Positions 1-36,780 of a stretch of 36,780 bases of DNA are shown here, in pieces. The position numbers and the translations under genes were made by a program. The notes beneath the pieces were generated by a model. The model worked only from the letters and a program-made list of their open reading frames with translations. It did no database searches and was not told where the DNA came from. Each line of letters begins with the position of its first letter. Position 1 is the first letter of the stretch. Source of the DNA: Candidatus Omnitrophota bacterium (GTDB taxonomy: Bacteria; Omnitrophota; Gorgyraeia; Aquiviventales; Aquiviventaceae); assembly GCA_016209275.1 (NCBI GenBank), contig JACQWM010000060.1, positions 1-36,780 of the forward strand, read 5' to 3'.

Positions 1-1
1 C

Positions 2-361
2 AACAATGATGAGCTGCAGCGGATTCAGCTGATCAGACTCTTAGAACATAGCACCGCTCATCGACAAAAAGCCCTGACTGAATCCTGCCATAAAGCCCTT
101 TTCCGTCGTCAGGAGAGAAATTATTGCTCAGGAACCCCGCTGAGTAAGGATCTTCTGGTCATCTACACTCGCCGGTCAAAATATAAGTGGTTAATTGCAG
201 AAGGATTCGATGTCGTAATTGCTGCCCTTCAAAAGACGAACGAAGAATGCACACGAATCCATGGGTTGGATACGCTCGACGTGCATTACACGGTGTTCAC
301 AACTCCTGACAATACAAAGCTGTTAGGCATCATCGCAGTAAAAGGCAGCCGGAAGCCTTAA
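2..361 (+). CDS. 3' end of an unrecognised protein gene (partial at window edge)
   Basis: An open frame enters from the left edge and runs 119 codons without a stop to TAA at 359-361. The visible C-terminal part is mixed charged and hydrophobic with three Cys; it ends in a beta-rich stretch (LDVHYTVFTT, then KLLGIIAVKG). I see no signal peptide or transmembrane segment in the visible part and do not recognise a family. Base composition is clearly lower in GC than the housekeeping genes further right, like the rest of the first 3 kb, which fits accessory DNA. The start lies outside the window. That this is a real gene rests on the long open frame and ordinary amino-acid composition, not on homology. 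Confidence 0.5.
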   Translation, partial: NNDELQRIQLIRLLEHSTAHRQKALTESCHKALFRRQERNYCSGTPLSKDLLVIYTRRSKYKWLIAEGFDVVIAALQKTNEECTRIHGLDTLDVHYTVFTTPDNTKLLGIIAVKGSRKP

Positions 362-401
362 TGTAATGCTCCCCATTTTTCAAGTCAGGGCGCTGATATG
401 G

Positions 402-407
402 TACACT
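402..407 (+). promoter_or_regulatory. Candidate extended -10 promoter of the response-regulator remnant
   Basis: TACACT is preceded by TGG, which gives a TGnTACACT extended -10. The ATG of the remnant is 10 bases downstream, so the transcript leader would be only a few bases long. The same TACACT core lies the same distance upstream of the intact response regulator ending at 31677. I see no good -35. Confidence 0.35.
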
Positions 408-417
408 TGACCCGACG

Positions 418-570
418 ATGCCTCAGAAGCCGACGGTCTTGATTGTGGATGACGAAGCGAACGTGCTGGCGGCCATTCGCCTGGTCCTTGAGCAGGAGTA
501 CGAGGTGAGCTGTGCCGGCACCGGCTGGCCCGGTGGCCGCGCGTGGCGCCGCGCCGGTGTTACCTGTTAG
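418..570 (+). pseudogene. Truncated response regulator receiver (REC) domain
   Basis: ATG at 418 opens a 50-codon frame beginning MPQKPTVLIVDDEANVLAAI, the beta1-alpha1 part of a CheY-like receiver with its acidic pair (VDDE). Homology continues through EQEYEVSCAGTG, after which the frame becomes a Gly/Arg/Trp-rich tail that is not REC-like and stops at TAG 568-570. The phospho-acceptor Asp, the Thr/Ser and the Lys are all missing, so it cannot be a working receiver. The break falls within about 50 bases of the stop codon of the minus-strand BrnA-like antitoxin gene. The rest of the domain is not seen further right. I infer that a deletion or arrival of the toxin-antitoxin cassette removed it. 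Confidence 0.7.
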
Positions 571-833
571 CGCTTCGTGACGAGGGAACCGGTGACGTAC
601 TTGTGGAGGATGCTGGCGATCAAGGTCTGATACGGCAGGCCTTCTCCAAACGCTTTGGTCTGGATGCCCTCGAGGTCCACCTGCGCAAGGCGGATGTTCA
701 CCCGGCGGTCTTTCTTCAGGGTGTGGCGCGCCACTTGGACATAGCGTTTCATCACCGCTTTGCCGGCCGGTCGCCACTCGCCCTGTTCTACCGATGCGAG
801 GAGCTTACGTTCCTCGTGCTTCAGTCGCGCCAT
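567..833 (-). CDS. BrnA-like / CopG-type antitoxin
   Basis: This 88-residue basic protein is the likely antitoxin of a type II pair. The N-terminal part carries the KHEE...LLASVEQGEW signature often seen in antitoxins paired with BrnT-like toxins. The C-terminal LPYQTLIASILHKYVTG is a ribbon-helix-helix-type helix pair used for dimerisation and DNA binding. It overlaps the end of the upstream toxin gene by 29 bases, so the two are one transcript with the toxin first, the order known for brnTA. The DNA-binding antitoxin would be expected to repress the shared promoter. Family placement is from motif recognition only; CopG-family antitoxin is the safer name. Confidence 0.7.
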   Translation of the reverse strand: MARLKHEERKLLASVEQGEWRPAGKAVMKRYVQVARHTLKKDRRVNIRLAQVDLEGIQTKAFGEGLPYQTLIASILHKYVTGSLVTKR

Positions 834-1113
834 CGCCTGTTCCCCCTTTCCGTAGGTACTGCTTGGTGAGCTTGCGGCTGGGGATGATCGTCTTCAGGAT
901 GATCGCCTCCCCCTCCTCGACCACGGGCACCAGGTAGGCATAGCCCCGCACCGCCACCACCAACTGCTTCTGGCCTTTGTACTGCGCTTTGTCGGAGAAC
1001 AACACATCCAGCAGATATCCTTCCGCGATGTGCCACACGATCTGCTCGAAGGAAATGCCACGGTGCTGCAGCAGCCAGTCGTTCTTGGCCGGATTCCACC
1101 GGTACTGCGCCAT
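805..1113 (-). CDS. BrnT-like toxin of a type II toxin-antitoxin pair
   Basis: This 102-residue protein begins with the pattern WNPAKNDWLLQHRGISFEQI, which matches the BrnT family N-terminus (W-x-P-x-K-N then H-G-I-S-F-E). BrnT proteins are RelE-like ribonucleases that block translation. The middle holds beta strands with a Y-K-G-Q motif and the conserved-looking IILKTIIPSRKLTKQYL end. The last 11 residues (GTGDGATEARG-type tail) are low complexity and lie in the overlap with the antitoxin gene, so the ancestral stop may have been earlier. The gene has a good promoter ending seven bases before the ATG and no Shine-Dalgarno, so it is probably read from a leaderless mRNA. Confidence 0.7.
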   Translation of the reverse strand: MAQYRWNPAKNDWLLQHRGISFEQIVWHIAEGYLLDVLFSDKAQYKGQKQLVVAVRGYAYLVPVVEEGEAIILKTIIPSRKLTKQYLRKGGTGDGATEARGT

Positions 1114-1120
1114 ACGCTAG

Positions 1121-1148
1121 TCTATACACATTGTCTGCCGTTTGTCAA
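1121..1148 (-). promoter_or_regulatory. Promoter of the BrnT/BrnA-like pair
   Basis: On the minus strand TTGACA (1148-1143) is followed after 16 bases by TATAGA (1126-1121). The toxin ATG (1113) starts eight bases beyond the -10, at the expected transcription start. That predicts leaderless translation. Confidence 0.65.
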
Positions 1149-1417
1149 CAGTTTCTTGGCGATCGCGAGTCCTCTGTGTGGCGACCACTGGCGCCGGTCA
1201 GATGTTGAAGATCGCCTGCGGCAACGGCGTCGTGACCACAAAGGCTAGGGTCAGGTTGGACCCCAACTTTGTGCGTCCTGACGGAGATGGCCAATCAGGT
1301 CGCGCAAGACATCGAGGCCGCGCTTCGCCCGACGCCTTGACACGGAAGCCGCCAATCTCTATCCTGGAACGACAGCACCACGCCTCGGTTCCGCGTACGT
1401 CACAGCTCTCAACCACT
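1149..1417. other. Intergenic stretch without a supported gene
   Basis: About 270 bases lie between the toxin promoter and the ribosome binding site of the first lipoprotein gene. The open frames here are short, overlap one another and show no recognisable domain. No terminator or tRNA was seen. Confidence 0.5.
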
Positions 1418-1427
1418 GGAGGTGGGT

Positions 1428-1742
1428 ATGTCCCTGCTTAGGGATCAGCGTATCAGACGGACCGTCGCTGCGACCTTAGCGTGTGTCGTGCTTTCGGGTT
1501 GCGCTACTGTGACGCTCACGCAGCAAGGAGAGCGAACGATTAGCTCCCATCCAACCTATGAAAAGAGAGAGGCGTTTTTTCTTTGGGGTTTAGTTGGCGA
1601 TCACTGGATTGATGTTCGCAAGGTATGCGGTACTCAAAATGTCCAACAAATGCAAACCCAGTTCACATTTCTTGACGAGCTCTTCACTTTCATCACGTTG
1701 GGAATCTACGCACCACGTACAGCAAAAGTCTGGTGCAGGTGA
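1428..1742 (+). CDS. Bor/Iss-like small lipoprotein
   Basis: A 104-residue outer-membrane-type lipoprotein. Residues 1-24 form a signal peptide ending in the lipobox VLSGC, with Cys25 the lipidated residue. The mature part matches the Bor family layout: a QQG motif, PTYEKREAFFLWGLVG, a VCG motif, FLDELFTFITLGIYAPRTAKVWC. Bor proteins of lambdoid phages and Iss of E. coli lie in the outer membrane and affect serum resistance; the role here is unknown. The ATG at 1428 was chosen over the GTG two codons earlier because GGAGGT at about 1418 is well spaced for it. A second related lipoprotein follows after only 10 bases, so they are probably co-transcribed. Confidence 0.8.
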   Translation: MSLLRDQRIRRTVAATLACVVLSGCATVTLTQQGERTISSHPTYEKREAFFLWGLVGDHWIDVRKVCGTQNVQQMQTQFTFLDELFTFITLGIYAPRTAKVWCR

Positions 1743-1752
1743 GGGGGGCCAA

Positions 1753-2067
1753 ATGAAGATGCCGAAATTGCTTGTAGGCAGTGCTATGGTGTCAATCCTT
1801 TCGCTCGGTTGCTCAACCATTCATTTTCAGAACGGGCAGGATGCGGCCACGCCGGAGACCAATTCTGAGTGGCATCATACAGTCGCCTTTTCACTCGTGG
1901 AAGCCAGTGACCCGGTTGATCTGCACGATCGATGTAATGGAAAACCTTGGCATGACGTCATGGTAGAGCGGAGTTTCCTCAATGGTTTGGCCGGTAGCAT
2001 CGACTCGCTTATCGTTGGAGTTGACTTGTGGGAACCCTGGACCGTCGAATATTCATGTCGTGATTAG
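1753..2067 (+). CDS. Second small lipoprotein, distantly Bor-like
   Basis: A 104-residue protein with an N-terminal signal peptide and lipobox (LSLGC, lipidated Cys20). The frame upstream of 1753 is open, but the purine-rich GAGGGGGG just before this ATG and the signal peptide fix the start. The mature region has HHTVAFSLVEASDPVDLHDRC, a central Trp, a hydrophobic segment (LAGSIDSLIVGVDLWEPWTV) and a final Cys followed by RD. The order (conserved Cys, V, hydrophobic loop, aromatic-C end) parallels the upstream Bor-like protein, so it may be a diverged tandem copy. Family assignment is weak; that it is an exported lipoprotein is well supported. Confidence 0.7.
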   Translation: MKMPKLLVGSAMVSILSLGCSTIHFQNGQDAATPETNSEWHHTVAFSLVEASDPVDLHDRCNGKPWHDVMVERSFLNGLAGSIDSLIVGVDLWEPWTVEYSCRD

Positions 2068-2096
2068 TTGAGAAGTTCATACAGATGGGGGTTTGC

Positions 2097-2133
2097 TTTT
2101 GGCCCAGGAGATTATGTATTTCCTGGGCCAAAA
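2097..2133. terminator. Hairpin terminator after the lipoprotein pair
   Basis: A perfect 13-bp inverted repeat (TTTTGGCCCAGGA, 11-base loop, TCCTGGGCCAAAA) lies 30 bases after the second lipoprotein stop. It is flanked by T-rich DNA (ATAATTTT) on the downstream side, which fits an intrinsic terminator; its symmetry would let it work in both directions. Confidence 0.65.
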
Positions 2134-2304
2134 TAATTTTCTACGAACAACGGGGTCGCCGATGAGTAGGCTCAGCGGCCGGGGCGCTGGTCGGCCACGT
2201 GGCGGCTCGGATGAAGGTCGCGGCGCGCACGCGCTATTACCGCCGGATGGACGCCGCGCTTCATCCATCTCCATAAGGGAGCATCGCCTGTTGTAAAGGA
2301 TTCC

Positions 2305-2346
2305 TTGACGGGAAAGCAGAAATGTGCTATATCCATATATGGATAT
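2305..2346 (+). promoter_or_regulatory. vapBC promoter with overlapping 18-bp palindromic operator
   Basis: TTGACG (2305-2310), a 17-base spacer and TATATC (2328-2333) form a promoter. The -10 lies inside the perfect palindrome ATATCCATATATGGATAT (2329-2346). The operator is directly followed by GGAGGTG and the antitoxin ATG. Binding of the ribbon-helix-helix antitoxin here would block RNA polymerase, the usual autoregulation of such pairs. Confidence 0.7.
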
Positions 2347-2361
2347 GGAGGTGGTGATTCG

Positions 2362-2613
2362 ATGGAGACGTTGACGAAAAAGACGACGATTTTGTTTCCG
2401 CCGAAGATCTATCGGCAGCTTGAGCGCGTGGCGAAGCAGCAAGGAACTTCTGTCGCTCATCTCGTGCGACAAGCGGCGATTAGGCAATACCTCTTGCCAG
2501 ATCGCGCTGCTCGCGTCGCGGCTGTGGAAGCCATCGCCGCAATGCGCTTGCCAGTCAGTGATTGGCAGAGCATGGAGCGGGAAACGATTGACGGAGCGCT
2601 CGGGGAGCGATGA
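2362..2613 (+). CDS. Ribbon-helix-helix antitoxin (VapB/CopG type)
   Basis: An 83-residue protein. KKTTILFPPKIYRQLERVAKQQ followed by GTSVAHLVRQAAIRQYL is a classic ribbon-helix-helix: a beta strand for the DNA major groove, then two helices for dimerisation. The C-terminal part (about residues 50-83) would wrap and inhibit the PIN toxin. The frame is open further upstream, but ATG 2362 has GGAGGTG eight bases away, and the promoter palindrome lies before it. Its stop overlaps the start of the toxin gene by four bases (ATGA), typical translational coupling that keeps antitoxin and toxin in ratio. Confidence 0.8.
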   Translation: METLTKKTTILFPPKIYRQLERVAKQQGTSVAHLVRQAAIRQYLLPDRAARVAAVEAIAAMRLPVSDWQSMERETIDGALGER

Positions 2614-3014
2614 AGGTGTTCATCGATGCGAATATTATGATGTACGCGGCGGGTGTGGAACACCCTCATAAAGAGGCATCGATTCAGCTCATGCGCCAGA
2701 TTTCCAGTGGCGCGATTGAAGCTGTGAGCAACGCTGAAGTGTTACAAGAATTGCTGTATCGTTACTCAAAACTTCGGCTCATTCAGGAGGGGGTCGCCTT
2801 AGTTCAGCAGACCGTGCAAACCATCATGTCGATTCTTCCTGTCGCGCGATTAGATGTCATGGTCGCCAGTGAGTTGCTGACCAAGCATCCGCAGATCGAA
2901 GCACGCGATGCGGTGCATGCGGCCATCATGTTCAATCATGGCGTCACCCACCTCTATAGCTACGACCGGCATTTTGACGCGATTCCCGGCCTGACCCGCC
3001 TCGAGCCGAAGTAA
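2610..3014 (+). CDS. vapC: PIN-domain toxin (VapC type)
   Basis: A 134-residue single PIN domain, the length usual for VapC ribonucleases. The metal-binding acidic residues are visible: Asp6 in MKVFIDANI, Glu in NAEVLQELLYRY, Asp in IEARDAVHAAIM and the final Asp in YSYDRHFD. VapC enzymes cut tRNA or rRNA with Mg2+ and are held inactive by VapB. It is translationally coupled to the ribbon-helix-helix antitoxin gene upstream. All catalytic acids are present, so it is probably active. The nearest gene downstream, a glycosyltransferase, starts within 50 bases but has no functional link. Confidence 0.85.
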   Translation: MKVFIDANIMMYAAGVEHPHKEASIQLMRQISSGAIEAVSNAEVLQELLYRYSKLRLIQEGVALVQQTVQTIMSILPVARLDVMVASELLTKHPQIEARDAVHAAIMFNHGVTHLYSYDRHFDAIPGLTRLEPK

Positions 3015-3059
3015 CGCGGCATCGTTGGCGCCGCGCGCCTGATGGCAAGCCTTGACCCT

Positions 3060-4523
3060 ATGAGGAGTCGAACGACGCGGGGTGGGCTCCTCGCGCTGGG
3101 ACTGATCGCCGCGATCGGCGCGGGGTATCTGGCCACATTGCGGGCCGGCCACGATTGGGGCGATGATTTCAGCGCGTATCTCCAGCACGCGAAAAATATC
3201 GCCGAAGGCCGGCCGTATGCCTCCGGCGGCTACCTCTATAATCCGGCCAATCCCATCGGCCCCCCGGCCTGCCCGCCGGTCTTCCCGCTGCTGCTCGCCC
3301 CGGTCTATGCACTCTTCGGCCTGAACCTCACCGCTATGAAAGCCGCGGTCGTGCTATGGTTCTTGGCCGCGCTCTTCATGATGTTCCTGGTGTTTCGACG
3401 CCTCCGTCCAGATGCCGAAGCCCTCGCGCTGGTGGCGATCATCGGGGTCAATCCGCTGTTCTGGAGTTTCAAAGACCAGGTGCTGTCTGATGTTCCGTTT
3501 CTGTGTTTTACCTATGCGAGCTTCTGGCTCATCGCACAGCACGATCTCCAGCGCGCCTCGCCGCGGCCCAGGTGGCTGCTCGCCCTCGCCACCGGCCTTG
3601 TCTGGTATCTGGCCTACGGCACGAGAAGCCTTGGGCTGCTCATCCCAGCCGCCCTGGTGATCGCCCTGGCCATCCGACGGCAGCGTCCTTCTCGCTCGCT
3701 GCTCATCGCCCTGCTGCTGCTGGCTGGGCTCATCGCGCTGCAAAATCTCTGGCTGCACACGGACCGCGCGTATCTGGCCCAGCTGGGCAATGCCCCGAAG
3801 ACCATGTGGTCGCATGCCGCGTATTACTCGCAGGAGCTTCGGGATCTGTGGCGCAACGGCTATTCCAAACCGCTGATGAAAGCGCTGTTTCTGACGGTCA
3901 ACGGGCTAGCCCTCCTCGGCTACGGCTCAGCACTTCGGCGCGGCGTAACCATGCTGGAGGTCTTTCCCCTCCTCTATCTTGCTGCGATTTTCAGCTGGCC
4001 GCACTACCAAGGCATCCGGTATCTGTTCCCGGTCATCCCGCTGTATGTCGCCTATGCCCTCTCCGGCATCCGGAGTCTTCCGTGGGGCCGGCGAAACACC
4101 ACCCGCCGTCTTGCCACGGCCACCGTGCTCATCGCCATCTTTGCGTCATACGCCGCCGCGTATACGAAGGTTGACTACGGACCGATCAAGGAGGGAGTCG
4201 CACAGCGGGAAACGGTGGAGCTCTTCGATTACATCAGGCGGGACACCGACCCGTCGTCGGTGATCGTCTTTGCCAAACCGCGGGTGCTCTCGTTATACAC
4301 CGGCCGGCGATCCGCGGTGTATCCGCTCACGAGCGATGGCCGAGAGATTGTGGCGTACCTGCGTCGCATCGGCGCGGCCTACGTCGTGGCCAGCCCAATC
4401 TTTTTCACTGATCAATCGCTGCTGCAGCCCGTGCTGCAGCGGCACGCCGCGCTGTTTGAACCGGTGTACGCCAACGCCGTCTTCACGATGTACCGGATGG
4501 CGGTGGAGCCGCCGCCGAGGTAA
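3060..4523 (+). CDS. GT-C (PMT/ArnT-like, GT39-type) membrane glycosyltransferase
   Basis: About 487 residues with roughly ten hydrophobic segments. After the first membrane segment the loop HDWGDDFSAYLQHAKNIAEGRPY carries the paired acidic residues expected in the catalytic loop of GT-C enzymes, followed by the PPVFPLLLAPVYALFG stretch common in this family. Such enzymes move a sugar from a polyprenyl-phosphate donor to a protein or lipid on the outer face of the inner membrane. The C-terminal 100 residues are a soluble domain with alternating strands (SSVIVFAKPRVLSLY, AAYVVASPIFF). ATG 3042 is possible, but the DNA around 3060 resembles the start region of the sister gene at 5279. Substrate unknown; the neighbouring GT2 likely makes the donor. 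Confidence 0.75.
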   Translation: MRSRTTRGGLLALGLIAAIGAGYLATLRAGHDWGDDFSAYLQHAKNIAEGRPYASGGYLYNPANPIGPPACPPVFPLLLAPVYALFGLNLTAMKAAVVLWFLAALFMMFLVFRRLRPDAEALALVAIIGVNPLFWSFKDQVLSDVPFLCFTYASFWLIAQHDLQRASPRPRWLLALATGLVWYLAYGTRSLGLLIPAALVIALAIRRQRPSRSLLIALLLLAGLIALQNLWLHTDRAYLAQLGNAPKTMWSHAAYYSQELRDLWRNGYSKPLMKALFLTVNGLALLGYGSALRRGVTMLEVFPLLYLAAIFSWPHYQGIRYLFPVIPLYVAYALSGIRSLPWGRRNTTRRLATATVLIAIFASYAAAYTKVDYGPIKEGVAQRETVELFDYIRRDTDPSSVIVFAKPRVLSLYTGRRSAVYPLTSDGREIVAYLRRIGAAYVVASPIFFTDQSLLQPVLQRHAALFEPVYANAVFTMYRMAVEPPPR

Positions 4524-5217
4524 ACCGGCACCGCGTAATCACCCACAGGGCGCGCACGCCGTCTTTCCACGTAATCTTTTTCCCCTCGGCATAGCTGCGG
4601 CGGCGCGTGTAGGCCACCGGCACCTCAACGATCGCATGCTTAAGCCGGAGCGCCTTGCAGGTGAACTCCACCTCAAAGTCAAAACTCAAGGCGCGCAGCT
4701 GCATGGGTGCGACCACCATCCGTCGAAACACCTTGTAGCCGGTCTCGGCGTCGGTGAGCGAGGAGCCAAAGAGCAGATTGACCATCGCGGTGATTACCCA
4801 GTTTCCCAGCCGGTGATGGCCACCTGAGGTGAGCGGCACGCCGTGGAAGCGCGACCCGTAGACGATCTTCACCCGCTCATCCATCATCGGTGCGAGCAGC
4901 CCTGGGTACTCCGCTGGATCGCATTCCAGATCGGCATCCTGGATGAGCACGACGTCGCGGGTGCTGTGCTGGATGCCGGTGCGAATCGCCTGCCCCTTGC
5001 CGAGATTCTTCGGGTGGGTGATGACGCGGATCGGCAGCTCCTGCTGAAGCCGCTCGAGGATCTCCCCGGTGCCGTCGGTGGAGCCGTCGTTGATCACGAT
5101 CACTTCTTTGTCGATGGGGGTGCGGCAGACGGCGCGAAGCACCGTGTCAATCGTCCGCGCCTCGTTGTAGGCCGGCACCAACACGCTGACCCTTGGGGGG
5201 GCGGGCGTCATCGTCAT
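4483..5217 (-). CDS. GT2 glycosyltransferase, dolichyl/polyprenyl-phosphate sugar synthase-like
   Basis: A 244-residue cytosolic GT-A fold enzyme. Visible motifs are VSVLVPAYNEARTID, VIVINDGSTDGTGE (nucleotide binding), NLGKGQAIRTGI, QDADLECDP (the DxD-type metal site) and the C-terminal RRRSYAEGKKITWKDGV, all as in the DPM1/DPG-synthase-like family. No C-terminal membrane helices are present. It would transfer a sugar from a nucleotide donor to polyprenyl phosphate, producing the donor for the two GT-C enzymes on either side. The open frame extends upstream, but ATG 5217 directly precedes the conserved domain. Its 3' end overlaps the end of the first GT-C gene convergently by 41 bases. A -10 (TACAAT) lies nine bases before the ATG. 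Confidence 0.85.
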   Translation of the reverse strand: MTMTPAPPRVSVLVPAYNEARTIDTVLRAVCRTPIDKEVIVINDGSTDGTGEILERLQQELPIRVITHPKNLGKGQAIRTGIQHSTRDVVLIQDADLECDPAEYPGLLAPMMDERVKIVYGSRFHGVPLTSGGHHRLGNWVITAMVNLLFGSSLTDAETGYKVFRRMVVAPMQLRALSFDFEVEFTCKALRLKHAIVEVPVAYTRRRSYAEGKKITWKDGVRALWVITRCRFTSAAAPPPSGTS

Positions 5218-5226
5218 AATTCGCCT

Positions 5227-5263
5227 ATTGTACCTCGGTCGACGATCTTTTTGGTGATATAAT
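5227..5263. promoter_or_regulatory. Divergent promoters between the GT2 and second GT-C genes
   Basis: On the plus strand TGATATAAT (TATAAT at 5258-5263) is an extended -10 for the gene starting 5279. On the minus strand TACAAT (5232-5227) lies nine bases before the GT2 ATG. The whole intergenic space is 61 bases. Neither start has a strong Shine-Dalgarno, and both leaders would be about ten bases or shorter. Confidence 0.55.
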
Positions 5264-5278
5264 GCACGGCCTGACCCG

Positions 5279-6826
5279 ATGAGATCGACGACGCGCATCT
5301 TACGCAGCGAGTGGCTCCTCCTCGGCGTGCTGCTGTTGGGTGCCGCAGTCCTGCTGTTCACGCGGCTTGACGCGGCCTACCTGTGGCAAGACGAAGCCGA
5401 AACCGCCGTCGTTTCGCGCAACGTGCTGCGCTTCGGCTACCCCAGAGCCTTCGACGGCATCCATCTGCTGCATTTGCCCTTCGCCACGCACCGGCCTGGC
5501 TTCGTCTGGGTCTTCCACGGCTGGATCCAATTTTATCTGACGGCCGCCTCCTTTCTGCTCTTCGGCATCACCACCTGGGCCGCGCGCGCGCCCTTTGCTC
5601 TGCTGGGACTCGGCAGCATTGTCCTCACCTGGCGGATGGCCAAAACATTTGTTGGGGACCGGCAGGTCGCGGGGCTCACGACGTTCTTGCTGGCCACCTC
5701 GGTGCCGTTTCTGCTGCACATGCGGCAGTGCCGGTATTACGCGCCGATGGTGGTGTTCTCGCTGTGCGCGCTGCTGGCGTATTGGCGGTGGTTGGCGCGG
5801 GCGCGTTTCAGCGGGTGGTCATGGCTGATCAGCATGCTGCTCGCGTTTCACTCCGCGTGGACGGCAAGCGTCATGCTGCTGCTGGGCATGGCCGGGCATT
5901 GGTGGTTCAGCAGCGGACGGGCCATGCGGCGCGGGCGGGAGACGCTGCCGTGGGTGATTGCCTTCTCCGTGCTGGCCACCGCCTGGATGTTGTACGCCCA
6001 TGCCTTAGAGCACGGCACGCACAACCTCCTGCGCGATCTGTGGCGCAACAGCTCGTTTTACGTGAAGATGATCAACAGCTACACGGTGCCGCTTGGGCTG
6101 ATCCTCGCCGCACTCATCATCCCGAGGTGCCGCCGGATGCCTCAAGCACCGGTGCCTGATGCCACCCGCAGCGCATTACACCTCCTCGGCTGGGTGATCG
6201 GGGCCTGCCTGCTCGTGCTGCTGCCGGCCCGGCAGCATTTTTACCGGTATCTGCTCATCATCGTGCCGCTGCTCTATCTGCTCACCGCCTGGGGGCTGCT
6301 GCGGTGGCTGGGGCATCGCCCGATCGCGTTGGCCGCGACGGTGCTGGTGATGGTGGCGACCGACGTGCTGCACCGGCCGGATCGCCTGCTCCATGGGACC
6401 TCCCGGTTGTTTCTCGCGGACTATGTCTATGAGCTCACACACGACGTGCCGGACAGCACGCGGGGTATCGTCGAGTTTTTAAACGCCCATGCCGCGCCGG
6501 GCGAGACGGTGAAAATCCGCTACTCGATTGCGCCGCTGGTGTTTTACACGTCGCTGCGGGTGGATACGCGCTCGGCGGCGTTTTTCGAGCACACCTATCC
6601 GGATTGGATCGTCATGCAGCAGGAATTGATGCCCCAGCATTCGTACACCGAACCGTATTTTTCCGACATCATCACGCACTATGAGCTCATCCACACCGCC
6701 ATCCCGGACCACCTGTGGGGACATGCGCCTGATCCGTTTTTGCATCGCTTCCGCCCGGTGACCGATTGGCCCGGTGTGGTCATCTTCCATAAGCGCGCGA
6801 CCCATCAGCCGACCCATGCCCGCTGA
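5279..6826 (+). CDS. Second GT-C (PMT/ArnT-like) membrane glycosyltransferase
   Basis: 515 residues with many hydrophobic segments from residue 11 on. The first periplasmic loop holds LWQDEAETAVVSRNVLRFGYP; the W-x-D-E-A-x-T pattern is the acidic catalytic motif seen in PMT/ArnT-like (PF13231/PF02366-type) enzymes. RPGFVWVFHGWIQFYLTAASFLLFG follows, as in that family. The C-terminal 110 residues form a soluble domain with HxxP-rich segments. It is related in design and in start-region DNA to the gene at 3060, suggesting an old duplication. With the GT2 gene between them, the three make a donor-synthase plus two-transferase set for protein or lipid glycosylation. The acceptor is not deducible. 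Confidence 0.75.
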   Translation: MRSTTRILRSEWLLLGVLLLGAAVLLFTRLDAAYLWQDEAETAVVSRNVLRFGYPRAFDGIHLLHLPFATHRPGFVWVFHGWIQFYLTAASFLLFGITTWAARAPFALLGLGSIVLTWRMAKTFVGDRQVAGLTTFLLATSVPFLLHMRQCRYYAPMVVFSLCALLAYWRWLARARFSGWSWLISMLLAFHSAWTASVMLLLGMAGHWWFSSGRAMRRGRETLPWVIAFSVLATAWMLYAHALEHGTHNLLRDLWRNSSFYVKMINSYTVPLGLILAALIIPRCRRMPQAPVPDATRSALHLLGWVIGACLLVLLPARQHFYRYLLIIVPLLYLLTAWGLLRWLGHRPIALAATVLVMVATDVLHRPDRLLHGTSRLFLADYVYELTHDVPDSTRGIVEFLNAHAAPGETVKIRYSIAPLVFYTSLRVDTRSAAFFEHTYPDWIVMQQELMPQHSYTEPYFSDIITHYELIHTAIPDHLWGHAPDPFLHRFRPVTDWPGVVIFHKRATHQPTHAR

Positions 6827-6885
6827 GCCGCCGCGCTTATCGATCAACCCCTCGCCCTCCTTCGCCGGGCTATTCCGCATCCGGC

Positions 6886-6919
6886 TCAACGCGATTCGGC
6901 ATTCAACGCGATTCGGCAT
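6886..6919. repeat. Tandem 2 x 17-bp repeat
   Basis: TCAACGCGATTCGGCAT occurs twice head to tail without interruption, just upstream of the promoter of the next gene. It may be a slippage duplication or a paired regulator site; no function is known. Confidence 0.8.
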
Positions 6920-6958
6920 TGCTATCGCTAGCCGTAGTGCTACACTAAGCAGAATCTC

Positions 6959-7528
6959 ATGCCGAACAAACTGGTGACATTGATCGCGCTGGTCGTGGCG
7001 GCGGGTCTTGGAGAAGCCTCTACGCAAACACCCGCGAGGGAACCTGCCGGAACGCTGCTGAAGGACCACCAGCGGGTGGCGATTCAGCGCACGTTCTGCG
7101 ATGCGGCGCACGCGTCTCGCCAACGCATCGGCGGCCGGGCCCCCGTCCTCCCGTACACGTTCCTCTATTCCTCAGCACTCCGCTGCGCCGATGGCACGCT
7201 CGGCTGCTGGCGGACCGGACCGCACCCATCGGCCGACATGGAATTGCTGGTCAGCGGGCGGATGCACATCGCGATGGGCCTGGCGACGACCAGCGACCTG
7301 AAGTTCACAGTGCCGATCGCCGGAGTGCCCACCGATCGGTGCGACGGGGTTTCACAAGCCTTCAGCGCCACCGAACCCTTCATCGGCACGTGGCGATCCC
7401 TGGGCGGCTCCGGCCCGTTCACCGGCACCATGACCCTCGCCGGCACGATCCGCGGCTGCCGCTCGGCGCAGGCCGCCTGCTACACCGTCACCATCGATCA
7501 ATTCGCGTGGCAAGCGATCCGCCAATAA
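6959..7528 (+). CDS. Exported protein of unknown function
   Basis: 189 residues. Residues 1-21 (MPNKLVTLIALVVAAGLGEA) form a likely signal peptide. The mature part has at least seven Cys, including FCDAAHASR, ALRCADGTLGCWRTG and IRGCRSAQAACYTV, which suggests disulfides in an extracytoplasmic protein, and a Gly/Thr-rich beta segment (GSGPFTGTMTLAGTI). I do not recognise the family. The ATG is 12 bases after TACACT (6941-6946), an extended -10 with TG, with no ribosome binding site between. It lies alone between the glycosylation genes and another exported protein. Confidence 0.6.
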   Translation: MPNKLVTLIALVVAAGLGEASTQTPAREPAGTLLKDHQRVAIQRTFCDAAHASRQRIGGRAPVLPYTFLYSSALRCADGTLGCWRTGPHPSADMELLVSGRMHIAMGLATTSDLKFTVPIAGVPTDRCDGVSQAFSATEPFIGTWRSLGGSGPFTGTMTLAGTIRGCRSAQAACYTVTIDQFAWQAIRQ

Positions 7529-7681
7529 AAATTCTTGACAGCGTCCGCCGCAGTCCTTAAGATTGTCCCTGTTGTTTCGTGCCCGCCCTCGTGGGCGGCC
7601 CTTCCGTAAGACGCTTCCTTAAGCACCGCTGACGCCCTTCCCTGCCCGTCGTATCATCTCTGCTCATTCAGGAGTGTCATC
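7529..7681. other. Intergenic stretch
   Basis: 153 bases with no gene. Only the AGGAG ribosome binding site of the next gene (about 7670-7674) is clear. TTGACA at about 7535 could be a -35, but I cannot match a good -10 at the right distance. Confidence 0.4.
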
Positions 7682-9127
7682 ATGCGCCGGGCTCTCCTTG
7701 TCATTGGCGTCTTCCTCTGGCCCCTGTCGGTTGCCTCCGCCGACACCGCTCACTGGAAGCGCGTGGAAACCGGCCTGACCGAAACGGCGTTTGTGGCGGT
7801 CGCCGCTGATCCCGCTCTTCCCGAGCACCTGTTTGTCGCCAGCCGTCGCAGCCTCTATGAGTCATCGGATGCCGGCAAGACTTGGCAGCCGCGATTCCGC
7901 GCTCGAGGGCAAGCGCAGCTGGCCAGCATCGCCGTCAGCCGTCCCGCCTCGCTGCTGCTGCTTAGCACGGATCGCGAGGTCTGGCTCAGCCGCGACGGAG
8001 GCCGCCGGTGGAATAAGGTCAACGCACCGCCAGCCGCCGGGCCGCTGCTGGCCGCCGTGCTGGATCCTCACGCGCCTCACCGCGCGTATCTGGTGACGCA
8101 GCAGCGCGTATTTGGCGGATGGCTCGATGGCACAGGGTGGGAAGAACTTTTTCGTCGAACCACCGAACCGTCCGAGGCCCCCGCCGATGACGCCCAACAG
8201 GTTTCAGGATCGCTCCGCGCGCTGGCAATCGACCCTCAGCAGCCAACCACCCTCTACCTGGCGACCTCGCGCGCCCTCCACCACAGTCTCGACGGCGGGC
8301 GGCATTGGCAGCGGCTGATCGCGCACGGGCTGCCCCCGACGCCGATCACCCGCCTGACCGCCGTCGCGCACTCCCCCACCGCGCTGTACGCCTCAACCGG
8401 CAGCGGAATCGCGCGGTTCGTGCCGGCGGCTCAACGATGGGAGCGGCTGCCGCATGATGCCGCGCTGCCGGCGATCAACGACGTGGCCGCCACACCAACC
8501 CACCTGTGGGCGGCGACCGCGCACGGCCTGTATCAGTTTGAGATCACCCCGGAGGCCATTGAGCGCTTGACCGCCTCCGACGCGCCTCCAACCCGAGAAC
8601 TCCTGGAGAACTTCGTGCACGAGCCGTCGATCGGCCTGGTGCGCGAAGCGGCCATCCGCTATGCCGAGGTCTCGCCGGAGAAAATCCGCCGCTGGCGGAG
8701 GCAGGCCGCGCTGCGGGCGATGCTGCCGACGGTGGATGTCGGTGTCAACCGCGCGCGGTCGCGCGATGCCAGCATCGATGAAGGCACCTTCCCGAGATTT
8801 CAGATCGTGGAAACCGAGGACCGCGACGCCCGCGCCGATCTGTCCGTCAAGTGGGAGCTCGGCAATCTCATCTGGAGCGATGATCAGACGACCATTGATG
8901 TCCGGTCGAAACTGATGGTCGAGCTGCGCGATGACATCGTGGATCAGGTGACGCGGGCGTATTTCGAACGGCGGCGGCTGCAGGTGGCTCTGCTCACGCA
9001 GCCGCCGACGGATCCCCACGCGCTGCTGGAGAAGGAGCTTCGGCTCCAGGAGCTGACCGCCGTCTTAGACGGCCTGACCGGCGGGTACTTTTCTGAGCAG
9101 ATCACCATTGCACCGAAGACCGACTAA
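7682..9127 (+). CDS. Exported beta-propeller (YCF48/BNR-repeat) protein
   Basis: 481 residues. A signal peptide (MRRALLVIGVFLWPLSVASA) is followed by repeated propeller units: LYESSDAGKTWQPRF, VWLSRDGGRRWNKV, LHHSLDGGRHWQRL, with further degenerate copies to about residue 290. The S-x-D-G-G-x-x-W motif is the BNR/sortilin and YCF48 signature. The C-terminal about 180 residues are different: basic helices (EKIRRWRRQAALRAMLP), then alternating strands with WELGNLIWSDDQTTIDVRSKLMVELRDDI and a final coiled-coil-like helix. I infer a periplasmic or surface protein, perhaps for complex assembly like YCF48; the second domain is unrecognised. AGGAG upstream supports the start. Confidence 0.7.
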   Translation: MRRALLVIGVFLWPLSVASADTAHWKRVETGLTETAFVAVAADPALPEHLFVASRRSLYESSDAGKTWQPRFRARGQAQLASIAVSRPASLLLLSTDREVWLSRDGGRRWNKVNAPPAAGPLLAAVLDPHAPHRAYLVTQQRVFGGWLDGTGWEELFRRTTEPSEAPADDAQQVSGSLRALAIDPQQPTTLYLATSRALHHSLDGGRHWQRLIAHGLPPTPITRLTAVAHSPTALYASTGSGIARFVPAAQRWERLPHDAALPAINDVAATPTHLWAATAHGLYQFEITPEAIERLTASDAPPTRELLENFVHEPSIGLVREAAIRYAEVSPEKIRRWRRQAALRAMLPTVDVGVNRARSRDASIDEGTFPRFQIVETEDRDARADLSVKWELGNLIWSDDQTTIDVRSKLMVELRDDIVDQVTRAYFERRRLQVALLTQPPTDPHALLEKELRLQELTAVLDGLTGGYFSEQITIAPKTD

Positions 9128-9179
9128 CACCGCGTAAGAGGATACGCCGTGTCTTCGTCGGCAACCAGAGGAGGAGGAA

Positions 9180-9443
9180 ATGGCACAGGCACTGATGGTG
9201 AAGCGCATCACGCGGTTTGACGGCGGGGGTTCGACCAAGGCGTTCGCCGACCTCGCCATTGGGGAGGAGTTTCTTGTGAAGGGGCTGCGCGTGATCAACG
9301 GCAAGAACGGCCTGTTCGTCTCCATGCCGCGCCAGCAACGGCAAGGCAAGTGGACTGACACCGTGGAGACGCTCACTAAGGATACGAAGACGACCGTCGA
9401 GCGCCTCGTCCTCGACGCGTATCAGCAGAACCCCGCACAGTAA
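9180..9443 (+). CDS. spoVG: SpoVG family RNA/DNA-binding regulator
   Basis: 87 residues, the family length. The core KAFADLAIGEEFLVKGLRVINGKNGLFVSMP matches SpoVG, where GLFVxMP is the most conserved segment, followed by the regulatory C-terminal helix (VETLTKDTKTTVERLVLDAY). SpoVG proteins bind RNA and DNA and act as pleiotropic regulators in Firmicutes and spirochaetes; no spore genes are implied here. A strong GAGGAGGAGG lies directly upstream. A palindromic hairpin follows the stop, so it is probably a single-gene transcript. Confidence 0.9.
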   Translation: MAQALMVKRITRFDGGGSTKAFADLAIGEEFLVKGLRVINGKNGLFVSMPRQQRQGKWTDTVETLTKDTKTTVERLVLDAYQQNPAQ

Positions 9444-9457
9444 CATTGATCGCGACA

Positions 9458-9483
9458 CCCAGGCGGGCCGCGGCCCGCCTGGG
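9458..9483. terminator. GC-rich palindromic hairpin after spoVG
   Basis: A perfect 26-bp palindrome (CCCAGGCGGGCCG and its complement) begins 14 bases after the spoVG stop. It is followed by only a weak T-run (TCGTTG), so it may act as a terminator or an mRNA 3' end stabiliser. Confidence 0.6.
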
Positions 9484-9521
9484 TCGTTGACGGCATCGAA
9501 GGCCTAGCCTAAGATAGCCCC

Positions 9522-10265
9522 ATGACTCAAGCACAGTCAGACGCTTATGTGTGCGGGATGGTGCCGCACGAGCACGACCCGAAATTTTTCGCCCAGCACC
9601 TGTGCGCCTACGCCTTTACCAAGCCGTATGTCAAGGGGAAGCGGGTGCTCGAGGTGGGATTCGGTTCAGGCTACGGCTCGGCCTATCTTGCCGAAGGTGC
9701 AGCGGAGGTGATCGGCATCGACTCAGCTCCCGGCAATGCCGCGCGGGCTGCTGCCATCTATCGGCATCCGAACCTGCGGTTTGCGCACATGGACGCCGGA
9801 AAACTGCAGTTTCCCGATCACAGCTTTGACGTCGTCTGCTCGTTTCAAGTGATTGAGCATATCCCGGAGCCGCAGCTGCCGGCGTTTGTTAGCGAGCTGG
9901 CCCGCGTGCTGAAGCCGGATGGCGTCTGCGCGATCTCAACGCTGAATCTTGAGCAGGCGATGAAGCCCGGCCGGCCGTACACCAAACTGTGCTACCACGA
10001 GAAAGAGTTTACGGCCCCGGAGCTGAAGGCGCTGCTCGTAACGGCCTTCCCCTCGGTTGAGCTGCACGGCCTGTATCCGTCCATGAAGCAGCGCCTCTTC
10101 CAGCGCTTGAAGCGGTGGGGCCTGATGAAATGGGGGCCGGCGCATCTCAATCCGATCGCCCGCTTCTATCAACACACCACCGTGAAGGATTTCGTCACCA
10201 AGCCGTTCGTCACGCGCCAAGCGCTAGACCTCTACGCCCTCTGCCGCAAGACGGCTTCCCGCTAA
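9522..10265 (+). CDS. Class I SAM-dependent methyltransferase
   Basis: 247 residues with a Rossmann methyltransferase core: motif I VLEVGFGSGYGSAYLA (about 41-56), the acidic end of strand 2 in VIGIDSAP, FDVVCSFQVIEHIP (motif IV region) and ELARVLKPDGVCAIST (post-core). The EHIP and LKPDG motifs are typical of Methyltransf_11/25 enzymes acting on small molecules, lipids or glycans. The C-terminal quarter is basic and lipid-enzyme-like (FQRLKRWGLMKWG). The substrate cannot be named. It lies downstream of the glycosylation segment and may modify a glycan or lipid; that is inference. Confidence 0.75.
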   Translation: MTQAQSDAYVCGMVPHEHDPKFFAQHLCAYAFTKPYVKGKRVLEVGFGSGYGSAYLAEGAAEVIGIDSAPGNAARAAAIYRHPNLRFAHMDAGKLQFPDHSFDVVCSFQVIEHIPEPQLPAFVSELARVLKPDGVCAISTLNLEQAMKPGRPYTKLCYHEKEFTAPELKALLVTAFPSVELHGLYPSMKQRLFQRLKRWGLMKWGPAHLNPIARFYQHTTVKDFVTKPFVTRQALDLYALCRKTASR

Positions 10266-10273
10266 CGCTACCC

Positions 10274-10304
10274 CCTGGATTTTTGCTCCTCCTGGATTTT
10301 TGCT
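10274..10304. repeat. Direct 14-bp repeat with 17-bp period upstream of nrtR
   Basis: CCTGGATTTTTGCT occurs at 10274-10287 and 10291-10304. The second copy ends on the first T of the -35 of the nrtR promoter. T-rich direct repeats immediately upstream of a promoter could act as an UP element or be a slippage duplication. Confidence 0.75.
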
Positions 10305-10355
10305 TGACAAAGTGTCTGGGGCACACTATATTTATTAGTGTAGGTCATACACTAA
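10304..10355 (+). promoter_or_regulatory. nrtR-nadA promoter with two NrtR-type operators
   Basis: TTGACA (10304-10309), 17 bases, TATATT (10327-10332). Two copies of AGTGT-N7-ACACT are present: 10311-10327, filling the spacer and touching the -10, and 10337-10353, covering the transcription start. They are 26 bp apart. The second extends to TTAGTGTA-N5-TACACTAA and ends at the ATG. Repression by the NrtR protein encoded next is inferred from position and from the known autoregulation of NrtR operons. Confidence 0.75.
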
Positions 10356-11051
10356 ATGACGGCCTCCTCCAACGGGCAGCTCAGCAAGCAGGCGATCGCC
10401 GTGGATGTCGTGTTGCTGACCATCCAGGGCGGCACGCTCAAGCTGCTCCTGGTTAAACGAAAGCAGGCCCCGTATCGGGGGGCCTGGGCCCTGCCCGGGG
10501 GGATCGTGGGCGCTGAGGAATCGGTGGATGCCGCCGCCCTGCGGGAGCTGCATGAAGAAACGAACATCGGCAATATTTATCTTGAGCAGCTCTACACCTT
10601 TGGCGAGCTGGCGAGGGACCCGCGCGGGCGGGTGATCACCGTCGCCTACTACGCGTTAGTGAACTGGCAGCAAGTGCAGCTGAAGGCCAGGCAGCGGGTA
10701 GCTGAGGCGATGTGGTTTCCGGTCAAGCGCCTGCCGGAGCTGGCGTTTGATCACCGCCGCATCGTGGATTACGCGCTGGAGCGTCTGCAGAACAAGGTGA
10801 ACTACACGACGGTCGGGTTTCAGCTGCTGCCGAGGGAGTTTACGCTGACCGACTTGCAGCGATCCTATGAGGTCATCCTCGGCCGGCGGCTGGATAAGCG
10901 GAATTTCCGGCGCAAGATGCTGCAGCTGGGCATCCTGCGGGGGACGACGAGGTTTCAGGCCAGCGGCCGGCAGCGACCGGCGCGGATGTACACGTTTACG
11001 GAGCCGAAAGTCGTGAAGCTGCAGGAAAAAGGGATCATCGTGCCCTTCTAA
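10356..11051 (+). CDS. nrtR: NrtR-type Nudix transcriptional regulator of NAD synthesis
   Basis: 231 residues. The N-terminal Nudix domain (about 12-145) has the box GGIVGAEESVDAAALRELHEETNI, with the acidic REL-EE core kept but the box Gly replaced by Asn70. The C-terminal region (about 150-231) is a winged helix with FTLTDLQRSYEVILGRRLDKRNFRRKML, the NrtR/YjhB-type DNA-binding part. NrtR proteins repress NAD biosynthesis genes and sense ADP-ribose through the Nudix domain, usually without hydrolysis. Its position eight bases upstream of nadA and the two operators at the promoter fit this role. There is no Shine-Dalgarno. Confidence 0.9.
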   Translation: MTASSNGQLSKQAIAVDVVLLTIQGGTLKLLLVKRKQAPYRGAWALPGGIVGAEESVDAAALRELHEETNIGNIYLEQLYTFGELARDPRGRVITVAYYALVNWQQVQLKARQRVAEAMWFPVKRLPELAFDHRRIVDYALERLQNKVNYTTVGFQLLPREFTLTDLQRSYEVILGRRLDKRNFRRKMLQLGILRGTTRFQASGRQRPARMYTFTEPKVVKLQEKGIIVPF

Positions 11052-11059
11052 CCGACGCC

Positions 11060-12070
11060 ATGGACACGCAGACCATCACGCCAGCGCTCCTCAATGGCAA
11101 CGGCCATGCGGCCCATGGCCAGCGGAGGAGAGACGCCGCAACCAACGGTCGAGGAAGCGGCGACTTTCTCAAAAACAAGATCCGCAGGCTCAAGCAAGAG
11201 CGCCAGGCGATCATTCTGGCGCACAACTATCAAGAAGGTTCGATTCAAGATGTGGCAGATTTCGTGGGTGATTCTCTTGGACTTGCTCGGCAAGCGCAAG
11301 CAACCGACGCCAAGGTGATTCTCTTCTGCGGGGTGCACTTCATGGCCGAAACCGCGGCCATGCTCTGCCCCGACAAAACGGTGCTCATACCCGATCTCGC
11401 GGCAGGCTGCTCGCTGGCGGACATGATCGTCCCGGAGCAGATCAAGGCGTGGCGAGGCAGGCACCCGGACGGCGTGGTGGTGTGCTACGTCAATACCTCA
11501 GCGGCGGTCAAAGCGGAGTGCGACTATTGCGCCACGTCGACAAACGGCGTCAAGGTCATTGAGCATATTCCGGAGGAGAAGGAGATCTTGTTCGTGCCGG
11601 ATTATTATTTAGGCAGCTATTTGAAGGCGAAGACGAAGCGGAAGATCCATCTCTGGAAAGGCTACTGCCCGGCGCATGCGGCGATCCTTCCCGAGGAAGT
11701 GGATCGCCTCCGCGAAGAGCATCCGGACGCTGAGTTCCTCATGCATCCCGAGTGCGGCTGCCTGACGAAACAGATGAACTTGGCCGATCAGATCCTCTCC
11801 ACGGAGGGCATGGTCCAGCACGTGAAACGCTCTCCAGGGTCGGAATTCATCATTGCCACTGAAACCGGACTGCTGAACCGATTGCAGACGCAGTATCCTG
11901 AGAAACAGTTTTACCCCGCTAGCCGATTCGCCACCTGCCACCACATGCAACGCAACACGCTGGAGAAAGCGTTCATGGCGCTGGTGACCATGCAGCATGT
12001 GGTGACGGTGGATCCGAAGATCGCCGCGCGCGCCGTCCTGCCCATCCAGCGCATGCTGGATATTGTCTAG
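11060..12070 (+). CDS. nadA: Quinolinate synthase
   Basis: 336 residues. NadA condenses iminoaspartate with dihydroxyacetone phosphate to quinolinate, the precursor of NAD, using a [4Fe-4S] cluster. The three expected ligand cysteines are in AAGCSLADM (Cys117), MHPECGC and ATCHHMQRNTLEKA. AIILAHNYQ, VADFVGDSLGLA and FCGVHFMAETA are family motifs. The first 35 residues are a low-complexity extension (NGNGHAAHGQRRR) not usual in NadA, so a later start is possible but no better ATG with a ribosome binding site is seen. It follows nrtR by eight bases and must share its promoter. nadB and nadC are not in the window. Confidence 0.95.
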   Translation: MDTQTITPALLNGNGHAAHGQRRRDAATNGRGSGDFLKNKIRRLKQERQAIILAHNYQEGSIQDVADFVGDSLGLARQAQATDAKVILFCGVHFMAETAAMLCPDKTVLIPDLAAGCSLADMIVPEQIKAWRGRHPDGVVVCYVNTSAAVKAECDYCATSTNGVKVIEHIPEEKEILFVPDYYLGSYLKAKTKRKIHLWKGYCPAHAAILPEEVDRLREEHPDAEFLMHPECGCLTKQMNLADQILSTEGMVQHVKRSPGSEFIIATETGLLNRLQTQYPEKQFYPASRFATCHHMQRNTLEKAFMALVTMQHVVTVDPKIAARAVLPIQRMLDIV

Positions 12071-12102
12071 TCCTCTAAAGAATACGGGGCGACGCGGGAT
12101 GC

Positions 12103-13080
12103 TCACGAGAGGGAGGCCCGGCGAGAGGGAGGGTTCCCCGAGGGAGCAGCCCGCGGCGCCCCGTTGCCGGAGAGTTTGTCGAAGTCGGAAGGCTGATCAA
12201 TGGTCAGGCCGGTGACCGAGGCGTCGATGCGGCGCAGCAGCCCGGTGAGCACGCGGGCCGGCGGAAACTCGATGAAGCGCGTGGCCCCCCGCTGAATCAT
12301 CCAACGCATCGACGCCACCCACCGCACCGGGCTGATGATCTGTGCGACGAGCAGCCGGCGGATCTCATCAGGATCGCGCACCGGAAGCGCTGTCACATTG
12401 CTGATGACGGGAGCGTTCGGTTGGCGGATCTCAACCTTCGCGAGGGCGCGCTTGAACGCCTCGGCAGCCGGCTGCATGATCGGCGAATGAAAGGCCCCGG
12501 CCACCTCCAGCCGAATCGCCCGTTTCGCTCCGGCAGCTTTTGCCAATTCCCCGGCATGGGCAATCGCCGCCACCGTGCCGGAGAGCACAATTTGATCCGG
12601 CGCATTGAAATTCGCCGCGGTGGCCCCGGATTGGTGGCACACCCCGTTGATGGCCTCTTCGGTTAAGCCGATCACCGCCAGCATCGCCCCGCCGGATTTC
12701 ACCGCGCACTCCGCCATCGCTTCACCTCGAGCCTTCACGAGATAGAACGCATCGCTCAGCGAAAACGCCTCCGCCACCGCGAGCGACGTCAACTCCCCAA
12801 GACTCAGCCCGGCAACACCAACGGGGGTTATGGTAGGCGCTGTTTCACGGAAGGCGGCATAGGCGGCCATTGACGTGACAAACAGGGCGGGCTGGCATGT
12901 TTCGGTTTTTGTCAGGTCTTCCGGCGGGCCTTCGAAGCACAGGGCGGTGACGTCAAACCCGAGCGCTTTGTTGGCCTGCTTGTAGATCTCTCTGGAGATC
13001 TCGAAGCGGTCGTAGAAGGCCTTGCCCATCCCGACCGCCTGGGCGCCCTGCCCCGGCAGCAAGTAGGCGATGGCTACCAT
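12103..13080 (-). CDS. fabD: Malonyl-CoA:ACP transacylase
   Basis: 325 residues. It loads malonyl groups onto acyl carrier protein for fatty-acid synthesis. Visible motifs are the N-terminal LLPGQGAQAVGMG, the nucleophile elbow AGLSLGELTSLA (active Ser), the catalytic His in AGAFHSPIM and NFNAPDQIVLSG. The elbow has Leu where many FabD proteins have His (GHSLGE); GLSLGE is a known variant in plant and chlamydial-type enzymes, so activity is expected. The C-terminal 25 residues are a Ser/Pro/Arg tail. ATG 13080 overlaps the fabH stop by seven bases and is preferred to the upstream GTG. It is the last gene of the operon; acpP and fabG are not adjacent. Confidence 0.93.
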   Translation of the reverse strand: MVAIAYLLPGQGAQAVGMGKAFYDRFEISREIYKQANKALGFDVTALCFEGPPEDLTKTETCQPALFVTSMAAYAAFRETAPTITPVGVAGLSLGELTSLAVAEAFSLSDAFYLVKARGEAMAECAVKSGGAMLAVIGLTEEAINGVCHQSGATAANFNAPDQIVLSGTVAAIAHAGELAKAAGAKRAIRLEVAGAFHSPIMQPAAEAFKRALAKVEIRQPNAPVISNVTALPVRDPDEIRRLLVAQIISPVRWVASMRWMIQRGATRFIEFPPARVLTGLLRRIDASVTGLTIDQPSDFDKLSGNGAPRAAPSGNPPSRRASLS

Positions 13081-14072
13081 TGCAGCAGGATGGAGCCCCA
13101 CGTCATGCCGGCCCCGAAGGCCACGATGACGACGTGGTCCTGTTTCTGAATGACGCCTTCGTTGACCGCTTCATACAGGGCGATGAGATTGGAGGCCGCT
13201 GAGGTGTTCCCATAGCGCTGCAAATTCATGTAGACCTTTTCAATCGGCAGATGGGCCCATTTCGCCACCGCCTCGATGATGCGCACATTGGCTTGATGCG
13301 GAATGAAGCACTCCACATGTTCCGGCTGAATGCCGCCGTCGCTCATGACCTTCTTCGCCGAGTCCGCCATGCGCCGCACCGCGAGCTTGAACACTTCCGA
13401 GCCGTTCATCCGAAGAAAGTGCAGTTTCTGATCAATCGATTTGTGCGATGGCGGGTATTTGGAGCCCCCACCCGGCATCGTGAGCAGCTCCGCCGCCGTC
13501 CCATCAGAGCCCATGTCGGTCGCGATGATCCCGCCGCGCTTGACCGGAGCGAGCACGCACGCCCCGGCCCCGTCGCCGAAGAGGATGCACGTGGATCGAT
13601 CGGTCCAGTCGATGAAGGCGGACAGCACTTCCGCCCCGATCACCAGCGCGTTCCGATATCGGCCCGACTGCAGATACTGCTGCGCGGTGATCATGGCGAA
13701 CACCGAGCCGGAACAGGCGGCGGAGAGATCAAAACAGACGGCGGATTTCGCCCCTAAACGCCGCTGCACGAGGCACGCCGCTGAGGGAAAGAGCATGTCG
13801 GGCGTCGTCGTGGCCACAATGAGCAGGTCAAGATCTTTCGGATCAAGATGCGCTTGCTTGAGAGCTCCTTGGGCGGCGTTGGCGGCCAAATCGCTGGTCG
13901 TCGTGCCGGGATCCGCCACGTGGCGCTCGCAAATCCCGGTGCGCGAACGGATCCATTCATCGTTCGTTTCGACGATTTTTTCAAGGTCGGCATTGGTCAC
14001 CACCTTAGGAGGAATGTACATCCCTAAGCCGATGATGCCAATGCGATGCGAAACACTCGCGCGGGCGCTCAT
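13074..14072 (-). CDS. fabH: Beta-ketoacyl-ACP synthase III
   Basis: 332 residues. FabH starts fatty-acid synthesis by condensing acetyl-CoA with malonyl-ACP. The Cys-His-Asn triad is visible: Cys in DLSAACSGSVFA, His in FIPHQANVRII and Asn in RYGNTSAASN. The N-terminal IIGLGMYIPPKVVTNADLE and TNDEWIRSRTGI segments are typical. It overlaps plsX upstream (four bases) and fabD downstream (seven bases), the standard plsX-fabH-fabD order. Complete and ordinary for the family. Confidence 0.96.
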   Translation of the reverse strand: MSARASVSHRIGIIGLGMYIPPKVVTNADLEKIVETNDEWIRSRTGICERHVADPGTTTSDLAANAAQGALKQAHLDPKDLDLLIVATTTPDMLFPSAACLVQRRLGAKSAVCFDLSAACSGSVFAMITAQQYLQSGRYRNALVIGAEVLSAFIDWTDRSTCILFGDGAGACVLAPVKRGGIIATDMGSDGTAAELLTMPGGGSKYPPSHKSIDQKLHFLRMNGSEVFKLAVRRMADSAKKVMSDGGIQPEHVECFIPHQANVRIIEAVAKWAHLPIEKVYMNLQRYGNTSAASNLIALYEAVNEGVIQKQDHVVIVAFGAGMTWGSILLQW

Positions 14073-15088
14073 GAGGACATCGGGACGTGCTGCGCGTACA
14101 GGCTGATCGCTTCGACCATGTGGCGGTTCAGCTCATGATGGACGGCTTCGTAGCCGACCCGAATCGCGTTTTTGATCGCTTTGGGGCTGGAGACGCCGTG
14201 CGCGATGATGGACACGCCATCCACCCCGAGCAGGGGTGCCCCTCCGCGTTCGGCGTAGTCGGTTTCTTTTTTCAGCGCCCGGAACGCATCGCGCGCAAGC
14301 CACGCTCCGATGCGGGTGATCGGGCTCATGGTCAGGGAGCGTTTCAGCAGCACGCCGATGGCCCGCCCCAAGCTCTCGCAGGTCTTCAGCGTGACATTGC
14401 CGACGAAGCCGTCGCAGACAATCACATCAAACTCGCCGGAGAAGAGGTCGTGGCCCTCGGCATTGCCGGCAAAATTGAGTCCGGAGCCTTCGAGCAGCCG
14501 ATACGTTTCCTTGTGAAAGTCGGTGCCTTTGGTTTCCTCTTCCCCAACATTCAGCAAGGCGATCTTGGGCCGGGAGGTCCTCAGCACGCAGCGGCAGTAC
14601 GCATCGCCCATCAAGGCATATTGGACAAGATGCAGCGGTTTTGGATCGATGTTCGCCCCCACATCGATCAGCAGGGTATCGCCTTGAAGCCCTGGCAGCA
14701 GCACCGGAATGCCTGGACGCTCAATGCCCGGCAGCAACCCCACCATGAGGGTGCTGGCCGAGACCATCGCGCCGGTATTGCCGGCGGAAACAAACGCGTC
14801 GATTTTTTTGTCTTTCAAGAGCTGGATGCCGACGGTGATCGATGACCCCCGCTTTTTGCGGATGCTGGCCACCGGCGCTTCATCCATGCCGATGACTTCC
14901 GGAGCGTGGACCACGGAGATATTGGCAGGACGATGATGGTAGGTGGACAACTGGTGCTCAATCACATCGCGGGGTCCGAGGAGGACCAGTTCGATGGGAA
15001 ATTCCGCGGCAGCCCGGATGGCTCCGACGATCGGCGAGGCGGGGGCGTCATCACCCCCCATGGCATCGAGTGCGACCTTGATCGCCAT
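14069..15088 (-). CDS. plsX: Phosphate acyltransferase
   Basis: 339 residues. PlsX converts acyl-ACP to acyl-phosphate, the substrate of PlsY for phospholipid synthesis, and acts at the inner face of the membrane. The start MAIKVALDAMGGDDAP and the motifs SAGNTGAM, LLIDVGANIDPKP, GNAEGHDLFSGEFDVIVCDGFVGNV are family hallmarks. It begins ten bases after rpmF and overlaps fabH by four bases. Linkage with rpmF and the fab genes is widespread in bacteria and coordinates lipid synthesis with growth. Confidence 0.96.
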   Translation of the reverse strand: MAIKVALDAMGGDDAPASPIVGAIRAAAEFPIELVLLGPRDVIEHQLSTYHHRPANISVVHAPEVIGMDEAPVASIRKKRGSSITVGIQLLKDKKIDAFVSAGNTGAMVSASTLMVGLLPGIERPGIPVLLPGLQGDTLLIDVGANIDPKPLHLVQYALMGDAYCRCVLRTSRPKIALLNVGEEETKGTDFHKETYRLLEGSGLNFAGNAEGHDLFSGEFDVIVCDGFVGNVTLKTCESLGRAIGVLLKRSLTMSPITRIGAWLARDAFRALKKETDYAERGGAPLLGVDGVSIIAHGVSSPKAIKNAIRVGYEAVHHELNRHMVEAISLYAQHVPMSS

Positions 15089-15098
15089 TGAAAAGGAA

Positions 15099-15293
15099 TT
15101 ACGACGCTTTCTTTGGCTCAGCGATCACCACCACTTGCCGGCCGCGGTAGGTCCCGCACGAAGAGCACACGCGATGCGGAATCATCGGCTTCGCGCACTG
15201 GGGGCACGCCGTCAGCGACGCCAGTTTGAGCTTCCAGTGGGTGCGGCTCTTATCGCGTCGGGCCTTGCTGTGTTTGCGTTTCGGAAGCGCCAT
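15099..15293 (-). CDS. rpmF: 50S ribosomal protein L32
   Basis: 64 residues with the typical start MALPKRKHSKARRDKSRTHWKL. Two CxxC pairs (CPQC and CSSC) form a zinc ribbon, so this is the zinc-binding form. It lies seven bases after the yceD-like gene and ten before plsX. Confidence 0.97.
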   Translation of the reverse strand: MALPKRKHSKARRDKSRTHWKLKLASLTACPQCAKPMIPHRVCSSCGTYRGRQVVVIAEPKKAS

Positions 15294-15300
15294 GGGTTCC

Positions 15301-15711
15301 TCACTGTTGTTGGTGTCCGCAATCGGCCGTGTTGAGATTCTGCCCGCAGACCATACACAAGCCTTTGCACGCCGGCTGGCAAACGGGAATCATGGGATAC
15401 GCCAGGATGATTTCCTGGCGGACATCCTCGGTGATGTCGACGACGTCGGCCGGCTGCACCGCGTAGCTGAAGAGCGCATCCGGCGTGACGGTCGTGGTGA
15501 ACGCCTCAAGGCAGCGCGCGCACGTCATGTGCAAGGGTGCCTGAATGTCCACCTTGACCACCAACTCGCGATCCGCCTTGGTGATAAACGCCTCCGCCTC
15601 AAACGGCTCGGTGAGGTGGATGTCGAAGCGGTCCATGTCCATGGCCGATGGATCGTAGCGGGCGCGCTGGTGGATGCCTTCTTCCGGAACTTTGCTGACA
15701 TAGATTTTCAT
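15301..15711 (-). CDS. yceD: YceD/DUF177 family protein
   Basis: 136 residues. The family, found next to rpmF in most bacteria, is needed for 23S rRNA or large-subunit accumulation in plants and E. coli, though its exact action is unsettled. MTCARCLEAF (a CxxC pair with RCL) and a C-terminal Cys-rich VCQPACKGLCMVCGQNLN are typical of the long form. ATG 15711 has GAGG five bases upstream and starts at MKIYVSKVPEEG; the frame is open upstream but without a ribosome binding site. It lies 29 bases after coaD in the same operon. Confidence 0.92.
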   Translation of the reverse strand: MKIYVSKVPEEGIHQRARYDPSAMDMDRFDIHLTEPFEAEAFITKADRELVVKVDIQAPLHMTCARCLEAFTTTVTPDALFSYAVQPADVVDITEDVRQEIILAYPMIPVCQPACKGLCMVCGQNLNTADCGHQQQ

Positions 15712-15740
15712 GGCGTCCTCACACGTCTCAATGCCGCCAC

Positions 15741-16226
15741 TCATGCGCGGCCACCGCCGAGCTTTTGCCGAAGCGCCTTCGCGACAAACGGCGGCACGAA
15801 GGCCGAGACGTCAGCGCCCAGCACGGCGGCTTCCTTGATCAAGCGCGCGGAGATATAGGCGTAGGACTCCGAGGGCATCAGGAACATGGTCTCCACCTCG
15901 CCCGAGAGCTTTCGATTCGCCAGCGCCATCTGAAATTCGGATTCAAAATCCGAGAGCATCCGCAGGCCGCGGATCATGACGCGCGCCTTTTTGCGGCGGA
16001 CATAGTCCACCACCAAGGTGTCAAAATGGTCGACCGTCACGCCGCGCATCGACCGCGTCGCCCGCCGCAAGAGCTGCACCCGCTCCTCCACCGTAAACAA
16101 CGGCCGCTTCTCCGGATTATGGCCGACGGCCACGATGACCTGGTCAAAGAGCGTTCGGGCGCGAGTGATCAGGTCGATATGGCCGTAGGTGACGGGATCG
16201 AATGTGCCGGGGTAGACAACGTTCAT
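15741..16226 (-). CDS. coaD: Phosphopantetheine adenylyltransferase
   Basis: 161 residues, the family length. CoaD makes dephospho-CoA from 4'-phosphopantetheine and ATP. It begins VVYPGTFDPVTYGHIDLITRA with the T/HxGH nucleotidyltransferase motif, and has IRGLRMLSDFESEFQMALANRKL and the ESYAYISARLIKE end of the active site. ATG 16226 overlaps the rsmD stop by four bases. The rsmD-coaD pair is common across bacteria. CoA made here feeds the fatty-acid genes downstream. Confidence 0.95.
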   Translation of the reverse strand: MNVVYPGTFDPVTYGHIDLITRARTLFDQVIVAVGHNPEKRPLFTVEERVQLLRRATRSMRGVTVDHFDTLVVDYVRRKKARVMIRGLRMLSDFESEFQMALANRKLSGEVETMFLMPSESYAYISARLIKEAAVLGADVSAFVPPFVAKALRQKLGGGRA

Positions 16227-16789
16227 TCTGCGGCTCCCAGCTGATATAACGAGAGCACCGTCCCTCCATACCGGTGCTCTTTCCACTGGCGCACAGCACC
16301 CACGGATAGTGGCATGCGGGTGTTCCGATGGTGCTCAAGCACCACCACGCCAGAGGGTGCGAGCATAGCACACTCCACGACGGTGTTCAAGGCTTTTTTT
16401 CCGTCGACGGCGCGGTACGGAGGGTCCAGGATGACGACGTCAAAGGGCGGCTCTTCCTTGGCGAGCATCCGCAGGCCGCCGTCGATGTCCATGTGCACCA
16501 CGCGCGAGGATCCGGGCGGCAGCTCAGGGTCAAACCGGGCCACGTTGTCGCGGAGGCATAACACCGCCTCCGTCTCCGATTCAACGAAGGCGACAAACGC
16601 CGCGCCTCGAGAGAGCGCCTCCAGGCCGAAGGCGCCGCTGCCGGCAAACCCGTCGAGCACCCGAGCGTCGTCGATGAAGTCACCGAGGATATTGAAGACC
16701 GCTTGCCGGACCTTCGCTTCGGTGGGCCGCAGCGTTGGCGGTGCGACGAGGGTCCGTCCGCGGAACTGCCCTCCAGTAATCTTCAACAT
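16223..16789 (-). CDS. rsmD: 16S rRNA (guanine966-N2)-methyltransferase
   Basis: 188 residues. The N-terminal LKITGGQFRGRTLVAPPTL and RPTEAKVRQAVFNIL are RsmD signatures; motif I is VLDGFAGSGAFGLEALSRGA, and the catalytic motif is LDPPY. It would methylate G966 of 16S rRNA in the 30S subunit. Its start overlaps the recG stop by seven bases and its stop overlaps the coaD start by four. The recG-rsmD-coaD order is frequent in Gram-positive and candidate-phylum genomes. Confidence 0.94.
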   Translation of the reverse strand: MLKITGGQFRGRTLVAPPTLRPTEAKVRQAVFNILGDFIDDARVLDGFAGSGAFGLEALSRGAAFVAFVESETEAVLCLRDNVARFDPELPPGSSRVVHMDIDGGLRMLAKEEPPFDVVILDPPYRAVDGKKALNTVVECAMLAPSGVVVLEHHRNTRMPLSVGAVRQWKEHRYGGTVLSLYQLGAAE

Positions 16790-18771
16790 CGCCGATATGC
16801 CTCTTCGCGCGCCAACGCCAAGAGGTGCTGGTCGCGCGCGAGATTCGCCACACGAAAACGCACCAGGCCATGCTGCTGGCGTCCGAGCAGCTCCCCCGGC
16901 CCGCGCAGCTGGAGGTCTGTCTCGGCCAACTGGAAGCCATCCGTCGTCTCCACAAACGCCCGCAGGCGCGCTGACGCGGCCTCATCGTCGGTGTCGCTGA
17001 TGGCGACACACGTGGCGGCCTCGCGGCCCCGCCCGATACGGCCGCGCAGCTGATGCAGCTGGGCCAGACCAAACCGCTCCGGATGCTCGATGAGCATGAA
17101 GGTCGCGCGCGGGACATCCAACCCCACTTCCACGATCACCGTCGAGACCAGCACCTGCAGCTGCCCGCGGGAGAAGGCGAGCATCGCTTGCTCCTTCTGC
17201 GCAGGCTTCATCTGCCCGTGCAGCAGGCCCACGCGAACCTCCGGAAACACCTCAGCCTGCAGGTGCTTGGCCATGCGCGTCGCGGCTCTGAGCTCCGTCG
17301 AGGAGCTCTCTTCCACGAGCGGATACACCACATAGGCCTGACGGCCGCGCGTGAGCTCGCGGCGCAGCATGGCGTAGGCCTCGGCGCGCTGGCTTTCGCG
17401 CAGCCACCGCGTCGTAATCGGCTGCCGGCCGGCGGGCAATTCCGTGATCGTTGAGATATCCAAATCTCCATACAGGGTCATGGCGAGGGTGCGGGGAATC
17501 GGGGTGGCCGTGACGATGAGCACGTCCGGCTGCTGGCCTTTGCCGGCCAGCTGCGCGCGCTGTGCGACGCCGAACTTATGCTGCTCATCGATGATGACGA
17601 GTGCGAGCCGATGAAACTGGACCGGCCGTTGAATGAGCGCATGGGTCCCGATGATCACCTGCAGACGGCCGCTGGCGATGTCAGCCAGCCGCTGGGTGCG
17701 CTCCGACGGGGTGAGCCCTTGAGACAGCAGCCCTACCGCAACCCCGCACGGTTCCAGCAGATCGCGCATCGTGCGCGCATGCTGCTCTGCCAAGAGCTCC
17801 GTCGGCGCCATCAGGGCCACTTGGTAGCCGCTTTGCGCCGCCGCCGCCGTCACCAGCGCCATGACGATGGTTTTGCCGCAGCCGACATCGCCCTGCAGCA
17901 GCCGCCGCATCGGCGAACGCCGCTGAAGATCCTCGAGCAATTCCCGAAGCACCGCCTGCTGGCTCGCCGTCAATTGAAACGGCAGCTGCTGCTGCACGCT
18001 GCGGCTGACGGGGCCGTCAAGCGCATAGCGCTGCGGTTTGACGACGGCGGCGTTGCGGCTTCGGCGCTGGGCGATGGCGGCCTGAAACACCAGCAGCTCT
18101 TCAAAGGCCAGGCGTTCCCGGGCCGCGTTCAGCGCGTCCCACGACGCAGGAAAATGCAACTCGTGGATCGCCTGCCGCCGCGACGGCCAGCCGCGCTGCT
18201 GCGGCAGTGCCGGCGGCAGCGTCTCTTCAATGGCGCCGCTGTGGGTCGCCAAGACCGTCGCCACCATCCGGCGGAACCATCGCTGGGTCAGCCCGGCGGT
18301 CAGCGGATAAACCGGCACGATGCGCCCGAGATGCAAGGAGGCATCTTCCCCCCCTTCGATGCGCTCAATCTCCGGATGAATCATTTGCCGCCGGGTTCGC
18401 GGCTCGAGCTGCCCGTACAGCAGCAACTCATCGCCCACGCGCACCTGCCCTGCGAGATACGGCTGGTTAAACCATGTCCCGTAGAGCACGCCGGTGTCAT
18501 CACCGACTGCGATCTCAACGATCGTGCGTCCGCCGCGAATCCGACGCAGCGTCTTGGACAGCACCTGCCCTTTGACGGTCGTTGTCTCGCCGGGTTGTGC
18601 TTCTCCGATGGCCGCGAACCGCGTGCGGTCTTCATAGCGCCGCGGGGCGGCGAGATAGACATCCTCAATCGTTGCGATCCCCAGTTGGGCGAGCTGCTGC
18701 ATGCGCGAAGGCCCCACCCCTTTGACGTACCGAAGCGCCTCAGGCGATGGCGGAGCTTGTGAGACAGTCAT
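16783..18771 (-). CDS. recG: ATP-dependent DNA helicase RecG
   Basis: 662 residues. RecG remodels stalled forks and branched DNA. The N-terminal part carries a helix-hairpin-helix-like GVGPSRMQQLAQLG and the OB-fold wedge domain (about 55-150). The motor has Walker A QGDVGCGKT, the DEQHKFG motif II, VTATPIPRTLA (motif III) and the RGRIGRG motif VI. It lacks the longer N-terminal extension of some RecG proteins. The ATG lies six bases after a minus-strand TATACA, so the mRNA is probably leaderless. It heads an eight-gene operon running to fabD. Confidence 0.96.
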   Translation of the reverse strand: MTVSQAPPSPEALRYVKGVGPSRMQQLAQLGIATIEDVYLAAPRRYEDRTRFAAIGEAQPGETTTVKGQVLSKTLRRIRGGRTIVEIAVGDDTGVLYGTWFNQPYLAGQVRVGDELLLYGQLEPRTRRQMIHPEIERIEGGEDASLHLGRIVPVYPLTAGLTQRWFRRMVATVLATHSGAIEETLPPALPQQRGWPSRRQAIHELHFPASWDALNAARERLAFEELLVFQAAIAQRRSRNAAVVKPQRYALDGPVSRSVQQQLPFQLTASQQAVLRELLEDLQRRSPMRRLLQGDVGCGKTIVMALVTAAAAQSGYQVALMAPTELLAEQHARTMRDLLEPCGVAVGLLSQGLTPSERTQRLADIASGRLQVIIGTHALIQRPVQFHRLALVIIDEQHKFGVAQRAQLAGKGQQPDVLIVTATPIPRTLAMTLYGDLDISTITELPAGRQPITTRWLRESQRAEAYAMLRRELTRGRQAYVVYPLVEESSSTELRAATRMAKHLQAEVFPEVRVGLLHGQMKPAQKEQAMLAFSRGQLQVLVSTVIVEVGLDVPRATFMLIEHPERFGLAQLHQLRGRIGRGREAATCVAISDTDDEAASARLRAFVETTDGFQLAETDLQLRGPGELLGRQQHGLVRFRVANLARDQHLLALAREEAYRRC

Positions 18772-18785
18772 GGCCTGTGTATAAT
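18757..18785 (+). promoter_or_regulatory. rpmB promoter, overlapping the recG -10 on the other strand
   Basis: Plus strand: TTGTGA (18757-18762), 17 bases, TATAAT (18780-18785). Minus strand: TATACA (18783-18778) six bases before the recG ATG. The two -10 boxes share four base pairs, so the divergent promoters should exclude each other. Confidence 0.6.
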
Positions 18786-18824
18786 GATGGTTTGCTCAGA
18801 AGAGCGAGGCATGAGGAGACGTCA

Positions 18825-19079
18825 ATGCAAGCGTGCGCGATTTGCGGCAAACGGCCGGTCATTGGACATCAGGTGACCCACCGAGGAAAACTCAAGAAAA
18901 AAGGCGGGGTGGGTCGGCGAACCGTCCGGGTGAATCGCCGCCGATTCCTGCCAAATCTTCAAACGGCAACTCTGCTGCTCGATGGAACAGTGCGGCGCGC
19001 GCGCGTCTGCACGTCCTGCATCAGATCCGGCCGTGTAACGCGAGCCCCGTTGAAACCTTCACGTCGGCCACCTGCATAA
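18825..19079 (+). CDS. rpmB: 50S ribosomal protein L28, zinc form
   Basis: 84 residues. MQACAICGKRPVIGHQVTHRG is the L28 N-terminus, followed by the basic KLKKKGGVGRRTVRVNRRRF. Cys4-Cys7 and Cys62-Cys65 (CTSC) form a zinc site. GAGGAG upstream fixes ATG 18825; the longer open frame starts inside recG and was rejected. The C-terminal 18 or so residues (from about IRSGRVTRAP) are encoded in DNA that also encodes the end of recJ on the other strand, a 59-bp convergent overlap. The final LKPSRRPPA is a short basic extension. Confidence 0.93.
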   Translation: MQACAICGKRPVIGHQVTHRGKLKKKGGVGRRTVRVNRRRFLPNLQTATLLLDGTVRRARVCTSCIRSGRVTRAPLKPSRRPPA

Positions 19080-20682
19080 CCACGCCATCGCCTTCGAGCG
19101 CTGGCGTGGCCAGCACATCGTAGCGGCCGTCCGGAAGAACCCCTCCAAACACCCCTTTGCCTCGAATCGAGCGCTGTCCGTCCGACAGCCGCGCGATACG
19201 GGGTGAGGCGAGTTCAATCGTCAGGTTCCGCACGACCACAGTGGGCCGCGGGTTGCCCGCGCCAAAGGGCGCGCACCGCTGAAGTTCCCCCACCCAGCCC
19301 GGCGCCATCGCCTCAAGCGGCAGCTCAAGATCGATGAGCCGGCGCTTGATCCATCCGGCGGCGCCATGCAGCCGACGCGCCTGTTCGTTGATGAGCGCGC
19401 GGAACGGCTCCAGATGCCTCTGGTGCATGGTTAATCCGCAGGCTTGGGCGTGCCCGCCGAATCGCATCAACAGCGATCGGCACGCCTGCAGGACGTCGAG
19501 CAGATTGACATGCGGCACGGAGCGCCCTGAACCGATGCCGCGCTGCCCATCGACCGCGACGGCAATCGCCGGCCGGCCGTACCGCTCGGCCAATTGGGAC
19601 GCCAGCGGCCCCATCAACCCTTGGTGCCATCCGCGGCCGCTAACGACAATCACGCGCTGGTCGCGGCAATGCAGCCGATTCGCCTGTTCATGCGCCTCAG
19701 CCACGATGCGCCGCTGCAGCCTTTTGGTCGTGCCATGGTCGGCCGCATTCGCCTTCAGCAGCTCATCGATCGCCGCCGGTGCCACGCCGCGCAAGAGGCG
19801 CCACACCGTCGAGGCTTCACCCAGCCGTCCGCTGGCATTCAATCGGGGGGTGAGCCGCTTCAGAATCTGCTCCGGCTCAGCCTGGGAGATCGATGTCGAC
19901 TCGCACACTCGCCGTAAGCCCGGCCGATGCGTCTGCAGCAGCCGCGGCAGCCCCTCGACCACCATGACCCGATTATCGCCGAGGAGCGGGGCGCAATCGG
20001 CGAGCGTGCCTAACGCGGCAAGATCCAAATACGGGTGCAGCGCTTCATGCGCCGGCTGGCGAAGAAGTGCCTGGGCGATTTTCAACGCCAAACCAGCGCT
20101 GCACAACCCCCGGCCTGCCGCGCTTCTTCCGCAATACGGATTCACGAGCGCAAACGGTTTCGCCGCCTCCGACAGCGGCACATGGTGATCCACGATGATC
20201 ACCGCAATGCCCTCCGCGGTCACGCGACGGACGTCCTCCGCCTGATTCGTGCCGCAGTCCACCAAGATCAGCACGCGGCCCTTCAGGCGCTTGAGCTGCC
20301 GAAGAAACGTCCGCGGCACGCCATATCCATCCCGCAGGCGATTCGATTGATGCGCGCTCACGCGCGCCCCGAGCTGCTGCAGCACCTCGGAGAGGATGAC
20401 GCTGGCGGTCAGGCCATCCACATCGGAATCGCCGAAAATGACCACCGGGTCGTTCGAGGCGGCGGCCCGGCGCAAACGGTTCACGGCCAGCGGAAGATCC
20501 GAAATAGCGAGAGGATCCTCGAGGGCCTCGAGGGTGGGCTGCAAAAATCGCCCGGCCGCGGCCGCATCAGCGAGGCCGCGATTCAGCAACACCTGCGCCG
20601 TCAAGGGGTGGATGCTAAGGGCTTCGGCTAATCGCTCGGCGGACCGAGGATCGGCGGGAGCAACCTTCCACACGGCTTGCAT
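19021..20682 (-). CDS. recJ: Single-stranded-DNA-specific exonuclease RecJ
   Basis: 553 residues. RecJ degrades single-stranded DNA 5' to 3' in recombination and repair. Motifs are IFGDSDVDGLTA (the usual DYDVDG with Ser for Tyr), LVDCGTN, IIVDHHVP (the DHH motif), LGTLADCAPL, RLNASGRLGEAS, and the DHHA1 motif GGHAQACGLT. An OB-like domain ends the protein. ATG 20682 is used because it lies eight bases after the secDF stop; a further ATG inside secDF is possible. It is the last gene of the yebC-to-recJ operon. Its 3' end overlaps rpmB by 59 bp in convergent orientation. Confidence 0.93.
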   Translation of the reverse strand: MQAVWKVAPADPRSAERLAEALSIHPLTAQVLLNRGLADAAAAGRFLQPTLEALEDPLAISDLPLAVNRLRRAAASNDPVVIFGDSDVDGLTASVILSEVLQQLGARVSAHQSNRLRDGYGVPRTFLRQLKRLKGRVLILVDCGTNQAEDVRRVTAEGIAVIIVDHHVPLSEAAKPFALVNPYCGRSAAGRGLCSAGLALKIAQALLRQPAHEALHPYLDLAALGTLADCAPLLGDNRVMVVEGLPRLLQTHRPGLRRVCESTSISQAEPEQILKRLTPRLNASGRLGEASTVWRLLRGVAPAAIDELLKANAADHGTTKRLQRRIVAEAHEQANRLHCRDQRVIVVSGRGWHQGLMGPLASQLAERYGRPAIAVAVDGQRGIGSGRSVPHVNLLDVLQACRSLLMRFGGHAQACGLTMHQRHLEPFRALINEQARRLHGAAGWIKRRLIDLELPLEAMAPGWVGELQRCAPFGAGNPRPTVVVRNLTIELASPRIARLSDGQRSIRGKGVFGGVLPDGRYDVLATPALEGDGVVMQVADVKVSTGLALHGRI

Positions 20683-20690
20683 GCCTGTGC

Positions 20691-22892
20691 TTACGTTTTC
20701 TGCAGTTGAGCCGCTGGGCGGCGCCACGAAATCACCAGCGCCGAGGCGATATACACCGTCGAATACACGCCGGAGATAAACCCGACCAGCAAACAGATGG
20801 AAAAGTCCCGCAGCACTTCCCCGCCGAAGACGTAGAGGGCCAGCACGGCGCCGATGACCGTCAAGGACGTCAGCAGGGTGCGGCCCAGCGTTTCGTTGAT
20901 GCTCAGGTTCACCACATCCACCAGCCCTAATTTCCTGTTCAGACGCATGTTTTCCCGCACGCGATCATAGATCACAATGGTGTCGTTGATGGAAAACCCG
21001 GCGATGGTCAGCAGGGCGGCGATCACCACCATGTCGATCTGCCGTCCCAGCAGGCACAAGGCGCCGGTGGCAACCACCACGTCATGCACCAAGGCGACGA
21101 CGCCGGCCGCGGCGAAATCCCAGTGCCTGAAGCGCGCGGCGACGTACACGAGAATGGCGATCATCGACCAGACAATGGCCATGACGGCTTTTTGCCGCAA
21201 GATCGCGCCGACGGCCGGCCCCACCCGCTCCGTACGGAGGCGTTCAGGGTTCGCGTCGGAAAAATCAGCGAAGATCGCTTCGCGCGCGCGATCCACCGTG
21301 GCGTTGACATCGGCGTCGGTATGGCTGGGCGTGCGGATCAGCCATTCGGTGGGGCGGCCGAACGGCTGGATGGTGGCATCTCCCAACCCCACTTTCGCGA
21401 GCGTCGTCCGCAGCTGCGCGGCCGCCACCGGGCGGGCGAACCGGTACTCCTGCAACAACCCGCCGCTGAAATCGATGCCGTAGCGGCCCTCGCCCCGCAG
21501 GATAAACGCCGTCACCCCGGCGCCGACGACCAGCAGCGACAACACATAACAGACCTTCCGCTTGGCGATGAAATCCATCTTCGTGGCCGGCATGAATTGC
21601 ATCATCTTCAGATCCGTAAGACGGCCGGCGTTGAGCAGGAGATCGAACAGGATCCGCGTGACAAAAATCGCGGTGAACATGCTGGCGGCCAAGCCGATAA
21701 TCAGGGTGGTGGCAAACCCACGGATCGGCCCCGTGCCGAACCAATAGAGAAAGATCGCGGCCGCCATCGTGGTCATGTTGGAATCGATAATGGCAGAGAG
21801 CGCCTTGTCATAGCCTGCGCCGATGGCCACGCTCAGCGGCCGTCCGGCCTTGCGCTCTTCTCGAATCCGCTCATAAATCAGCACGTTCGCATCCACCGCC
21901 ATGCCTAAGGTCAGCACCATGCCGGCGATGCCCGGCAGGGTGAGTGTCGCGTGCAAATATCCAAGCCCCCCGAGGATGAGGAGCAGGTTGAGCGCGAGCG
22001 CGACCACGGCGACGACCCCGGCGAGCAGATAGTAGCCCAGCATAAACGCCACGATGAACGCTCCGCCCACCGCGGTGGCCGCCAGGCCGGCTCGAATGGA
22101 ATCCTGGCCCAGGGTCGGCCCGACGGTGCGCTCTTCCTCGACGACGATGGGCGCGGGCAAGGAGCCGGCGCGCAGGACGATGGCCAAATCGTGCGCTTCC
22201 TCGCGCGTAAATCGGCCGGTGATCTGCCCCGCATCGGTAATGCGGCTCTGGATGACCGGCGCCGATTGCACGTTTCCATCGAGGACAATGGCCAAACGGC
22301 GCCCGACATGCGAGCCCGTCAGCAGCCCGAAGGCCCTCGCCCCCTCCCGATTCAAACGGAACGACACTTCTGGAAGGCCGAATTCCCCGGCATCCACCAT
22401 GGCATCCGTCAGAATCGACCCGGTCAGAGTGGGCTCGGTCTCCAACAGCAAGGGATTGCCCTGCTCATCCTGCGCCAATCGATGGCCGGGCGGGACGGTG
22501 CCGTCGATCGCCTGCTGGATGAGCCGCTGATTTTCCGAGACCAGCTGAAACTCGAGCAGCGCGGTCTGGCCGATGAGCTTCAGCGCCCGTTCGCGGTCGG
22601 TAATGCCCGGCAGCTGGACAAGAATGTGATGCTCGCCCTGCCGCTGGATCAATGGCTCGCGCACGCCGAACTGGTCGATCCGGTTGCGGATAATCTCGAG
22701 TGCGACCCCGGCGATATCTTTGTTTCTGTCCTCCGGCGGCACCTTTGCGATATCCACGTTGAGGATGAGGTGCATGCCGCCTTGAAGATCAAGGCCCAAC
22801 CCGATGCGATCCTTCAGCGGAAACGTGAACCAGCAGCTGAGCGCTGCCACGGCAAGGGCGATGAAGACGCGTGTCGAGAGATTTCTCGGCAT
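20691..22892 (-). CDS. secDF: Fused SecD-SecF preprotein translocase subunit
   Basis: 733 residues, twelve predicted membrane segments. The SecD half begins with a membrane helix and the RIGLGLDLQGGMHLIL motif, the P1 region (IIRNRIDQFGVREPLIQRQG) and TM4 residues such as GMAVDANVLIYERIREE. A second part from about residue 435 is SecF: a helix, GIDFSGGLLQEYRF, and AGFSINDTIVIYDRVREN. SecDF pulls exported proteins on the outer face using proton flow. Fused forms are known in Bacillus and many other phyla. It starts five bases after yajC. Confidence 0.95.
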   Translation of the reverse strand: MPRNLSTRVFIALAVAALSCWFTFPLKDRIGLGLDLQGGMHLILNVDIAKVPPEDRNKDIAGVALEIIRNRIDQFGVREPLIQRQGEHHILVQLPGITDRERALKLIGQTALLEFQLVSENQRLIQQAIDGTVPPGHRLAQDEQGNPLLLETEPTLTGSILTDAMVDAGEFGLPEVSFRLNREGARAFGLLTGSHVGRRLAIVLDGNVQSAPVIQSRITDAGQITGRFTREEAHDLAIVLRAGSLPAPIVVEEERTVGPTLGQDSIRAGLAATAVGGAFIVAFMLGYYLLAGVVAVVALALNLLLILGGLGYLHATLTLPGIAGMVLTLGMAVDANVLIYERIREERKAGRPLSVAIGAGYDKALSAIIDSNMTTMAAAIFLYWFGTGPIRGFATTLIIGLAASMFTAIFVTRILFDLLLNAGRLTDLKMMQFMPATKMDFIAKRKVCYVLSLLVVGAGVTAFILRGEGRYGIDFSGGLLQEYRFARPVAAAQLRTTLAKVGLGDATIQPFGRPTEWLIRTPSHTDADVNATVDRAREAIFADFSDANPERLRTERVGPAVGAILRQKAVMAIVWSMIAILVYVAARFRHWDFAAAGVVALVHDVVVATGALCLLGRQIDMVVIAALLTIAGFSINDTIVIYDRVRENMRLNRKLGLVDVVNLSINETLGRTLLTSLTVIGAVLALYVFGGEVLRDFSICLLVGFISGVYSTVYIASALVISWRRPAAQLQKT

Positions 22893-22897
22893 GGGGG

Positions 22898-23221
22898 TCA
22901 GCGCTTCTCCGCGAGCGCCGGCTCAGTCGCCTGAGCCTTGGGTTTCACGAGCCGGATGATGGCCGAAGGCTCCACATCGATCCGCACGTTGTCATCGATC
23001 CGCAGCGTCACCGCATCCGGTTTGGTATTGACGACGGTGCCGAAGACGCCGCCCGTCGTCACCACGTAATCGTTCTTCTTCAAATGCTTGATCATGGCCT
23101 CATGCTCCTTCCGCGCCTTGCGCTGCGGCAGGAACACGATGACGTAGAAGATCAGGAACATCATGCCGAACATCGGCAACATCATCAGCGGGTTGGGTGC
23201 GGCGGCGGCTTGCTCAGGCAT
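22898..23221 (-). CDS. yajC: YajC, SecDF-associated membrane protein
   Basis: 107 residues. One membrane helix (MMLPMFGMMFLIFYVIVFLPQRKARKEHEAMIKHL) is followed by the conserved soluble part KKNDYVVTTGGVFGTVV and the DNVRIDVEPSAI end. YajC joins SecDF at the translocon. ATG 23221 overlaps the spoIID stop as TAATG, so translation is coupled; the longer upstream frame is rejected. secDF follows after five bases. Confidence 0.95.
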   Translation of the reverse strand: MPEQAAAAPNPLMMLPMFGMMFLIFYVIVFLPQRKARKEHEAMIKHLKKNDYVVTTGGVFGTVVNTKPDAVTLRIDDNVRIDVEPSAIIRLVKPKAQATEPALAEKR

Positions 23222-24456
23222 TACGTCGATCCTCCTATGATGTCCATGGGCCGATTCAACAGTTCCTGCGCCGGGGCGACTTCGCCGCCGGGGTAATAGT
23301 AGGCCAGAATTTCCGCGGCGGAAAATCCGCGCCGCGCCATCTCGGCGGCGCCCCACTGGCACATGCCCACCCCATGGCCCCAGCCGCGCCCTTCGATGAG
23401 AAACGCGTCATCCTGCGCGATGATGGTGATCAACGGGCTGCGGATGCGATCAAATCCGAAGAGCGCGCGGAACTCATACCCTGACAGACGCACGGCGCGC
23501 AAGGCTCCGGTGATGGTGATGTTCTCGGCCCGTCCGCTGGCGGTGCGCTTGGTCACCTGCAGATCAAGGATAGGTCCGACGGAACCATGACGGCTTTTTA
23601 GCAGCGCCCAGTTGATGTCAGCGCGCGTGAGGCGCCGCTGCCAGAGGTAAAATGGCGAGCGCTCGCACAAATGGCAGACCACGCCGCCGCGCAGTGGCGG
23701 CAAGTCATAGGGGCCCATGACGCGGCCGTTTTCTGTCGTGCCGCCGCACGTGGAGTGGTAAAAGGGCGGGAACAGCTTGCCGTGAGCAAGGAGCAACAAC
23801 CCGGCGGTCGCTTTGACGGCTCGGGTCGTCGCGGCCTTTTCCGCCGTCTTGCCGCCGTAATCTTGCGACATCACATCGCCGGTCACATCGTAGTCCACCG
23901 CTTCTTTCGTCAGCCGCTGGTACACGGCGTAGGTTCGCGCGGCAATCGCAATCGCTTTCAGCGCCTCCGGCGGCCAGTAGTCCGGGGCTTCCTTGCTCAG
24001 CACGCCTCGCAGATAATCTTCCAAGCTCACGTGGTTGATGACGAGCAGTGTCAAATTCTGCTGCCGCACGATCTCGAGGGTTCCGCGCAATCGCTTGCCG
24101 TTGAGGCTGATGGCTGCGCGGCTTTCCGGTTCGATGCGCACGCCGAGGTACGGCACGGCCTGCTCGCCGATCAACAGCCCCTGCGGTGTGGCGGTGACAG
24201 CGACGGCGTCAAGCCGCCGGCCTTCATGGATGGGATCTTGCGTGTGCAGCGCGAACATGCGGAACCGGCCGTGGACCTGCAGCGTCACGTGAGGATCCTC
24301 GCGGGACACCGCCACGCGAATGAGGTCAAGATTGGGCTGGGCTTCTGCTGGAACAAGCACCAAACACCACATTCCAAATACCAAGCAAGCGCCAAACACC
24401 AAATTCCAAGGACCAAATTGTTTGGAATTTGGGATTTGGTGCTTCTCCTTACTCAT
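23221..24456 (-). CDS. SpoIID/LytB-domain secreted protein
   Basis: 411 residues. The N-terminal about 40 residues form a signal or anchor helix rich in W, F, G, L and V (FGPWNLVFGACLVFGMWCLV, then PAEA); this part is encoded by a dispersed-repeat-like element. The core (about 95-330) is SpoIID-like: LEDYLRGVLSKEAPDYWPPEALKAIAIAARTYA with the catalytic-type Glu, then DVMSQDYGG and FYHSTCGGTTE, ending GRGWGHGVGMCQWGA. SpoIID family proteins cut denuded glycan strands of peptidoglycan. There is no spore context, so wall remodelling is likely. It starts eight bases inside ruvB and is coupled to yajC. Confidence 0.88.
   Translation of the reverse strand: MSKEKHQIPNSKQFGPWNLVFGACLVFGMWCLVLVPAEAQPNLDLIRVAVSREDPHVTLQVHGRFRMFALHTQDPIHEGRRLDAVAVTATPQGLLIGEQAVPYLGVRIEPESRAAISLNGKRLRGTLEIVRQQNLTLLVINHVSLEDYLRGVLSKEAPDYWPPEALKAIAIAARTYAVYQRLTKEAVDYDVTGDVMSQDYGGKTAEKAATTRAVKATAGLLLLAHGKLFPPFYHSTCGGTTENGRVMGPYDLPPLRGGVVCHLCERSPFYLWQRRLTRADINWALLKSRHGSVGPILDLQVTKRTASGRAENITITGALRAVRLSGYEFRALFGFDRIRSPLITIIAQDDAFLIEGRGWGHGVGMCQWGAAEMARRGFSAAEILAYYYPGGEVAPAQELLNRPMDIIGGST
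24355..24444. repeat. Fold-back repeat element inside the spoIID-like signal-peptide region
   Basis: A 90-bp low-complexity element of CCAAA/TTTGG units with terminal inverted repeats AAGCACCAAA (24355-24364) and TTTGGTGCTT (24435-24444), plus inner arms CCAAATTCCAA (24399-24409) and TTGGAATTTGG (24422-24432). The left end aligns to the reverse complement of the right end over about 25 bases with few mismatches. It is read in frame as the hydrophobic signal segment of the SpoIID-like protein. Confidence 0.75.
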
Positions 24457-25510
24457 TGGAGGATGCCGCCGCAAACAACGCCAATTTTTCGCCCTTCGAT
24501 GCAGCCACATGCTGGTATGCCAGCCGCGTGGCTTTGCGGCCCCGCGCCGTCCGCTTCAGCAAGCCGGCGGCCAGCAGATACGGCTCCACCACGTCGACGA
24601 TCGTATCCTGCTCTTCGCCGAGAGCCGCCGCCAGCGCCTCAATGCCGACCGGCCCGCCGCCGTAAAACTCGATAATCATCTTCAAGACCTTGCGATCAAT
24701 CGCATCCAACCCCAGCGCATCGATCCCTTGCGCGGCCAAGGCCGCCTCGGCGATGGTTTGCGTCAGCGCCCCGTGATGCTTGACCTGCGCGTAGTCCCGC
24801 ACCCGGCGCAACAGCCGATTGGCGATGCGCGGGGTCCCGCGGGAACGTTCGGCAATGAGCCGCGCGACCTCATCAGCAACACTCATGCCCAGAATCTTCG
24901 CCGATCGCGCAATCACCCTGGTCAGCTCGCTCGGCGTATAGAACTCTAGATGGTACACCATGCCGAAGCGGCTGCGCAATGGATTCGACAAGAGCCCAGC
25001 CCGCGTCGTGGCCCCGATCAACGTAAAGCGCTTCAGATGAAACTTGATCGTCTTGGCATAGGGGCCTTTGTCGATGACAAAATCGATTTCGAAATTTTCC
25101 ATCGCCGGATAGAGAAACTCCTCGACCACTTTGGAGAGCCGATGGATCTCATCGATAAACAGCACGTCGCCCTTGCCCAGATTCGTCAGAATGCCGATGA
25201 GATCTCCTGCGCGCTCAATGGCCGGGCCGCTCGTCGCCGTGATTTTCGCGCTGAGCTCATTGGCGACGATGTGCGCGATGCTCGTCTTGCCCAACCCAGG
25301 CGGGCCAGCCAGCAGCACGTGCTCCAGCGGCTCGCTGCGCCGCGTGGTGGCATCAATGGCGATCTGGAGATTGTCTTTGACCTGAGTCTGGCCGACGAAC
25401 TCATCGAAACGCTTCGGACGAAGGCTTAAGTTGAGAACGCGGTCCTCATCGTTCTCGATATTCGGCGGCAGCGCCGGCGGCATCGGCGGAAGAGCGGCTT
25501 TCGGCTTCAT
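24449..25510 (-). CDS. ruvB: Holliday junction branch migration helicase RuvB
   Basis: 353 residues. Motifs are LRPKRFDEFVGQ, Walker A GPPGLGKTSI, DEIHRLSK (Walker B), GATTRAGLLSNPLRSRFG (sensor 1) and RGTPRIANRLLRRVRD (sensor 2 and arginine finger region), then the winged helix with VEPYLLAAGLLKRTARGR. The RuvB hexamer drives branch migration together with RuvA. It overlaps ruvA by four bases and the SpoIID-like gene by eight. Complete and ordinary. Confidence 0.97.
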   Translation of the reverse strand: MKPKAALPPMPPALPPNIENDEDRVLNLSLRPKRFDEFVGQTQVKDNLQIAIDATTRRSEPLEHVLLAGPPGLGKTSIAHIVANELSAKITATSGPAIERAGDLIGILTNLGKGDVLFIDEIHRLSKVVEEFLYPAMENFEIDFVIDKGPYAKTIKFHLKRFTLIGATTRAGLLSNPLRSRFGMVYHLEFYTPSELTRVIARSAKILGMSVADEVARLIAERSRGTPRIANRLLRRVRDYAQVKHHGALTQTIAEAALAAQGIDALGLDAIDRKVLKMIIEFYGGGPVGIEALAAALGEEQDTIVDVVEPYLLAAGLLKRTARGRKATRLAYQHVAASKGEKLALFAAASSNE

Positions 25511-26148
25511 ATCGTCTCAACCAACCGTTGCTGGCGATAGACTTCGTTCAGCAGATCCTCGGCGGTTTTGAGCTTCGGGTTTCGCTCCAGCGCGGCTTTG
25601 ACCATTTGCCGCGCCTCGGGCCGCTTGTATTCTAGCTGCACGAGAATCGCCACCGCTTCATCTTCGAGCGCGGGCGCATGATCATCCCTCGGCTCGGTGC
25701 CGGCCCCCTTCGCTTGCATCAGGGCGAACTTGCCCACCTTGCCCTGGAGTTTCGCGATGATCTCCTTCGCCCGCTGCTCGCCGATGCCGGGCAGCGACCG
25801 CAGCAGCGTCGCATCGCCCTCATCGATCGCCTTGGCAATCACCGGAATCGGCTGGGTGAGCGCTTTGAGCGCTCCGCGCGGCCCCACGCCGGAGACCGAA
25901 ATGAACCGCGTGAAAAACTCCCGCTCGATCTCATTCAGAAATCCGATCAGCACGGGAACCCCCCGCCCCACCTCCAGCTGCTGATAGTGGAAGGTGACGA
26001 GCTCCAACTCTCCGCTGTCGGTCAAGCGCTCCTGCACGGTCTGCAGAATCGACGGGGCCACAAACACCTCGTAGCTGACCCCGTTGACGTCAAGGAGCAG
26101 CTGCTGCTCACCGATCTGGCGCACCGTGCCCCGCAGGCGCGAGATCAT
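25507..26148 (-). CDS. ruvA: Holliday junction DNA-binding protein RuvA
   Basis: 213 residues. Domain I starts MISRLRGTVRQIGEQQLLLDVNGVSYEV; domain II has two helix-hairpin-helix motifs (FTRFISVSGVGPRGALKAL and LLRSLPGIGEQRAKEIIAKLQGKV); domain III is the C-terminal UBA-like part (EAVAILVQLEYKRPEARQMVKAAL) that contacts RuvB, after an acidic/flexible linker. It overlaps ruvC and ruvB by four bases each. Confidence 0.97.
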   Translation of the reverse strand: MISRLRGTVRQIGEQQLLLDVNGVSYEVFVAPSILQTVQERLTDSGELELVTFHYQQLEVGRGVPVLIGFLNEIEREFFTRFISVSGVGPRGALKALTQPIPVIAKAIDEGDATLLRSLPGIGEQRAKEIIAKLQGKVGKFALMQAKGAGTEPRDDHAPALEDEAVAILVQLEYKRPEARQMVKAALERNPKLKTAEDLLNEVYRQQRLVETI

Positions 26149-26648
26149 GAGAGCACCCCGGCCAGATGATGACGCTGTGTGACCGCATGGGCATGGGCAA
26201 TCGCCAAGGCCAAGGCATCGGTCGCATCCGCTGACCAGGACGGATCCGCGCGATCAATCCATTGCCCCACCATGCGTCCGACTTGCTCCTTGGACGCATG
26301 GCCGTTGCCGGTCACGGCGCGTTTGACCTGCGTGGACGGATACTCCACTAACGGAATCCCCTGGGTTTGCGCCGCGAGGCACGCCACCCCGCGCGCATGG
26401 CCCATCATCGCCGCGGTCGTGACATGCCCATGGTGCGTGAAAATCTTCTCGATGACCGCCGTGTCCGGACGGTGAGTGGCCATCAGCGCTAAGAGCCGGC
26501 CATGAATCGCACTCAGCCGTTCGGCCAGCGGTTTGCCGCGTGGCGGGCGGATCTCCCCAGCCGCTTTGACGTGCAACCGGTCCGCGATCGTCTCGATAAT
26601 CCCAAATCCTGTGGCGTTCAATCCTGGATCAATCCCCAAAATCACCAT
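26145..26648 (-). CDS. ruvC: Crossover junction endodeoxyribonuclease RuvC
   Basis: 167 residues. The four acidic catalytic residues can be placed: Asp in ILGIDPGLNATGFGII, Glu in AVIEKIFTHH, and the acidic pair in SADATDALALAIAHAH. It resolves Holliday junctions as a dimer. GHVTTAAMMGHARGVACLAA and YPSTQVKRAVTGNGHASKEQV are family motifs. It starts three bases after yebC and overlaps ruvA by four, the standard ruvCAB order. Confidence 0.96.
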   Translation of the reverse strand: MVILGIDPGLNATGFGIIETIADRLHVKAAGEIRPPRGKPLAERLSAIHGRLLALMATHRPDTAVIEKIFTHHGHVTTAAMMGHARGVACLAAQTQGIPLVEYPSTQVKRAVTGNGHASKEQVGRMVGQWIDRADPSWSADATDALALAIAHAHAVTQRHHLAGVLS

Positions 26649-26651
26649 GTC

Positions 26652-27401
26652 TTAGGCGTGCTCCGTGAGGAGCGCGTCGGGAATGTCAAAATTGGCGTAG
26701 ACGTGCTGCGAGTCCTCCTGGTCCTCCAAAGCGTCAAGAAGTGCCAGCAGGGTTTTCGCTTTTGAGGGGTCGTCCACGCGCATGGTCGAGGAGGGCACCA
26801 TGGTGATCTCTGCCGACTCCCACGCAAATCCCGCCTTCTGCAGCGCGCTCTTCACGGCCTCAAAGGCGTGCGGGTCTGAGGTCACGGCGGCCTGCCCTTC
26901 CTCCATCTTCAAGTCCTCGGCCCCGGCCTCGAGGGCCGCGTTCATCAGCTGCTCTTCGTTGAGCCCCTTCGCGCTGAGGAGAATCAGGCCTTTCTTTTGA
27001 AAGAGCCATGAGACGCTGCCGGCTCCAGCGAGATTGCCTTCGTGTTTCGTAAACAGGCTTCGGATTTCAGCGCTCGTCCGGTTTTTGTTGTCGGTCAAAA
27101 GCTCCACCAACACGGCAACACCGCCAGGACCGTAGCCTTCAATCGTCATCTCTTCAAACGCCTGGCCCTCCAGCTCGCCGGTGCCGCGTTTGATGGCTTT
27201 TTCGAGGGAGTCTTTCGGCAGGTTGACTTCACGGGCTTTTTGGATCGCGAGCCGCAGGCGGGGATTGGCCTCGGGATGCCCGCCGCCGATCCTTGCGGCG
27301 GCGGTAATTTCCCGAATCACCTTGGAAAACGCCTTGCCTCGTTGGGCATCAACGATCGCTTTCTTATGCTTGATGCCCGCCCATTTGGAATGTCCAGCCA
27401 T
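26652..27401 (-). CDS. yebC: YebC/PmpR family regulator or translation factor
   Basis: 249 residues. The start MAGHSKWAGIKHKKAIVDAQRGK and the segment EMTIEGYGPGGVAVLVELLTDNKNRT are the strongest YebC signatures. YebC was described as a transcriptional regulator near ruvC; recent work shows YebC proteins help ribosomes through proline stretches. ATG 27401 gives the family N-terminus, so the 16 extra upstream codons are rejected. It heads the yebC-ruvCAB-spoIID-yajC-secDF-recJ run, all within eight bases of each other or overlapping. Confidence 0.95.
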   Translation of the reverse strand: MAGHSKWAGIKHKKAIVDAQRGKAFSKVIREITAAARIGGGHPEANPRLRLAIQKAREVNLPKDSLEKAIKRGTGELEGQAFEEMTIEGYGPGGVAVLVELLTDNKNRTSAEIRSLFTKHEGNLAGAGSVSWLFQKKGLILLSAKGLNEEQLMNAALEAGAEDLKMEEGQAAVTSDPHAFEAVKSALQKAGFAWESAEITMVPSSTMRVDDPSKAKTLLALLDALEDQEDSQHVYANFDIPDALLTEHA

Positions 27402-27439
27402 GACTGCGGATGCCAGGCTCTCGTCGGTAAGATGGCGGT

Positions 27440-27468
27440 AGTATAACACCCGTGAAGGCCCGCGACAA
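27440..27468 (-). promoter_or_regulatory. Promoter of the yebC-ruvCAB-secDF-recJ operon
   Basis: On the minus strand TTGTCG (27468-27463), 17 bases, TATACT (27445-27440), with an extended TGT before the -10. The leader to the yebC ATG would be about 32 bases and lacks a clear Shine-Dalgarno. Confidence 0.6.
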
Positions 27469-27479
27469 CGCCGGAATGC

Positions 27480-27881
27480 TTACGTGGCGGGGGGCTCAGG
27501 CAGGACGTGGCCGAGGAGGGCTTCGATTTGCTCAATCAGCGCTTTGGCCTGCCGCGGCTTGCTGATGTAGGCGTTGGCACCCAGCTCCCGGCACAGCGTT
27601 TCGTCCATCTCTTGGCCTTTGCCGGTGAAAATAATGATCGGAATCGCGCGATACGTGGGATCATTTTTCAAGGTGCTGCAGACGTCGTAGCCGCTGCGCT
27701 TCGGCAGCATCAGATCAAGGATAATCACATCGGGCTGGCCGAGGCGAGCTTTCGTCAGGGCGTCCTCCCCATCCATCGCGATCAGCACTTCGTAGCCGGC
27801 AACTTCAAGCCGTTTGCCCACGGTCTTCACAATGGCGGGCTCATCATCAACGAGCAGGACACGCCGCTTGCCTTGCGCCAT
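27480..27881 (-). CDS. Single-domain response regulator (CheY-like), A
   Basis: 133 residues, only a receiver domain. VLLVDDEP gives the acidic pair (Asp12, Asp13), Asp56 in IILDLMLP is the phospho-acceptor, and FTGK and ISKPR supply the Thr and Lys. No output domain. Start at 27881 is chosen because GGAGGAG sits directly against the preceding ATG (27884) but is properly spaced for this one. It resembles the regulator at 29150-29545 over much of its length (KRLEVAGY, PD-IILD-MLPK), so the two look like duplicates. The partner kinase is not in the window. Confidence 0.9.
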   Translation of the reverse strand: MAQGKRRVLLVDDEPAIVKTVGKRLEVAGYEVLIAMDGEDALTKARLGQPDVIILDLMLPKRSGYDVCSTLKNDPTYRAIPIIIFTGKGQEMDETLCRELGANAYISKPRQAKALIEQIEALLGHVLPEPPAT

Positions 27882-27902
27882 CATCTCCTCCGGCTCATCG
27901 CC

Positions 27903-28553
27903 CTACCAGCGCTGCCGCTGCGCTTGCGCCAACAATTCCTCGAAGTCTTTCACGAGCAGATCCGGCGCGGCCTCACGCAGCTCGGCCTCATCAGAAAACC
28001 CGTGCAGGACCATCGCGGTCAGCACGCCGGCCCGCCGCCCCGTCTCCACATCGATGGGGCTGTCCCCGATGAACACCGCGTCCATCGATGGAACCGCCTG
28101 GTGGCTGAGCACCGCCATGAGCGCGGCCGGATCCGGTTTCTTCGGATACCCGGAATTGCCGCCGATGATGTCGCGAAAATACTTGGCCACGCCTAAACCC
28201 TCTAAAATCTGCGTGGAATAGGGATTGGGTTTATTCGTGATCACGGCCTGCCGACGATCCTTGAAATACTCCAACATCTGCTGCGCGTTCGGATACAGCC
28301 GGCTGTGATCGAGCAAATGCCGAGTATAGTAGGCGCGGTAGATCTCAACACCGTCGTCGATCGCCGCCGCGTCCTCCGTTTCCAGGCACTGGCGCACCAG
28401 CTCCTGCACGCCGCCGCCGATGTAGCGCCGAACCTCCTCGGCCGGTTTCGGTGTGAGGCCCACGCGCTGCCGCATGTGATTCGCCGCTTCCGTGATATCC
28501 TGCAGCGTATCGACGAGCGTGCCATCAAGATCATACAGGAGCAGCTGCTTCAT
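27903..28553 (-). CDS. gph: HAD-family phosphatase, phosphoglycolate phosphatase-like
   Basis: 216 residues. Motif I is LYDLDGTLVDT with nucleophile Asp8 and acid/base Asp10; motif II is AVITNKP; motif III Lys lies in YPKKPDP; motif IV is FIGDSPIDVETGRRAG. A helical cap (about 18-80) follows motif I, as in Gph/PGP enzymes that remove phosphate from 2-phosphoglycolate, a product of DNA repair and other oxidations. The precise substrate of HAD enzymes is hard to call by sequence. A minus-strand TACAAT lies five bases before the ATG, so the mRNA may be leaderless. Confidence 0.8.
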   Translation of the reverse strand: MKQLLLYDLDGTLVDTLQDITEAANHMRQRVGLTPKPAEEVRRYIGGGVQELVRQCLETEDAAAIDDGVEIYRAYYTRHLLDHSRLYPNAQQMLEYFKDRRQAVITNKPNPYSTQILEGLGVAKYFRDIIGGNSGYPKKPDPAALMAVLSHQAVPSMDAVFIGDSPIDVETGRRAGVLTAMVLHGFSDEAELREAAPDLLVKDFEELLAQAQRQRW

Positions 28554-28570
28554 GATCTATTGTACTCTAA

Positions 28571-28605
28571 AACACAACCGCCGCCAGCGCAAGTGCCGGC
28601 GGCGG
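28571..28605 (-). terminator. Intrinsic terminator after response regulator B
   Basis: Stem CCGCCGCC/GGCGGCGG (28578-28585 with 28598-28605) reads on the minus strand into TTGTGTTTT. It lies 38 bases after the stop of the regulator at 28643. Confidence 0.6.
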
Positions 28606-28642
28606 ATGGCGTTGGCGAGCGAGACGACCGGGGCGCCCCGCC

Positions 28643-29062
28643 TTACCAGTAGCAACCGCACGAGACTTCAGAGCCTCTTGGGCCGTGAAGCAGCGACCCC
28701 ACGATCTGCAACAGTTCGGCCACGTTATACGGTTTGGTCAAATACACATCAGCCCCGCTGCGATACCCGTGGACTTGATCAATCGGACGATCCAGGCCGG
28801 TCACCATCACGACCGGCACCGCCCAGGAATCGTACCGTTTGCGCAGCTCTTCGCAGACGGAGAATCCATCAATATCCGGAAGGCGCAGATCGAGTATCGC
28901 CAAGGCGACCGGATGCTGGGCGGCGTATTTCAGCGCCTCAAGCCCGGTGCGCTCGGTATGCACCTGAAACCCCGCCGATTCCAACACGCGCCGCAGCAGC
29001 CTCGCCTGGGCGTCATCATCTTCAACCGCAAGGATTTCCTCGTGGCGTTCGGTCACGGTCAT
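28643..29062 (-). CDS. Single-domain response regulator (CheY-like), B
   Basis: 139 residues, receiver domain only. ILAVEDDDAQ carries the acidic cluster, Asp58 in AILDLRLPD is the phospho-acceptor, MVTG and LTKPY complete the site. The C-terminal tail GPRGSEVSCGCYW is unusual, with a C-G-C pair two residues from the end that could bind metal or form a disulfide. GGGGG precedes the ATG at moderate spacing. An intrinsic terminator follows, so it is transcribed alone or with the regulator upstream. Confidence 0.88.
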   Translation of the reverse strand: MTVTERHEEILAVEDDDAQARLLRRVLESAGFQVHTERTGLEALKYAAQHPVALAILDLRLPDIDGFSVCEELRKRYDSWAVPVVMVTGLDRPIDQVHGYRSGADVYLTKPYNVAELLQIVGSLLHGPRGSEVSCGCYW

Positions 29063-29115
29063 CCGGCCCCCTATGAGATGTGCCTACTGTAGGTATGGCT
29101 GACGGAGGAGTCTCT

Positions 29116-29121
29116 TGTCAA
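29116..29121 (-). promoter_or_regulatory. Candidate -35 inside a palindrome upstream of regulator B
   Basis: TTGACA on the minus strand lies within CTCTTGTCAAGAG (29112-29124), an interrupted palindrome. No convincing -10 is seen at 16-18 bases, so only a tentative promoter or operator. Confidence 0.3.
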
Positions 29122-29149
29122 GAGGCCGAGGAGCCTGGGAATGTCCGGC

Positions 29150-29545
29150 TTAGTCGGTCGCGGCGGCGGGGGGTGCCAGCAGCCGTGTGATTTGCTCGAG
29201 GAGCACGCAATCGTCCTCGTCTTTGGTGAGGTACACGTCGGCGCCGAACATCAGCCCGGCGAGATGGTCCTTCGGTTGATCTTTGGCGGTCAGCATCACC
29301 ACGGGAAGCTGTTTGGTCGCAGGATTCTTTTTCAGGTGGGCGCAGACTTCATAGCCGTTGAGCTTGGGCAGCATGATATCCAGAATGATGAGATCCGGAT
29401 GGTCGGTCGCCGTTTTTGCCAGGGCCTCTTCGCCGTCCGCCGCCACGCTGACGGCATATCCGGCCACCTCCAGCCGCTTGGTATAGAGCTTCTGCATGCT
29501 TGTATCATCATCCACCAGCAAAATCCGTTGTTGCGGCTGCGCCAT
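29150..29545 (-). CDS. Single-domain response regulator (CheY-like), C
   Basis: 131 residues, receiver only. ILLVDDDTS, Asp56 in IILDIMLPK and MLTAK are in place, but the conserved Lys-Pro near the end is Lys-Asp (YLTKDEDD), which changes the loop next to the active site. ATG 29545 is preferred over the GTG one codon earlier, since GAGGAG lies seven bases upstream of it. It is the closest relative in the window of regulator A (27480). The two flank the phosphatase gene and regulator B, so a local duplication is likely. Confidence 0.88.
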   Translation of the reverse strand: MAQPQQRILLVDDDTSMQKLYTKRLEVAGYAVSVAADGEEALAKTATDHPDLIILDIMLPKLNGYEVCAHLKKNPATKQLPVVMLTAKDQPKDHLAGLMFGADVYLTKDEDDCVLLEQITRLLAPPAAATD

Positions 29546-29609
29546 CACCGGCTCCTCACCCCACCATGATAGCGGAAGCCGACGACTGGCTCAAGTGGAG
29601 GAGGCGTCT

Positions 29610-30074
29610 CTAGCGGGGCCGCTCTTCCGACCGCAGCGCCTTGCGTGGGCTGGGGGGCTGGGGGGCCGTCGAAGGAGGCTTTCCTGATATCAAGTTCCGG
29701 GCTTTCAGAGACTCCGCCGGCGCGGGCGTGGACGCCGCCGAGGGCGCCGAGGACGGTTTCGCGGAAACGCCCCCACTGTCTTCCTTGGGCGGTGTCGCCT
29801 TCCAATCCGACAGCCCGACTTGCCATTCGCGGTTTCCGGAGGGAGCTAAGGCCTTGGCATCCTCCGCCTCGCTCTCTGGGGCGGGGACATCGCTATACGG
29901 CGTGAGCCCGTGCTGCCAGCCGACCCCGTCTTCTGAAGAGGCGGCAGGGTCATCCGTGGCGTCCTTTGAGGCCTCGGATGGGCCGGTCGTCTGATCCGCC
30001 GCCCAAGCAAGCGACGCCGTCACCATGATCGCGCCGAGCACCAGGCTCGATGATCGTATGGCCGTCTCGCTCAT
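29610..30074 (-). CDS. Exported low-complexity protein of unknown function
   Basis: 154 residues. Residues 1-26 form a signal peptide ending SLAWA-AD. The mature part is disordered, rich in Ser, Pro, Ala, Glu and Asp, with two loosely similar segments GWQHGLTPYSDVPAP and EWQVGLSDWKATPP that may be a short repeated motif. No domain is recognised. Codon usage is consistent with neighbours and the frame is intact, so I take it as real. A TATGGT-like -10 lies eight bases before the ATG. Confidence 0.55.
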   Translation of the reverse strand: MSETAIRSSSLVLGAIMVTASLAWAADQTTGPSEASKDATDDPAASSEDGVGWQHGLTPYSDVPAPESEAEDAKALAPSGNREWQVGLSDWKATPPKEDSGGVSAKPSSAPSAASTPAPAESLKARNLISGKPPSTAPQPPSPRKALRSEERPR

Positions 30075-30175
30075 TTCTTACAACCATACCATACGCGCCC
30101 GCGCTATTGAAGAGCGATCGATTTCCACCGCAAGTTAGTGAGGTAGATTCCCCGCTTTATTTTGACCGCGCGGCG

Positions 30176-30184
30176 TGTTATAAC
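30176..30184 (+). promoter_or_regulatory. Extended -10 of the PqiA-like gene
   Basis: TGTTATAAC (-10 at 30179-30184). The ATG at 30192 lies seven bases downstream, at the expected transcription start. TTGACC at 30162-30167 is too close to serve as its -35. Confidence 0.5.
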
Positions 30185-30191
30185 CTCACTC

Positions 30192-30701
30192 ATGAGCGGC
30201 CGCCGATTGGCCTTGTACCAGCGGTATCCTCGGTCAACGCTTGTCGTTCTCCCCACCATTATCCTCTCCGCCGTGTTCCTGTTTGAGGGTCTTTCGCTGC
30301 CGATCCTCTACTCAAAAAAATTATTTTGGCAGACGAGCTATTCCGTCTGGACAGGCATCGTCAGCTTGTGGGAGCAAAGCGAGCTGGCGTTGGCCACCAT
30401 CGTGTTCTTCTTTTCCATGGTCTTTCCCGTCATCAAATTGCTCGCCCTGGCCACTCTCTGGTTTCTCAAGCTGCGGGAGGAACAGCGCAGCCAACTGCTC
30501 CGGTGGTTAAGTGTGTTAGGGAAGTGGTCAATGTTGGATGTCTTCGTGGTCGCCATTCTCATCGTGCTGGTGAAGCTGGGCCCGCTCGTCACCATTGAAC
30601 CTCGCATCGGCATCTACTTCTTTGCCGGCGCCATTCTTTGCTCGATGCTGACCACGATGTACGTTGAACGCATCGCCAAACGTGTATCGCGCCCGCGCTA
30701 G
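30192..30701 (+). CDS. PqiA-like inner-membrane protein, single-domain
   Basis: 169 residues with four membrane segments. Recognisable PqiA pattern: a first helix with LPTIILSAVFLFEGLSLPIL, then VSLWEQSELALATIVFFFSMVFPVIKLLAL, then LGKWSMLDVFVVAILIVLVKLGPL. PqiA proteins of E. coli have two such domains and work with PqiB in lipid traffic or stress at the envelope; this one has one domain and no zinc fingers. The stop codon sits in CTAG, which also forms the stop of the convergent TPR gene. Partner pqiB genes are not in the window. Confidence 0.75.
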   Translation: MSGRRLALYQRYPRSTLVVLPTIILSAVFLFEGLSLPILYSKKLFWQTSYSVWTGIVSLWEQSELALATIVFFFSMVFPVIKLLALATLWFLKLREEQRSQLLRWLSVLGKWSMLDVFVVAILIVLVKLGPLVTIEPRIGIYFFAGAILCSMLTTMYVERIAKRVSRPR

Positions 30702-31282
30702 GGGGGCGTGGCGGCCCGAATTTCCTTGATCCGCTTGGCCATCGCATCAGCGGCTTCCGTCATGCCCTGCCTTCGCAAGACGTGCTCGTACGGTTCGAGG
30801 ACCGTGAGCACATGCGGAGCATTCGGGGCGACATGGCGTTCCGTCAGCGCCAATGACCGCTGATAGACCGCCGCAGCCTCCGCAAAGCGGTTCTGGGCGG
30901 CATACGCTTTCCCCACGTTATTGAGCGACTGTACTACCGCCGCATCGTTGGGAGGGAAGGCGCGCTCGCGGATGGCCAGGGCCCGACGGTGCAGCTGCTC
31001 CGCTTGAGCAAATCCGCTCTGCCGCTGGCGCATGTAGCCCAAATCATTCAGGACTTGCGCGACCTGCTGATGGTCCAAGCCATAGGCCGCTTCGGCAGCG
31101 GCCAAGGCGCGCTCCGCCATGGTGATCGCCTTGGAAACCTGGTTGGCCTGGACGAGCAGCGTGTACTGCGCGATCAGCTCATTCACTTGCTGCTCCGACG
31201 CCTGCGGGCGAGGGGCGTCTTGCGCCCATGCGGATGCGCCCGCCACCACAAGCAGCAGTCCGATGGCAGCGATGCGTCTCAC
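30698..31282 (-). CDS. Exported TPR-repeat protein
   Basis: 194 residues. A signal peptide (MRRIAAIGLLLVVAGASAWA) is followed by three or four tetratricopeptide repeats, kinesin-light-chain style: KAITMAERALAAAEAAYG...VAQVLNDLGYMRQRQSGFAQAEQLHRRALAIRERAF and VVQSLNNVGKAYAAQNRFAEAAAVYQRSLALTERH. Such proteins are periplasmic scaffolds. The GTG start at 31282 overlaps the stop of regulator D as GTGA, with AGGAGAT eight bases upstream, so the two are translationally coupled. Its 3' end meets the PqiA-like gene. Confidence 0.8.
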   Translation of the reverse strand: MRRIAAIGLLLVVAGASAWAQDAPRPQASEQQVNELIAQYTLLVQANQVSKAITMAERALAAAEAAYGLDHQQVAQVLNDLGYMRQRQSGFAQAEQLHRRALAIRERAFPPNDAAVVQSLNNVGKAYAAQNRFAEAAAVYQRSLALTERHVAPNAPHVLTVLEPYEHVLRRQGMTEAADAMAKRIKEIRAATPP

Positions 31283-31677
31283 GAGGGGATCTCCTGCTCC
31301 AACCGCTGAGGCTTCGCGTAACGGATCACCGTGCGCACGAGCACCTCAAGATCAAATGGCTTCACCAGGTAATCGCGCGCCAGCAACGCTTGGGATTGGA
31401 GAATCGATTGCGAATCGCTTTTGGCCGTTAAGATCACCACCGGAATGCCGATCGTCGACGCGCTCGCTTTCAGCCGCAGGAGGACATCAAACCCGTCCAT
31501 TTTTGGCATCATCAGATCCAACAGGATCAAATCGACTCGATGGCGCTGCGCATACTGCAGCCCCTGCTCGCCGTTCGAGGCGGTCACCACGTAATAGTGG
31601 TACGGTTCAAGGGCTCGCTTGACCAGCTCACGGATTTTCGGCTCATCATCCACCACGAGGATCCTCTTGGTTCTCAT
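31279..31677 (-). CDS. Single-domain response regulator (CheY-like), D
   Basis: 132 residues, receiver only. ILVVDDEPKIRELVKRAL (Asp10, Asp11), Asp54 in ILLDLMMPKMDGF, ILTAK and YLVKPF are all canonical. ATG 31677 starts at the conserved N-terminus; the 38 codons upstream in the same frame lie over the promoter region and are rejected. It is followed by and coupled to the exported TPR protein, an unusual pairing of a cytoplasmic receiver with a periplasmic partner. A minus-strand TGCTACACT lies ten bases before the ATG. Confidence 0.9.
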   Translation of the reverse strand: MRTKRILVVDDEPKIRELVKRALEPYHYYVVTASNGEQGLQYAQRHRVDLILLDLMMPKMDGFDVLLRLKASASTIGIPVVILTAKSDSQSILQSQALLARDYLVKPFDLEVLVRTVIRYAKPQRLEQEIPS

Positions 31678-31687
31678 CGCTGAGCGT

Positions 31688-31736
31688 AGTGTAGCACCGC
31701 CTGGTGTCGCTCGCAAACTCCACCCTGTGGTATAGT
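31688..31736. promoter_or_regulatory. Divergent extended -10 promoters between regulator D and the glycoside hydrolase
   Basis: Minus strand TGCTACACT with TACACT at 31693-31688; plus strand TGGTATAGT with TATAGT at 31731-31736. The plus-strand ATG (31743) follows after six bases, at the predicted start of transcription. The minus-strand leader would be about three bases. Confidence 0.55.
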
Positions 31737-31742
31737 GGATCA

Positions 31743-33068
31743 ATGGCGAGTTCCCTGCGCGTGAGGCCCCGTTGGTTCGGTTGTGTGGCATGGCTCACGG
31801 TTGCGCTCAGCGGCTGCGGCAGCCTGCCCTCCCGCCACAGCTCCTCTCCCGGCAACGTCGTCCGCATCGCCGGAACCAAAGGCCACTGGCAGATCCTGCT
31901 CAATGGCCGCCCCTTTGAGCTTCAGGGTGTGGGAGCGGCCTATGCGCGCGGCAGCGATGGCGCGGACTATCTCGCGATGGCGCGAGCCATGGGCGCGAAC
32001 ACGGTCCGGACCTGGGGCACGCGCCAAGGCACCCGCGAGTTTCTGGATCAAGCGCACCGCTACGGGTTGTACGTCGACGCCGGCATCTGGCTCAACCCCG
32101 TGTATGAGGACGGCACGTGCAGCTACATCACCGATACGGCCTATCAGCGCCAGGTCAGAGACGAAACGATTCAGTACGTCACCGCGTATAAGAACCACCC
32201 GGCCATTCTGTTCTGGAATATCGGCAATGAAACGATCCACTTCACCCGGAAAGAGGAAGAGCGCGTGGCGTTCAGCCGATTTCTTGAAGCGCTGGTTCAG
32301 GAGGTCCATGCCATCGACCCGCATCATCCCGTCATTCACACCTCAGCGTTTACGTCCGCCGTCGACTACGTCAAACGGTATGCGCCCAGCGTGGATATTT
32401 TCGGGCTGAACGTCTATGGGGGCTTGGAAGACGCGCATCGGGAGGTGATCGACAAGCTCTCGATCCCGTATGTCGTGACGGAGTTCGGGCCGATCGGGCC
32501 GTGGGACCGGCCTCGGGACATCCATGGCAAGGCGATCGAGCTGACGGATGTGGAGCGCTCAGAGTTCTACGAGCAACAGGCCGCGTTCATTCAGCGGCAC
32601 CGAGGGTATGCGCTGGGCGGGTTTCCGTTTGCGCTCGGCGAAGCCAATCAAGTTTCCCTGATCTGGTGGAACCTGAATTACCAGCGCTACAAGCGATTCG
32701 CCTTCCTCAAACTTCAAGCGCTCTATACGAAGCAGCCCATGGGCAATCGGCCTCCGGCGGTGCGGGCGCTGGAGTTCAGCAAGCAGCAGGCGTTGCGCCC
32801 CGGCGAGCCCTTTGAGATTCGCGTGGATTACTGGGAACCTGAAGGCGAGGCCGTGGAATTTCGCTACTTCGCCTCAACCAGCGAGGAAACCCCAACGCTG
32901 GAAGAATTCCAAAACCGCGAGATTCCTCTGAAGGTCGATGGCCGCGGGCCCGTGGTGAAGGCCGAAGCGCCTCGGCAGGAGGGAATCTATCGCATCTATG
33001 TGGTGGCGGTGGATCCTCACGATCTTGCCGGAACCCTCAGCGGCACCATCAGCGTCACCGCCCCGTAG
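31743..33068 (+). CDS. Lipoprotein glycoside hydrolase (GH2/GH5-type TIM barrel)
   Basis: 441 residues. A lipoprotein signal ends ALSGC (Cys25). The barrel starts with a small strand domain (GHWQILLNGRPFELQGVGAAY), the usual lead-in of GH2-type C-terminal domains, then GANTVRTWG. The acid/base Glu is in FWNIGNETIHF (NxGNE motif) and the nucleophile Glu in YVVTEFGPIGPW. A beta-sandwich follows from about residue 340 (ALRPGEPFEIRVDYW...). It is similar to beta-glucan transglycosylases or glucanases; the substrate cannot be set. It would be anchored in the periplasm or outer membrane. The stop is two bases from the stop of the convergent cytochrome gene. Confidence 0.8.
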   Translation: MASSLRVRPRWFGCVAWLTVALSGCGSLPSRHSSSPGNVVRIAGTKGHWQILLNGRPFELQGVGAAYARGSDGADYLAMARAMGANTVRTWGTRQGTREFLDQAHRYGLYVDAGIWLNPVYEDGTCSYITDTAYQRQVRDETIQYVTAYKNHPAILFWNIGNETIHFTRKEEERVAFSRFLEALVQEVHAIDPHHPVIHTSAFTSAVDYVKRYAPSVDIFGLNVYGGLEDAHREVIDKLSIPYVVTEFGPIGPWDRPRDIHGKAIELTDVERSEFYEQQAAFIQRHRGYALGGFPFALGEANQVSLIWWNLNYQRYKRFAFLKLQALYTKQPMGNRPPAVRALEFSKQQALRPGEPFEIRVDYWEPEGEAVEFRYFASTSEETPTLEEFQNREIPLKVDGRGPVVKAEAPRQEGIYRIYVVAVDPHDLAGTLSGTISVTAP

Positions 33069-33070
33069 GC

Positions 33071-33565
33071 CTATGGCTCCGATGACGGTCCCTGGGCTCC
33101 CCCGACGGGTTGGCTTGTCTGCGGGTCAGAAAACTTCCCCCACTGTCGGCGCACCTGATGGCACGAGATGCAGCGTTGCGCCAACAGCGTATAGTGCTGA
33201 TACGCGGCCTGATAGTGGCCGCTATTGGCTTTTTGCTGCAGCAGCCGAGCCTGCTCCACAATATCCGCCAGCGCCTTCCATTCCTCAACCTCGTCCCCGC
33301 TCTCCGGCGGGTACCGGCGCGCCACCTGATTCATCTTGCTCGCGATCCTGTTGGCCCGCTCTTGAATGACCGTGAGGTCGCTCGCGAGAAAGCCATCCAT
33401 CACCGCTTGCAGGTCTGCCCGCAGATCCTTCATCACGCTATGCGCCCGCTGGAAGATCGCTTGGATGGTCTCATCGATCACGCGCTCGGCCGCTGGAACC
33501 GACAGAATCGCCATCCCGCCCACCAGGCAGACGACGCCAATGCCCAGCAGGAATTTTCGCCGCAT
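33071..33565 (-). CDS. Exported c-type cytochrome (c'/c556-like)
   Basis: 164 residues from ATG 33565, which has GAGG six bases upstream and is preferred over 33577. A signal peptide (FLLGIGVVCLVGGMAILSVPAA) is followed by a four-helix bundle and a single heme motif near the C-terminus, AQRCISCHQVRRQWGKF. This arrangement with CxxCH at the end of the last helix is that of cytochrome c' and c556 proteins; Met in FQRAHSVMKDL could be the sixth ligand. The tail is Pro/Gly-rich. A role in periplasmic electron transfer is likely. Confidence 0.8.
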   Translation of the reverse strand: MRRKFLLGIGVVCLVGGMAILSVPAAERVIDETIQAIFQRAHSVMKDLRADLQAVMDGFLASDLTVIQERANRIASKMNQVARRYPPESGDEVEEWKALADIVEQARLLQQKANSGHYQAAYQHYTLLAQRCISCHQVRRQWGKFSDPQTSQPVGGAQGPSSEP

Positions 33566-33654
33566 CCGCCACCTCATGTCGCTCTGACTCTCCTCCTAAA
33601 GGTTTTCTGTTTCATCGCTTCCTCCCTGTTCCCGGAATTCCCAATCGCCATCTG

Positions 33655-33750
33655 TTACTGCGCTGCCAGCAGCCGGATGAGCCCAACCCCGTACAGGGTT
33701 GCCCCCACCCCCAACACCACTGAAATCCAGATATCCGCCCGATCCGCCAT
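33655..33750 (-). CDS. Small single-membrane-helix protein (31 residues)
   Basis: A 31-codon frame: a short polar start (MADRADI), a hydrophobic Gly-rich helix (WISVVLGVGATLYGVGLIRLL) and AAQ at the end. GGGAGGTGG is two bases before the ATG, one of the strongest ribosome binding sites in the window. It lies between the cytochrome gene and the vapC gene on the same strand, 47 bases after vapC. The GxGxxxxGxG helix could pack with another membrane protein. No family is recognised; it was not predicted as a gene by length. Reality depends on the strong ribosome binding site and composition. Confidence 0.55.
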   Translation of the reverse strand: MADRADIWISVVLGVGATLYGVGLIRLLAAQ

Positions 33751-33797
33751 CTCCACCTCCCAACGACGTCGTGTGTCCCCTAGATCTCCCAAGATGT

Positions 33798-34169
33798 TTA
33801 AGGTTTTTTCAGATAGGTCACATCGGGAAGTAGAGCAAGGTCGGCGGCGCTGGTCACAACCTTCACCCCTTCGGTCAACGCTGTCGCATAGATGATGGCA
33901 TCCGCCATGCCTAAGCGATGGGCGAGGCTCAAGTCGGCGGCGGTCAATGCGATGGTATCGGTCAGCGGGATGATGCGGGTCTTGCCCATCTGGGCGATAG
34001 CCGCGAGGGCTTCTTCCTCACTGCGTTGGCGCTTGATGATCTTGTAGACTTCGTAGAGAACAATTGCCGGGGTGACGACGGTGGGAAGATGCTTCAGGTG
34101 TGCAGCGTACTCGCTGGCCAGCGGCCCCTCGGTAAAAAACTCCAGCCAACCGGAGGAATCAATCAGCAT
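33798..34169 (-). CDS. vapC: PIN-domain toxin (VapC type), second pair
   Basis: 123 residues, one PIN domain. Acidic residues: Asp4 in MLIDSSGWLEF, Glu in VLYEVYKIIKR, Asp in LGMADAIIYATAL, and an Asp in SAADLALL. It begins ten bases after the AbrB-type antitoxin gene. This is the same toxin class as at 2610 but with a different partner family; the two proteins are not close. Probably active as a ribonuclease. Confidence 0.85.
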   Translation of the reverse strand: MLIDSSGWLEFFTEGPLASEYAAHLKHLPTVVTPAIVLYEVYKIIKRQRSEEEALAAIAQMGKTRIIPLTDTIALTAADLSLAHRLGMADAIIYATALTEGVKVVTSAADLALLPDVTYLKKP

Positions 34170-34179
34170 CGACGACGAG

Positions 34180-34389
34180 TCACATCCGATCCCGCTTCTC
34201 GCGAAGATCCGAGACTTTCATGCCCTTGAGGAAGCCGCGAAACGTTGCCAAGGGCCGATCCGGCAGCAAGGTAATGGTGCCTTCTTTCACCACGATGGCC
34301 AGCTTTTGGCCGGTGTGAAGTGGCACTTGCCGCCGCACGTCTTTCGGAATCACCACCTGGTATTTCGAGGACACCGTCACCTGCGTCAT
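34180..34389 (-). CDS. vapB: AbrB/MazE-type swapped-hairpin antitoxin
   Basis: 69 residues. MTQVTVSSKYQVVIPKDVRRQVPLHTGQKLAIV is the SpoVT-AbrB DNA-binding fold (ValSerSerLys-YQVVIPK), and the C-terminal part (RGFLKGMKVSDLREKRDRM) would bind the toxin. It lies upstream of the PIN gene with a ten-base gap. The promoter just before it has perfect -35 and -10 hexamers and two direct repeats, probably the operator for this protein. Confidence 0.88.
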   Translation of the reverse strand: MTQVTVSSKYQVVIPKDVRRQVPLHTGQKLAIVVKEGTITLLPDRPLATFRGFLKGMKVSDLREKRDRM

Positions 34390-34407
34390 GGCCGGACTCC
34401 TTGAGTG

Positions 34408-34462
34408 TCTTACGTTTTACTCTATCGATACTAATTATATCTTACGTTTTTCCCTTTGTCAA
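34408..34462 (-). promoter_or_regulatory. Perfect consensus promoter and paired operators of the AbrB/PIN pair
   Basis: On the minus strand TTGACA (34462-34457), 17 bases, TATAAT (34439-34434): a full sigma70 consensus. The direct repeat AAAACGTAAGA occurs at 34450-34440, in the -35/-10 spacer, and 34418-34408, downstream of the start; the distance of 32 bp is three helical turns, so both lie on one face of the DNA. The gene start is 19 bases after the second repeat. Confidence 0.75.
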
Positions 34463-34528
34463 TCTCCCCGCCGTCCCGCCACCGGAGTCCTGCGCCCGAG
34501 CCCGCATAGCCTCGGTATCCTGCCGACT

Positions 34529-34584
34529 TAAGTCTCGTGTCCCCGGAACTCCGGAACTCGAGCTGGAACTCCCCTAAGTCTCGT
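34529..34584. repeat. Small repeat block beside the toxin-antitoxin pair
   Basis: TAAGTCTCGT at 34529-34538 and 34575-34584 encloses three GGAACTC units (34545, 34553, 34565). Such GGGGACACGAGACTTAA-like sequence recurs near IS200-type and REP-type elements in uncultured genomes as I recall; here it is only a possible relic. The stretch 34463-34603 has no gene. Confidence 0.4.
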
Positions 34585-34603
34585 CTCCAGAAATCCTGGG
34601 AAA

Positions 34604-35884
34604 TTAATTTTTCTTGTGAAGAAAGTACTCGAAGAGCGGCTCGTATAATTCAATAACAGCAGAGTCGCCGGCTCCAAGACTTCCAGCCGAAACACAGATG
34701 CTGTTCCCTAAAAGTCCAACCGCAGGAAACTGTCGTGCGGTTGGCATTGGTGGACGGGATTTCCAGGTATCAGTGCTGGGGTTATATTCTTCTACGATCC
34801 CAAGAACACCGCCAGACTCTGAATAGCCCCCGATCGCAAAAATACGGTTGTTCACTACGATGGCCCGCAAGCCACGTCGTGGGGTTGGAATCGGCGCTTT
34901 GGTTAACCAAACATGCGTAGCAGGATTGTACTCCTCCACTCGGCCATCTTGCGCGCCAGAGACGACTGTACCACTAATGGCGTAAATCTTGCCATTGACC
35001 GATGCTGCGGCAAGACTCCAACGAGGAGTGGGCAGCGGCGTCGTAGAGGTCCAGCTGTCACTCAACGGATCATATATTTCGACCGCATCAATCCCGCTGA
35101 CTCCATTGTGACCGCCAATCACATAGATTTTCCCATCGAGAACCGCGCTCGCTAGAGCGAATCGAGCCGTTGGCAAGTGGGCCTTTGTCGTCCAATGATT
35201 GGTCACAGGATCAAACGCTTCCACCGCATCGGTCGCAGAACCAACCGCGGTCGTCGAGCCACCGATTGCGTAGATTTTTCCTCCAACCCCTTCTGCCGTC
35301 AGGTTATTTCTCGAAGTTGGCATGGGTTGTGCGATCCCGTCATCATAGCTCACGGTCGCCTGTGAGATCTTTTTCACAACCGTGACCAGATTAAGAATGG
35401 TGGACCCTTGTAATCCGCCAAGTAGATACGTCAGATTTCTAATGGTTGCACCGGACACATACCCACGCCCGACTTGAAGTTGACTACCCGCATCAAACCA
35501 AAAATCCGTTCCGACAGGAATCGTCCCAAGGAAAGAATAGCCCGGTGGGGATTGAGTGGTTTCTCCAATGATGGAAAAACCTGAGGGCACTCCGACGCTT
35601 GCAGTGGCCGCGGTCGCTTGGATCGTTCCATCAGGAAAAATTACCCCATGATTGAGGCCGCTAATTTTGACGTTACCAACAACGTTGAGCTTCTCAGTAG
35701 GTTGAGCTGTTCCAATGCCGATATTCCCAATGTTTGTGTTATAGACATCGTCGCCGTTTCGCTTCCAAATCGCATGTGGTGTCTTGACGACAGGAGTCCG
35801 TTTTGGCTGCTCCGATGCTGAGCAATCAGAAGAAAACCAGGTCAACACAACCAAAGCAGCGGCCATGCAGGCTATTTTTCTCAT
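34604..35884 (-). CDS. Secreted Kelch-repeat protein with a tail-fibre-like N-terminal segment
   Basis: 426 residues. A signal peptide (MRKIACMAAALVVLTWFSSDCSA) leads to NIGIGTAQPTEKLNVVGNVKISG and GVIFPDGTIQATAA, a motif set typical of tail-fibre or intramolecular-chaperone-containing surface proteins. From about residue 210, five Kelch repeats follow (for instance KIYAIGGSTT with AFDPVTNHWTTKAHLPTAR, and IYDPLSDSWTSTTPLPTPR), each a blade of a beta-propeller. GGAGG seven bases upstream of ATG 35884 fixes the start. GC content is lower than in the core, so it may be acquired. It lies just after the rRNA operon terminator. Confidence 0.8.
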   Translation of the reverse strand: MRKIACMAAALVVLTWFSSDCSASEQPKRTPVVKTPHAIWKRNGDDVYNTNIGNIGIGTAQPTEKLNVVGNVKISGLNHGVIFPDGTIQATAATASVGVPSGFSIIGETTQSPPGYSFLGTIPVGTDFWFDAGSQLQVGRGYVSGATIRNLTYLLGGLQGSTILNLVTVVKKISQATVSYDDGIAQPMPTSRNNLTAEGVGGKIYAIGGSTTAVGSATDAVEAFDPVTNHWTTKAHLPTARFALASAVLDGKIYVIGGHNGVSGIDAVEIYDPLSDSWTSTTPLPTPRWSLAAASVNGKIYAISGTVVSGAQDGRVEEYNPATHVWLTKAPIPTPRRGLRAIVVNNRIFAIGGYSESGGVLGIVEEYNPSTDTWKSRPPMPTARQFPAVGLLGNSICVSAGSLGAGDSAVIELYEPLFEYFLHKKN

Positions 35885-35940
35885 CTCTTCCCTCCTGAAG
35901 TTAGATCCTTCTTCCAACGCGCCGGAATTCTCTCTTGATA

Positions 35941-35970
35941 TAAAAACGGCGGTCCGGATGGACCGCCGTT
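35941..35970 (-). terminator. Intrinsic terminator of the rRNA operon
   Basis: Perfect 11-bp stem AACGGCGGTCC/GGACCGCCGTT around a four-base loop (35956-35959), which read on the minus strand ends in GTTTTTATA. It lies 464 bases after the 5S gene and 57 bases before the Kelch gene, so it separates the two transcripts. Confidence 0.75.
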
Positions 35971-36079
35971 GGGTTAGACGTTGATTGTTGGCTCGACGCT
36001 GCGCATGCTGCACCAGTTACATTGTACGCCTTTTCAGACTCCTCGTAACCCAGCTTTCCCCCATCCTCCCGGCCATTCC

Positions 36080-36160
36080 GAAGCGAAAACGCCCTGGTTG
36101 AAGCCGAGCCGACGGATCGCGAGCCGCCGCGTACTGAACAGTACGCAAGGCGAGCGATCC
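36080..36160. repeat. Fold-back element, copy A
   Basis: Nested inverted repeats: GGATCGC (36114-36120) with GCGATCC (36154-36160) outside, and GCGTACTG-AA-CAGTACGC (36129-36146) at the tip. Its left half aligns without gaps to copy B, 210 bases away, from 36080 to 36128. The right flank is unrelated to copy B and holds an extra hairpin, GCCGTTTACC/GGTAAACGGC (36168-36192). Confidence 0.75.
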
Positions 36161-36264
36161 TAGAGCGGCCGTTTACCTTTAGGGTAAACGGCACTCCCGT
36201 CGCCCGCCCGCGCGGGCTCGGTCGCAGGCCACCGCGCATACGAAATCATCTGCAAACCACGCTA

Positions 36265-36429
36265 CTTTTCCCCTCCCGCCACTGGTTTTGAAGCGAAATT
36301 GCGCCGGCTGAAGCCGAGTCGATGGATCGCGAGGCGCCGCGTACTCAAGAGTACGCTAGCCGCAGCGATCCGAAGACGCAGGCCAGCCGGCGCAATTGCA
36401 GCCAAAAGCAGGTGGCGGGAGGGGAAAAG
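36265..36429. repeat. Fold-back element, copy B: 165-base hairpin beside 5S rRNA
   Basis: Outer arms of 18 perfect bp (36265-36282 with 36412-36429), a symmetric 14/14-base internal loop, inner arms of 14 perfect bp (36297-36310 with 36384-36397), then GGATCGC/GCGATCC (36324-36330, 36365-36371) and the tip GCGTACTC-AA-GAGTACGC (36339-36356). It begins five bases beyond the 3' end of 5S rRNA, so the transcript of the rRNA operon would carry the whole hairpin. Confidence 0.8.
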
Positions 36430-36434
36430 AAATA

Positions 36435-36553
36435 GCCTGGCAACGACCTACTCTCGCAATCCCTTGCGGGATGACTACCATCGGCCCTGAGGGGCTTAAC
36501 TTCCGAATTCGGAATGGGATCGGGTGTGGCCCCCTCGGTATGGTCACCAGGCA
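36435..36553 (-). rRNA. rrf: 5S ribosomal RNA
   Basis: The minus strand reads TGCCTGGTGACCATACCGAG at the 5' end, contains CACACCCGATCCCATTCCGA and the GTTAAGCCC segment, and ends GTAGGTCGTTGCCAGGC, pairing with the 5' end. About 119 bases, complete. It is separated by about 45 bases from the 23S gene upstream. Confidence 0.96.
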
Positions 36554-36598
36554 TTTTTTGAAGAACAACGATAGTGTCTCGCGAAGAAGAAAAAGTAG

Positions 36599-36780
<182 letters not shown>

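Follow-up and report, generated by a model that had tools for sequence, protein, structure and literature searches.

The nrtR and nadA genes in the DNA analyzed here (36,780 nt from an uncultured bacterium of the Omnitrophota; hereafter the window) form a real, conserved and well-explained NrtR control unit of an already known switch type, in which two operators of the sequence AGTGT-N7-ACACT lie on a single promoter. We consider it likely that this unit is an autoregulated repressor circuit that is opened by ADP-ribose. In such a circuit, NrtR dimers would sit on both operators, the dimer on operator 1 covering the −35/−10 spacer and thereby excluding RNA polymerase, and the dimer on operator 2 covering the start site and leader and thereby blocking open complex formation or promoter escape. 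From what is described for the NrtR proteins of Shewanella oneidensis (SoNrtR) and Mycobacterium smegmatis (MsNrtR), we infer that NAD turnover would raise the level of ADP-ribose, which would bind to the Nudix domain and take the dimer off the DNA; nadA and nrtR would then be expressed, and quinolinate and NAD would rise. NadA would probably be fed by NadX and not by NadB in the window's family, and the pair would control nicotinate and nicotinamide salvage through pncB and pncA in other families of the Omnitrophota.

All features of the unit are located on the forward strand. Operator 1 (positions 10311 to 10327, AGTGTCTGGGGCACACT) fills the spacer between the −35 hexamer TTGACA (10304 to 10309) and the −10 hexamer TATATT (10327 to 10332), overlapping the latter by its first base. 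Operator 2 (10337 to 10353, AGTGTAGGTCATACACT) covers the leader and the presumed transcription start, which would lie at about 10339 judging from the position of the −10 hexamer, and is separated by 2 bp from the ATG of nrtR at 10356. The centres of the two operators are 26 bp apart, and their edges 9 bp. With 11 of 12 consensus bases and a 17-bp spacer, TTGACA-17-TATATT (10304 to 10332) is the sole promoter-like site in the region. A preliminary description of this DNA had put one operator between near-consensus hexamers and the other up to the ATG, and the coordinates agree with this. As a separate observation, CCTGGATTTTTGCT is repeated with a 17-bp period just 5' of the −35 hexamer (10274 to 10287 and 10291 to 10304); its conservation in relatives is not evident.

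The nrtR gene (10356 to 11051) encodes a protein of 231 amino acids, and nadA (11060 to 12070), which starts 8 bp 3' of nrtR and has no separate operator of its own, encodes a quinolinate synthase of 336 amino acids (Pfam NadA, 1e-116; NCBIfam, 4.7e-123). That the former is indeed a Nudix-winged-helix protein of the NrtR type, as had been proposed, is borne out by its matches to Pfam NUDIX (5.9e-20, 72.1 bits, cut-off 21.1) and NrtR_WHD (3.1e-25, 88.5 bits, cut-off 27), and by an AlphaFold model (mean pLDDT 83) that most closely resembles AraR (5bs6 and 5dd4, TM-score up to 0.84), followed by SoNrtR (3gz6, 0.77). The score of 184.1 bits against the NCBIfam NrtR equivalog NF050029 is below the cut-off of 400; this is a database equivalog model that is narrower than the NrtR family and not a defining feature of it.

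The layout of the unit is conserved. We examined the regions upstream of nrtR in 13 relatives with NrtR proteins that are 64–85% identical (L011 to L023) without requiring the operator pair to be present. Twelve of these relatives are recorded as Omnitrophota or Omnitrophica, and one (L021) is recorded as Planctomycetales, its coordinates being those of a genome (G222) of the window's own family. Both operators were found in all 13, with 0 or 1 mismatch per site, and nadA follows nrtR in 12; the contig of the remaining relative (L012) ends there. The proposed autoregulated nrtR-nadA unit with its own operators is supported. Loci found by pattern, which unlike the 13 obtained through the protein match the motif by construction, bring the number of distinct promoters compared to 24. 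TTGACA is retained in nearly all of these orthologous promoters, operator 1 starts 1–2 nt 3' of the −35 hexamer in each of them, and in all 24 listed GTGT and ACAC occupy the corresponding positions of operator 1. The two blocks are fixed or nearly so, with one departure in operator 2, and the inner N7 is variable.

Among 384 Omnitrophota genomes, the tandem pair was present in 16, of which 11 belong to the window's own family, and a reversed control pattern in none; since assemblies already retrieved through the protein recur among these genomes (G300 and G001, for instance), the counts overlap. In 20 genomes tested directly, NrtR_WHD was found in five of six with the pair and was missing from 12 of 14 without it. 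In the one genome with the pair and no NrtR_WHD match (G367), the pair is located at a contig end and is followed by the beginning of an nrtR-like gene. Neither the pair nor a detectable nrtR is present in three members of the own family (G283, G312 and G394), the absence of nrtR not being certain because these genomes are 78–90% complete. A tandem match in G152, lacking TTGACA and followed by an unrelated gene, was taken as chance. By their conservation, the twin sites are to be regarded as functional. The motif recurs in relatives, at this promoter and at other NAD genes, so that the refuting outcome named in the preliminary description, its absence from both, did not occur. A second operator pair was seen in G159 (L183, contig C34), at a contig end that also holds the start of another nrtR-like gene.

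To which other genes the control extends depends on the lineage. In 14 genomes, the exact motif mostly occurs just twice per genome, at the nrtR-nadA promoter; extra exact matches are mostly intragenic or alone, the exception being a second nrtR-nadA copy in G008, and the lone ones in G002, G004, G012 and G013 were taken as chance. Since the nadC, nadX, nadE and nadD loci of these 14 genomes (about 169 kb) contain no site with one mismatch or fewer, the regulon in the window's family comprises one promoter. In other Omnitrophota families (f33 and f19) the pair lies 5' of pncB (G265), pncB-nrtR-pncA (G336) and nrtR-pncB (G127), linking the motif to NAD metabolism. A near-copy of the pair precedes nrtR-pncA in a paralogue of G008, and in G304 (f47) a pair with a weaker second site precedes nrtR-nadA. 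Thus the motif, which the preliminary description had suggested looking for at other NAD genes, was found at pncB and pncA units of other families or paralogues, and not at nadC, nadX, nadD or nadE. In G127, the pncB gene 3' of nrtR is split across two frames (L181, 2309 to 3040), either because of an error in sequencing or because the gene is broken. Three NrtR genes are carried by G008 (L106, L165 and L166), two of them in nrtR-nadA units and the third in nrtR-pncA; a twin or near-twin operator accompanies each, and the genome may be a mixed bin.

The window's own genome contains nadC, nadD and nadE, with nadC unlinked to nadA, and no recognised nadB; the sole nadB match turned out to encode a flavoprotein of the fumarate reductase/succinate dehydrogenase type. 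An aspartate dehydrogenase that scores above the Pfam cut-off, and with 223 bits against an NCBIfam cut-off of 267, is the best NadX candidate and probably replaces NadB. The unit had been described as reduced to nrtR-nadA without nadB or nadC. This stands, with the apparent gap explained because iminoaspartate probably comes from NadX, and nadC is located elsewhere. The probable nadX (L149, 1456 to 2262; G000:C15) adjoins a panC-like gene and is near neither nadA nor nadC. No pncB was found in the own genome or in any of the 12 tested genomes of its family. Among the NAD genes examined, only the NadA step is under predicted NrtR control in the own genome. That pncB was not found in the 12 tested genomes of the own family but is present in f33 and f19 suggests that NrtR regulates whichever route supplies NAD, bearing in mind that pncB is present by definition where the pair lies on it in f33 and f19, and that G008 has both. 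A single operator architecture precedes the de novo gene nadA in part of the lineages and the salvage genes pncB and pncA elsewhere, apparently matching the NAD route encoded in the respective genomes.

The effector of the circuit is argued by analogy. ADP-ribose releases MsNrtR from its DNA (PMC6800001), and it is the reported effector of the NrtR proteins of Shewanella, Synechocystis, Mycobacterium and Streptococcus sobrinus, so that it may well be the inducer of the window's NrtR. Similarity does not reveal the effector, because the closest solved homologue, AraR, is an arabinose sensor. We regard it as rather unlikely that the same operators and the same repression respond to NAD (or NADH, NMN or another pyridine nucleotide), which would place nadA under direct end-product control. 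NdnR of Corynebacterium, also of the NrtR family, does respond to NAD (PMC4666351), and end-product control would be sensible for an enzyme early in the de novo route in a family without detected pncB, but the effector reported for the four NrtR proteins just named is ADP-ribose.

A variant of the ADP-ribose circuit, which we consider distinctly improbable, is that Omnitrophota NrtR hydrolyses its own inducer and so limits induction, with the two unphased operators blocking polymerase binding and early transcription in steps. A degraded Nudix box is reported for most NrtR proteins. In the window's NrtR the box (10500 to 10566; GX5EX7REUXEEXGU) is complete except for the last glycine (N70), and REUXEE is unbroken in 10 of 14 Omnitrophota members. 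Cleavage of ADP-ribose is conceivable because the catalytic glutamates are all kept in most members, with only the terminal glycine changed.

It is very improbable that the regulator is a sugar sensor of the AraR/XylR type with nadA as a chance neighbour. AraR of Bacteroides thetaiotaomicron (BtAraR), itself of the NrtR family (PDB 5bs6, 5dd4, 5ddg and 5deq; PMC4666351), is the best match in structure and sequence, and Pfam AraR_C also scores on the nrtR product. However, almost all relatives have nadA after nrtR, and pncB and pncA carry the same operators in other families; the genes under the pair (nadA, pncB and pncA) are NAD biosynthesis or salvage genes, as expected of an NAD regulator. 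BtAraR was crystallised on GCAAAAGTGTTACTTTTACACCCATGC, has the operator GTGT-TACTTTT-ACAC, covers 25 bp as a dimer, and reads GTGT with Lys179, Arg180, Asn181, Lys184, Lys204 and Arg205, Arg183 being a further contact (PMC4666351). In the alignment (with a tag offset of 3 in the AraR numbering, deduced from the published residue names), K181, R182, N183, R185 and R207 correspond to Lys179, Arg180, Asn181, Arg183 and Arg205; Lys184 is conservatively replaced by R186, and the base contact Lys204 differs (Q206). K181 to M188 are invariant in 22 homologues. BtAraR thus shares with the window's system the Nudix and winged-helix domains, GTGT-N7-ACAC, most DNA-reading residues and tandem operators, and differs in sensing L-arabinose and controlling arabinose genes, whereas the window's unit has nadA as neighbour and an operator inside the promoter spacer. 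Outside the phylum, 67 homologue loci, most of them from Bacteroidota, were compared, and 50 have a GTGT-N7-ACAC core within 400 bp upstream; the motif is therefore not novel but an operator in wide use in this branch of the NrtR family. Binding of NrtR to the twin sites is therefore well supported by analogy, through the AraR operator geometry and the mostly conserved base-reading residues, and the recognition-helix signature DKRNFRRK, linked with this operator, should be useful for predicting other NrtR regulons.

Tandem sites are already known in the NrtR family because AraR has them: the araM operators of BtAraR are 24 bp apart and gave two gel-shift bands (PMC4666351). Repression had been described as possibly cooperative. 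At a spacing of 26 bp, two footprints of 25 bp (the size of an AraR dimer) just abut. Among the 24 promoters, the centre distances are 27 bp (n = 7), 26 bp (4), 25 bp (1), 24 bp (2), 23 bp (6), and 32, 33, 36 and 40 bp (one each). Since distances of 23–40 bp correspond to helical phases of 0.05 to 0.81 of a turn, and so span most of the helical turn, a strictly phased dimer-dimer contact is unsupported, and two additive blocks would be compatible with the variable spacing. It is also very improbable that NrtR activates this promoter. Activation by factors that bind in the spacer is known, for example from MerR, but near-consensus hexamers with a 17-bp spacer need no activator, and the presumed start site lies under operator 2. 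Moreover, the NrtR-family members cited here are repressors (PMC4666351, PMC6800001).

The window contains exactly two exact matches to AGTGT-N7-ACACT, at the positions and the 26-bp distance that had been claimed. That they are two palindromes arisen by chance can be dismissed, given no match in 100 dinucleotide shuffles of the window, an expectation from base composition of about 2e-7 pairs at 17–45 bp spacing, and the conservation in relatives. A third exact match in the own genome (C26:15161) lies within a reading frame and was taken as chance; sites with one mismatch number eight, versus a total of 19 for the reversed control pattern.

The present data assign a probable NAD-control circuit to Omnitrophota, knowledge of which comes almost exclusively from metagenomes. 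SoNrtR (PDB 3gz5, 3gz6 and 3gz8), of which the Nudix domain was solved with ADP-ribose bound, resembles the window's NrtR in fold, domain order and NAD regulon, and differs in its recognition helix (QGKSFRRR versus DKRNFRRK) and in a more degraded Nudix box (RKLAEK versus RELHEE). MsNrtR is likewise an autorepressor adjoining de novo NAD genes, but it has one 23-bp palindrome (GTTTTCGA-N7-TCGAAAAC) and controls nadA, nadB and nadC together (PMC6800001). SsNrtR of Streptococcus sobrinus controls salvage genes including pncB, as in the f33 and f19 operons, and differs in having an N-terminal winged helix and in controlling salvage genes only (PMC12735969). Finally, we observed that in most members of the own family only a few bases separate operator 2 from the start codon (window positions 10337 to 10358 and orthologues), leaving the usual Shine-Dalgarno place only inside this operator, and that the pncB-type promoters have GGAGG 3' of operator 2.
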